Assembly: GCA_026874595.1 (NCBI GenBank)
Contig: CM049314.1
Span: 76,088,300 to 76,152,299, forward strand
Direction of reading: 5' to 3'
Source: Sipunculus nudus
Taxonomy: Eukaryota > Annelida > Sipuncula > Golfingiida > Sipunculidae
DNA: 64,000 nucleotides
Shown: piece by piece, positions 1 through 64,000 of the stretch
Layout: every line of letters starts with the position of its first letter
Numbering within the stretch: the stretch's first letter is position 1
The notes under the pieces: model-generated
Databases searched by the model: none
What the model was told of the DNA's origin: nothing
Seen by the model: the letters and a program-made list of their open reading frames with translations, nothing else
Position numbers and translations under genes: made by a program

Positions 1-550
1 AACTGTCGTCAATTTTGAAAATGATGCTTTGCGCATCAAGCTGAAGAAAAGAGTTAAGAAAGTTTCATCAGTTTCAGTAAATACTGTATCTGTGGAAGAT
101 GAACAGGTCAAAATTCAGTCACTTGAATTAGCAAATGAAGAGTTAGTCCAGGAAACAGAGAAACTAAATGATAGATTGGTTGTTTTGGAAAGAGAATTGG
201 ACAGATCAAAACACTACAACAATCAATTAGAAAGAAATGCTGACATTCAAGAAGGGTTGATAAATGAACTTACCAAAAAATTGAAATCCCATATTAAAAC
301 CATAAGACAGTTAGATCAGCTACTAGCACCTCAGGTCAATAATATATCAGTTCAGGGAGGAAGAGGTCACTACCAAAGACAGAATTTTAATAGGCAAAGA
401 AAGTGTAAAATGGAAAAGTGTAAAAATAGGGTCCAACATTGTGAAATGTGCGGTAGATCCATAAGAAACAATTTTTGTAATATCTGTAAAGCAGAAACAA
501 ATGAATGTACCCTTTGCATGTATATTGTAAACAGTGATGACGGAGAGTAA
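1..550 (+). CDS. 3' end of unrecognised coiled-coil/Cys-rich protein gene (partial)
   Basis: The frame is open from base 2 to a TAA at 548-550, so the gene begins outside the window; the first possible in-window start is a TTG at 29 and there is no good ATG. About the first 110 residues are charged and heptad-like (many L, E, K, N), suggesting a coiled coil. A basic Gly/Arg/Gln stretch follows. The last 45 residues hold four Cys pairs (CKMEKC, CEMC, CNIC, CTLC), which suggests metal binding. The protein ends in an acidic SDDGE tail. I do not recognise the family. The zinc-knuckle-like end and repeat-rich surroundings make a mobile-element protein possible, but nothing proves it. No other gene is visible between 551 and 770. 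Confidence 0.5.
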   Translation, partial: TVVNFENDALRIKLKKRVKKVSSVSVNTVSVEDEQVKIQSLELANEELVQETEKLNDRLVVLERELDRSKHYNNQLERNADIQEGLINELTKKLKSHIKTIRQLDQLLAPQVNNISVQGGRGHYQRQNFNRQRKCKMEKCKNRVQHCEMCGRSIRNNFCNICKAETNECTLCMYIVNSDDGE

Positions 551-770
551 ATCCCTAAGTATAATAGGCAATAGTATTTACCATCTATTTAAAATATATA
601 CCATAGTATATATCATGTCTTATTTTTGCAATAATAGTCCAGTGTGTTTATTACAATATACATGTATAGGAAATGTATATACTGACTTGTAAAGACTTAT
701 GCCTTTTGGCACAAAATTGAGAAAAGAAAATGGATAGGTTTACATGGTTATTGGTAGTAATGAAGTATAA

Positions 771-2724
771 CAAGTGACCCATGGGTCATGATGCTCAGCT
801 GACTAGGAAGAGATTCGCAAAAGGAAATTTTATCACCAGAATGGTAGTATACACCCATTCAACTGAAGCATCAAACAGATTAACCAACAGGCCAAGATTT
901 AGTCTGTATTTATATATCTCAAAAATAGAGAAAAATGTGTAAACTTTTAAAACCAGAATACAGGTAACCGACAAGTAACTACATGTATCTGCCAAAATCG
1001 GATAGTGAGGCATGGATTGAGTGGCAAGGGGAAATAGAGTGAGGTATGTTGCATATTAGCATGGATGTCTGCAGCCTAAATGTGTATGTAGGTTGTGCCA
1101 CCTACCACAAATCCAGAAATCTGTCCAAGTTGTATACACCTGCAAAATTTTAGGCAGAAAAGTCAAACCACTACATGTATATGAGCGATTTTTGCCCATG
1201 GCAGACAAACAGACAAACACTGTGCAAAAATCTTTGCAGGTAACCCCTCCAGTTTTGTGTATGATAAAGACCTATGTGAGATCTAAACACATGCACAATT
1301 TTGGCCCAATCGGTCATATGGTTCCTGAGATATGAGCTTGGATGTGTGCAGCGTTAACTAGAATGTAGGTGGCGCCACCTGTCATAAAATCAAGAAAGCT
1401 GTCCACGATGTATAAACCTGCAAAATTTTAGGCAGTTATGTCGAACCACTACAGAGAAATGAGTAATTTTAGGCCACGGCAGACTAACAGACAGACGCTG
1501 TGCAAACATTGTTACAGGTGGCGCCACCATTTTTTGTGTATGTTACAGAGCTATCAAAGGGCTACATTTGTATAAATTTTATTTCCTGATCGGTCAAACG
1601 GTTCCCGAGATATAAGCTTGGATGTCATCAGCGTGAACGTAAACGTAGGTGGCGCCACCTGTCATAAAATCAAGAAAGCTATCCTGGATGTATACACATG
1701 ACGAATTTCAGGTGAATTAGTCAATTCACTGCAGAGATATGAGTGATTTTAACCCAAGGCAGATGAACAGATGGACACTGTGCAAACATGGTTACAGGTG
1801 GCGCCACCATTTTTTGTGTATGTTATAAAGCAATCCAAGGTCTACATTTGTATCAATTTTATTTCCTGATCGGTCAAACGGTTCCCGAGATATGAGGGTT
1901 TATGAGTGGAAACAGACCCACAAATGGACACTGGATAGAGAGGAAAGGTCAGAGGTCAATGCAAATTGGTTAGGCACCAGTTCACATGTGACCCGATAGT
2001 TTGGGAAAAATCGGTCCATTAGTCTCCGAGGAGCTCTCTGGAAACGAACGCCGCCACGGCTGAGGAAATCGGTCAGAAACATAGTATCCGCAAAACTTAG
2101 TTTTGGCGGATACAAAAATACAGGTGGCTCCACCAGTCTGCAGAAACTAATAAAAACACTTAATGGTCAATATCCATGCAAAAAATCATGGTGATCTCTG
2201 CATTAGTTGTTCAGATACTTCAGTTTTTGTATCAAATTGTCCATTATTCTGAGGGATACTTCAGAGTCCTATAGCTTGAAGGATATGGGTAACAGAGAAC
2301 TAATTTCAAGTTTCCACAGGCACCTTTCATGGGCCTCCTTGCATGACAAGAATGAAGATTCTAGGTCCAGTTGTTGCGATTTGTACCCTGTTGACAGATA
2401 ACCACATCTTTAAAGGTCTCAAAAAAAAGAAAAAAATTCGTAAAAATTTGAAAAAAAAATAGAGATGGCACACCCAGTCTGCAGAAACTGATGGAACAGC
2501 TCATGATCAATATGTATGCCGAAAATCATGACCATCAGTGTTGTAGTTATTGAAATACTGCAGTTTTTGTATCAAATTTTCCATTATTCATGGGGGGGGG
2601 GGGGGTATTTTGGACCCATACAGCTTAAAGAATATGGGTAACAGAGACCTAATTTCAAGTTTCCATGGAGACTTTTCATGGGTCTCCCTGTGTGTCAAGA
2701 ATGAAGATTCTTGGTCCAGTTTTT
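771..2724 (+). mobile_element. Outer copy of repeat element E, 5' part
   Basis: Starts at CAAGTGACCCATGGGTCA followed by a GCTCAGCTGAC subterminal motif. It continues until the sequence is interrupted at 2724/2725 by an inverted copy of the same element. The rest of this copy resumes at 6155. The two outer pieces total 1954 + 1481 = 3435 bp, against 3430 bp for the inner copy. The interior is made of roughly 337-bp tandem modules plus a nested F element. No coding frame is convincing; the short ORFs are repeat shadows. Confidence 0.8.
951..2115 (+). mobile_element. Repeat element F nested in outer E
   Basis: The left end resembles CCAGAATACAGG with a TATCTGCC motif just inside. The right end is TTTTGGCGGATACAA, roughly inverted to the left TATCYGCC. 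The interior has alternating 149- and 131-bp modules, each carrying the palindrome GGTGGCGCCACC (exact at 1368, 1517, 1648, 1797). It interrupts one of the 337-bp modules of E inside an A-rich stretch. The same element occurs on its own at 28097-29278. Confidence 0.65.
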
Positions 2725-5700
2725 AGCTCAGCTGACTGAAAGTCATCTGAGCTATAGCGATCACTCTTTGTCCGTCGTCCGTCTGTCCGTCTGTCTGTCT
2801 GTCCGTCTGTCCGTCTGTCCGTCCGTTAACCAGGCACAAATCGTAACCGCTGGACCTAGAACCTTGTAACTTGGGATTCTGAGAGGTCCATAAAAAATCT
2901 CCTTGGAAACCAGAAATTAGGTCTCTGTTACCCATATCCTTCGAGCTATGTGGCCCGAAAGTACCCCCCAGAAAAGTCAAAAATTTCATACAAAAACTTC
3001 AATATCTCATTAACTACTTGACTGATGGTCATGATTTTTGGCATACATATTGATCATGAGATGTTACATCACTTCCTGCAGACTGGTGGCGCCACCTGTA
3101 TTTTTCGATTTTTTACGAATTTTTTTCTCTATTTTTGAGACCTTTAAAAATGTGAACATCTGTTAACAAGGCACAAATCATAAAGACTGGACTTAGAATC
3201 TTAATTCTTGACACACTGAGAGGTCCATGAAAAATCTCCGTGGAAACCAGAAATTAGGTCTCTGTTACCCATATCCTTCGAGCTATGGGGCCCCAAAGTA
3301 GCCCCCAGAATAGTAAAAAATTTCATACAAAAACTTCAATATTTCAATAACTACATCACTGATGGTCTTCATTTTTGGCATACATATTGATCATGAGATG
3401 TTCGATCAGTTCCTGCAGACTGGTGGCGCCACCTGTACTGTTTGATTTTTTACGATTTTTTCCTCTATTTTTGAGACCTTTGAGGATGCTGTCATCTGTT
3501 AGCGTGGCACAAATCGTAATGACTGGACCTAGAATCTTCATTTTCGACACACTGAGAGACCTATGAAAAGTCTCCATGGAAACCAGAAATTAGGTCTCTG
3601 TTACCCATATCCTTGGAGCTATGGGGCCCAAAATTACCCCCCAGAATAGTCAAAAATTTCATACAAAAACTTCAATATCTCATTAACTACATCACTGATG
3701 GTCATGATTTTAGACATGCATATTGATCATGAGATGTTTCATCAGTTTGTGCAGACTGGTGTCGCCACCTGTATTTTTCAATGTTCACGAATTGTTTTCT
3801 CCATTTTTGAGACCTTTAAGGATGTAGTTATCTGTCAACAGGGTACAAATCGTAACGACTGGACCTAGAATCTTCGTTCTTGACACACAGGGAGACCCAT
3901 GATAAGTCTCCATGGAAACCTGAAATTTGGTCTCTGTTACTCATATCCTTTGAGCTATGGCACTCCAAAGTACAGCTCAGAATAATGGAAAATTTGACAC
4001 AAAAGCTAAAGTATCTGAACAACTAATGCAGAGATAACCATAATTGTTTGCATGGATATTGATCATGGAGTGTTTCATAAGTTTCTGCAGACTGGTGGCT
4101 CCACCTGTATTTGTTCGTTTTTTTTTACGAAATTTTTCTGTATTTTTGAGACCTTTAAAGATATGAACATCTGTTACCAGGGCACAAATCATAAAAACTG
4201 GACCAAGAATCTTCATTCTTGACACACAGGGAGACCCATGAAAAGTCTCCATGGAAACTTGAAATTAGGTCTCTGTTACCCATATTCTTTAAGCTGTATG
4301 GGTCCAAAATACCCCCCCCCCTCCCAGAATAATGGAAAATTTGATACCAAAACTGCAGTATTTCAATAACTACAACACTGATGGTCATGATTTTCGGCAT
4401 ACATATTGATCATGAGCTGTTCCATCAGTTTCTGCAGACTGGGTGTGCCACCTCTATTTTTTTTCAAATTTTTACGAATTTTTTTCTTTTTTTTGAGACC
4501 TTTAAAGATGTGGTTATCTGTCAACAGGGAACAAATCGCAACAACTGGACCTAGAATCTTCATTCTTGTCATGCAAGGAGGCCCATGAAAGGTGCCTGTG
4601 GAAACTTGAAATTAGGTCTCTGTTACCCATATCCTTCAAGCTATAGGACTCTGAAGTATCCTTCAGAATAATGGACAATTTGATACAAAAACTGAAGTAT
4701 CTGAACAACTAAAGCAGAGATCACCATGATTTTTTGCATGGATATTGACCATTAAGTGTTTTTATTAGTTTCTGCAGACTGGTGGAGCCACCTGTATTTT
4801 TGTATCCGCCAAAACGAAGTTTTGCGGATACTATGTTTTTGACCGAGTTCCTCCACCGCGGCAGCGTTCGTTTCCAGAGAGCTCCTCGGAGACTAATGGA
4901 CCGATTTTTCCCAAACTTACACCTATTATCGGGTCACATGTGAACTGGTGCCTAACCAATTTGCGTTGACCTCTGACCTTTCCTCTCTATCCAGTGTCCA
5001 TTTGTGGGTCTGTTTCCACTCATAAACCCTCATTTCTCGGGAACCGTTTGACCGATCAGGAAATAAAATTGATACAAATGTAGCCCTTGGATTGCTTTAT
5101 AACATACACAAAAAATGGTGGCGCCACCTGTAACCATGTTTGCACAGTGTCCATCTGTTCATCTGCCTTGGGTTAAAATCACTCATATCTCTGCAGTGAA
5201 TTGACTAATTCACCTGAAATTCGTCATGCGTATACATCCAGGATAGCTTTCTTGATTTTATGACAGGTGGCGCCACCTACGTTCACGTTCACGCTGATGA
5301 CATCCAAGCTTATATCTTGGGAACCGTTTGACCGATCAGGAAATAAAATTTATACAAATGTAGCCCTTTGATAGCTCTGTAACATACACAAAAAATGGTG
5401 GCGCCACCTGTAACAATGTTTGCACAGCGTCTGTCTGTTAGTCTGCCGCGGCCTAAAATCACTCATTTCTCTGTAGTGGTTCGACATAACTGCCTAAAAT
5501 TTTGCAGGTTTATACATCGTGGACAGCTTTCTTGATTTTATGACAGGTGGCGCCACCTACATTCTAGTTAACGCTGCACACATCCAAGCTCATATCTCAG
5601 GAACCATTTGACCGATTGGGCCAAAATTGTGCATGTGTTTAGATCTCACATAGGTCTTTATCATACACAAAACTGGAGGGGTTACCTGCAAAGATTTTTG

Positions 5701-6154
5701 CACAGTGTTTGTCTGTTTGTCTGCCATGGGCAAAAATCGCTCATATACATGTAGTCGTTTGACTTTTCAGCCTAAAATTTTGCAGGTGTATACAAATTGG
5801 ACAGCTTTCTGGATTTGTGGTAGGTGGCACAACCTACATACACATTTAGGCTGCAGACATCCATGCTAATATGCAACATACCTCACTCTATTTCCCCTTG
5901 CCACTCAATCCATGCCTCACTATCCGATTTTGGCAGATACATGTAGTCACTTGTCGGTTACCCGTATTCTAGTTTTAAAAGTTTACACATTTTTCTCTAT
6001 TTTTGAGATATATAAATACAGACTAAATCTTGACCTGTTGGTTAATCTGTTTGATGCTTCAGTTGAATAGGTATATACTACCATTCTAATGATAAAATTT
6101 CCTTTTGCGAATCTCTTCCCAGTCAGCTGAGCGTCATGACCCATGGGTCACTTG
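2725..6154 (-). mobile_element. Inner, complete copy of element E (inverted, inside outer E)
   Basis: A complete copy on the minus strand. The minus-strand 5' end (CAAGTGACCCATGGGTCA) is at 6154 and the 3' hairpin AGCTCAGATGACTTTCAGTC... is at 2753-2725. Next to the hairpin is a GACGGA/GACAGA microsatellite (2768-2825). The internal module has period 336-348 bp, with the palindrome or one-base variants at 3085, 3422, 3758, 4094, about 4442 and 4781. The insertion point in the outer copy corresponds to position 4200 of this copy, within TTTTT. The short-module region 4802-5966 is the nested F. No protein-coding gene seen; it is presumably mobilised in trans. Confidence 0.8.
4802..5966 (-). mobile_element. 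Repeat element F nested in inner E
   Basis: Reverse-complement counterpart of the F copy at 951-2115. Palindromes GGTGGCGCCACC at 5117, 5266, 5397 and 5546 have the same 149/131 spacing. The ends are TTGTATCCGCCAAAA at the left and CCCGTATTCTAG at the right. Both E copies carry F at the same internal site, so F was already present when E copied itself. Confidence 0.65.
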
Positions 6155-7635
6155 TTATGATTTGTGCCCTGTTAACAGATGTTCATATCTTTAAAGGTCT
6201 CAAAAATACAGAAAAATTTCGTAAAAAAAACCGAACAAATACAGGTGGTGCCACCAGTCTGCAGAAACTTATGAAACACTCCATGATCAATATCCATGCA
6301 AACAATTATGGTTATCTCTGCATTAGTTGTTCAGATACTTTAGCTTTTGTATCAAATTTTCCATTATTCTGAGCTGTACTTTGGAGTGCCATAGCTCAAA
6401 GGATATGGGTAACAGAGACCAAATTTCAGGTTTCCATGGAGACTTATCATGGGTCTCCCTGTGTGTCAAGAACGAAGATTCTAGGTCCAGTCGTTACGAT
6501 TTGTACCCTGTTGACAGATAACTACATCCTTAAAAGTCTCAAAAATGGAGAAAACAATTCGTGAACATTGAAAAATACAGGTGGCGCCACCAGTCTACAG
6601 AAACTGATGAAACATCTCATGATCAATATGTATGTCGAAAATCATGACCATCAGTGATGTAGTTAATGAGATATTGAAGTTTTTGTATGAAATTTTTGAC
6701 TATTCTGGGGGGTTATTTTGGGCCCCATAGCTCGAAGGATATGGGTAACAGAGACCTAATTTCTGGTTTCCATGGAGACATTTCATAGGTCTCTCAGTGT
6801 GTCGAAAATGAAGATTCTAGGTCCAGTCATTACGATTTGTGCCACGCTAACAGATGACAGCATCCTCAAAGGTCTCAAAAATAGAGGAAAAAAATCGTAA
6901 AAAATCAAACTGTACAGGTGGCGCCACCAGTCTGCAGGAACTGATTGAACATCTCATGATCAATATGTATGCCAAAAATGAAGACCATCAGTGATGTAGT
7001 TATTGAGATATTGAAGTTTTTGTATGAAATTTTTTACTATTCTGGGGGTACTTTGGGGCCCGATAGCTCAAAGGATATGGGTAACAGAGACCTAATTTCT
7101 GGTTTCCAAGGAGATTTTTCATGGACCTCTCAGTGTGTCAAGAATTAAGATTCTAAGTCCAGTCTTTATGATTTGTGCCTTGTTTACAGATGTTCACATT
7201 TTTAAAGGTCTCAAAAATAGAGAAAAAAATTCGTAAAAAATCGAAAAATACAGGTGGCGCCACCAGTCTGCAGGAAGTGATGTAACATCTCATGATCAAT
7301 ATGTATGCCAAAAATCATGACCATCAGTCAAGTAGTTAATGAGATATTGAAGTTTTTGTATGAAATTTTTGACTTTTCTGGGGGGTACTTTGGGGCCACA
7401 TAGCTCGAAGGATATGGGTAACAGAGACCTAATTTCTGGTTTCCAAGGAGATTTTTTATGGACCTCTCAGAATCCTAAGTTACAAGGTTCTAGGTCCAGC
7501 GGTTACGATTTGTGCCTGGTTAACGGACGGACAGACGGACAGACGGACAGACAGACAGACGGACAGACGGACAGACGGACGACGGACAAAGAGTGATCGC
7601 TATAGCTCAGATGACTTTCAGTCAGCTGAGCTAAA
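6155..7635 (+). mobile_element. Outer copy of element E, 3' part
   Basis: Continues the outer copy after the inner insertion, starting at ATGATTTGTGCCCTG. It holds four of the roughly 337-bp modules, with palindromes at 6244 (variant), 6580, 6917 and 7253. It then has a GACGGA/GACAGA array (about 7522-7586) and the terminal hairpin, ending in AGCTAAAAA. Confidence 0.78.
7604..7632 (+). other. 3'-terminal hairpin of element E
   Basis: A 29-nt stem-loop: AGCTCAGATGACT, loop TTC, then AGTCAGCTGAGCT, a 13-bp stem with one mismatch. It lies immediately before the A-rich element end. Equivalent hairpins sit at 2725-2753 (inverted), 29613-29641, 33426-33454 (perfect stem) and, degenerate, at 35420-35449. 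A terminal hairpin is typical of rolling-circle transposons, but assignment to that class is inference. Confidence 0.7.
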
Positions 7636-7639
7636 AACT

Positions 7640-9830
7640 AATTAACACAATGATGAAGACTTGCCTGAGTAGAAAATTAACGTATATTGCTTAATTTAAT
7701 TGCACTTGGTGCTACTACTTTGTTTCAGCTTGTACTTTCACAAATTCTGGATGCATATTATTTAGCTCACTTATTTCATTTCATTCAAAGTGATCACTGC
7801 CTTGAATTTGTCTTTTGTCTATATTCATATGTCATTTTTTTTATCAAAATTAAGGATCCAACAGTAAGGACTAAATTATTAGATAAAAGGCAAAATCTCT
7901 GGCAGGTCCATCGTTCACAAAATTAGAATCATGTCAATTATGCACTTCATCTCACGAGCCAAATGTATGCATCACTTAACAAACGAAAGGGGCAATGGCA
8001 TGTTCTCATACTTTGTTATTTTAGTTTTTGTTCATTTTACTACATCAGAATATTCACTTTGATTGTATGTAGCATATTTACTATGTTGATGAGGATGATT
8101 ATACTTGTTTTTACATTAATCCTATTATATCAAATTCAAGTGTTTCCATGTGATGTAAGTTTAAATTAATGACAGCTAAGGTAATTTATATTGTGTAATT
8201 CTAACAATATAGTTTATTTTTGTTTGTTTGTTTTGACTCAGGAGAGTCAATTTCTTGACGGAAGGGCAACTATCACCAGTGTGATAAATTTATGATAATT
8301 CAAATCATTATATTTTACCAATTATAAGGTGATCAGTCCTATGGAATGAAACAGGTATTTAGTAGACTTCTGTGCAGGGTAACTTTCTAATTACATTTCA
8401 GTTTATTATTTAACTGCCAGCCCTTTGATTAGTGTTCACAGAGAATTCATTAATAAGCATGTTCATACATTTGACTGGGTTTACTCTTAAAGTGACAGGC
8501 ACAGATAAAGTAATTAATTAACTGTTTAGACATAGGTGTTCTCAGAAGGGCAAGAAAGGTGTTGAATGTATTACACAATATGTCTTGTATTAATGCTTTA
8601 AGAAATTCCTTAATTGCCATTATTATTTTGGGCATATGTATAAATAGAGATATTGGCTACTGAACCAGGGAGTGAAGGTCAGAGCTAAAGAGAGGGGAGT
8701 CGAAGAGTTAGAGAACTAGGAAAGAGAGAAGAGACAGGAATAAGAACAGGAGTTAATACACAGAGAGAGAGAGAGAGAGAGAGACAGAGACAGAGAGAAC
8801 AGAATCAGTTAAGTGGAAAATAGGGAAACTAGCAGAATATATATATTGGACATTTGTTATTGTTAACTTTGATTGAATAAACTTGAAAGTAAATTACATC
8901 TGGACTAAAGAATTTCTATCTGAGAAAATCAGCAATCTGTGAATAAAAGCACATAAACAACTGGACGGTGATAATATATTACTCACAGAGAAGTAATATT
9001 TTACTACTAGCCATACACATGTGACTTCGATCTGCATTATCTTTCATAATATAATGCATGAAGCCAGAACTGAGAGGCCTCTCTTGACCGTAGTCAGGTT
9101 TTCTCTTTGTTTAAAACTCAGAGTTTAACATTCAGTTGTGATGTCAGTGACTTCAGTAAATATACTACATGCACTACTGGCATACAAACTGAGTGATATT
9201 TGGTGTATACCAACTGACCTAGCCGCACTGGGTGTCCTTGACCTAGTAATACCACTAGCTGACACTATAGTGGTCAACTTCAGTATGCCAGTGTCAACCA
9301 ACATGTTCAAAAGTTTTGTGAGGCATCTAACTTTCCTCTGATATATGGCCTAGAACAGTATATATAAAGAGACAATTCATGCATGATAATTTAAAATACC
9401 AAACATGGCTTAAAATGCCTTATTCTGAACTAAAAACTGTATCAGCAATTCTGAGTTAGCCACATGCGTTTATTCATGAGCAAATCAGGTAATGTTTACA
9501 GACAGATTTCTCATGTTCATTCTCCATATTGAGGATAAATATCAATATATACAAATAAATTTATGTTTTGAATACTCACCAACAGAGATGCAAAGGCTGA
9601 TGACTCCTCTTCTATAAGATTTTAGGTGATTAGAATGTAGGTCACTTCTCCTGTTTAAGATGAGACAGCAAGATGGCTGCATGAAATCCCTCACCAGCAG
9701 TGTGTAGACACTGGTGTCACGTGATAGTTATAGTTTTGAAACTGGCTGAGCAAGTCACCAACACATTTTACAAGTGACTTTTGTTCCAGGCAAATCCAGG
9801 CAGTGACTTTGTCAGAAAATGTCATCAAAA
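7640..9830. other. No recognisable gene; AT-rich spacer with a GA microsatellite
   Basis: Short ORFs at 7687-8169, 9125-9341 and elsewhere have no recognisable motif. A (GA)n tract with GACA interruptions lies at 8762-8797 in a purine-rich stretch from about 8670 to 8800. Nothing else can be supported. Confidence 0.5.
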
Positions 9831-9834
9831 GTGG

Positions 9835-10165
9835 TCCATGCATGATCCATGCAAGCTCAATTCTGGCTAACCAGGCTAAATCAGTAGAGTTTATTTTACC
9901 CATGCATATTCCATGCAAAATCCATGCATATCCAGGCACATTCAGACACCTGAAAAGGTGTCTGAAAATGTGTTACCCTGTTTCCCAGGCAAGTCCAGTC
10001 GATATCCATGCAAGTCCAGGTGATATCCATGCATGTTCCATGCATATCCATGCATGTCCATGCACACTGAAAAAAATAGAGTTTTTACCCAGGCGTGTTC
10101 CAGGCAAGTTCCATGCATGATCCATGCATCCAGGCGCTTTCCAGGCGTGTTCCATGCATAAGTTT
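9835..10165. repeat. Degenerate array of CCATGCA / CCAGGCA motifs
   Basis: About 20 or more copies of TCCATGCAT, TCCAGGCAAGT, CCATGCAAG and related 10-12-mers, spaced irregularly. The motif centre ATGCAT is palindromic. ORFs on either strand here are by-products of the repeat. Confidence 0.65.
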
Positions 10166-10174
10166 CGGTAAGGG

Positions 10175-10804
10175 TGTGTATTTGTCATGAAATTTCATAT
10201 TTTTCATGAAATTTTCTATGTTCAGGAGCCGTAAAACGGTCAAAAGTGGGTCAACCAGGACAAAACGCAAACTCCATCTGTAACTGGTCTATATCTATCC
10301 ACACACCAAAAATTAGGCCAATATCTGCAGGCATTGTGAAATAAAGTCTGTACATGTGTATCTGTCATGAATATTTCTATTTTTCATGAAATTTTCTAAT
10401 TTCTTAGTTTAGGAGCCGTAAAACATTCAAAAATAGGTCAACCGGGATGAAACGCGAACTCGATCTGTAACTGGTCTATATCTATCGACACACCAAAAAT
10501 CAGGCCAATATCTGCAGGCACTGCGAAAAAAATTCCGTACATGTGTATCTGTCATGAAATTTCATATTTTTCATGAAATTTTCTATGTTCAGGAGCCGTA
10601 AAACGGTCAAAAGTAGGTCAACCAGGACAAAACGCGAACTCGATCTGTAACTGGTCTATATCTGCTCACACACCAAAAATCAGGCCAATATCTGCAGGCA
10701 TTGCGAAAAAAAATCCGTACAACTGTTTGATTTCGGAAGACGGAAGGACGGAATGACGGACATGGGTAAAACTATATGCCCCGGCCACTTTGTGGCGGGG
10801 GCAT
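10175..10804 (+). repeat. Tandem repeat family R2 ending in GC-rich hairpin
   Basis: Three units of about 180 bp start near 10175, 10354 and 10542. Shared anchors are TGTCATGAAATTT, CAGGAGCCGTAAAA, CTGTAACTGGTCTATATCT and AGGCCAATATCTGCAGGCA. A GACGGA-like run follows (about 10736-10760). The end is a hairpin at 10776-10804 (ATGCCCCGGCCAC, loop, GTGGCGGGGGCAT) followed by TAAAA. An inverted pair of the same unit is at 37127-37480. From 10805 to 11284 I see nothing further. Confidence 0.75.
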
Positions 10805-11284
10805 TAAAATGCAGTGAAATAATACTGCAGAACACAGGAGATTATAGTCTAAATGCTGAAAAATACAGGAAATTAGTTTTCCTAAGGAAAATACAGTATA
10901 AATAAATATTTATTGGAGTCACAGGACACCCTGAGATTATAGTTAGGATGGTAACCTCTCTCTAGGTTTATTACAAGATCTGACAGCTTTGTGCCGTTAG
11001 CTTCCTTAAAATTGTGTTTTCATATGCCTTTTTGTGCACCCTCTTGGTACACAAATATGCCTTTTAGTATAATTTAGAAATGTATGTAAACAAGGCCTAC
11101 AGGCCTAATGCGAACCTGTGCAATGAGATTGCACCAGGTATAATGCTTCAATGCTGGACCATTTCTTTTTAAGAACATGTGTAACATGTATATGAACAAT
11201 GCAAGTACTAAACACTTAGAACAATAAACAATTAAACAAACATCACTGCTGAAATTCTAGCATGGATGCACACAACACAAAAAC

Positions 11285-12352
11285 TATAATACAGATAGTC
11301 AACAAGCGAATACTTGTATCCGCCAAAATCAGAGTGGGACGGTTGAAGTGAGGCATGGATTGAGTGGCATGGGGAATAGAGTGTGGTGTGTTGCATGATA
11401 GCCTGGAATGTCTGCAGCCGAAATGTGTTTGATGGTTGTGCCACCTACCACCTACCATGTTTATACAAAGATTTATAAACATGCAAAATTTTAGGCAGAT
11501 AAGTCAAACCACTACTGAGATATGAGTGATTTTATCCCACGGCAAACAAACAGACGGACACTTAAAAAATGATTATAGGTGGCGCCATCAGTTTTGCGTA
11601 TGATAAATACCTATGTGAGATCTATAAACATGCAAAATTTTGGCCCAATCGGTCAAATGGTTCCAGAGATATGAGCTTGGATGTCTGTAGCATTAATCTG
11701 AATGTAAGTGGCGCCAATTGCCATAAAATCAAGAAAGCTGTCGAGGATGTATAAACCTGCAAAATTTCAGGTGGAAAAGTCAAACCACTTCCGAAATATG
11801 AGTGATTTTATCCCAAGGCAGATGAACAGATGGATGCTGTGCAAAAATGGTTGCGGGTGGCACCACCAGTTTTGTGTATGATAAAGTGCTATGGGGGATA
11901 TATACACATGCACAATTTTGGCCCAATTGGTTAAACGGTTCCCGAGATATGAGCTTGGATGTCTGTAGTATTAATTTGAATGTAAGTGGCACCACCTGCC
12001 ATAAAATCTAGAAAGCTGTCAATGATGTATAAACCTGCAAAATTTCAGGTGGATAAGTCAAACCACTGCCGAGATATGATTGATTTTATCCCAAGGCAGA
12101 TGAACAGATGGACACTGTGCAAAAATGGTTGCAGGTGGTGTCACCATTTTTAGTGTATGTTATAAAGCTTTCCAAGGGCTACATTTGTGCAAAATCTTTA
12201 GCCTTATCAGTCAAACAGTTCCGGAGATATGTGGGTCTATGTGTGGAAACAGAAGCACAAATGGATGCTGGGCAGAGAGAAAAGGTCAGAAATCAACCAA
12301 AAATGGGGATGCAGCAGTTCAAATGTGACCAATCATAATTCCGAATTTTAAA
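11285..12352 (+). mobile_element. Truncated F element copy
   Basis: The left end is CAACAAGCGAATACTTGTATCCGCCAAAA. The alternating modules contain mutated forms of the palindrome (11578, 11706, 11858, 11986, 12135). The F right end (GGCGGATACAA) is missing; the copy stops where an E-type 5' terminus starts at 12353. More diverged than the copies in E. Confidence 0.6.
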
Positions 12353-12567
12353 CAAGGGACCCATGGGTCACATCGCTCATCTTAATTTTGGAAAATATTA
12401 GTAACTGCAAAATATTTTTATTTCTTTTGGTTTTTCATATATGTTATCATTAGAAAAGCTAGGAGAAAATGGCCCTGCTAAGATGAAACTCTGTAAATTA
12501 TAGAATAATGGACATGAGCTAAACTATTTAGTGATGCTTCAAGGGAACAAATAGGCCTTCAGTAAGT
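12353..12567 (+). mobile_element. 5' terminus of an E-type element, interrupted
   Basis: Begins CAAGGGACCCATGGGTCA with GCTCATCTT just inside, matching E-type 5' ends. The sequence is cut at 12568 by the 9.6-kb transposon and resumes after 22167. Where this copy ends is unclear. Confidence 0.5.
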
Positions 12568-12571
12568 GTTA

Positions 12572-12612
12572 GGGCCATTTTCACAAAATGTGACAAATAA
12601 CGGTAAAGACAT
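12572..12612 (+). repeat. Left terminal inverted repeat
   Basis: 41 bp beginning GGGCCATTTTC and ending TAACGGTAAAGACAT; the exact reverse complement lies at 22123-22163. Flanked on the outside by GTTA. Confidence 0.95.
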
Positions 12613-13367
12613 GTCCATGATTTTAAAACACTCTAAAACCAATAAAACTTCCTTTTTAAGCATGCAGTCATTTGAAAATCAAAGTTTCATACTAGAAAAA
12701 AATAGAATGAGTATTTAAGAACATTTTTTTAATGACTTATGGCAAAATCAATAATCAAAATGTCCTTACCGTTATGTGTCCAAACTGTATACCACAATAT
12801 GAAAACACAAAATTTTAAGTTTTGAGTCTTGTGACCACTTGATTTTGCACATATTATGTTCAGGTATTATCTGAAAAAGTGCACAATCAATCCTGTATGA
12901 GATTAATATAAACTATTTTTTGTATAGAAGCTGTTTTTCATGTGGCAAAGAACTGAGAATAGATGTGTCTTTACCGTTATCATATTATAATTTGATCAAC
13001 TGGTGGCGATAGTTTTTCAAAAAGCTGACAGAGGGCAACACCTACAAAAGTACCAGGATGTAAGGCAGCCATATTGAACAGAAGAGCAGAAGCATGCTGG
13101 TGTATTTGTGCTGAAAAGTTGCAAGTAAGTAAAAATTTTTGATGTGTCACAAGAATAGAATGTCTTTACCGTTAGCATTAACAAATATACTATCAGTAAA
13201 AATAAAAGGAAGAGTCTTTCACAGCTGGAAGTGCTTTATATATAGGTCATTTTGAAAAACTTTTGCCAAAGGTGTCCTTCATATCCACATTCCCAAGGTC
13301 ACTTGTGTGTCTTTACCGTTATCTGGATTTGTCTTTACCGTTATGGAGTAGTCATAACGGTAAAGAC
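12598..13367. promoter_or_regulatory. Left subterminal array of TAACGGTAAAGAC motifs
   Basis: The 13-mer TAACGGTAAAGAC occurs on the plus strand at 12598 and 13355. On the minus strand it occurs at 12762 (one mismatch), 12967, 13162, 13309 and 13331. It is also part of the TIR. Repeated short motifs in both orientations next to TIRs are the usual form of transposase-binding sites; that role is inferred. Between 13368 and 15791 no gene is evident. A C-rich run lies near 15506-15525. Confidence 0.75.
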
Positions 13368-15791
13368 TTGTATTGACAGAGTGTCACACACATGGGAGTA
13401 TTTTCACAGTTGGTAGGACTAATATAAAGATTTGTCAGACACTTTGCCTTTTGCCAAGTTTAGTTAGGCTGTAGTGTAACCTTGTGTAGTTACATCATAT
13501 CTCACAGTCTGGGATAAACTCTGCTCAGTTAATAAAAATTAACCCAAAACAGATTTTTTAATATATGGAGAATAGATTGTGACCTTTAGAATGAAATTAT
13601 TTTCAGCTCAGTATATAATATAAATTGTGAAAAGGGTAACATGTAAAGAAACTGTCCATGTTCTGCATAAGACTTAGTTATTCCATACTATCTGTGATAA
13701 ATCATTGCATAACAAATCAACAGCATCAGATATCAAAAGAAAATGAGCTGTCATAATTTCAGTAAATGTTAGGTGGTTGAATCCATGTGTTGATAATGCA
13801 GCTTCTACATTAATGTTGAAACCACATTTTAATTTCAAGTGAACTGACCTGTGTTGTGTCATGGATAACCCATATTAAACATTTTTGTCACCAATGTCTT
13901 ACAAACAAATATAATTTCTCTCCATATAAGTTATAAATATTTGATTATAAGATGTTGGTGTTACATTATAATTATATACCTAACGAAAGTATTGCAAGCA
14001 TCTAATGTGCTGAGGTAGTTGAACCAGATATTATTCTGCTTTCAAGATTTTTGGCTCTTTTTCTGTTGGGGGAATAATTGTTTGTACAATTGAACAGGAG
14101 AAGGGGAAATTTTATGAAAAACAAATTTCAGAAGGAACAGGAATAAGACCCTAATATAGATAGAACAGTCCCTTTGAATCCATATATTTTATAAATGTGG
14201 GTCCCCTTTTGTGCTCTTATATATGGCCCAAAAGGTGATCATCATAATAAATACATTGATCACACATTTGTATTGAGATAATACAAGTATCATTCTATCT
14301 TTGTAAGAGTGAATCATATATAGTGATAGAGGATTTACTGCATGGAGACATTTCACAAAATAAGAGCCTACATACATTTGCTTACAAATGAACGAGAACA
14401 TATATTTGCCATGTTTCCCAGATCAGACGCTGGGCCTTAAATAGTTGTCTTCTATTTGAAATAAATTGTTACCTACCAAAATATTGCCCTGAAACCATTT
14501 GCTAACACCTGTACATGAGTGTAAAAACAGTGGACTGGGCACTCATGACAGGCGACAACATAAACACAGCGCCTGGGACTCTGTGCATCCCAGAGCCACA
14601 ACACCTGTCATATCATGAGATGCCCTGTCTGACTTGGCCTCAAAAATGTAATACATATTCCTTCTGGCTGTAACAGCATTACACAGGCCTGGGACCGAAT
14701 ACACGACCTGTGCTACCTGGGTCATTTCCATTGAGGCCTGTGGACCTATCCTGCAAATTTATCTGTTGCAACAGGTTTTACAATGAATTTACATTGGCCC
14801 ATAGACTGTAATGTCCATCCAGCAGAAATATATCAGAGGACATGAAGGTGCATGTGTAGACTTGTTTGGACTACACTTAGTTTAGGATCTGTTGCGCATG
14901 CACAAATAGGACCTCAGTCACATGGCCTTGTTATTGTAAACAGACACACATGGGCTGTTTACTAACAAGCAAAACCATAATAAGGTGTTAAACAGCTCAA
15001 AAGGAGGTACTGAGACCTTGTGCTGAGATGGTTTTGTCTTGAAACTTTGTATAAAGTAAAAAGATGGTGTAAAAGAAAAGACATATTATTACTCCTGATT
15101 GTGTCCCTTTAAATTGACGCTGATTTCAGAGGTCGGATACCAAAGTGAAAATTAATAACCTGATCTTGAGAGCTTGCACGGACAGACTCTTGTGGATAGC
15201 TGCAAAATCCCTTGTTGTGATTCCCTGTTAATTCATATTATGATATGCAATTGCTGAGATTCCATGTACATGTTTGTGTCCCATATCCCTATGACTATTA
15301 TATTTCATAAACACAACCCATTTACTGGCCATGTTTTCAATATCATCTAAAAGTAGTAACCACTGGGTTTATTGTTTTGATGAGTTTTCTGGTGCTTTTA
15401 TCTCGCAAGCCTGATAACATATTTCTTAATAAATGCCTGCTCGCTGGCCTTAAATAGAAGCCTGCTTAGTTTAGATGCCGAGTCAGAGCATTGTCTGAAA
15501 AAATCCCCCCCTCCCCCCCCCCCGCATTTGATCACAAGGAAATACTGTATATATATTTTATCACTCAAGGACAGGTGATGCCTACACTAATTTTGAGGAA
15601 GGCATAATTGCTTAACATGGGTGCGAGGTTTCCTATCAGATTTCACAGTGACATCTTGCCTGACCTGAACCAGTGAGTGCTCTGTCCTTCTGTGTTAAAC
15701 CTCCTTGGTCATACTAACAAGAAAAGTCCTTATACTTTGATTTGAGAATCTGAAGTCATGTATTTTATTTCATTTTAGCTGCTATCCTGAA

Positions 15792-18607
15792 ATGGCACCC
15801 AAAAAGTCAAATGCTGAAGCAATGCGAAAATGCAGAGCAAAATTGAAAGCAGACCCAGTAAGACACCAAGACTACCTCAGAAAAGAGAGAGAAAGATACA
15901 GAAGAAGAAAAACTGAAGGAAAGATAAAGACAATACATGAACTATCAATGAGGGATCAAAGAAATATGCGCCGGATATGGAGGTCAGAAAAGAGAAATCA
16001 AAGAAAGAACATCCATAAAACTGATAGTGCGTGTAGTCTTACTCCGCCACAGACACTTGATGCAGGTTCAAACCATCAGTCACATCAGATAAAAGTAGGG
16101 AGAAGAAAAGTGAGACGAGAAAACCGAAAATGTTATAGAACAATTGTGAAGCAAAATCAAACCATGAAATGCCTTAAAAAAAAAGTGCGGTCTATGCAAA
16201 GATACATTCAGCGACTTAAAGCTGACAAAGTCTGTCAACAAGCCAGCTCAGCTCATGTCAATAATGATTCTCCAGCTGCAAAAGCTGAAATACTGATTCA
16301 CAGGGCTGATGTGGGCAAAATAAGAAGAGAACTAACATTTGGATTTGCTCTGCAAAAGGAAGTCAAAACAAAGTTGAAACAAAATGCTAGAAAACACAAA
16401 GAAAGAAATGCCATCCACAGGGTGGTTATTGGACCCATACTGAGAAAGTACCGCCTCATAAATAAAGTTAAGAAAGATCTGTCAGTTTCACTGTCAACAA
16501 AGCAACTTGAGCACACAAAAGAAAATGCATGTTCCAGGTCATTGCTGACAACACTTAGGAAAAGGAAAACTGGATTGGGGAAAGTAGCAAATGCAGTTAA
16601 AACATTTTTCCTGGAGGACAGGAATAGTACTCCCACAGCTGGGAAAAGAGAGACTGTCACTGTAAACAAACAGAAGAAACAAAGACGTTACCTATGTGAC
16701 AGTATGTTCAATCTATACAAAAAATTCAAATCGGAAAATACATCACTGAAAGTTTCTTACACTTCCTTCACTCGCTTGCATCCATTCCATGTGCTGATCC
16801 CTTCAGTGAATAACAGAAATACAAACAAGTGTAAGCTTCATCATAATTGTGAAATGAAAGCTGCGAAACTCTACAGCCTTGGCTTGCTTCCTTCTTTAAA
16901 AACACAGACTCTGATTTCATCAGTTGTTTGCTCAACAAAAAACAAAAAATGCATGTTTGGCCAATGCACAAAATGTAAGAAAATACAGGATCTCTTTATC
17001 ATCAGTGACAACAAAGCTGCTACAGACAGAGTGAATTACTTTGAGTGGGGGCAGACAAATCAAATCCGGAAAACAAACAAAGGAGAAATGACAATCAAAG
17101 TGATGACCAAACTCGAAAAATGCAGCACTGTAAGCAGCCTGTGTGATCTATCTCAGCTGGAGTTCAGGAAACTAATGAGCCATGAATACAGAATATTCCA
17201 TCAATATGAGGCTGTAAGGTCAATAAAAGAAAAGATGTCCAAAACAGAGTGCATCTTGCAAGTGGACTTTAGTGAGAACTATGCATGTAAATCACACACA
17301 GAAATTCAGTCCATGCATTTTGGGGGGCAGCAGAAGACAGGTGACTTTGCACACATGCCATGCCACCCTGGTTAATGAATCAGGTCAACAGTATAAAAAG
17401 TGTTACTGCACAGTCAGTGAAGACAACCGCCACAGTCCCATCGCCATTTGGGCTCATCTTGTACCAGTTATAGATGACCTGATAGAGAAAGGAATAGATA
17501 CAATCCATTTTGTCTCAGATGGGCCAACAACTCAGTATAGGAACAAGGCCAATTTTTACCTTATGGCCACCCTTCCATTTGACCGATGGCATCTATCTCA
17601 TGTAACATGGAATCTCCTTGAGGCTTCCCATGGAAAAGGTCCAGCTGATGGGATCGGAGCTGCCGTCAAGCCAGCAGCTGATAGGCTTGTAGCAACAAAA
17701 GGTGATGTGCTGACTTGCCAGCAACTTGTGCATGTGGCAGAGACCCTGAATGTCCAAATATCTGAAATCAACTCCAAGGAAATTGATTCTATTCAGGAGG
17801 ATCTAGATCAGCTTTCACCACTTACAATAAAAGGGACAATGCAAATTAAAAGGGACAATGCAAATTCACCAGCTTGTAATTCCATCCAGGGCAACAATTT
17901 TCCACCGTGAGCTCTCATGTTACTGTGCTGCAAGTAACCGCTGTGGACGTTTCTGTGAATGCCATTCACCCATTAAAGTTGAAGTCCCTTGTAAAGTGCA
18001 AATAGCAGTTAATGGGATCGAAAGTCATCTCACAAGGGAACAAATCCTAAGATTTGAAAAGCGACTGCTTGAAGGTCATGACATAGAAGTTTTGGACTTG
18101 TCAACATTGAGTTCTGAAGAAAAGAATGAGTACATTTACTGGAAAGCTTGGAAAGCTGCTAAGTTGTATCATAAACCAGATGATGAATCCAGTGGTGATG
18201 AGGCACAGGTGGTAAAACTAAGTGAAAAAGGTTCAGGAGATCCAGACTGGGAACCACCAAACAGAAATGATGATAAGGACCAATCAGACAAACTGAACCT
18301 GGTTCAGAGTATCACTGTGAAACAAGACAGGTACTATGCTGTTTTTTTTCTATTACGGAGGAAAGTGACATTCTACATAGGGCGTGTCACTGAGGTTCAA
18401 GATGCCATGGTTACAATGAAGTTCTTAGAGCGTAAGTTAGTTGGAAACCAATTTGTTTATGACTGGCCACGTCGAGATGACATTTGCTGTGTTGAGAAAG
18501 ATGTTATTCTTCAAGAGGTTAATTTTAAAAGACCACCACCATTTGCCCTTGAAGAAAGTCAGATGAATATTATTCTGAAGTGTGTGGAGGGGATCCAGCA
18601 AACATGA
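15792..18607 (+). pseudogene. DDE-type transposase, one gene broken by two frame lesions
   Basis: Three overlapping open frames (15792-17375, 17272-17910, 17858-18607) form one protein. The first break is in a run of six Gs at 17319-17324. The second is an exact 19-bp tandem duplication (17829-17847 and 17848-17866). Discounting one G and one 19-bp unit gives 931 codons plus stop. Order: basic N-terminus rich in RKxR motifs; Cys clusters (CKLHHNC; C-x6-C-x4-C-x2-C); a catalytic-like core with D in DFSENY (17265), D in SDGPTTQYRNK (17518) and E in LLEASHGKG (17620); a CYC/CRFCECH cluster; an acidic linker; and a C-terminal domain perhaps like a chromo/SH3 barrel. Spacing is D-84-D-34-E (position differences). 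A TTTTAG acceptor-like site lies just before the ATG, so an upstream 5'UTR exon is possible. It is the only candidate transposase in the element. Confidence 0.8.
17829..17866 (+). repeat. 19-bp tandem duplication inside transposase
   Basis: AAAAGGGACAATGCAAATT occurs twice in a row. Nineteen is not a multiple of three, so the copy shifts the frame by +1 and truncates the reading frame soon after. Counting one copy joins the second and third open frames cleanly. Confidence 0.9.
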
Positions 18608-18819
18608 AGTCAAATACTGTTTCAAAGTGAAAATGTAAACAATTAAGATCCTTTTAATATCACCAAAGTAAACATTTTCCACTGGTTCATATAAACTGGA
18701 AGATTGGACTTGGTTCGTGTCATGATGTAACATCTCAGTTATGCCAAGCCAAGAAAATTCTTCCAAATGGGAAAACTTACACACATTAACTGGCTATATA
18801 GGTACAACCAGTAATCATA

Positions 18820-21190
18820 GTAATGTCCCATGTTTACATAAGTGACTTGAAATTTGATGTGCATATGCATGTACCAGCATTAACTTTGTATACTGCCAAA
18901 TTTATAACAAATACCAGTTTATCATGTTTACATTTGGCTAGTGGTCACACACAGATTTGTCATTTAAAAACTTGTTTAGGCATCAGACCGATACACACAG
19001 GTTTGTCATGTTTGCATAGGTCAATGGTCTGGTCAGATTGATACTCACAGGTTTGTCATATTTGCATATAAGTTAAAGGTCAGACTGATACTCACAGGTT
19101 TGTCATGTTTACATAAGTTAGAGGTCAGACTGATACTCACAGGTTTGTCCTGTTTACATAAGTTAGAGGTCAGGCTGATACTCACAGGTTTGTCATGTTT
19201 GCATAAGTAAGAAGTCAGACTGATACATACAGATTTGTCATGTTTGCATAAGTTAGAGGTCAGGCTGATACACACAGGTTTGTCATGTTTGTATAGGTCA
19301 ATGGTCTGGTCAGACTGATACACACAGGTTTGTCATGTTTGCATAAGTTAAAGGTCAGGCTGATACACACAGGTTTGTCATGTTTGTATAGGTCAATGGT
19401 CTGGTCAGACTGATACACACAGGTTTGTCATGTTTGCATAAGTTAGAGGCCAGGCTGATACACACAGGTTTGTCATGTTTGTATAGGTCAGTGGTCTGGT
19501 CAGACTGATACACACAGGTTTGTCATGTTTGTATGGGTCAATGGTCTGGTCAGACTGATACACACAGGTTTGTCATGTTTGCATAAGTTAGAGGTCAGGC
19601 TGATACACACAGGTTTGTCATGTTTGTATAGGTCAATGGTCTGGTCAGACTGATACACACAGGTTTGTCATGTTTGCATAAGTTAGAGGTCAGGCTGATA
19701 CACACAGGTTTGTCATGTTTGTATAGGTCAATGGTCTGGTCAGACTGATACACACAGGTTTGTCATGTTTGCATAAGTTAAAGGTCAGGCTGATACACAC
19801 AGGTTTGTCATGTTTGTATAGGTCAATGGTCTGGTCAGACTGATACACACAGGTCTGTCATGTTTGCATAAGTTAGAGGTCAGGCTGATACACACAGGTT
19901 TGTCATGTTTGTATAGGTCAGTGGTCTGGTCAGACTGATACAAACAGGTTTGTCATGTTTGTATGGGTCAATGGTCTGGTTAGACCAATACATACAGGTT
20001 TGTCATGTTTGCATAAGTTAGAGGTCAGACTGATACTCACAGGTTTGTCATGTTTACATAAGTTAGAGGTCAGGCTGATACTCACAGGTTTGTCATGTTT
20101 ACATAAGTTAGAGGTCAGACTGATACTCACAGGTTTGTCATGTTTACATAAGTTAGAGGTCAGGCTGATACTCACAGGTTTGTCATGTTTACATAAGTTA
20201 GAGGTCAGACTGATACTCACAGGTTTGTCATGTTTACATAAGTTAGAGGTCAGGCTGATACGTACAGGTTTGTCATGTTTACATAAGTTAGAGATCAGGC
20301 TGATACGTTCAGGTTTGTCATGTTTACATAAGTTAGAGGTCAGGCTGATACGTACAGGTTTGTCATGTTTGCATAAGTTAAAGGTCAGGCTGATACACAC
20401 AGGTTTGTCATGTTTGTATAGGTCAATGGTCTGGTCAGACTGATACACACAGGTTTGTCATGTCTGCATAAGTGAATGGTCTGGTCAGATTGATTTAGGT
20501 GTCATGTTTACACAAGTGAATGGTCAGGTCAGACTGATACTCACAGGTTTGTCATGTTTGCATAAGTTAGAGGTTATGCTAATACACAAAGGTTTGTCAT
20601 GTTTGCATAACTGAATGGTCTGGTCAGATCGATACAGGTGTCATGTTTACACAAGTGAATGGTCTGGTCAGACTGATACTCACAGGTTTGTCATGTTTAT
20701 GTACATAACATCATAAGTGCATAGTCTTGTCAGACTGAGACACAGGTTTGTCATGTTTATGTACATAAGTGCATAGTTTTGTCAGACTGATATACACAGG
20801 TTTGTCATGTTTGCATAACTGAATGGTCTGGTCAGATTGATACAGGTGTCATGTTTTTTACACAAGTGAATTGTCTTTTCAAACTGATTCAGGTCTGTCC
20901 TGTTTGCATCATCCTAGTAGTTACAACCAGGATTGTCATCATAAAACATGTGTTGGGCTCAGACTGATACACACAGTGTCATGTTTACATATGTGTATGG
21001 TCTAAGTCAGACTGATGTATATATACACACCGGTTTGTCATGTTAATGTAAGCAGGTTTTGTGGACAGACTGATTCACACAGGTTTGTTGCACGCGAGTT
21101 AGGGGATCACACTGGTACAACCCAATTTTGTCATGTTTGCACAAGTTAAGTGGTCAGAGTAGACCACCAATGTTTGTTGTGTTTACAGTT
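18820..21190. repeat. Large minisatellite inside the transposon (45- and 50-bp units)
   Basis: Units are built around ACAGGTTTGTCATGTTT followed by either GCATAAGTTAGAGGTCAGGCT (45-bp unit) or GTATAGGTCAATGGTCTGG + TCAGACT (50-bp unit). From about 19300 to 19990 the two types alternate, giving a 95-bp higher-order period. From about 19990 to 20390 only 45-bp units occur, with alternating CAGACT/CAGGCT (90-bp period). The edges (18820-18985 and 20460-21190) are degenerate. Long ORFs on both strands at 19930-20448 arise because 45 is a multiple of three; they are not genes. Confidence 0.9.
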
Positions 21191-21891
21191 GATGAGTTTT
21201 AAAATTAAGACTTAAAGGAGTCATGTTGAATTTTGAGGTAAGCCTGCAGTTGCAATTCGGACTTAATGGTATTATCTGAGAATAATGTCATCCTTTGAGA
21301 CATAGATCAGCAACAAGTAACCTTTGAATAATGTGGGGGTACTAATTATTCTAATTTCCATAAACAATTTTTAAACTGGTCTAGTAGGAATTCAGTTGCA
21401 GTTTCTCAAAATCTTCTATCTCTAAATCTCCTTAGAATTTAACATGGTATATTTTTATTTTTTGCTTTATTTGCCAAATACATCACATCATAAAGACTGG
21501 GTTAGCTCATAATTTCCATTTGTAATTACAAACATCCAGGGATACTTGTTCTTTGAATAAAATTCAGCATTGAACACACAGAACAATTGACCATGATGAT
21601 ATTTAAAATATATGTCATCACACATTGTATACTATTTTGAGGATCTCATAGTTTATAGTTTGGAAACAGTAACTTGAATGTAGTCATTTAAATGCAGCTT
21701 TTATCAGTAGTTGCATGGTGTATTTGTAAACTTATGATAAGTACAATTCCTATTGATCAGGAGTTCATAGGTTCCTTTAAACTGTGAAGTTTTACATAGG
21801 GTTATTAAAGATCTTTAACAAAAATATTGTCTTATTTTGAGTCATTAAAGAACATGAAATTGTTTTAAATATGAAACCCATGATATCTTTA

Positions 21892-22137
21892 TAATGGTAA
21901 AGACATAGCACGTCTTTCCTGTTATTTCCATAACGGTAAAGACGTAGCGCATGTCTTTCCTGTTATTTCCGTAACGGTAAAGAAGAACAGGGAATTATTT
22001 TTTGGGTAATATTTCAGTTATTTTTTAAAATCCAGCTTTGCTGTTTCTGCTGTTCATTTGTGTGCACACATTCTTCAAAACAAAATGTAAAAAATTGAAT
22101 TCCTCAAAGATTTTTTTTTTAAATGTCTTTACCGTTA
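21892..22137. promoter_or_regulatory. Right subterminal array of TAACGGTAAAGAC motifs
   Basis: Plus-strand copies at 21892 (one mismatch), 21931 and 21972 (last base differs). Minus-strand variants GTCTTTCCTGTTA at 21912 and 21953, and an exact minus copy at 22125 within the TIR. The spacing of about 20 bp between alternating orientations forms small inverted pairs. Mirrors the left-end array. Confidence 0.75.
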
Positions 22138-22163
22138 TTTGTCACATTTTGTGAAAATGGCCC
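22123..22163 (-). repeat. Right terminal inverted repeat
   Basis: Exact 41-bp reverse complement of 12572-12612, ending GAAAATGGCCC and followed by GTTA. Confidence 0.95.
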
Positions 22164-22539
22164 GTTATATAAAAGTATATTTCATGAAGGTGTGAAGGTA
22201 ATTAAGTTTTTAAAAGTTAAATATATGGCCATAAGAGTTAAAAATTAATCCCACAAAGTTTGACCAATATTCCTAATTTTAATACTAAGTTAACAGTGTT
22301 ATTCACACCTAGGCCCCGCCAACTTTAAGAGATATAAATAAAATGCTAAAAAGTATTTATATCTTCTTAAATCTTGTCAGTTAGCACTTACATTAGATCC
22401 TAATATTTTATCACATTTGAATATTAGGATTAAATTCCTGAAATTTTTTTCTTTATAAAAATCAAAATTGTCCAAGTCTCATCAAAAAGAATTTATTTAA
22501 CATTAAAATTCTAAGATTCATCTTGTTTATTAGTCCTGT

Positions 22540-22680
22540 GTATTGAAGGGGTGGGTGGGGGGAGGGGTCTCCGTTGTTACTGCTCGTTGCTGAAAAAAAT
22601 ATTAATTTTAAGATTCATCTAGTTCATAGTACAGGTCTGTCAACAGAATGGAAAGGGGGGGGGGGGGGGGGGAGCGAGGG
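22540..22680. repeat. G-rich low-complexity stretch
   Basis: Contains GGGGTGGGTGGGGGGAGGGG near 22549-22568 and an 18-G run at about 22655-22672. Could fold as G-quadruplex. The region 22171-22540 has no recognisable feature. Confidence 0.6.
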
Positions 22681-22739
22681 TTGCCAGAGAAAAAGGCTCC
22701 CTGTGGTATGGTATTAACTGCAGACAGCCTGATCAAGCT

Positions 22740-25700
22740 CAATTCAGTGGAGAGAGCTGCACAGAATGACCAACAGTCACCAAAGTGGACTGCTTGACAA
22801 TGTAAGGGAATACAACAAGAGCCTCCAAAATAAATTCAATTACTAGACTAATTTTGCAGCTTTTATTTTCTAATTTCAGATTTTAACAGATTAAATCCTT
22901 ATGTGCACATGCTGTGAAAATTATATCCACAGTACTTACAGGAAAAAAACGTGCCGTGGCCAAAGTTGGGCAAAATTTAAGGTACCAATTTTTTATTTTT
23001 GCTAATATTTGAAAAAATTTAAAAGATTTTGATCTAATTTTGGGTATACAATTTAATTTTGATCAATTAAAGTTATATTACTGGAAAAAAAAGTCCTTAG
23101 CTTAAACATGTTTTGTGTTAAGCGATCAAATATCTTTTCTGATTTTTTACAAAATACATTATGTTTGAGCCCATAACTTTTTTAAATAATATAATACAGA
23201 CCTTATTTCTGGCATGTATATAGGAACTATATAGAGGAATATTTATGATAAATATGAGGAAAAACAGATAAGTGGTTTAGATATTAGGCAGTCCTGAGGT
23301 GTGAAAATATGTTTTTAATAAAAAATTGAGGTTTTTCCTTAATTTCTCAAAGGAACAAATTTGCAAAGACCCAGTTTTCAGCTCGGTAGGAGATCTTTTA
23401 GACATCTAACATTATGCCAACAGCCTGGGGAGCATAGAGATATGGACTGAATGACCTACAGTCACCAGAGTTGATTGCTTGACAATGTAAGGGAATACAA
23501 CAAGAGCCTCAAAAAAAACTCTATTACTAGCCTAATTTTGCAGCTTTTATTTTCAAATTTCAGATTTTAACAGGTTAAATCCTTTATGTGTACATGCTAT
23601 GGAAATTAAATCCACAGTACTTAAAACAAAACAAGGGACCTATGGGTCACGACGCTCAGCTGTTATATATGATAAAAAATATTATTTAGAAATAAGGCAC
23701 ATGCTGGTTTTGTGTGGTAATAAATATAAGCTGTATTATGAGTTGTTGTTGTTTAGCTTATGTATGATTTTGATAGTACCTTTGGAGACAGGGAAGAGGA
23801 TTGATTTCATTTATTTTATTAACAAATGGAGTACTATTGTCACACAGATTTTGACTTGGCCATATAACTTATAAGCAGAACATATAATATAAGAGTTTAA
23901 CTATTTATTAAAAAAATTACAAATATTGTCCCAAATATAATTTTTATTAAAAATAATTAGAGAATCATATGATTTTTTAAAATGAAATATAACTGATATG
24001 ATTATTAAAATAATATCAAAGAATATATTCATGAATGCATTCATGAATACATTTTGAAAGTATTTACACGAGTATTCATTACTTTCATTTTTACCTGAAT
24101 TCCCATTCTTTATGCAAGAAATTTTATAATGGAGTACATAATCATATTCGTATTTAAATACAATTACAAAGTATTCGCACCATGTCTGGTATTTATTCAG
24201 TTTTCACCAAACAATGATGTTTAGAATCCAGAATATACAAAATTCACACATTTAAATAATGATCATAAGTACCTGGTTTTATGGCTTTTATTTATATTAA
24301 AAATAACTGTAAAAAATTCATTTTGGACTAATTTCACATCAATGTACACACTAGACACAGTAGGAATCTAGATTAATATTATCAACTGCATCTTTGTCTA
24401 TCATTAATTTCCTTCATATAATCCCTAATGATTAGTAATGAATAATATGATTTACTTCTTTATTATTAAAATTGAACTGAAAAATGCCATAGGTGACTGC
24501 ATGGTGTTATTTGGAATATGTGACATTCTACCCATCGATACAAGATTCTTATATCATCAGTAACTGCAAGTTAATTTCCTGTTATTATAAACTAGCAAAT
24601 TCCTTTTCTATTTTTCTTTAATCTGTTATTAAACACCAATAAAAATTTATTAATTTATTGTTTATTGTTATGTTGTTGGTTAAAACTACTAGATGAGTTG
24701 GGTTGGACACCTGGATCGACTGTGGCTGGCCATAAGCTGCCTGGATTCTCGCCTCAAGCGTGCATAATTTGATGAAAGGTCAACAAGGTCAACATACAGG
24801 TGACTCAAGAGGGGCTGGAGAGAGCCAAAGTCTGACAGGGTCTCATAAAAAACATGAATAAAAGCTACAATTTTTGCCCAATTTCTTTCAGCTTTCTAAA
24901 CTAAAAAGCTGAAATCCTTATGTGTGCATGATATGAAAATTATATCAACAGTGCTCACAGGAAACAAACGTGCCATGGTCACAATTGGGCAAAATTTAAG
25001 GTACTAATTTTATATTTATACTAATAACTTATAAAATTTGAAAAATTCAGAACTAATTTTGGGTATTCAATTGAATCTTGATTAAATAATGTTACATCCT
25101 TGACAAAAAAATCTCTAGCTTCAGCAATGCCCTTGTTAAGGGAGTAAATATATTTCTTGATTCTTTACAAAGTGCATTATGTTTGGGCCCATAACTTAAA
25201 ACAATTACGCAATACTGACATCATTCTGGCATGTGCATAGAGAATGAAAAATATGTATATTATTTATGATTAAAGTCAGATCAGTGGTTTTGATATTAGG
25301 CAGTCTTGAAGTGTAACAATGGGTTTTTAATGGAAAAATGAAGTTTTTCATTAATATCTCGAAGGTATTAAGTCCAAGTGACAAAATTCTTGGCATGGTA
25401 GGGGATTTTTGAGACATCTAACTGTATGCCGAATTTAAGGAACTTAGAGCTGAAGCTGGGGAGCTGAGCTCTTGCAAACTGCATAACACTAGCTTGATGT
25501 AAACAATATGTTACATGGTGCTTGAAAACTTGATTAAAATCTACAGTTTTTGATCAACTGGTTTAAAATTTTTGGTGTTAACAGTTGAAATGCTAACAAA
25601 AACATGCTGTGAAAATTAAATCCACAGTACTTACAGGAAAAAAACGTGCCATGGTCAAAGTTGGGCAAAATTTAAGTTACCAATTTTTTATTTTTATTAA

Positions 25701-28096
25701 TATTTTAAAAAATTTAAAAGATTTTACAAGTTTTATAAATTTGTATTAAAAAAAACACTTAAAATATAAGTTAAAATATTAGAATTCTTAGTTGCAATCA
25801 TTATACATCCAGAGTGTAGCTCATATTGGGTCATATTATGCATACACATATATTTTTATTTTTTTTAAATCACAATTTTTTAAACTGAATTTAAAAGAAA
25901 ATAATGCCACAACATGGCATCTACAAGATTATTCCTTGAATCACTATTAAAACGTTTTGCACATTGGAGTTTTCAGTACATGCTTAATCTTATTCACCAA
26001 AATAAAATAAGATTCTGTAAATTTGGTAAAATAAAAACATCTTTTCAATAAAGTATACACATTGTTGGTTGAATGAGGGACAAACAATATCATTATGCTA
26101 ATTACAATCTAAGCTTTAATTTATTCCTGGAATTAATAGTCAATTTCACACCTGGTGAAGTTTTTACTCTTCTCAAGGAAGGAATTACTTGTCTGATGCA
26201 CATCCACACTTTCATAGCAATACGCCACTTTGTGGACACAATTAAATGTGCATTTTAATCATTGTAACCCTGGTGGTAAATACATAATCTAAAATGTAGC
26301 ATAGCCAAGAATAAAATGAAATACAGAAAATTATAACATTCATCTAGTTAATGCATCATCTAGGGGGGGGGGGGGTGGGCAGGGCAGAGGGGAAGCCTGC
26401 TAGTAGTGGCCCAGTTGAGCCAAGACAAGCTGCCTGGGGTGGGTTACATAATGCAAGTGAAGGCTTTACTACTAGGTAGGCTAGATGTAAACAACACTTG
26501 ACATGGTGTATGAAAACTGGAATAAAAGCTACTCTTTTCAATCAATTCCTTTGAAATTTCAGATTTTAAAAGATTAAATCCTTATGTATATACGCTGTGA
26601 AAATTAAATTAACAGTGCTTACAGAAAAAAAACGTGCCATTGCAAAAGTTGGACAAAATTTAGGGTACTGATTTTTTTATTTAAGCTAATAACTTGAATA
26701 ATTTGCAAAATTCAGATCTAATTTTGGGTAAACAATCAAATCTTGATTAAATAAAGTTATATTCCTGACAAAAAGTCTCCAGCTTCAGCAATTCTCATCT
26801 TAGGTAAGTAAATATATATCTTGATTTTTAAAAAAGTGCATTATGTTTGGGCCCATAACTTAAAAAAAAATACGCAATACTGACATCATTTCTGGCATGT
26901 GCATAGCGAATGTATAGAAAAATATGTATATTATATATGATCAAAGTCAGATCAGTGGTTTTGATATAAGGCAGTCTTAAAGTGTAACAATGGGTTTTTA
27001 ATGGAAAAATGAAGTTTTTCATTAATATCTCAAAGGAATTAAGTCCTAGTGACCAAATTCTTGGCATGGTAGGGGATTTTGGAGAAATCTTACTGTATGC
27101 CAAACTTAAGGAACTTAAGAGCTGAAGCTCGGAGCTGAGCTCTAGCAAACTGCATAGCAATATGTGACATGGTGCTTGAAAACTTGAATAAAATCTACAG
27201 TTTTTGATCAACTGGTTTCAAATTTTTGGTGTTAACAGTTGAAATGCTAACAAAAACATGCTTTGAAAATTAAATCCACAGCAGTTACAGGAAAAAATGT
27301 GCCGTGGTCAAAGTTGGGCAAAATTTAAGGTACCAATTTTTTATTTTTGCTAATATTTTAAAAACTTAAAAGATTTTGATCTAATTTTGGGTATACAATT
27401 TAATTTTGATTAATAAAAGTAATATTACTGGAAAAAAAGTGCTAAGCTTTAACAAGTTTTGTGTTAAGTGATAAAATTTCTTTCCTGATTATTTACAAAA
27501 TGCATTATGTTTGGGCCCATAACTTTTTTAAATTATATAATACAGACCTAATTTCTGGCATGTACATAGGAATTATATAGAGGATTATTTATAGGAAATA
27601 TGAGGAAAAACAGATGAGTGGTTTTGATATTAGGCAGTCCTGAAGTGCGAAAATAGGTTTTTAATAAAAAATTGGGGTTTTTCCTTAATTTCTCAAAGGA
27701 ATGAAGTCGCAAAGTTTTGGCTTGGTAGGAGATCTCGGGGACATCTAACATTATGCTGAATTTTGGATTCCTAGGTCTTACGGTTTCAAAACGTGCCACA
27801 TCTACGGATGGACTGACGGACGGACGGACGGACGACGGACAATGGACCACGACTAAAAACATGCCGTGGCAAAAGTTGGGCAAAATTTAAGGTACCAATT
27901 TTATATTTTTGCCAATATTTTAAAAAATTTAAAAGATTTTAATCTAATTTTTGGTATACAATTTAATTTTGAGTAATTAAAGTTGTATTAATAAAAAAAA
28001 AGTCCCTACCTTTAACACTTTTGGTCTTAAATGACCAAATATCTTTCCTGATTTTTTTATAAAGTCCATTATGTTTGGGCCCATAACTTTTTTAAA
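22740..28096 (+). repeat. Tandem/dispersed repeat family R3, six copies
   Basis: Units of roughly 550-700 bp share the anchor GTGCCGTGGCCAAAGTTGGG (copies near 22951, 24970, 25647, 26632, 27299 and 27861). They also share GTTTGGGCCCATAACTT, TTAGGCAGTCCTGAAGTG and GGTAGGAGATCT. The unit starting near 27861 is interrupted at about 28097 by an F element and resumes at 29279. A GACGGACGGAC array and ACGGACAATGGACCACGACT close one unit at 27805-27855. Minus-strand ORFs at 25205, 26828 and 27548 are shadows of the unit. Confidence 0.7.
23632..23662 (+). mobile_element. E-type 5' terminus within the R3 array
   Basis: CAAGGGACCTATGGGTCACG followed by the ACGCTCAGCTG subterminal motif matches other E-type 5' ends. 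It abruptly replaces R3 sequence. Its 3' partner could be the hairpin at 29613-29641, which would make an element of about 6 kb, but this is uncertain. The stretch 23670-24690 is AT-rich without recognisable genes. Confidence 0.5.
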
Positions 28097-29278
28097 CTAG
28101 AATACGGGCAGTCTACAAGCGACTACGTGTATCCGCCTAAATCAGAGTGGAACGGGTGAAGTGAGGCATGGATTGAGTGGCAAGGGAAAATTGAGTGTTG
28201 CATATTAGCATGGATGTCTGCAGCCAAATTGTGTATGTAGGTTGCCCCCCATACCACAAAATCCAGAAAGCCGTCCAAGTTGTATACATATGAAAAATTT
28301 AAGGCAGATAAGTCAAACCACTACATGTATATGAGTAATTTTAGCCCGTGGCAGACAAACAGATGGACGCTGAGCAAAATGGTTGCAGGTGACGCCACCA
28401 GTTTTGCGTATGATAAAGAGCTATGTGAGAACTATACACATGCAAAACTTTGGCCCAATCGGTCAAACGGTTCCCAAGATATGAGCTTGGATGTCTGCTG
28501 CATAAACTAGAATGCAGGTGGTGCCAGCTGTCATAAAATCAGAAAAGCTATCCAGGATGTGTATGCATGCCAAATTTCAGGTGAATTAGTCAAGTCACTG
28601 CAGAGATATGAGTAATTTTAACCCAAGGCAGACGAACAGATGGACACTGTGCAAACATGGTTGCAGGTGGCGCCACCATTTTTGTGTATATTATAAAGCT
28701 CTCCAAGGGCTACATTTGTGCAAAAAAATTTTCCTGATCGGTCAAACGGTTCCCGAGATATGAGCTTGGATGTCTGCAGCATAAACGTGAATGTAGGTGG
28801 CGCCACCTGTCATAAAATCAGAAGAGCTATCCAGGATGTATACGCATACAGAATTTCAGGTGAATTAGTCCAGTCACTGCAGAGTTATGAGTGATTTTAA
28901 CCCAAGGCAGACAAACAGATGGACACTGTGCAAACATGGTTGCAGGTGGCGCCACCATTTTTTGTGTATGTTATAAAGCTCTCCAAGGGCTACATTTGTG
29001 TAAAAAAATTTCCTGATCGGTCAAACGGTTCCCGAGATATGTGGGTTTATGTGTGGAAACAGACGCACAAACGGACGCAGAGCGCAGAGGAAAGGTCAGA
29101 GGTCAAAACAAAATCGGGGCGCAGCAGTTCACATGTGACCTGAACATAATCCCGGGTTTCGTAAAATTCCGCCCAGCGGTTACGGAGGAGTTCTCCGGAC
29201 ACCTACGCCGCGGCGGCGGCGGCGGCGGCGTGCAGCTGAAAACATAGTATCCGCAGAACTCTGTTTTGGCGGATACAA
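28097..29278 (+). mobile_element. Stand-alone F element inserted in R3
   Basis: Runs from CTAGAATACGGGCAG to TTTTGGCGGATACAA, with subterminal TATCCGCC/GGCGGATA and CAGAGT/ACTCTG inverted. Exact palindromes GGTGGCGCCACC at 28666, 28796 and 28945 have 130/149 spacing. A CGG/GGC trinucleotide run is at about 29208-29231. R3 sequence continues on both sides, with TTAAA on each side as a possible target duplication. Read on the minus strand the element ends CTAG, as Helitrons do; that class is not established. Confidence 0.7.
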
Positions 29279-29641
29279 TTAAATAATACTGACTTAATTT
29301 CTGGCATGTACATAGGAATTATATAGAGCAATATATATGGTAAATATGAAGACCAGATGAGTGGTTTTGATATTAGGCAGTCCTGAAGTGTGAAAATAAA
29401 TTTCTTATAAAAAATTGAGGTTTTCCTTAACATCTCCAAGGCACGAAGTCCTATTGGCGCAAATTTCGGCAAGGAAGGAGATTTTGGGGACATCTAACAG
29501 TATGCCAAATTTCAGATTGGTAGGTCCAATGGTGTCGAAACATGCCAGTCTTACAGATGGACGATGGACAGACAGACAAATGGACGGACGACGGACAATG
29601 GACCACGACTTTAGCTCAGATGACTTATAGTCAGCTGAGCT
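29279..29641 (+). repeat. R3 remnant ending in E-type hairpin
   Basis: Continuation of the interrupted R3 unit, with GGACGGACGACGGACAATGG then the hairpin AGCTCAGATGACT-TAT-AGTCAGCTGAGCT at 29613-29641. This shows that R3 and E share the same 3' end design. Confidence 0.65.
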
Positions 29642-29647
29642 AAAAAT

Positions 29648-30125
29648 TCTGCCCAGTGGTTATGGAGGAGTTCTCTGGAAACCTATAAAGTGATCTGCAT
29701 CCGACTGAAAACATACCGGTAGTAAGCGCAAAACTCTGTTTTGTCAGCAACAATGATTGTAGCTGGCACCACCAGTCTTATATACAACAAAGAGATATAT
29801 AGATATGCCCAATGTCAGACTGATATGTCAAACCCCTCCTGTGAAATAAGAAGGGACATACACTTTGCAAAAATGATTGTAGGTGGCTCCACCAGTCTTG
29901 TACACTACAAAGCTATTCAATATGTATAAACATGCCCAATTTTAGGCTGATGTATCAAATTCCTCTGTAGAAGTAAGCAGGCCCATACACTGCAAAAGTC
30001 AATGTAGGTGGCGACACCTGTCTTGTAAATGAGATTACCATCAAAGACGCATAGACAGGTCAAAATATCAGTCCAATACATCAAATTTCCCCAGAGTTTG
30101 ATGCACTGAGCTGACAAGGCTTAGG
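29648..30125 (+). repeat. F 3' fragment and related 150-bp modules
   Basis: 29648-29750 matches the F 3' end (GGTTATGGAGGAGTTCTCTGG; AAAACTCTGTTTTG). It is followed by modules with palindrome variants (GGTGGCTCCACC near 29881, GGTGGCGACACC near 30007) and the phrase AAACATGCCCAATTTTAGGC. No gene. Confidence 0.5.
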
Positions 30126-30175
30126 TGAGTAATGTAGTTGCCCCCGAGTGACCTGTGACAAATTGCTGCCTCAAG

Positions 30176-30275
30176 CTACTGCACTGAGTGAACTCTTGAC
30201 CTGCACCTGGCTGACTGAGTGAACTTTTGACCTGTACCTGGTTGCACTGAGTGAACTCTTGACCTGTTGCATAAT
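30176..30275 (+). repeat. Three 36-bp repeats
   Basis: The unit contains CTGAGTGAACTCTTGACCTG and CACCTGGTTG. A second short duplication (CTGCCAAAGCTATAAATAGA-like) lies at 30294-30375. Confidence 0.65.
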
Positions 30276-30375
30276 CTGATACAGTTGGCATTTTGCCAAA
30301 GCTATAAATAGATTCAGGCTGAACTTTTGTGCCAAATATGATGCAGTGAGCAGTCTGCCAAAGCTATAAATAGAA

Positions 30376-30790
30376 TGCACTACTGATGTATAAACCTGCA
30401 AAATTTCAGGTGGATAAGTCAAACCACTGCCGAGATATGAGTGATTATAATCCAAGGCAGATGAACCGATGGACGCTGTGCAAAAATGGTTGCAGATGGT
30501 GCCACCACTTTTGTGTATGATAAAGAGCTATGGAAGATCTATACACATGCAAAATTTTGGCCCAACTGGTCAAACGGTTCCTGAGATATAAGCTTGGTTG
30601 TCTGCAGCTTAAACGTGATGTAGGTGGCACCACCTGTCATAAAATCAAGAAAGCTGTCCAAGATGTATATACATGGAAATTTCAGGTCGATAAGTCCAAC
30701 CAATGCAGAGATACGAGTGTTTTTATCCCAAGGCAAATGAACAGATGGAGGCTGTGCAAAAAATCTAAGAAAATGCAGTTCCAATAATCT
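30376..30790 (+). mobile_element. Internal F fragment
   Basis: Matches F interior modules: AAACCTGCAAAATTTCAGGT, GCAGATGAACCGATGG, GAGATATAAGCTTGG. Palindromes are mutated (GATGGTGCCACC, GGTGGCACCACC). Both termini are lacking. Confidence 0.6.
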
Positions 30791-31139
30791 GGGAATTTTG
30801 CGTCTAGACATTGTGTTTAGACATCTAGACACCTGCCAGAGCCAGGTCAGTTGCCATGGTGATGTCTGAACCCCACCTGGTTGTAATGAATGACCTCTTG
30901 AATTGTCTGCTGAAACTCAGCATGTTTTCAAATCTGTTTTCAAACACAAAAAGCCTTTTTTAATTGGCTACAATGCTTTTTTAAAGCTGTATTTACCCTA
31001 TCTATTCTTATAAAAATTGTAGAACACTACCATCGAATACTTCTTGTAAAGTTTAAACCAATCAGCTTAACAGTTTCATCATAAATCAGTGTATAAGCTA
31101 GAAGTGTTTAAAATTACATTTTCGCTTGTAAAAAACAGA

Positions 31140-32815
31140 TCAATGTAGGTGGCGCCACTAATACCTCAATTTCAGATATGACATATGTGACCAACATTGG
31201 CATAAAATTTGGTGATTATAGCTCTAGCCATAACTCAGATTTTAATTTAAGTGTACTTTTTTGGACAGATGACTAAGTTCAACCTCCTGTAATTCAGCCA
31301 AAAATCTCTGAACTGGAATCATTCGAACAAACTTGAGAGAAATTGTTCCAGCGATCATTTCTGTGAAATATTGGACATTTTGGCTGTAAAGTTTCAGAGA
31401 AGAAGATTTTTACAGCTTTTTCCCTATAAAATCTGAGAAAATGCAGCTAGAAATAAATAAACAAAATCCGATAAAGTTTTTTGGATTATTGATTATTTGC
31501 AAAATATTTGGTGATGCTAGCTCCTGCCGTTTTTGAGATAGCTATGGTCAACGTACGATGCCGCACAATCGCATAATCTCACAGGTTCGCTATAAAAGAA
31601 ATCAGGAATATACGTAAAATTATTACAGATGCATACTGAATGCAAAATTAAAATACAGATATATCTCATTGATGGCAAATTCTTGAATTAAGTTGAGCAG
31701 GGATACCAAAAATTTATAATCCATGTAAAGTTGTCTTTATATAGCCACAGAGAGCTGAATATCCATGATTGTAACATTGCCCGGTATGATATATAACATA
31801 TATCTAAATTTTTAAAAGCTTTTAAAAAAACTTTCTTGTTAATATTAACCAAAGATAAACTGAAATCTAAATGTCTAGTGGCATGATGTATTAGATGCTT
31901 ATAAACTGGTGCCAGTTTAGCATCACACAGCTAACATATATGGTAAAATGACTCAATATAATCTCCATACTTCAGCCAAAAATCATTCATGTGGAACCAT
32001 TAATGACAATTATTATAAGAATTATTGTAGGGATTATTCTTGTAAAATATCTAACAAACTAGCTTCAGTGGCATGAGTCGAAAAATGTTTCCCAGGTTTA
32101 TAACTCTTATAGGAAGATACAGCAAACTGGCTAAGTTCAGCTTCCTGTAACTCAGCCAAAAAGCACTGAACCAAAACCATTTGAACAAATTTGAATTATC
32201 AACTTCTGAGGATAATTAAAGTGCGAGATTTAAGAATTTGGCCCAGTTGTTTTTGAGAAGAAGATCTTTGTAGCCACTGAGCTAATGTTAGGGCATATGA
32301 CTAAATTCAGCTTCCCATAACTTAGTCAAAAGTCTCTGAAAAGAGACCATTTGAACAAACTTCAGAAAGCACTACCCTAGGATATCTCTCTGTGATTTGA
32401 AACATTTTGGCCATATGGTTTCAGAGAAGTAGTTTTTTGTAGCCCTCAGTGTGATACAGGCACTAATGACCCCATACAAAAAAAGCTGATGCAGGTGGCG
32501 CCACCAATACCTCAATTTCAGATATGACCTATGTGACCTATCATTTATGTGAAATATTGGACATTTTGGTTGAACAGTTTCGGAGAAGAAGATTTTTAAA
32601 GCTTTTTGTGCTTGTTCCCTATAAAATCTAAGAAAATGCAGTTAGAAAAAAATAAACAAAATCCTATATAGTTTTTTGGATTACTGATTATTTGCAAACA
32701 ATTTGGTGGTGCTAGCTCCTGCTGTTTTTGAGATAGCTTTGGTTAATGTACAGACAAGGCACGACACAAAGCACGACACACATCAAATAAGCTCACAGGT
32801 TCGCTAAAAAAGTGT
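31140..32815 (+). repeat. Further repeat family with the shared palindrome
   Basis: Two related blocks, 31140-31600 and 32485-32815, each begin at the palindrome (GGTGGCGCCACT at 31148; exact at 32494). Each runs through CAATTTCAGATATGAC and GAGAAGAAGATTTT to CTCACAGGTTCGCTA. Between them are modules reading CAGCTTCCTGTAACTCAGCC and CCATTTGAACAAA at about 200-bp steps. No coding frame recognised. Confidence 0.6.
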
Positions 32816-33154
32816 AAAGAGAAAAAAATCAGCTACAATTCCCCATTTTGTTTTTCACAGACTGAATGAAAATTTGCTTCACATGCTATGCATGTGTTTA
32901 TACATTAAACCCCCCAAAGTCAGAAATATATGCATGTTGCACATGAATATGTGCAAGAAGATAGAAGCATTTTAAAGTTCCAACACAAAAGTGCAATAGT
33001 ATAACATTCTAACCCATTGCAACTGGACTGTCTTGGCATGAGAGCAATAGTATATCTCAGAACTCTTCTACGGAAAAAAGAGAGGGAAAAGTGAAATAAA
33101 GAGTAATAAGTTTCATTTTCAGCATATCCTAAAGAAAAGACAGACACTTTTAAA

Positions 33155-33454
33155 CAAGGGACCCATGTGTCATGGTAGCTGATTAAGTGGGCCTTACAGG
33201 TAAAAATCTAAAATGATAATAATTTAAGATAAAGTATAAGAGGAAGAGGTAATATTGGTCATGGTTGGTTGTTTCAGTAAGATCCTAGTATTTTTTAGTA
33301 TACTAGTTTTTTTTTTTTTTAATTCATTAAAAATATTATGTAGTTGCAATAAAACTTTTGTCCCCAATGTGCAGGTGCAAAAACTCAATGGCCAGGACAG
33401 AAGACAAACAATGAATCATAAATATAGCTCAGATGACTTATAGTCATCTGAGCT
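33155..33454 (+). mobile_element. 300-bp miniature E-type element
   Basis: Starts CAAGGGACCCATGTGTCA and ends with a perfect 13-bp-stem hairpin (33426-33454) followed by AAAA. Ends match the large E elements, while the interior is short and unrelated. It keeps AGACAAACAATGAATCATAA next to the hairpin in place of the GACGGA array. Confidence 0.7.
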
Positions 33455-34940
33455 AAAATGAGTGATTTGGCAGGTCTATGTGCTGGCAAAGCACAAAGTC
33501 TGTGTGCAAGCAAAATGTAACAACATTGCCATTGCCACCGCTGACTGGCTCTACTACTAGTACCAGCCTGTAGGGTGGGCCTCACAGGGCTGGTATCCAT
33601 TCTGCTGTTAACAGGAAAATGGCTACAATAAAATATTCTAAATGTCACAACAGCTCAATTAAGTGGGAACAAAGTCTCACCCCTGCAAAGTTAACTAAAA
33701 AATGTCTTGCATCGTATGTATAATTTTAACATTTTTCATAAAAATTCATAAAATTCCAAAAATCATTTAAGTGTGACCAAAACCCAATCAGCTCTGGAGA
33801 CCCTACAGATGCACCTGATACTATAAAGATCAAAGTAAAACTTTCGAGATATTGCGTAGCATAACAATTGTTTTGGGCCGGACAGACCAGAGGCCGATCC
33901 AGGATTTGGGAAAAGGAGGGGTCCAACCCAGGAGGGCTAATATTATGAGTAATGTCATAGCCTAAAATAGCCTAAATATAGGCTAAAAAAGGTCACAAGG
34001 TCCAGAAAAGGTGGTTCAGGCCGCAAAAAAATTGGTCTGTAACCCTTAGAAAAAGGTTGCGGCGGCTGAAAAAGGGGATCCCCGGATCCGCTTCGGCAGA
34101 CGGACGGAGCTTATCACAATACTCAATTGACAATGCCAATGGTCCCCCTGGCTCCGCTGAGGCGGTGGATAATCAAGTAATCCTAACAAGAACGGAAGTA
34201 TAATCTTACAGTCCGAGTACTCCAAACAACGAAATGGACTAGAAAACAAATCTATCACGAAGAAGTTACACTGATGAACAATTATGCTCTAAATACCGAC
34301 AAAACACCAGGACGTCTTTCACGGCTCGTTCCCTCGGCTGACATGTTCCATTTAGGCGGGAGGGAAGTTCCGCGTGTCACGTGAGCAGTGAAGAAAACCC
34401 GAAATCACGCATTCCGGACCTGGAAAAAATATTTTCTCTTGGTTGGGGTTGTTTTAGTTAATTGTATTTCCCCCCAACCCCCCTTCGGTGGGAATCGGTA
34501 GGATCAGATGTTACAGCTTAAATCTTTTACAAGCATTGGGAGGAGTAGGGCTGTTCCACGCAAAATGTAATATGCTTTAAGCCCAAAATAGACTAACGCG
34601 CGCGTCACGCGTCACGCGTGCGCCACGCGACAAATTCAAAACACACTATCGCGGCTACAACGCGCACGACATGCGTATGATTGGAAGGTATTAACCAAGC
34701 ACCTATTGCATTTTTAATATTATCTTTGAAAAAATAGTAATTTCGATAGGCCCTAATCAGCGTTGGATTACTTGTATACAAATATATATCTTTTGTGACC
34801 TGTTCTAAATCCGACAAACTTAGCCATTATTCTGAACGATATGTATATATCTGTGTTGCTTTGTTTCATGTTTTCTATCCAGACACCAATGAATAATAAT
34901 AGTTCAATGAATTACAACAAACGTTTCATCCGGGGTTTTA
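33455..34940. other. No recognisable gene
   Basis: Includes a GGCCGATCCAGGATTTGGG motif (about 33890), common in invertebrate repeats, and a CpG-rich stretch with repeated ACGCGTC/CACGCG at 34590-34630. No convincing coding frame. Confidence 0.4.
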
Positions 34941-34952
34941 TATAGAATTTGA

Positions 34953-35416
34953 GTGCTGGGGAGGGAAACCCTGTATTTAGTTATGTCACGGTTTTGCATT
35001 GCTAGCGGACATATCATATGTGTAGTAAATCTGTCCCCGCAGATCTATACGACGTGTGCACAACTGGCTGAACTGCTGGACGAAGAAGTCAGGTTCTACA
35101 GGTCATCGACCTTCGCAGACATCACAAAACAAACATACTATATGTACACAAGAGGGCATATTTGAAAATATGGACTTTGATATACAACCAGTGCCTAATA
35201 CAAATGACAACTTATGTAGATATGCTGCATTTCTGGCCCGAGGGAGAAGATTTAACACAGTGAAACAGTATCTAAACATTATACGAATCCTCCATAGGGA
35301 GGCAGGATTTCCTAATAAATTAAAAGACAATTTTTCCTCCAGTCGGTCTTGCTTGGCATCAAGCTCGTGGAGAGGTATACATAGTAGATCAAAATATACC
35401 TATTACTCCATAAATT
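34953..35416 (+). pseudogene. Tyrosine-recombinase transposon gene, N-terminal half (broken)
   Basis: Two overlapping frames carry the DNA-binding (core-binding, SAM-like) half of a tyrosine recombinase of the Crypton/DIRS type. The first reads EVRFYRSSTFADITKQTYYM (frame from 34953, ends 35165). The second reads CRYAAFLARGRRFNTVKQYL and IIRILHREAGFPNKLKDN (frame from 35056). A frame break lies at about 35150-35165. A second break near 35335 moves the sequence to LQSVLLGIKLVERYT, followed by stops and a PITP motif near 35403. The gene then stops at an inserted element (35420). Its catalytic half lies at 37783-38333. Recognition is from family knowledge. Confidence 0.7.
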
Positions 35417-35419
35417 TTT

Positions 35420-37781
35420 AGCTCAGCTGACTTTCTGTCATGCTGTGCTATAGCGATCGGTCTTTGTCCGTCGTCCTTCCGTCTGTCCGTTAGCAGGGCA
35501 TTCAATTGTAACCGTTAGGACTTGGATCATGAATCCTATGCAGTCCTTGAGGTTTTAAAAAGATCTCCTTGGAAACATGAAATTAGGTCACCTATATTCT
35601 ACGAGTTACGGGGTGCGTTTGCACCCCCTAGAATTAATTCTTAGAGCAAAACTTTTCATCCCACAACTTTCTATCTTTCACATATGGGTCACCTACTAAC
35701 AGGGATAGAACCATAATTATATTGAGGTCACAAGGTCAAAGGTCAAGATCAAAGGACCCACTGCTTTGAAAAGCTTATTGATGCATTTTAAGTTAAACCT
35801 TTCATCCCAAACCTTTGATCTATCACTAATGGCTCACACGAAGTGGAAAAAGAATTCTATAGGTTTTGAAGTCACAAGGTCAAAGGTCAAGGTCACAGGA
35901 TCCACGTCTTTAAAAAGGTTGTGGAAAAATTTCAAGTTAGACTTTTCTTCCAAACCTCCCAGCATTGACATATCGCTTCTCTGCCATCAGGGAAAAAGAC
36001 CTGTTGATTTTGAGGTCAAAGGTCAAGTTTACCACACCCACTTCTTATGTGGCGTCATTTTAAGCATTTTAAACATCAGGGATGTTCACAATAAAAACTT
36101 ACTTTGTAGATCATCTCAATTTTTTCTTGTATTTACCATTGCACTCCAACTAATACATCTCACTGTGTGGCCGTAATTGTGAGCGACACTTGTGATATGA
36201 TTCCCTTTGTATCAGCCCTTTCAAAGATAAGAACATAGTTAGTGCATAACAAAAACACTCCGTTGCCCGAGGTAGGCTAAGACGTAGAGTATTGTATTAT
36301 GGTTTAGCTACTGATTTAAAAGATGATGGGATCATATTTGCAGTTTGTTTTATGGAATCATAGCAATAAACTTAGTTTCTTAGATATGTCAATATTTTTA
36401 TACAAATCATCAGATATACCAGCAAATGTTTGTTCTGATAAATTGTGGGTGTGTACCTGGATTTAGGATGGCTTTATTTGTTTACAAGACTTTTAGTGAT
36501 GTTTGCTGCATTTCTTTTCTTTAAGGTTTTGTAGTTTACCTACCCTGCTGACAAAAGCAAGGTGATAATTAAAAAAATATTGCAAAATATGATATGAGAG
36601 CTCTCCAACCTGATTATGCCTTTTGAATTTTATTGGACATTCATTAATGTAACATTCTATGGAGAAATGGCCAAATGTTTGGTCTCTTATTTGAGGATGT
36701 GTGATATCGAATGTCAGACTTGCCAGAAATCCAATATGTCTGCTGGGTAGCCACCTTAGAAAACCTTTTGTCAGTGCATTTTTCTGTGATTTTTTTTAAT
36801 GTTTGGTCGCTTTAAGAGGATGTTTGTTGTCGGATTTCAGACCTGACAGAAATCCAGTTGTGGCCACCAGGTAGCCATGTTAAATTCCTTTTGAACATAT
36901 TATCTCAAGAACTGTTAAAGTGAATTCAGTTGGACATATTATCTCAAGAACTGTTGAAGTGAATGCATTTGGACATATAAATGTAATCGTGCAAAGGATT
37001 GGATCAAAGATTCCTGTAAAAATATGACCATTTTTATTAAAGTGGGTTTGTATTGCATTAAAATTCATACAGAAGCATCCGTTTCTCAATAATTCTTGCT
37101 CGGATTTTCTTTATTTTTTATGCTCCTGAACATAGAAATTCCATAAAAATTGAAATTTTCATGATAAATGCACAATGTACAGACTTTTTTCGCAATGCCT
37201 GCAGATATTGGCCTGATTTTTGGTGTGTGGGCAGATAATGACCACTTACAGATCGAGTTTGCGTTTGAAAAAATAAAAATTTTTATGACAAATGCACATG
37301 TACGGCCTTTTTTCGTAATGCTTGGAGATATTGGCCTAATTTTTGGTGTGTGGGTGCATAATGACCACTTACAGATCGAGTACGACTTTTGACATGGTTC
37401 ACCTACTTTTGACCGTATGACAGCTCCTGAACATAGAAAATTTTACAAACTATAACAAATATTTCTAATTTGCTCCAGGCGGGGGCATTCGTGTCGTTCC
37501 GACATATCTAGTTTACTATATATGTTGACCTTTATTTGGCCTTTGTGGTGTTCCTTTTTAGAGAGATGGGTATCTATCTGATTATAGTTCAACAACCATA
37601 CATTTTGCTTCAGGCCATCAAGTCACCGTGATTTAACCGGACATATATGATAAATATATTTCTATAATCATAGAAAGTTTCAACAAAAAAGGCAAATTGG
37701 TTCTTCAGAAGTTGTGAATCTCATCCAATGATGTCGCAGGTCATGCTTGGCAGCTGAGCGTCATGACCCAAGGGTCACTTG
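35420..37781 (-). mobile_element. 2.36-kb E-type element inserted in the recombinase gene
   Basis: The minus-strand 5' end CAAGTGACCCTTGGGTCATG with GCTCAGCTG is at 37781. The 3' hairpin, degenerate, is at 35420-35449, with a GACGGAC-type run at 35466-35492. The left junction has TTTTT; the right junction is CACTTG then T, matching the self-insertion junctions at 2724/2725 and 6154/6155. The interior has AAGGTCAAAGGTCAAGGTCA segments and an inverted pair of R2 units (37127-37480). ORFs inside (35766, 37168) are shadows. Confidence 0.65.
37127..37480 (-). repeat. Two inverted R2 units
   Basis: Reverse complement of the 10175-10722 units: GCTCCTGAACATAGAAA, GCAATGCCTGCAGATATTGG, TTTTTGGTGTGTGGG, CACTTACAGATCGAG, twice. 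Followed by GGCGGGGGCAT, which recalls the R2 hairpin. Confidence 0.6.
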
Positions 37782-37782
37782 T

Positions 37783-38333
37783 ATTGAGAGTTCGGCCCCT
37801 TTGTAGTTTGTCACAGCCTGAAGATGGGGCTTTCTGGGGTTCTTGTTTAGTCGTCTTTTTAGGCTTTTTAGGAAAGGGGACATGATGGTTTCTTCACTTT
37901 ATAAATTCGATCCAAACTCCCATTTGACAAGGATAGATTTTTTAGTAACTGATCGAAGCATCCTAGTCAGGGTCAAGACAACAAAGACCACCCAGTTTCA
38001 CCAGCAACAACTTACTTTTCCCTTTACCATATCTGAAGGTACATCCACTCTGTCCGACTCATGCTGTGATTAATGCATTTAAACTGGTCACACCATCATC
38101 AGATAATATGCCACCTTTTCTGATCCATGATGCCCCAATAAGAATTTTGACCAAGTGCATGTTTGACCGGAAACTGAAAGCTCTGTTATGAAAGCTGGGA
38201 CTTGATATTTCAGCAGATTCAGGTCTAAGTTTTAGGAGGGGAGAAACTTCATGGGTTCTCAAATGCGGATTATCAACAGATATAATTCGGATTATGGGTG
38301 ACTGGAAGAGTTATAACGCCTACACAAGATACA
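37783..38333 (+). pseudogene. Tyrosine-recombinase transposon gene, catalytic half (broken)
   Basis: Frame from about 37822 reads RWGFLGFLFSRLFRLFRKGD, FDPNSHLTRIDFLVT, and KTTKTTQFHQQQLTFPF, the start of the catalytic domain including the usual basic residues. A frame shift at about 38035-38050 leads to HPLCPTHAVINAFKLV and, after an in-frame TGA near 38190, GLSFRRGETS and IRIMGDWKSYNAYTRY. The last two segments are the HxxR box and Tyr box of the family. Here the His of HSFRRG is Leu. With frame shifts, a stop and a lost catalytic His, it is dead. It continues the gene at 34953-35416 across the inserted element. Confidence 0.75.
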
Positions 38334-40269
38334 GGTCTCCCTCCCCCCCCCCCCCCTCCCCACTATAAATATTCGTACATTATGGGCTCTTCCATGTCAA
38401 CAACTTTAAATCTGTGGGGTATCTTGGGGGTTCTTTTGATAGAAACTGATGTGCAGCAATAAAGGCCCCCCTTGAAACTCGGCTGATTTTATTATCTTTA
38501 ATTTTATTATTTGAGGGTGCTACCAAACTAAAGTGATACTTAAGTGACCAATTTAGACTGGTATTTTAGGGAACCAATAAGAAAAGGGTTCGGGGGCGGG
38601 GCACGTCACAGTGGAAAAATAAGCTTTCATATTGTATTAGTATTCAGGCGTGCGGGAAACATAGACTCGGGAAATTTTATGTTGTTTATGACCGGGGTGT
38701 CAATGGTCCGTTGATTTTGTCTTATGTATTTTTTCCCTTAGAATCCATTGGGCCCAGGGGCCCTTTTGTATTTGCATATTTAATGAGATAATTTGCATAT
38801 TTAAATACATTAGCGGAAATAAATAATAAAGCAATAAATTCAGAATTTGGCATAGTTTATTGGAAACGAATTATTCAACTTTTATCACATATAACATAAG
38901 TTCATTCAAAATTAAGGTTTCAGATAAAAAAAAGCGAATAAATTATGCAATTTAGTAAGATTTTCAAGTAAATTGTGTGTTAAAATGTTTCCTCTTGATA
39001 GGACATTACAAAAAAAGATTGATGCTTTTATTGACTCAAACTTAATATGTTGTACATTTAATATCACCATGTATAAAGTTAATTTACACATTATTTTATC
39101 AACTTATTTGCGTATGTATGTAGGTAATATGTTCATCATGAAAAGTAATACATTTTATAAATATGAAATGGATCTCACTAGTTGACTTCTATTCAATGTG
39201 AATTAAATTGTAAGTCTACTTATTTAGGTGTCATGTTGTCAAGAGGGACGGGTTAAATCATGATTTTCGCATTCATGTCTGTAAAATATGCAAGAAGCAC
39301 ATGCTCTCATGGAATTCTGATATAAAAGAACTCATTTTTACATGTTGGGCGGCAATTTATAACGTTTAAGTTATACTTCTGCACAAATACAAGGATTTAT
39401 TTTAATACCGAACATATGTACTGGTGGGAATAAGCGGAAATAAAGATGAACTCATATCATGTTCTCTTGTTTTTGTTAAAAGAGAAATTTACATATCTAG
39501 TGTGAATAAAATTGTTCGTTTAATTTAATAGGTGACATGTTGTATTTGATCTTCCCCCATATATTGTCCAATGAATAAAATAATTGCATATCTGATGAGC
39601 GGGGGTTTAAATCATGATTATCATAGTTTTGCGTTTAAAATAATCAAACAGCACATGTATCCAGATGTCCTCACTAACCACTCAACCACTATTTTTACTA
39701 AAAAATAGGTCCCCCCAGCTTTATAAAACAAAAGCATAGAAATCAAGCAGTGTATATCGTAATGTAGTACAACATGGGGAACAAATCATTGTCAAAGTAA
39801 TTTTTCGACAACAAAAAAATCAAAGTTAACAAGCATACATGCAACCACAACATGGATGGAAGGTGGCGGAAAAAGTATGGTTTCTTGTAACGTCTGCTCC
39901 GCAGGATGGCGCAAGCGAAAAGTCTTGATTGTCATATGTTGAACCCGACGACGATTCGTGCGCATGCGCAGAGGAGAACTTATCAAGTGTGATATATTGA
40001 CATCCAATCAGGTTCCTATGTCTCTCTTTCTTCTGTACATGCTCGATCACTTTGCAGTGCATGAGAAACTCAAATAAAAAAAACACCCAATAAGTGTGAT
40101 GCTGTATAAATACTTTAATGATCCTTGTATATTGAAAGGTCATGAAAGTTCCTCTACCCGACCTAAGAGAGGTGGAGTGGCACTATTATTTGCGGTGGTA
40201 AATCTTGATTCCAGACGAACATTTTAATGGTAAGGTTTGGAGAGAGAAATGGCCAGTATATATGTTATC

Positions 40270-40349
<80 letters not shown>

Positions 40350-40898
40350 GCACTTATAGGGTTGATATGGGGAGCGGGAAGTATATTACGTACAATCCTG
40401 TACAGGAGAATATACTAACTGTACATGGAGGAATGCTGGTACTCCTTTTATGAAAAGGAAATAATGGAGGATAATCGGATTACCTTTGCTTTGGAAAAAA
40501 AACCACATAAACCTATAGTTTTTATTTATTATTTTTAATCACCAATATGTAGGATGCCAAGGTTTTCCTTATTATTATATTCCTTATTGTTGTTGGAAAT
40601 TTAATTGGGGGGGGGGGGGGTACGTGGGGTGCCTGCCTGGTACATGGTTTATTTTCCCTGGGAGCAAGGTAGCGCTCGTGAAAAGGAGATGTTTTTCGAC
40701 TGTTACTCTATATAACCATCAAATATGTATTGAGTGGCAAACAATAGTGGCTCACGCATGCGAGCGGAGTGACCTATTGGGGATTCTCCATGCACAGACT
40801 CGGTCAGTGAACCAGTGATATCTACGCGGCAAAATAAACTGTTCAAACACAGGCAGATAAACAGGTGTTCCAGCGAGGAGCTTAAACATTATACAGTC
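38334..40898. other. No recognisable gene; microsatellites
   Basis: C-rich run at 38340-38360, a (TA)n tract at 40276-40348, and a 13-G run at about 40608-40620. Short ORFs have no family features; those at 40205/40227 are TA-repeat artefacts. Confidence 0.5.
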
Positions 40899-40983
40899 AT
40901 GTGTTTAAACCTGACGGTTACTATGGCGACAGTCTGGCTGACGGTATTGGTGTTCATGGCAGTCGTGAAACTTTTGTCTGCAG
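40899..40983 (+). CDS. Candidate first coding exon with signal peptide
   Basis: ATG at 40899 (or the better-context ATG at 40923, ACTATGGCG) begins a peptide with a hydrophobic core, ATVWLTVLVFMAVVKLLSA. It ends at a CAG|GTAAAA donor in phase 1. This is the expected shape of a signal-peptide exon for a secreted protein. The phase matches the acceptor at 41829/41830. Function of the mature protein is unknown apart from the CUB-like motif in the next exon. No promoter was identified. Confidence is limited because downstream exons have frame breaks. Confidence 0.45.
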
Positions 40984-41829
40984 GTAAAAGTATATATTAT
41001 ATATACTTCGAAGTATGAATATTCATCAATGAGTATTACATACATGCATACTTATCTCTATTCAATTGTCTGTATTTATATAATTTTGTATTACGTTGCC
41101 TTTTGATGCTTCACTCATTATAATTAATTTAGTAGTACTGTTTCTGCTTTTTTGTGCAGTCTGTCCTAATTACTTATTACCCAGTGGTCATACACGCTGT
41201 GTTCTTTCTTGGACTCATTGCTTGCTATGCGGGATTGGCTTGATTTCGCCATGAGGCGGGTTGGCACATCGCCAACTTGGTAAAGAATAATATTGTCAAT
41301 GAGAGTGGGGTTCTGCATTTCGCATTCATTTGAAACCAATTGCTTTAAGTCATTGAAATTTTGTTCAGTTACAGCTCGTATACATACCGAGCATTAAATC
41401 CCATTCAGTTATACCCAGTGACTATAAATGTATATACCGGTATACATGTACGTATATTTCTGTATCATTTAAGGTGATCCGTTATGGGTATAGATGTGCC
41501 AGTGAATGTTAAGTCTCGATTTTACTTATCATTAATTTATTAGTTACAAAATTCTTCATGGTAGCCTGCGCCAGAAGAACACTTCCGTTGTCATCAGGGC
41601 CCTGTTCCAGGCATAAAGTACAAGGAATCTATATATATAATCTACATGACAATAAAATGAAAATACAAGATAATACCAATTTAAACGACATACTAAGACT
41701 GTAAAACTAATACAGAATGATATATTATACGATAAAACTTTAGGTTATCATGTATATTTCGGTACTGAGAGGGATAAGATAGCAACGAGCAAATGACTAT
41801 GCTAGATAAATTTTATTTATTTTCCACAG

Positions 41830-42366
41830 ACGTGAGAACTGTAAGCTTCACTAAGTTCGGACCAGTTTAAGTGTTAAAAATCAGAAGAAACTGTGGTATT
41901 CGTTGGGGTTTCTTTGCATTTAGGCGAAGCATTTACAAAGAAAAAATCCTGCCAAGTGTCGGAAATATTTGTTATTGGAAAATTAAACACAGACTGTCAA
42001 AGATACTCGGGAGCGTGCACAGTCAGCGGACGACAAGTTTTCTCTGGATGTTGATACGCCGAATGGACTGCGCAGTATATTTGCATATCACGTGATGACC
42101 TGCACGTGTTTTGTAATGGGACTTACATTTTACGACATTCAGAGGGTGTCCTCCTCAGTCCAAATTATCCAAAAATACCACCAACCACAGGACAGTGTGT
42201 GGCAAATATATGATAAGACCTCTTGATTGTGCATTTAAGGTTTTAATAAACGATTATACCTGCAACCGTTATAACCAGGAAGCTATTCATGTTTTGAACG
42301 ACACGTTTGAGGTAGAATACATACTACGAGAATGGCGGTACGAAGGAGTACTTCTGTATTATCGAG
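41830..42366 (+). pseudogene. CUB-like extracellular exon with frame breaks
   Basis: Bounded by TTTTCCACAG|AC and CGAG|GTATGG, phase 1 at both ends. It reads DVRTVSFTKFGPV then stop (41868). A second frame runs 41878-42051 (VGVSLHLGEAFTKKKSC, IGKLNTDCQRYSGACTV) to a TGA at 42052. The same frame then reads AQYICISRDDLHVFCNGTY and EGVLLSPNYPKIPPTTGQC. A shift at the TGTGTG near 42195 leads to IRPLDCAFKVLINDYTC and EYILREWRYEGVLLYYRG. SPNYP followed by a Cys is the CUB-domain hallmark. With about four breaks this is either a decayed gene or error-rich sequence; both are possible. Confidence 0.45.
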
Positions 42367-42568
42367 GTATGGTGCAATATATAATATATAAAATATAAAA
42401 TACAAAAAAATCCGGATACATGATCACGTAAATTCGCGGTTGTAAAGTTCTTTTGCAAAATTTCGCTAGATTGGCACACGCATTCATATATATGCTGCAA
42501 CATGAATAAATAAATGACCTATATATAAAATATTGAAATAGTGAATTGCACTAAATGATTTATTTCAG

Positions 42569-42627
42569 CGGTAGAAACTGACGAGGTTACGATCTTTCCT
42601 GAAACAGCAGTGTCTGGAGATGGACAG
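42569..42627 (+). CDS. Candidate small exon of the CUB-like gene
   Basis: 59 bp between TTATTTCAG and GGACAG|GTAAAT. Entered in phase 1 it is fully open (VETDEVTIFPETAVSGDGQ) and leaves in phase 0. The phase-1 entry matches the preceding exon. Confidence 0.35.
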
Positions 42628-42744
42628 GTAAATATGTATTTTATGATGCTAGATTCTGGGGAAACTTGCAAAGTTTGTGTCTTTTTCTCTGTAAAGTTTT
42701 CTTGTACACAAGCCACATAAAGATATCTCTGAATGAGAAACCAT

Positions 42745-43115
42745 TATATATTCACGTTATCACGACCACGCTGCTAAAAGAAACGTAAACACAAGCACGC
42801 TGTTAAAAGAATATCCCATTATCACGACCACACAAATGAAAGAAACTCGAGATAACACGACCACATAGGCAAGAGAAAACCTCGCTTACACGATTACAAC
42901 GCTGAAAGAGATCCCCGCTATCACAATCATACTGCTCAATGAAAACCCCGTTAACACGACCACACCGCAAAAGGAAAATATCGACAACACGACCACAACG
43001 CTAAAGAACACCTGCAACCACACCGCTAAAGAAAATCTATCAACACACGATCGGAATTTTATAAGAAAACCCCTCAAACCAACATCAGTGATAAAAAAAA
43101 AACAAGCACGACCAC
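42745..43115 (+). repeat. Degenerate minisatellite in an intron (about 40 bp)
   Basis: Eight or so imperfect copies of a unit like TAACACGACCACACCGCTAA followed by AGAAAACCCCG. Divergence is high. Lies between candidate exons at 42569 and 43267. Confidence 0.6.
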
Positions 43116-43266
43116 AATGATATGATGATAATTCTCCTTTTATCCCTGGAATATCATGCAACACCATCCTGCGCAACCAACCATTTTCTCTTGGTGCAAA
43201 CGGGACTTCGTGTTAACAAGCAGTTAATGCATCACCTATTTATTTGTATTACCATATTTGTTTCAG

Positions 43267-43362
43267 GTGTTTTTGCCAAGCAAATATGTGGTATAAGCGG
43301 CGAATATTATATCCCATAATGACGTGACTACGATCCGTGCAGAGATTATGAGAAAAATCAAG
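43267..43362 (+). pseudogene. Candidate exon of the CUB-like gene (with stop)
   Basis: 96 bp between TTTGTTTCAG and AAG|GTAAGA, both strong splice signals. Phase 0 gives QVFLPSKYVV, a TAA, then AANIISHNDVTTIRAEIMRK. Another frame gives KQICGISGEYYIP, stops, then DYDPCRDYEKNQ, which looks more like extracellular sequence. Neither frame is fully open. Confidence 0.3.
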
Positions 43363-44331
43363 GTAAGAATAAGTGACCTGCTTTCAAATTAATATAATAA
43401 ATATATGTGCAAAATATTGTGTAAATTCATAAAGTCAAATCCAGTCTATACCACCAATGTACGTAATAATTTTGAAAACAAAATTTTAGGCCGATCTTCA
43501 CATTTAATGATGATGCTCAGACTTTCATTTTCTGGATTGGTTACCACGTGACAGCAAGATATTCCACGATGCTAAACAAGCGCATTTTCCATAAGGACAA
43601 TAGCACAAAAATGGCGTCATCATATTCAGTTTGCTGCCATCTTTGTCCAATATACACGTTTACACAATTTTGCGAGAATATGATTTGCCAATATTTTAAC
43701 AAAAAGTGTAACACTGACGACACACGACTTACGGGAGGCCCGGTTTTAGTTATAGCTCACAATTTAATCCGTCTCTTTTGAGGAATACTAAGTATACTTT
43801 AAAAATAGCCGCAAATACATTTCAACTATATAGTACGTTTCACACCCTGCTGTCCACCTGTTTTCTTTGTAGATAATTTTCTTAAAAGTTCATATTTTCC
43901 CAATAATTTCCTAGAAAATTACATATGGAAGTGACAACCTAATATGGCAATAAATAATTTTTACAATAAATCCCCAGTTTATGTTTCACAACTTTTTAGT
44001 CTCTCCACAATGATCTGGCAGGTATAATTGTGTCCCTGAACGAGTAGCCATCTTTGTGTTAGCTGGTTATATTTTTTAGTGTGTTTACATGACATCATCC
44101 AATCAGCAGCTGTCAACTGAAGCTGTTTTTGCATACGGCCAAAGACCATGACTGCCATATGTTGGGCTGAATTGTAGTAAAATGTAGACGGATTTCTTCC
44201 ATCTTCAAATATTTCTGTTTCTAACAAAAGGTATAAGGTAGGTATACACCTGGTTAAAAAATTAGGTCCTTTAATCCTCTACTCAACACTATGATTGTTT
44301 CCCTTGAAATGTGACTAATAAACTTTTCTAG

Positions 44332-44402
44332 CGAAAAACAGGTGGACATATGGAGACGAAACGGACTATATTTACATCAACCAACCCGGCATGACATACT
44401 AA
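44332..44402 (+). CDS. Possible further exon of the CUB-like gene
   Basis: After acceptor AACTTTTCTAG. Read in phase 1 it gives KNRWTYGDETDYIYINQPG and stops at TAA (44400). The same phase follows the DYDPCRDYEKNQ reading of the previous exon. Evidence is limited to splice signal and composition. Confidence 0.25.
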
Positions 44403-44569
44403 TACTTCTTAAATTTCGATACACATTTTTTACAATATAAGTCGGAAAACGACTATAGGTTACAACCTTTAGGCTTTACAGTCACTGGACTCTGAATGTG
44501 CATGGCTGCCACTTGGCCACAGTAAAAAATCCGTTATTATTTATTAACTTTTCGTGGTTTTATTTCCAG

Positions 44570-44812
44570 GCATCCTGCAAATTGTAAAAAAAAAAATGGT
44601 TCAGCGGACCAAGTGTTACGTCAGTGTGACTGTGACGTCATACATTTGGATTATGAAGCATTTTTTTCATGGTTCTAAACAGCAGCTTTGTTCATCACTT
44701 CTCCACCGGAGGCATGTACCGCACACATCACGATGCGGAACTACGATGCATAAAGAGAGATAATTATGACGTCACAAAACAACTGCGTAGTGAAACTGAT
44801 TGGTTTAATTGA
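44570..44812 (+). pseudogene. Possible terminal exon of the CUB-like gene, one frame break
   Basis: After acceptor TTTTATTTCCAG. The first part reads CKKKNGSADQVLRQCDCD, VIHLDYEAFF. A shift at a run of seven Ts (about 44660-44666) leads to LNSSFVHHFSTGGMYRTHHD, ELRCIKRDNYDVTKQL and RSETDWFN, ending at TGA 44810-44812. A homopolymer indel explains the break. Family not recognised. Confidence 0.3.
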
Positions 44813-45046
44813 TTACTGTTATGCCCTTTGATACATTAGAGTAATATAAAAACGTGCAGGGTTTTAGTTTTAAGAGTTATTTGTATACGTCACTAAAGTT
44901 ACTAATATCGAGGGTATAAAGTCTGAGCGAGAGTTTTATCAATAAGAATGAAAATCAAAGCTTATCTATAAATAAAAAGCAATACAACATGGGTTATGCA
45001 TTAAATCCATCTACATATATATAATTTGAGATTTCCTGTGACGTCA
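44633..45046. promoter_or_regulatory. Three TGACGTCA (CRE-type) palindromes
   Basis: Exact TGACGTCA at 44633, 44767 and 45039. This is the consensus of CREB/ATF proteins. Two overlap the possible terminal exon, so the grouping may be accidental. A fourth is at 53528. Confidence 0.3.
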
Positions 45047-45368
45047 TGAATGCATATTTCAATAAACTTCACATTTGGCCTGGATACCGGTGTCTGAAAC
45101 TATACACTTGGCACTACCGAAGATGACAATGGTTAAAATCAGGAATACCAACTATAATTTAAACTAGATTCTTTTTTTATTATATCTTTTGTATTTGATG
45201 GACCTATGGTCATTCTAAATCCTGTACGGATTTTCTTTTCAATTTTTTTTTCGTCTGTTAGATATTTTAAGCTTCTTTTCACGTTTTTTGTTTCTCGTGT
45301 ACCTACTTCCAGAAGAAGATTTTTTATTCAGGAATAAAAATCCCCAGGTCCATAGTTCTAAACACGCC

Positions 45369-45555
45369 TTACCCAGCCAGCATGCATACGTTGGGCCAAC
45401 GTAGGATATACGTTGCACGTATGTTGGAATGTTGGATATTGGTTGGGGTTGGGTGCACAACGTTGGGCCAACGTTGGATATACATTGCACACATGCTGAA
45501 TCTTGTATGTTGGCTCAGGTTGGACGTGCAACGTTGGGCCTATGTTGGATAAATG
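45369..45555 (+). repeat. Left CCAACGTTGG-rich terminus of a candidate transposon
   Basis: Begins TTACCCAGCCAGCATGC. It then carries several copies of ACGTTGGGCCAACGT-type palindromes and diverged TACGTTGG/ATGTTGG forms. The mirror-image counterpart is at 51850-52289. Confidence 0.6.
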
Positions 45556-45840
45556 TATTCTTAATGGGATAAAAAAATATAGTTTTATCAACATTTTAAA
45601 GTGACGTTAATGTAATGTATTGAAAAGTGTTATTTCTCAAACAGCTTTCATTACATTGAATTATATATAAAAAAGATATTTAAAGAACTGTAAAGTCATT
45701 TATTGAAAAAAAAATTACAAACAGAGTCTTGTAAATAGGGACTAAATTTGTTACTATTCTGACGTTATAATTACCATATTCTTGCAAAGTACTATATGTC
45801 ATGTGTTAGTGTCAAAACCTTTTATAGATAGTGACTATTT

Positions 45841-45865
45841 AATAATAATAATAATAATAATAATA

Positions 45866-45899
<34 letters not shown>
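45841..45899. repeat. (AAT)n followed by (ATT)n, an inverted microsatellite
   Basis: About nine AAT units run directly into about ten ATT units, forming a near-perfect palindrome that could extrude as a hairpin. (TA)n tracts lie at 46040-46096, 49221-49294 (with one interruption) and 49408-49470. Confidence 0.85.
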
Positions 45900-45900
<1 letters not shown>

Positions 45901-46037
45901 ATGTATTTATAAAAATGAAAATTATAATACATTTTTTACATTAATATAACCTATATATGATATAATATCTACATATATGAACAATTTATAATATATTATA
46001 TATATAACCTATAATATATTATTTATATATATATACG

Positions 46038-46099
<62 letters not shown>

Positions 46100-46639
46100 C
46101 ATTCATTTCTTTTCTTAAATAGGTATTTTCAGGTATTATGAATAAAAACGCATGCCTGCTGAATAAAAATACCTATTCTTATTTATATAGACACCAATTA
46201 TTGATTATGCCTGCATGAACAGATGATCTTATGCTCAAATGTCATGCTTTTAATATCTATAAATACTCTTCTTGTAATAAGCCAGTTATCTAAAAAATAA
46301 CTGAAATCAAGCATATTTCTGTAATAAATATCTTTTAAAATAGTCCTTTTAAAAGGACTGGTACAAGCAGCGCCATTAAAATCAACAAGAATCCTTTTCT
46401 TGGACATTATTCTTACGTCATATTAATAAAATGGACTTTTAAAAAGAATTCATGGAAGATGTTTTTATTCAAACTCCTGAAGCCTTAATTCCCATGAACG
46501 TGATTTTTCTGCGTTTAATTAATGATGTTTCTTGCGTTGACGTTGAATGATGAATTAAGGATTGCTCTGGTGCTTCAAGGCGTTGAACCCTTCGCCAGAA
46601 ATCACTATATCTGCGTGCCGCAAAGGAGTATTTTAAGCT

Positions 46640-47075
46640 GTGTTTTCACATGCATGCGAACGATTTATGAAGGATGCGAACATCGAAAAAATGGCATTCG
46701 CATTTTGTGCTTAAAAGTTTTCCTAACAGTTCGCCGACAATGCATGGGGATTCACATGCGTTGCAAATTGCAATTTCCGTCACATGCGAACCCCCGCGCA
46801 TTGTTGGCGTACCCATTTCGGGCGAACCCCGACCGCGCATTTTCGGCGAACTTTTTGAGCATAAAATGTAAATGCTGGACTTTGCCGTGAAAACACTGCC
46901 TAAGTAAACGTCAAGAGTACAGGCACGTGATGCGCGCATCATTCGCGGCGTACGCGGAAGTTTCAATGACAGTGATACAGTGGCATTTTTTTACTGATTT
47001 CACGGGGTTATATGCAGGCGAACGTTTTACGAAGGATGCGAACATTGAAAAAAAAAATGGCAAAATGCAGCATTT
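46640..47075 (+). repeat. Two diverged copies of a GCGAAC-rich repeat
   Basis: ATGCGAACGATTTATGAAGG (about 46655) and GGCGAACGTTTTACGAAGGA (about 47018) both continue into TGCGAACAT and GAAAAAA...ATGGCA. Numerous TTCGC/GCGAA words lie between. ORFs on both strands at 46522-46966 are by-products. Confidence 0.45.
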
Positions 47076-48139
47076 GCATATTTTTTAAAAAAAGGTTGCT
47101 AGAAATACGCGGCAGTTCGCATGCAAGTTGTCTCCTTATTTAATTTATCCAGTCTTTTAATAATCATATATATATATTATATATATACGGTCGATACTGG
47201 GAAGACTTTTATATAACAAATGCTTATCAGGATGCAAGTAACATTCAATATACTTTAAGTGAAACCTTTTAAAGAAAAACTTATAAAATTATGTTATAAC
47301 ATTCATGGCGGTTTTTGTTGTGATTGCCGTGTTTTCAGCCATCTGATGATGTTTAAGCTGACTGAGTAATTTGACTGTTGTAAGTAAATTTATTAGGTGC
47401 ACAATCGAACGACTGAACTGCAGTATTCACATGGGTAAAATGACCTTAATTTTAACTGCAGTTTCATTAAAGTTGTATAATAACATTTATATTTTACTTT
47501 AAAAAATAAAAATATCTTAACATGTTTTCAAAACCTCTTACCATCTTTTAGATAATAACAGTTTTTTTTCTGTATTTTATGGGTATAGTATTAACAATAC
47601 ACCTACATGCATATACAAACAAAATATTTTGTAAAACACTTTTGTTAAATTTAAAATTTAATCACAACAGAATTTTTTTAATCATTGGCGATGTTTTAGA
47701 AATTAATTGAACAGATTTTTTATATTCTGAAGACTCGTCAGTTATATATTATCTGATTTTCCATGCAAATCAAGTTAGCGGTAATTCAGATATAAATTAG
47801 TACATATGACTAAAAATCTATAACCAGAAAAAAAGAAAAACCAGAAAACATTTTTTTTAATTGATATATTTGTGTGATTCTTACCCTCTTTCCTTATGAT
47901 ATATTGACATGCAAACGGTGTCTTTAAATTGTTCATTTAAACAATATTTCAACAAGCAAATGGTTATGTGTATTGAAGATATGTTGAAATTACGTATCAC
48001 CCTGATTACAACTAGCATTTCACCTAACTGTGAAACAACATTAAGTGTCCCCTGGCAATCCCTGTCACATCTGGGCCATCTGGTTTGGCTTGACCCTGAG
48101 ATGACCCCTATGAGTGGACAGACTGGAGCAGGTCTATTA

Positions 48140-48229
48140 AAGCATTGCTGTGGCTGATGCAGGTTCTGAACAGGCCGTCGCATTGATTGAAGCAAACACC
48201 ACTCCACTGATTCAACTGAATATCGCAAG
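48140..48229 (+). other. Exon-like frame, unrecognised
   Basis: SIAVADAGSEQAVALIEANT and TPLIQLNIAR lead to a GCAAG|GTAAGC donor. An acceptor-like TTTTACAG follows at 48303-48310, with ANSYVVSPICQDMLNDLYT beyond it. Short and unsupported by homology. Confidence 0.2.
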
Positions 48230-49216
48230 GTAAGCAGGATATATAAATTTAATAATAAATTTATAAATAACATGTATACTGATTTTCAATCTGTTGCTAA
48301 ACATTTTACAGGCAAACAGTTATGTGGTCAGTCCCATATGTCAGGATATGCTAAATGACCTATATACATAGCTTGGGTAGGGTAGCCATATTGTGTTGAA
48401 TGAATGGCCGGCTCTCAGTTCCTTAAATAATTTTACTGGTCAAAATTCAAAGCTAGGCGTACAGTTAGGGACTCCACGAGGATCCTCCCGTTTTTACTGG
48501 ATTTTACTGAAGTCAGTATCTTCAAGTTGCTTATTTTTATAAGTGACCAAACTCTTAAATTTCAGTGGGTGTGAATCCATTGTTGCTATGACAGGATCAG
48601 GGGTGCATAAATATAATGAATAAAACTTCAAGTAAACTTCAAACATAATCCAACTGAATCTAATGTAAGGAAGCAGCATCGGCCCCACTTGATAATCAAT
48701 AATGGTACAAAAGACTCACAACGTCATACACAAATTACAAGTTTAATTTTAAGTAGAATATTTTTGTATAAAATAAGCAATTTTTAATGCACTTTGGTTG
48801 ATATCCATTTCACCGTGTTTCAATGTGCCAGTGAAACACGTTTAAAGTACACGAGCTGTCAAACAGGCGGCGCAGGGATTACATTCCCATCACACATCGG
48901 ACACTGCTAAATGCCAGACCCAAAAATTGTTTAGGGAGAGTGTATGGTTCATTAGCCTTCAGGTAACATTGGACCCACAGGTGTTACAGTGCCTGTACCC
49001 GTAACACAGTATATTAGACTTGATGGATTAAATACTTTGGGTAACAAGTGGTAAAACTGAAAACCAGTTAATTTACAAAACTAAAATACTACAATAACTA
49101 TGAATAATTATTTATCAACAGTTATATCATTATGAAAATGTAAATCTTGCTGAATGGTCATTGGATGTATATATATGAATAGATACGGCAAGAAAGAATA
49201 TGGTTGATATGGAAAT

Positions 49217-49298
<82 letters not shown>

Positions 49299-49403
49299 TT
49301 AAATAATTATCAAGTATTAGTCACAGATATTTGTCAATTATACATGATTGATACATGGAATATGATATAAACCTGAAAAATTCAAATGAAAATACAGGTG
49401 CAA

Positions 49404-49475
<72 letters not shown>

Positions 49476-50133
49476 TTCATCAAATATCTATACATATGTC
49501 AAGTGCCATCATCAGATCTGACCTATCTTAAGATGGGTCTGACCAAATAACCGATCGGATATTGGGTTAACCATCTTAAGATGGGCCGCCCAAACAGTAA
49601 CCATGATTCCACCTACACTGTACTAATCTACCAGTACTATCAGTAACATCATACTGCCATGTTTCATTAAAAGATATTCAAACATTGAGAACTTGTGTTT
49701 GCAATAGTTAAAGTAATCTATAACTTTAAATATTTGAAATCATAACAACAGCTACTTTTTTCATATCCTGTATTATTCAGTCTGTTTTTATTGATTTTTA
49801 CAGCATATTAGTAACACATAGATTTAAGAAAACCCTACTAATGTCATACCATTAACAAAATCATTCAGTGTGTCCTCATAAGGACATGAACACCCTGTAT
49901 TCTGGAATTATTCATGTGTGCAAAAGCAGCCTCTTTCTAGTTCTAAAGGTTTATTATCTGTCTATGACTTTTGGAATTTTTATTTGAGCACTTTTGATTT
50001 AGTTACTCAAATTGGTTGTGAATATAAAATTAAATATATATATAAAATATATATTATTATAGTATATATAATATATATAATATGTTATCAAAACCTGTAT
50101 GATTTGCAGTTATGTAATTGGTATAATCCACAG

Positions 50134-50313
50134 GTCTATCATCTATCAAAAGTTGGTGGAACAAACATCAGCGAGGTAGTGAGGGGGGGTCCTCAGGTCA
50201 CTGATGACCAATGCTGTGGCAAAAGGACTGAACTGGGAGGGCAGATGCCGGAATCCTGCCGCGGATTCACCAAGAAATACCGGCAGCATTACCCTCCCTG
50301 GCATTGTGTCAAT
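50134..50313 (+). CDS. Candidate internal exon, unrecognised
   Basis: 180 bp fully open in phase 0 between ATAATCCACAG and AAT|GTGAGT, so splice signals and frame agree. The peptide includes KVGGTNISEVVRGGPQVTDD, QCCGKRTELGGQMPESC and YRQHYPPWHCVN. It has several Cys and Trp, so it is unlikely to be random AT-rich sequence. It lies inside the candidate 6.9-kb element, so it may be transposon-encoded. I do not recognise the family. Confidence 0.4.
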
Positions 50314-50659
50314 GTGAGTATATTTTTATGGACAGTATCCATCAAAGCTAACGAAGAAATTCATTTCAGGCTCTTACTTTAATTTATGCTGACTTTTCTT
50401 AAACAGAAACTGAACTGTGAATATCATGATAAAAATTACATTTTTCAGGGCAATAGTTAATCAAATATTAATGAAAAGCTAGTGAAACAATGTTTAAATA
50501 TATACTGGGGGAGTCTTAATTAATATTTGTCACCATAGGTTAAATATGGTTATATCTGCATATGTTCACGTCCTAGTAATTACAGTCACAGCAATACAAA
50601 ATGAAAATGTAACCTTCCAAATATGAACTAATTGACACGGTTCCTTCTATGTTTCCCAG

Positions 50660-50817
50660 GTGCTGTGAGAGAGAATCCACTGTCGAAAGACGCCACAGTG
50701 GACCAGGTAAAAAATACAGTGCAAAGCTGGCTGCGGTTTACTGGTGACCGTGACGGAGGGAAGAAAGACAGAACCTCAAAAAAAATTGAAAAGAAGGCAC
50801 AGCAGGAGAAATATTAG
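50660..50817 (+). CDS. Candidate terminal exon, unrecognised
   Basis: After acceptor TATGTTTCCCAG, reads GAVRENPLSKDATVDQVKNT then VQSWLRFTGDRDGGKKDRTS and a Lys-rich tail to a TAG at 50815-50817. The incoming phase (1) does not match the phase-0 end of the exon at 50134-50313, so an exon is missing, the break is real decay, or the link is wrong. The basic C-terminus would suit a nuclear protein. Confidence 0.35.
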
Positions 50818-51849
50818 GAAATATTGCAGGAGCCAGAAACCTTTTATTTAAAATCTCAGATTTCAAGGAATTTATTGAAAAGAGTAGCTTTTATTCGATT
50901 TTTAAACTGTAGGTATTATTTACATCAGTGAAATCAGGTTAGCATAGCTGCACTTTACCTTGGTCTAGCTTAGCTTGGCTTCTCTTCTGTGCACTTCAGT
51001 GGAGTTATAATTACATGCAAGACAACCTGTCATTACCTTACATGTTTTGTTTATTTAAGTTATTGTAATTAGAGTATCAGATTATTTTTATAGACATTTC
51101 AGAGATATAAGGGGGTATTATGAAAGGTTGTTTTTGAGTTCATGCCTTTTTTAAAGTCTGACAGTCATTGTGAATTTGTACCTCCTTAAACTTTGTAAAA
51201 TGCTAAGTTGAAATTATGGCCTCAAACATTGATCTTCTACTGTAAAGACTAAAGTAGTTGGTTGTTGATACACATTTATCCAAGTTTTAAAATAATGACA
51301 CTGTGACAGGCTCTTGTAGTTGTAAGATCTCAATTTTATTTCAGTTTGCAACACATAAAATGAGATTGATATGCATTTATATACATCTGTTCTGTTTATG
51401 TTTATTTAATTTAACACAATGTTTACATAAGGATGTCATTATTTAACATCTGAAATTTCAAGGATTTTTTTTAAGAGTAGGTTTTATTCAAGTTTTTAAA
51501 CAATAGGTGTTATTTACATCAGTCCCACCTTCAACTTGGTCTAGCTTCAGCACTTTAGATTAGTGTAATTATAATTACATGTAAGACAGCCTATCTTTAG
51601 TTATCATTGTTACTTAATTTTGTAAATAAACAATTAAAGTATATTATTCAATTTCATGTCTTAATTATATTGATTGCTTACCAGAGGAATTCATGGGTAA
51701 CACCTCCTGTTTATTTCCTTAAGAATTTGAAAGGGACATGAATCTGAGAACATGCAATGTAAATTATCATAAGTGAATGAACACAAAGCACTTTTTTTAA
51801 TTAAATAAATGAATTGGACATTGTATATATGGTTGTTGTGGATTATCCT

Positions 51850-52289
51850 GAATATTGTTATTCTAAATTGGCACAAGATTGGTCCTACATATAAATAATA
51901 TTGCAAGTTTTTCACTACACAGTTCAACAAAGGACATACACTTATTCTTCTTTTTGTGGATTTTACGATAAATTGGTCCTTCAATGTTCTACATATGAAT
52001 AATTGCAATTACATTTGCCCGAATTTGTCCTACATATATCTAGAATACCAATACATCAGTCCTACATTGGCCCAACATAAGTCCTACGTATATATAGTAT
52101 ACCACTACATCGGTCCTACATTGGTCCTACATTGTCCCTACATTTTTGCCAACGTTGGCCCAACGTATATCCAACGTAGGCCCAAAGAGCAACAATATGT
52201 AGGGCCAACGTAACTCACCAACGTTGGTCCTACATAACATGCCTACGTTGGCCCAACGTTAGTCCAACCAACCATTGCCAGCTGGGTAA
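51850..52289 (-). repeat. Right CCAACGTTGG-rich terminus of a candidate transposon
   Basis: Repeated TCCTACATTGGTCCTACATT, CCAACGTTGGCCCAACGT and CTACGTTGGCCCAACGTTAG end in CATTGCCAGCTGGGTAAG. On the minus strand this begins CTTACCCAGCTGGC, matching the left end at 45368. Confidence 0.6.
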
Positions 52290-52388
52290 GCTCCTCAGGT
52301 AACTTATAATTATCATTATCGGTGTACCAGAACAGTAAAAAACTCAATGCATTTGGAAAAGTGCAGTAATCTAAAATATAATCTCTAG

Positions 52389-52603
52389 ACATTCTCCGGT
52401 AAGCATGCTGATACCACGCCAAGTTTTTTTTTTCTGGACAAGACAAGTGCTGTTGAGCGTTGTCGAGGGCTTGGCGATGGACACCAGTTGATCTTCATCT
52501 CTGGCCTGGCAGAAGAGGTTGTGATCAAAGGTCTTGGCACAGTCACTGGAATCCCTATTTGCGGGTGTGATTCTGTCAACATGGACGAAAATGTGCACTA
52601 AAT
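52389..52603 (+). other. Exon-like open frame just outside the candidate transposon
   Basis: After TATAATCTCTAG an open frame reads SAVERCRGLGDGHQLIFISG, LAEEVVIKGLGTVTGIPICG, and ends NMDENVH at TAA 52601-52603. It contains a run of ten Ts translated as Phe, which may hide an indel or be an acceptor tract (true exon start near 52440). No ATG. Composition is protein-like, but the minus strand also has open frames here. Family not recognised. Confidence 0.3.
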
Positions 52604-52858
52604 GAGCACATGACAACACGTGACATATAGCGATTCTAGCCCGTCATTCAAGTTATACATACTCCAAACATACAGCAGTTTTCTGAAGGACATCAATTTC
52701 AACAGTGTCACACCCCGAAGGATTGGACGACCAGGTTCATTTAAACGGTAAACCAGACCAGCTGAAACTCTCACATACACTCCAAAAGATAAAAAAATCG
52801 TGTAAACAAACAATAAAATATGTTTAAATATACTTACATTTCTCTGTAGAGGTGTTCC

Positions 52859-52889
<31 letters not shown>

Positions 52890-54639
52890 ATATCGATTGT
52901 TACTACAGTCCACATAATTAAACACATTTGCTAACACTGGTATACTGCTTCGGTATTCACTGCATTCGAAGTTTACATGTTTAAACTTCTCCCGATCACA
53001 TGATCGAAGCGCCCACTGTATATATACAAGGGGACTCGCCGGCGCCTCAATCTACCAATCAACACAATTCCTTACTGAAACACGCGCTTGTCCCTCAAGG
53101 CAAAGTTGAGAAAGCTTTCACAGACAGGCTCATAGCCTCCTCTGTAGGATTACTAAAGAAATGTCACTCACAGCTGATGTTACCTGGATTCATCCAGTAC
53201 GATATGACTGAATATGCCAAAACTCAAGAAGATATTCAGTGTCACTATAGGTCATGTGAATCGCCATGGATGCACACACGGTTGATACATATCGTCGGAT
53301 TACCAGTCCGTCGGCAATAGCGATATCCACTCTGAAGTCCGTAACCGATGTATCTACGGGGCCGTCCTTAGATTTCGACGCTCTAGTTCAGCAACATCGT
53401 CTTCTCAGCTGTTTCAGACACAAAACAAATTACCACAGACTGTAGACAGCCGTCAAACTACATCTGACTGGCGTTGACTCAGGCGTTTGTAACGAGGTCC
53501 TGCTATCTATGGGTTATATACGCCTGCTGACGTCACAAGTTTTGACCGTCTTTTGACTAATCATTTCACAGAACTACACGGCTTGTCATTAACTGCATGC
53601 ATGAATACTCAAATGGACACGTCTCAAGAGATCAAACCCTAAAGAAATGCAAAATAAGCAGGTGCGATGCTTTTGGTGGCTGCAATAACAAATGTTGCTA
53701 TAGGAACCTTCAAGACATAAACCAGTTCTCGCCGATTTAAACTGTACAGATATTAATATCAAATGAGGCACCTGCGTTCTCTAACGTAAGTTCTCACGCT
53801 AACATATAAATCTGATACTCCATTTTAATTCACAATATATAAAAACTAAACATCTAGTAATACTCCTTACTTAAATATACAATAAAATAACTAAGTCACA
53901 GTCCTAGTGACAAACAGCGTCCAGAAACAAGATTTCAGAGTTAGTCTGTTGGCATATCGCAATCATCAGGTTCATTTCATATTGAGACCATCCATCCTCA
54001 GGGGTTTCAAGGTTAAGTAAACATAATAGCCCGTTGCAATGTTATTTGCATGTCTTCTAGATTTCATTCCAGAACAGAGACTGGGCCCTGATTTGATTGA
54101 CTGGTGCAAAGTGTTAGATTACAAGCAAAATTACTTAGAAATGACTTGAATCAAGCAATTCATGTTGTTTTTATTTTTCCCTAAAATTCTGGAGCTGACA
54201 GTGTAAGAAATTCAAAGATTTTGATGATATCTGCTAAACATTGGCATAAAGGATGTAAAAAGAAATACTCTGTGAACTGTATTTTTGTGATACGTCATAG
54301 TATCTTTAGAACAACAAAACTTTTACGCCTATTGTGACTTTATTTCTTCCTTGGGGGGAAATACTGGACGAAATTGTAACTTCCATCCCAGAAGACATAA
54401 CCTGCATGTCAAGCCTTGTTTTATTTATTACCAATCTCCTCAAACGCAGACTAGCGCGGACCCCTAATAAATATCTTTCAAAGTCCAGTCTTAAATTTTT
54501 TTCATACCTAATTTTTTTTTTTAATTTTAATTATTAAGTGGAATTTACGATTAAACTGGGAAATAAACTAGAATATAAATATGTCAGCGCTATTGGACAT
54601 TGGTCCGCTTTATCCACCGAGAGAAATGAAGTGGTCCAC
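52595..54639. other. No recognisable gene; one unassigned ORF
   Basis: An ORF at 53000-53320 (106 codons, containing LVPQGKVEKAFTDRLIASSV) has a TATATATA stretch at its 5' end but no recognisable domain. A short (TA)n block is at 52860-52893. Nothing else can be supported. Confidence 0.3.
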
Positions 54640-54950
54640 GTAAAGCCCCAGTCCCATATACGTGCCGGATCAACACGGATCACATCCGGCACGATCCGGC
54701 GTGTGAACCGTGAAGCCGTCGTGATGGTCCGCGGCGATCCCTGTTGGTCCTGGAACGTCTGGGAAGGTCTATGGGGCTCCAGGAGGCCAACACGGCAGTT
54801 TTAGGAAGTTCAAAACAGCCGTGTTCGTCCGTGACGGTCCGGGGAGATGGCGACATCCGGGCTGGTCCGTGTAGCCGCCGCATAGGAATCCCGGCGGCCT
54901 TATCCGGGGCAGCCGTGTTCATCCGTGCTTATATGGGACTGGGGCTTTAC
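54640..54950. mobile_element. 311-bp MITE with 21-bp perfect TIRs
   Basis: Left GTAAAGCCCCAGTCCCATAT(A) at 54640-54660 and its exact reverse complement at 54930-54950. The interior is GC-rich with repeated CCGTGTTCGTCCG/GATCCGGC words. Flanks TGGTCCAC and TGGCCCGA agree at five of eight positions, so an 8-bp (hAT-type) duplication is possible but unproven. ORFs inside are shadows. Confidence 0.75.
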
Positions 54951-55633
54951 TGGCCCGAAGACGTGCTATGCCAGGGGCAGGTCCAGGAATTTTAACAGGG
55001 TGTTGTCAGACCAAGGTGACTAGAAGGAAAACCTGAATATGGGACGAGAGCCGAATATACCTTCTTTAAAATAGGCCCGGGGCCAAAAACACCGAAGTTG
55101 GACTGAATCCAGACCCCATGAACCTCATATTATCCCCCAGATTCGCGACTGTATATGTTTGTTGTTGTTTCAATTAACTTTAATTAAAACAACAACAACA
55201 ACAACACCATGTAAAATTATTTTATTTTTCCAAAATTTTCTGTATATGTTAGATAACACAGTAGGAATAATAACTGCATATATTATATAACGGACGTCCA
55301 CCAAGCTTTGACACCTATTGCTGAAATGACACAATATAATCATTTCATAATGTAAGAACTCGCTCTTAAGTCCTGAATCTTTAAAATAATATTAATTAAC
55401 ATAACATCTTATTAATGTTAAAAACTTATTGGAAAAAAGCCGATTTCAGTTTTTACAAGCTTTTAGATTACACAAAACGTGTTCGTACAACGAAGCTTCA
55501 TTACTAGGAAAATGAGTATAAGGTGTATGTTCTGTTTTAGACTGAACATGCAGAGGCAAGGTGGCTCGAAGATACAGCATAGAAAGAGGATTTAGATCTC
55601 CCTGTCAGATGGCGTTCCGGCCATTTTAAGTGT

Positions 55634-55939
55634 TTGTGTAAAACCTTTGCGGATGATGAGAGTACTACTTCGATAATAAATGTTAACAAGAAATATGAAC
55701 ATTTTGTAAAGACCTTAAAATATGGAGGAGAAGAATTTAACCTTAACAGGATTTATTTTTTTGTAATGAAATATCTGACCATTTCTCAATTCATATCCAC
55801 GATGTCAGTTATCCACATACCAACATTTACAGAAAGCATAACACATGCCCAATCAATAATAAATCAGATTATATTGATGAACAAACCGCCTTTGGATAAA
55901 GCAAAAGGTTTTAATGTCTTCAGTTGTCACGGAACCTAA
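55634..55939 (+). pseudogene. LINE reverse-transcriptase fragment
   Basis: The frame contains KTFADDESTTSIINVNKKYE then FVKTLKYGGEEFNLNR. FADD is the reverse-transcriptase catalytic box, and the following spacing to a Gly/Asn/Leu segment resembles L1/Tx1-type non-LTR elements. 5'-truncated and divergent afterwards. The matching C-terminal part is at 56783-57190, beyond an inserted LTR. Confidence 0.45.
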
Positions 55940-56002
55940 TATAACAGATCACGTATGCGTAATGAACACACATTTTGTAATGGAGATAAAAAAATCAGAT
56001 TC

Positions 56003-56698
56003 TGTAACACAAGGCAGCGGGAAAGGTCTAGTGGAATGAATAAAGAAGTCAGTGGTTTTTTGTTAACAAATAACTATAATTTATTCTTAAAACAACCCTA
56101 AAAATACAATACACTAAATCAATATAATTATACAGTGAAACAGCGGTATCGCAAAAAGTCAATACAATCACACAAAAAGATAATGGTACAATACCTGAAT
56201 ACCAACAGTGTCACCAAAATATAAGTCCTTTGAATGTAAGCTCTCGGAGAATGACAGTCCAGTGGAAAGTTCTTGCGACAACACAGAAAGTAAACTGAAG
56301 TCCAATGTATAAAATCCAGGAAAGTTCTTGAAATTTCTATAATTGCCGCATTCGTCGGATAAGGTCTTAGAATCTAACACGCTTCTGCGTCCGCTGGTAT
56401 CTGCTCTGCTGTCTGCCTGCTGGTTCCAAGCAACAGCCCTTTATATACCTTCACACCCTAAGCCGGGAACCTTCTACTTCTCGAACAGTCTACAAAGTAC
56501 CCTACTCCACAGTAAACACGCGTTTCAGGAATTCTCTAGAAAGACATAGCCGTGTGTCTCCACGCATACCAGGCTAATCACGTGACCCACAACCAAGCGT
56601 GAAAACCCAAGGCCCACATGACAACGAGAGTTCAACCAGTACGGAATGTAACAACAACACGAGTTACGCCCGTTTCACATAATAGAGCACCTGTAACA
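56003..56698 (-). mobile_element. Probable solo LTR
   Basis: Bounded by TGTAACA (56003) and TGTAACA (56692-56698), i.e. TG...CA ends on either strand. On the minus strand there is a TATATAAAG box at about 56449-56440, then about 360 bp, then AATAAA at 56085-56080. This is the order of promoter and polyadenylation signal in an LTR. No gag-pol sequence is adjacent and no target duplication is clear. It lies between two parts of a LINE relic. Confidence 0.55.
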
Positions 56699-56782
56699 CA
56701 GTTAATGGCTTGACTTGCATATCCTCAATGATTCCTTAAAATTATCTTGGATTAAACGCTATAAGTTTGGAAATGGGTCCCA

Positions 56783-57190
56783 ATGGAAGTGCATTTTTAT
56801 TGTGTTTTCAGTTATCGTATTCTAAAACCTTCGGACCTGTTTCTTTGTTGCTGTAATGGCCTATATAATGAGGACATTCTATATTTTTATCAAGATTTGC
56901 TTATCGCCTTAAATACTTTTTATGACATGCGGGAAATTACAAATACAGAGCATGTAAAAAAAAAAAAAGAAATGGTCTGGTACAAAAATTATATTAGGAT
57001 TAAAAACAAAACTGTATTTTATCCTAAATGGTATAAAGCCGGCATAAAGCGTGTTGATGACATAGTGGCTTATCAGGGAACAATTTTATCTCCAACTGAA
57101 TTAAAAAGAAAATATGGGCTCGAATTTTATTTCCTGGAATATATGGCAATAAAAAGCTCAATACCTTTTTGCTGGAAATTATTTTGCTAG
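56783..57190 (+). pseudogene. LINE (L1/Tx1-like) C-terminal fragment
   Basis: The C-terminal part contains EMVWYKNYIRIKNKTVFYPK then WYKAGIKRVDDIVAYQGTIL and ELKRKYGLEFYFLEYMAIKS, ending IPFCWKLFC. This order (W-N-x-x-I, F/Y-x-x-W-x-x-G-I, then L-x-x-KY, and IP-x-x-W) is typical of the region after the reverse transcriptase in L1/Tx1-type LINEs. 5'-truncated relic with no initiating context; the C-terminal frame is open to the TAG at 57188. Confidence 0.6.
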
Positions 57191-57311
57191 CCTCCTATAT
57201 ATGTAAGGGTCGGCGAGAGAACAGTCTGATCAGTGGTGAAGAATTATCTTGTGATTTATCGCTTCTTTTGGGTAAAATTTTTACTATAAAATTATTATTA
57301 TTAATATTATA

Positions 57312-58612
57312 CAGTCTAACCTGACTGGATATCAGTCCCTTTCGAAATTCCGTTATATTATCTATAGATAAAATCTGTAAAATACGACTACCTGACTTTT
57401 ACAGACCACGAGCAGTTTTCCCCGACCAAAGTGATATATTACTAATCAATTGACCTGCAAAAATGCGGGCACTCTTTGTGCTAACCACTGACCAGCGTAC
57501 GCTCTTTACACAACGCTTTACCAATAGGCCAACTACCTATATCGTAAGCGCTGTTTGTTATGACCTTGTATCCTGAATCTCTACCTTAGAGGGGAGCACT
57601 GTATTTTGGTCAAATCAGATGAGACCCTGTGCTAAAGACAACACGGTTTACCAGCCAAGCGAGGAATACACGGAGCCAATGTCGTTCATTTCGTTTTATG
57701 TGACAGCTCATCGACCCGGCGACAGTTTGAACAGGCCACAGGCTCAGAGAGAATTGCCGCACACGTGGTTTCTGGGCGGAGCTTGATGCCTGTCGAGTGT
57801 TTGTTGACTTGCATTTGGTTGGTTGCTCGTCCCATCAGCATTTTTATTTTCAGCAGACAGGCCCATCACCACAACCTCGTGTTTTAATGCATCATAAACT
57901 GTCAAAGCAGGCAGCGCGAAAATCTGTAGCTTCTTTAGAAGCGCAAGATTCCCGCTGCCTCGGGAGAGTATGACCAGCGCTAAACGGTCGGTTGATTGAC
58001 CATGCGTGAAGCTGCGGTCAGTTGCACCACTGTCTGTTTGTTTTACTGTTTTATGTGTGTACGGAGCACAGGCTCGTTTTTTGGGAGGACCCTGGGCCGA
58101 CCCTTGGCCAGGAGCCCCAGGTGGGCGACGTGACTGGCTCACTAGATTGTTTTATTAATCCTCATGAATGGAGATCCCATAATTTTCATCTTTGATCTGT
58201 GCCACTGTGGTTTGTCTTTCATCTATTCAGTGCATTACATGAAGGCTCTAATGCAAAGAGTGGATAACATACCATGTTCCTAACAAGCAAGTGATGTTAG
58301 TAACCAGTTACGCCAGCAAACAATTTTGAGTCGTTCATATGAGCACATCGTGTCAGAAGAACCTCTATACATATGAGTACGAAGAGTATCTTATCAGAAT
58401 TCGTTTAGCGATTGACTTACACAAAACTCACCATTATATTCCACTGTAAATTTCACGCTATAAAGATGGTCTAATATGTATATTTCCGCACCAAATTTCA
58501 TCTAAATTTGTGCAGTTCCTTAATGTTCAGAACCTGTTTAATACGACCACCTGATTATTAAGACCACATTTTCCCAGTCCCATGGGTGGTCGCATTAGAT
58601 AGGTTCGACTGT
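57312..58612. mobile_element. 1.3-kb pogo/mariner-like non-autonomous element
   Basis: The left end CAGTCTAACCTGACTGG and the reverse of the right end CAGTCGAACCTATCTAAT agree over the first part. TA is present on both sides (57310-57311 and 58613-58614), as for Tc1/mariner/pogo insertion. Direct similarity between 57384-57435 and 58541-58590 suggests an internal duplication. No transposase: the 132-codon minus-strand frame at 57744-58142 has no ATG and no family motif. Confidence 0.55.
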
Positions 58613-58854
58613 ATTTAAGTATCGCATATGGAAAAACGTGTTTGTCACTTGGTTATAAAAATGCATAAAGGTTTAAATATCACAATTTTCTACATTTATA
58701 TAAAGGTTTCTTTAAGCCTTAAAAAAACATGGGTGTTTAGAAATGTCAATTTTTGGATGTGTATTTTTGTGAATTTATCTTGTGACTGCATTGATGATGA
58801 GACATGCTGTTAAAAAAACATAGAAAAAAATGCCAATAGATCTAGTATACTTCC

Positions 58855-59060
58855 ATCTCGTACTCAAGACTGTTGGCACCACCTGCAAAAGTTTTAACGT
58901 GGCGTCCATCCGTACGACTGCTTTCGATGAAAATTGCTCATATCTCAGGGGTGGTTCAATGTATTGGTCTGAAATTTGGCATGTTCATCCACCTCGAAGA
59001 ATTTTCTCATAGACCAGACACATACACGTAGTCGCTTATCAACTGCCCGTATTCTATTTT
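58855..59060 (-). mobile_element. F element 5' fragment
   Basis: On the minus strand it starts at AGAATACGGGCAGTTGATAA then GCGACTACGTGTA, the F left end. It also has a mutated palindrome (TTGGCACCACC) and the phrase GCTCATATCTCAGG. Truncated. Confidence 0.55.
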
Positions 59061-59070
59061 TTTATAACAT

Positions 59071-59465
59071 TAGCCCAATTTACACTAGAAAAATGTGGCG
59101 CGCTAGACCGGTTCAGAAAAATGTGCATTGAGCAGGCTACATTTAAATTTTCGTTCACACTGTGCCGGACCAAGTGACCATGTAAAGCGCGTTACCCTGT
59201 CAAGTTAGGCTGCATTGCACTTATCCCAGCCTAGAATCTGCATTGCGTTTACGCGCTCCACTTATGTTAACACACATTCGAAGCATAAATGTAGGCCGCG
59301 CCAGACTGAGTCTAGCGCGCGCTAGAATCTGGAACCGACTCAAACCGGTGGTTAAAATATAGCGCGCTCCAGACCAAAAATCCTCGAAATCTGACGCGTT
59401 TGGGGGTCTTGGCGCGCGCTAAACGATGTAGAGCGCTCCAGAAAAAACGTGTGTAAATGGGGCTA
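59071..59465. mobile_element. 395-bp MITE with CpG-rich interior
   Basis: The left end TAGCCCAATTTACAC and the reversed right end TAGCCCCATTTACAC are near-identical inverted repeats. The interior is rich in GCGCGC and GCGCTCCAG words with local inverted order (GTGGCGCGCTAGACC against GAGCGCTCCAG). No coding content. An 8-bp target duplication is not clear. Confidence 0.6.
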
Positions 59466-59959
59466 TTACCGCACGTTATGGCTGAAAAATGGTGCCACTT
59501 TACACATAGAATTGAAGTGTAGTTTGATTAAAAAAATAGAACTAATCGTGTGTTTTTACTACTGGAGATCCTTAGAGCCAGCTGTTCACCTACCTTGATT
59601 ACAGAATGTATGTGATTTCTGGCTTACCAAAGGTACATATTATTGAACACCAGGTTATTCCTGTTGAGAGTTCTTAAATACCTCTGTGACAGATGTATGA
59701 TTTTGTATCTAAAAGCTGTTAGTAAACAAAGAAATACTAACAAATCGAAATACCATGTAAGGTGGATGATTGCATATTTGCAGAATTTGAAAGGTGATTA
59801 ATTGCAAAACTTTGATTCGTTTGACTTTCCGCCAGATATCCGTGTTGAATGTGTCTAGGTTATTTTGGCGGGCCTCATATACGTTATAACCACGTGAATA
59901 TAAACAAAATAAAAATTAAAAACGAGTAATTTACTGAATTTTTACGAACAAAAAAATAC

Positions 59960-60035
59960 CTGGAAATCTGGAAGAGTCTACTTACCGAAACCATAGGTGA
60001 TCTTGAAGAGTTTACTTACCGAAACCATTGGTGCT
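59960..60035 (+). repeat. Short tandem duplication
   Basis: GAAGAGTCTACTTACCGAAA and GAAGAGTTTACTTACCGAAA occur 36 bp apart, each followed by CCAT[AT]GGTG. The region 60040-62220 contains no recognisable gene or repeat. Confidence 0.6.
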
Positions 60036-62224
60036 GAATGGGAGAATGCGCTTTTTCTGTGACACCAATGTTCCCCCGGAACCCATGTTCACCAGCAGGG
60101 AACATATTAATATTTATATCATAATAGCAATATTAATAGAGAATCCCCGTTTTTTAAATCGTCAAGTGAGCACATGTTTTTTTTTTCTGGAAGAAGGAAA
60201 TGTTATGATGTCCCCTGATAAATAATTAATAGAATTTCACTTTCTAAGTTTTTTAGGAATAGCTTTATACCTTCAAAATGCCAAAACTTTTGTTATTTTT
60301 ATGATTAAAACCGATAAAAGTTTTTTAATGGCAAATTAATTGTATAGATCTTTGGAACATAGGTATACAGGAAAACATAGGTACCGGAGAACATCTTGGG
60401 CTAATTAAGTGCTGTTAAGAATACCGTATATGCAGATTGTGTGGGGAACAAATTCTTTCAAAACCAACGGTACTCCATAAATTTGAATACAGATATATAT
60501 GAATTAGTACATTAAAGAAATTGATTTAATATACAATGTAAGTAACTATAAATGCAACAACAAGAGGGTTATTGACTATAATACCACACCACAGTGCAAC
60601 TAAACTATTTCAACAGATGTCTTTCCAAAGGTCAGTTACATGATTTATTTTTGCAACTGAACAGCTGGTTTGACAGTTAAAAGACCCTGTTCACACCGAG
60701 ACACACAAAGGTCCGGTACGGCTGCATCGGTAAAATCGTTTACCGCTAAAATGCAATGAATATGGTGCCGGTCATCTTAGCAGCAATATTAAATATGGAG
60801 GTACCCTCCCCCACCCATTCACCTCTCCGACTATAAACTAGGTCGATTTGAAGAGTCAGGTTTTCAGCATGATTGACATCATCATTTTATTTAATGGTGA
60901 ACTGTTTTGACCTCCCTACTGTTATACAGGTACTACTTTTTTATCGCATAAGTAAATGCTAGAATTGTGGTGTGAGTCTACATAAAGGCCTATACATATA
61001 CTCGTACTAGTAAACCCCATAAACCCATTCCCTACACTATAATTGGACTCGCTCATTAATGCGAATGCCCGTAGGATAAATCGCAGCCAGTGTGTCAGAG
61101 AGGGGGCATCATCACATATCTAGCTAGCGGGCCTAGGGTGTAGACCTTACTAGTACCTTATGGCTCGTAAGTCACTTATAGTCAGTAGCTAGGGTCTCCG
61201 CGTATTTAAGGAGTTGGAGGTACAGTCATATATTATATAGAAGCATCGGCGAAGTTGAGTAGCCCGCAACCCTCCACATCTTAAATAAAGCGTACACCCC
61301 ATGCATATAGACTGGCAGTATACTGTTTTGGCATATAACTGATAATTTTATCATTCTAAATTGGGACATGCTTTTTGGCCATTTGATGATGTTTCACTTA
61401 AATTCCTGTGTTGTTTTATATTATCTGTCGGGAAAAACCTAAACTATACATGTTCCTTATCATACTGAAAACAAAATGTGTGTCACGCTGTTCGTCAACT
61501 CCCATGCATGGTTTCATCACAGGTGAGCTCTAATAACCAAAGGGATCCTTAATTCCAGTGAACGGTGCTAGCCTACGGCCGCTGGGGATGAATTGGTATA
61601 TAAAATACTTAAAATTAAAAGCATTTGATTTTAATCCATATAACTCGATCATTTCAAATTTAATGGTCTGTTCCATGGGTTTAACTATATATATACCCCT
61701 CCACAAATTTCATCAACATTTAGTAATAGCTTTTTTAGCCAAGTTGTTTAACTAGACGTTAAACCAAATAATCAGAAGGGAAACTTACCAGTAATACTGG
61801 CATACTGCGCCACCTGGCGGAGGTATTTGTACTTATTAATTGTGAGCGGCAGCCACTAGACCAAGTTGTGACTGTAAATTACAATAGAGCCACAACTGGG
61901 TCTACGGCAGCCATCAGCTTCGTTAGAATTGAACAGGCCTAACAGCCATTAAATTAAAGCACGAGGTGGCTTATGTTTGTAAACAGGTTTGTTCATCAGC
62001 AGTATGTAATTGAAGTCATGTATTTTGATAAAATATTTACAGAATATATCTTCTCATAAGTCTATGGCAGGAATACCTTGTCTGGGAAAAAAAAACAAGG
62101 GAAATGTGGACAGAATTTCGGGGTCCATGGCCCGTACGATTTGGGTTTTACATGATGACATCCACGACAGCAGGCTCCACACAAACGTCAGCTATTGGGC
62201 TTATAGTCTGTGATATAGCAAACC

Positions 62225-62376
62225 CGCATATGTGTGGAGGTTGGCACGCGAGAACCAATGAACCGGAAGTTTGAGCGACAATAAGAGACGCAAGGATATA
62301 TCCAAAAATTTGATGCGCCGTAGTTTGTAATTTAGTCTTGGTTTCTAAATATTTCAATTATTCCTGAAGTGCGCTG
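62225..62376 (+). promoter_or_regulatory. Promoter-like stretch (CCAAT, ETS sites)
   Basis: AACCAATGAACCGGAAGTTT at about 62254-62273 combines a CCAAT box with ACCGGAAGT, the ETS/GABP site common in housekeeping promoters. It lies about 110 bp upstream of a possible first coding exon. Functional role is inferred. Confidence 0.35.
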
Positions 62377-62404
62377 ATGGATTTTTTGGAAGACGGGGAA
62401 ATAG
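62377..62404 (+). CDS. Possible first coding exon (MDFLEDGEI...)
   Basis: ATG at 62377 encodes nine residues, MDFLEDGEI, and ends at GAAATAG|GTAAGA, a near-consensus donor, in phase 1. Short acidic first exons behind CCAAT/ETS promoters are common in nuclear housekeeping genes. The next exon was not found in the window. Very short, so a chance occurrence is possible. Confidence 0.3.
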
Positions 62405-62551
62405 GTAAGATTCATGTATTGTTTAAGACTTCTCTTGTATGTAAGGCTGACCGTAAACTGATAAACATTTTGTCACTGAACTGAAAGTGAAACGAATATG
62501 TCACTTGTCAGTGTCACTGTCAAGTATGATCGCGAGGGTCTCCCGAAACAA

Positions 62552-62571
62552 CCAAAACACCGGTGTTTTGG
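62552..62571. repeat. 20-bp perfect palindrome
   Basis: CCAAAACACCGGTGTTTTGG is its own reverse complement. Related words (ACGAAACACC; GTGTTTTCGGTG) occur at 62582-62602 and 62817-62855, suggesting a repeat with inverted parts. Confidence 0.7.
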
Positions 62572-62879
62572 GTAATTTTTGACGAAACACCACGAAACAC
62601 CTACTTAACCTCAACAGCGAAGCTGAATATTCATTCCATTAGATAAATAATCATTTGGGGAATCTTTTCATGAAATATGGATGCGTAATTATCTATTTTA
62701 AAGTTGTACGCAAGTGTTTCGTGTTGATGTCAGTTCAGACGTTGAAGGAGGTCGCCAATTTGATAGCGTGGTTGCTGCCACCTGGTGGCACTAAGGGGAA
62801 TCATACTCAGCCAGGGTGTTTTCGGTGCAGTGACGAAACACTGCGGTGTACATACGTTTGAAGGAATAATCAAACATTT

Positions 62880-63202
62880 GACACAGAGAATATGAGAGCC
62901 AATAATAATAATTATATTCCCATGCAAATCATACTATCATACCTACTGTTCTAAATCATATTAATTATATTATTATATAAGGCCTATTTAATAAAAACTT
63001 TTCATTTCAATTTTGTATCAGGTGCATTACACCTCAAGCAATAAATAAAAATATACTATATAAATATAAAATATACTACAAATCAATAAATAAAAATATA
63101 CTGTATAAATATAAATATAAAATATACTACAAATTAAAATGTTGACACTCAAAAGATCATGCAATTATATTCCAACAGTAGCGATTATTATATTTTTAAT
63201 AG

Positions 63203-63274
<72 letters not shown>

Positions 63275-63480
63275 CAATTTCAATATGAACATTTTAGTGT
63301 CATACCTTGGTAAAGATCATGTTAATAATATGATAATGATTATTATTATTATTATTATTATTAATTATATGCATTATGAATTTAATTATTACAAAATAAA
63401 CAGGCACGAAAATAAAATTTTGAAATGCAATGTAAAACTCATTTTAAGTGTATTTTACACCATATTTTGATTACCATCAG
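62880..63480. repeat. AT-rich tract with microsatellites
   Basis: A duplicated AATAAATAAAAATATACT block (63040-63135), (TA)n at 63205-63271, and (ATT)n at 63339-63363. No gene. Confidence 0.6.
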
Positions 63481-63487
63481 AACCTTC

Positions 63488-63700
63488 TCACCTGAAAGAG
63501 GTCGAAAGTCGGGGAAAACCGACCCTTTGATCATCCACCACCTGACACTTGCTGCACTGCAGCCCTGCCTTTGTGACATAATTAATTAGTTGAGTAATGA
63601 GATTAGGAGTTGTTACGCAATACGCTGAACCGTTACCTTCTCGCAGGTGATCTATGATGTCCACTGTTGCTTGTTGTGTGCTCAGCCTAATCTTTATCAT
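63488..63700 (-). CDS. Candidate minus-strand exon, unrecognised
   Basis: An open minus-strand frame reads MIKIRLSTQQATVDIIDHLR, then continues to a CSKC motif and QVVDDQRVGFPRL. It ends at CTTTCAG|GTGAGA, a strong donor. Internally GAAG|GTAACG and CAAAGGCAG could bound a small in-frame intron, so two exons are also possible. No polypyrimidine acceptor upstream; the ATG at 63700-63698 may be a start. Family unknown. Confidence 0.3.
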   Translation of the reverse strand: MIKIRLSTQQATVDIIDHLREGNGSAYCVTTPNLITQLINYVTKAGLQCSKCQVVDDQRVGFPRLSTSFR

Positions 63701-64000
63701 TATACAGTGTCACTTTATTTGCAAGACATAATTCGTTGAGCAGTACGCACATTAACAAAGACCCGATCCCAATGCTAAAAAAAAGCAGCAAAAATAAATC
63801 AAAGTTATATGCCATGGTAATGACGAAACTTCTGATTATAAGGAGAGAGAGAGAGAGAGAAAGCGAGAGAGAGAGCAATAGAAATAACAATAAAATCCAT
63901 AAGTTTAGACAATATACATTATAATTGATAGTATATATATATATATTTATATATTTCTAAATATATATGAATAACATGAATACAATATTTAGGAATATGA
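63701..64000. other. Spacer with GA microsatellite
   Basis: (GA)n at 63843-63875 and a TA-rich block near 63930-63970. Nothing else seen. Confidence 0.6.

Follow-up and report, generated by a model that had tools for sequence, protein, structure and literature searches.

The 9.6-kb element described here from the genome of Sipunculus nudus is a real DNA transposon, probably of a Sola-like type. With somewhat better than even confidence, we favor the reading that it is a complete element with terminal inverted repeats (TIRs), in which the DDE-type gene is now broken; that the site arrays near its ends would be bound, the ends paired and cut, and insertion made with a 4-bp stagger; that a transposase of the same lineage would have mobilized a set of short copies; and that its class is most likely Sola, Sola2-like. 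The window is the whole stretch of DNA that was analyzed, 64,000 nucleotides in length (C9:76088300-76152299), and the genome searched is the 1.43-Gb assembly of 153 contigs. All features are listed in Table 1.

Table 1. Features of the element and its immediate flanks (positions in the window)
Feature	Position	Strand	Details
Whole DNA transposon	12572-22163		9.6 kb; complete copy
Left target-site duplication copy	12568..12571		GTTA, abuts left TIR; joined flanks holding one GTTA are matched through the junction
Left TIR	12572..12612	+	41 bp; begins GGGCC; holds one copy of the 14-bp site
Left subterminal array	12598..13368		7 sites TGTCTTTACCGTTA: 12598-, 12761+, 12966+, 13161+, 13308+, 13330+, 13355-
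High-copy repeat inside element	14438..15117		39 other scored places, 72-79%
Transposase gene, inferred single exon, broken	15792..18607	+	Frame of ~930 codons, apparently without introns
Open frames of transposase	15792-17375, 17272-17910, 17858-18607		In different frames; the first 527 aa
Lesion 1	17322..17327	+	Run of six G; one-base frameshift placed there by fit to relatives
Lesion 2	17828..17866	+	Perfect 19-bp tandem duplication, shifts frame
Minisatellite behind transposase gene	18983..20909		45-50-bp units, ~37-40 copies
Right subterminal array	21892..22137		5 sites: 21892-, 21931-, 21952+, 21972-, 22124+ (last inside TIR)
Right TIR	22123..22163	-	41 bp
Right target-site duplication copy	22164..22167		GTTA, abuts right TIR

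Element Ends and Target Site

A sequence-only reading of the window had proposed a complete-ended DNA transposon with identical inverted ends of 41 bp and flanking GTTA duplications, and all of these features were borne out: the two TIRs are complementary at 41 of 41 nucleotides (100%), and a copy of GTTA abuts each of them. Two checks that the same reading had proposed, a genome search for other copies of the TIR and a search for empty GTTA sites, both gave positive results. The TIR 41-mer was found at 45 genome sites with up to three mismatches, compared to 0 for the reversed control, and the only matches with zero mismatches were the two ends of the window element itself. The left flank of the element belongs to a high-copy repeat, for which a first look gave 4924 candidates and 40 were scored. 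When the two flanks were joined with one GTTA, all 40 scored places (of 2020 candidates) were matched through the junction, with 92-95% identity. The spans of these matches, which were taken from the match coordinates and not from the letters at those places, were exactly 400 for 400 at 2 places, 397 at one, and 405-408 at the other 37. Thus, empty sites exist, and the element split a copy of the repeat, duplicating 4 bp. The alternative, that the TIRs and GTTA are a coincidence or an assembly join, could appeal to the coding part having been found once at high identity; given the TIR sites compared to the empty control, the recurrent 4-bp duplications, and the empty sites, it can practically be dismissed, and an assembly join is ruled out by the empty sites together with the other copies bearing 4-bp duplications.

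Transposase Gene and Its Relatives

The gene copy, previously described as broken, carries two lesions, a one-base frameshift and a 19-bp tandem duplication, and we infer that the frame was lost by two events. Because of the frameshift, the DFSENY box is read in one frame, and the SDGPTTQYRNK and EASHGKG boxes in another. The acidic residues of the window protein are spaced as D-83-D-33-E, where the third looks like E, the D that follows in HGKGxxDG being an alternative. Of the 19 rows of the tree described below, the window among them, 16 have the three boxes at similar distances; L018, L019, and L036 do not have all three, and L017 has H in place of the second D. Judging by its sequence, we regard the transposase as putatively DDE-type. 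For the read-through core, AlphaFold gave a mean pLDDT of 31, too low to judge a putative RNase H fold.

No match above cut-off was obtained in Pfam for the window pieces and eight relatives, in PHROGs for the window pieces, in NCBIfam for the read-through core and four relatives, or among PDB sequences for one window piece and the profiles A1, A2, and A4. Weak matches were to BssC_TutF in L013, L014, and L017 (0.0002-0.0012, below the curated cut-off), to the BRWD ancillary family in L034 (E 0.011, below cut-off), and to the PDB entry 3qc1 (0.041). A Tudor or SH3-like C-terminal region, toward which the BRWD match would point, is a guess from the sequence, for which no PDB support was found. 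Rfam returned 0 families in the window, no relative was found in viral and prokaryote contigs, and a literature search on the box motifs returned nothing relevant.

A genome search with the DDE part gave 54 matches at E ≤ 0.001, the part itself being one of them and some belonging to the same locus. Ranked by score, the protein relative that comes after it is 53% identical; a fragment of 41 residues reaches 71%. The best relative at the DNA level (C2:58369780-58372323) is 73-74% identical, and the genome yielded no other copy of the coding part above 74% DNA identity. Open frames of the relatives, measured from stop to stop, reach 824 codons in L014 and L015, 877 in L025, and 955 in L011. The tree, which comprises the window protein along with 18 of the 29 loci of relatives (L010-L038), consists of two halves separated with a split support of 100/100; the window protein falls into the first half on a long branch, and its placement is unsure. 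The pairs L025/L026 and L029/L030 of the second clade have open frames with DFAEN and DSP boxes and are, respectively, 99.5% and 99.7% identical over 3.5 kb, in compared stretches that stop short of the element ends.

Two more distant pairs of relatives could be followed to their ends. L059 and L060 have 5.6 kb in common at 99.5% identity, with different flanks; their ends are GGGTCATT and GGGTATTT, and L060 is flanked by the duplication aaaa/aaaa, L059 by acat/acaa, which agree at 3 of 4 bases. L061 and L062 have 5.1 kb in common at 96.4% and the last 1.3 kb at 88.6%; they have the ends GGGTTG and GGGTAG and the exact duplications aatt (L061) and attt (L062). It should be noted that the ends of all four were shifted by hand to GGG, and that aaaa and attt adjoin runs of A or T. 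The inverted repeats of L059 and L061 are short and imperfect.

Short Copies Sharing the Ends

Twenty short-copy stretches (L039-L058) were examined, 18 of which have both ends, L055 and L056 showing one end only. Exact 4-bp duplications flank 13 of the 18 two-ended copies: atgc, atac in two copies that have their flanks in common, gtat, atat five times, ataa, acct, taat, and aaat. The remaining five are L040, L045 (3 of 4 bases), L046, L047, and L053. An additional copy on C1 has aaat on either side. Most short copies are ~3.65 kb in length, L042, L043, and L047 being longer and others shorter, and the 13 near-full copies differ pairwise by a median of 2.1% (range 1.3-2.9%; 78 pairs, gaps excluded). 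Three empty sites were found, each with one copy of the duplication: that of L049 in L047, that of L043 in L042, where the letters of the duplication differ by one base, and that of L039 in L055, where the left flank has indels. These empty sites and duplications, along with those of the window element, bear out a complete-ended DNA transposon. The pairs L041/L042 and L039/L040 have flanks in common, on both sides or on the left only, as if the regions had been duplicated or recombined after the insertion.

The short copies resemble the window element in the TIR (40 of 41 in most), in the order of the left sites, and in the 4-bp duplications. They differ from it in coding content and in the sequence adjoining the TIR. 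No open frame of at least 130 codons was present in the eight short copies tested, and translated searches with the transposase detected no coding remnant in the 20 stretches. Where the window and the short copies were aligned throughout, the first 810 bp are 66-68% identical and the last 214 bp 72-75%; in aligned stretches of the short copies, the sequence adjoining the TIR is 66-78% identical to that of the window. Under the Repbase family rule, i.e., equal length of the target-site duplication (TSD) and positions 1-11 alignable with one mismatch, as worded in an excerpt of PMC4455052, the short copies group with the window element, and L059 and L061, by our reading of their ends, fall outside its group. 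The short copies and the window element would, as far as their sequences indicate, use one transposase lineage.

Subterminal Sites

The subterminal motif arrays noticed in the sequence-only reading proved to be confined to the element: with up to two mismatches, the 14-bp site has 12 matches in the 64-kb window, every one inside the element, compared to 0.60 expected. Conservation of the sites was scored against the per-column majority of eight short copies, with gaps counted as differences. Outside the TIR, the left sites equal the majority at 83 of 84 bases, compared to 411 of 705 (58%) for the other left sequence, which suggests that the 14-bp sites are putative transposase-binding sites. 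The corresponding numbers for the right end are 23 of 28 and 92 of 151, and the TIRs are identical to the majority at 40 of 41 positions at either end. Order and spacing of the sites are kept between the window and the short copies at the left end (offsets 27, 190, 395, 590, 737, 759, and 784 in the window; 27, 192, 398, 594, 742, 764, and 789 in L044), and less so at the right.

A related site core, T[A/T]ACGGT, is found in two distant relatives. The most repeated subterminal 10-mer is ACACCGTTAC, i.e., GTAACGGTGT, in L059 (5 copies) and GTTACGGTAA in L061 (7 copies); both are related to TAACGGTAAA of the window (9 copies), whereas 100 base shuffles produced a maximum of 3 copies. Near the genes of the relatives, [AT]ACGGT stood out at ≤1/200 shuffles only in L014 and L015 of 24 loci, and these are two copies of one element; no second-clade locus stood out in this set, the loci of which stop short of the element ends. 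The total for the window element, 10, is hardly above the 7.8 obtained for mononucleotide shuffles, and all 10 lie within the outer 800 bp on the left or 240 bp on the right.

Internal Repeats and Age of the Insertion

The sequence-only reading had taken the identical TIRs as a sign of recent movement. A comparatively recent movement is likely, since the split target repeat is 92-95% similar to its uninterrupted paralogues; however, the identity of the TIRs does not date the insertion, because copies that are only 66-68% identical to the window element over the adjacent 810 bp keep 40 of 41 TIR positions. The high-copy repeat inside the element (2.4-kb query; 40 scored of 5315 first-look candidates) has two short continuation pieces at 87%, the exceptions to its range of 72-79%. 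As this range is compared to the 92-95% of the target repeat, the internal repeat would be an old insert that was already inside the element at the comparatively recent move. The minisatellite, too, is an old part of the transposon lineage, since the 74%-identical relative on C2 has a related 51-bp array downstream of its gene; this array was separately homogenized and matches the window unit at 78-84% identity over lengths of 78-90 bp. Weaker minisatellite matches occur at C2:75969526-75970303 and C6:30716789-30721228.

Elsewhere in the window, a nested long inverted repeat (767-7572), with arms 767-1998/4927-6158 at 98% and 2777-3305/7044-7572 at 99%, is made of 280- and 336-bp tandem units with the palindrome GGTGGCGCCACC; a similar unit of 278-279 bp is found again at 11466-12159 and 28329-29041.

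Superfamily Placement

In the type of duplication and the size of the protein, the published description that agrees best is that of Sola, and of Sola2 in particular. According to excerpts of the respective papers, Sola2, as described for the dictyostelid DFa and PPa elements, has AT-rich 4-bp TSDs (AWWT; ATAT, AAAT, ATTT) and a transposase of 888 aa (PMC3627910); Sola elements have 4-bp TSDs, lengths of mostly 2-9 kb with some above 15 kb, TIRs of 11-1124 bp, and a transposase called DDD (PMC10741241); and Sola1-3 are reported from bivalves (PMC10294476). The Sola passages of PMC7998251, PMC6786969, and PMC7728395 held nothing bearing on the placement. Compared by description only, the window element agrees with Sola2 in the excerpt of PMC3627910 in 4-bp AT-rich TSDs, a size of several kb, deleted relatives with a common end region, and a long transposase, 888 aa there and frames of 824-955 codons in some of the relatives here, although a size of ~900 aa is not specific to Sola. 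The duplications are GTTA in the window element, mostly A/T in the short copies, though atgc and acct occur, and aaaa, aatt, and attt in the relatives. In contrast, the TIRs of Sola2 in that excerpt are 12-21 bp in length, compared to 41 perfect bp here, and the Sola transposase is called DDD (PMC10741241, excerpt), whereas the third residue of the window protein looks like E, with the D that follows as an alternative. Since the AT-rich 4-bp duplications and the ~900-aa transposase agree with Sola2 as described in the excerpt of PMC3627910, the superfamily is probably not new. The undescribed family that the sequence-only reading had suggested is plausible at the family level, given that no coding copy exceeds 74% DNA identity and that the libraries searched do not name the protein, and probably does not extend to the superfamily.

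The same mechanism might operate with a transposase of another named DDE superfamily, e.g., of the Academ or Ginger lineage, which we consider unlikely, if worth keeping in mind. No library searched names the protein, and duplications of 4 bp or 3-4 bp are found in several DDE superfamilies; on the other hand, the ends of CMC/Chapaev are CAC and those of Ginger TGT, compared to GGG..CCC termini in three distant elements here. Kolobok and KolobokP, as described in an excerpt of PMC9587614, have 5'-RR..YY-3' termini, duplications of ~4 bp, and a DDD/E transposase, as does the window element with its putative DDE-type transposase; however, the Kolobok TSD is TTAA, compared to GTTA here, and the solo repeats of KolobokP have 3-5-bp TSDs. 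KolobokP further differs in its long terminal direct repeats; the 20 direct-repeat families listed here, of 46 in all, include no such repeats. The excerpt also gives a C/DxxH signature between the second D and E for Kolobok, hAT, P, MuDR, and Dada. This signature is present in 4 of 17 rows, namely, the window (DRWH) and, at another place, L014, L015, and L017 (CxxH); it is no conserved family feature, which counts against all five. Kolobok proper and piggyBac were rejected because TTAA is found in 0 of the 14 exact duplications, and Tc1/mariner because the duplications are not the 2-bp TA.

It is quite improbable that the element belongs to an undescribed DDE superfamily that abounds in this genome, lacks a Pfam entry, and has co-evolving subterminal site arrays. 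The number of matches in one genome, several of them with long open frames, and the empty Pfam result for the window pieces and eight relatives would be in line with it, but a missing Pfam model is no proof of novelty, the kind of TSD and the length of the protein are already in agreement with Sola2, and similar proteins are widespread in animals. A broader conjecture, which we regard as doubtful, is that of an unnamed animal DDE lineage, possibly a superfamily, in which the transposase and the site arrays of the T[A/T]ACGGT type at both ends diversified together, each family having its own version of the site (TAACGGTAAAGACA, TTACGGTAATGACA, TGTAACGGTGT) and one code being nearly unchanged in a non-coding parasite family.

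Proposed Mechanism and Significance

For the Sola-like transposon that we favor, a transposase complex would bind the arrays of TAACGGTAAAGACA sites, perhaps via a basic N-terminal region, and would pair the two element ends; the acidic triad would cut at the GGG/CCC termini, and insertion would occur with a 4-bp stagger, mostly in AT-rich target DNA. An intact transposase of the same lineage, not necessarily that of the window copy, may have mobilized the 3.65-kb elements, since between these and the window element nothing but the TIR and the sites is nearly unchanged.

The window contains an element with both boundaries defined, the transposase of which is of a class not recognized by the protein libraries searched, and relatives with open frames are present in the same genome. 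The left sites, nearly unchanged in surroundings of low identity, make up a putative binding-site code that is testable, and this would permit a direct test of end recognition and of parasitism by non-coding elements.
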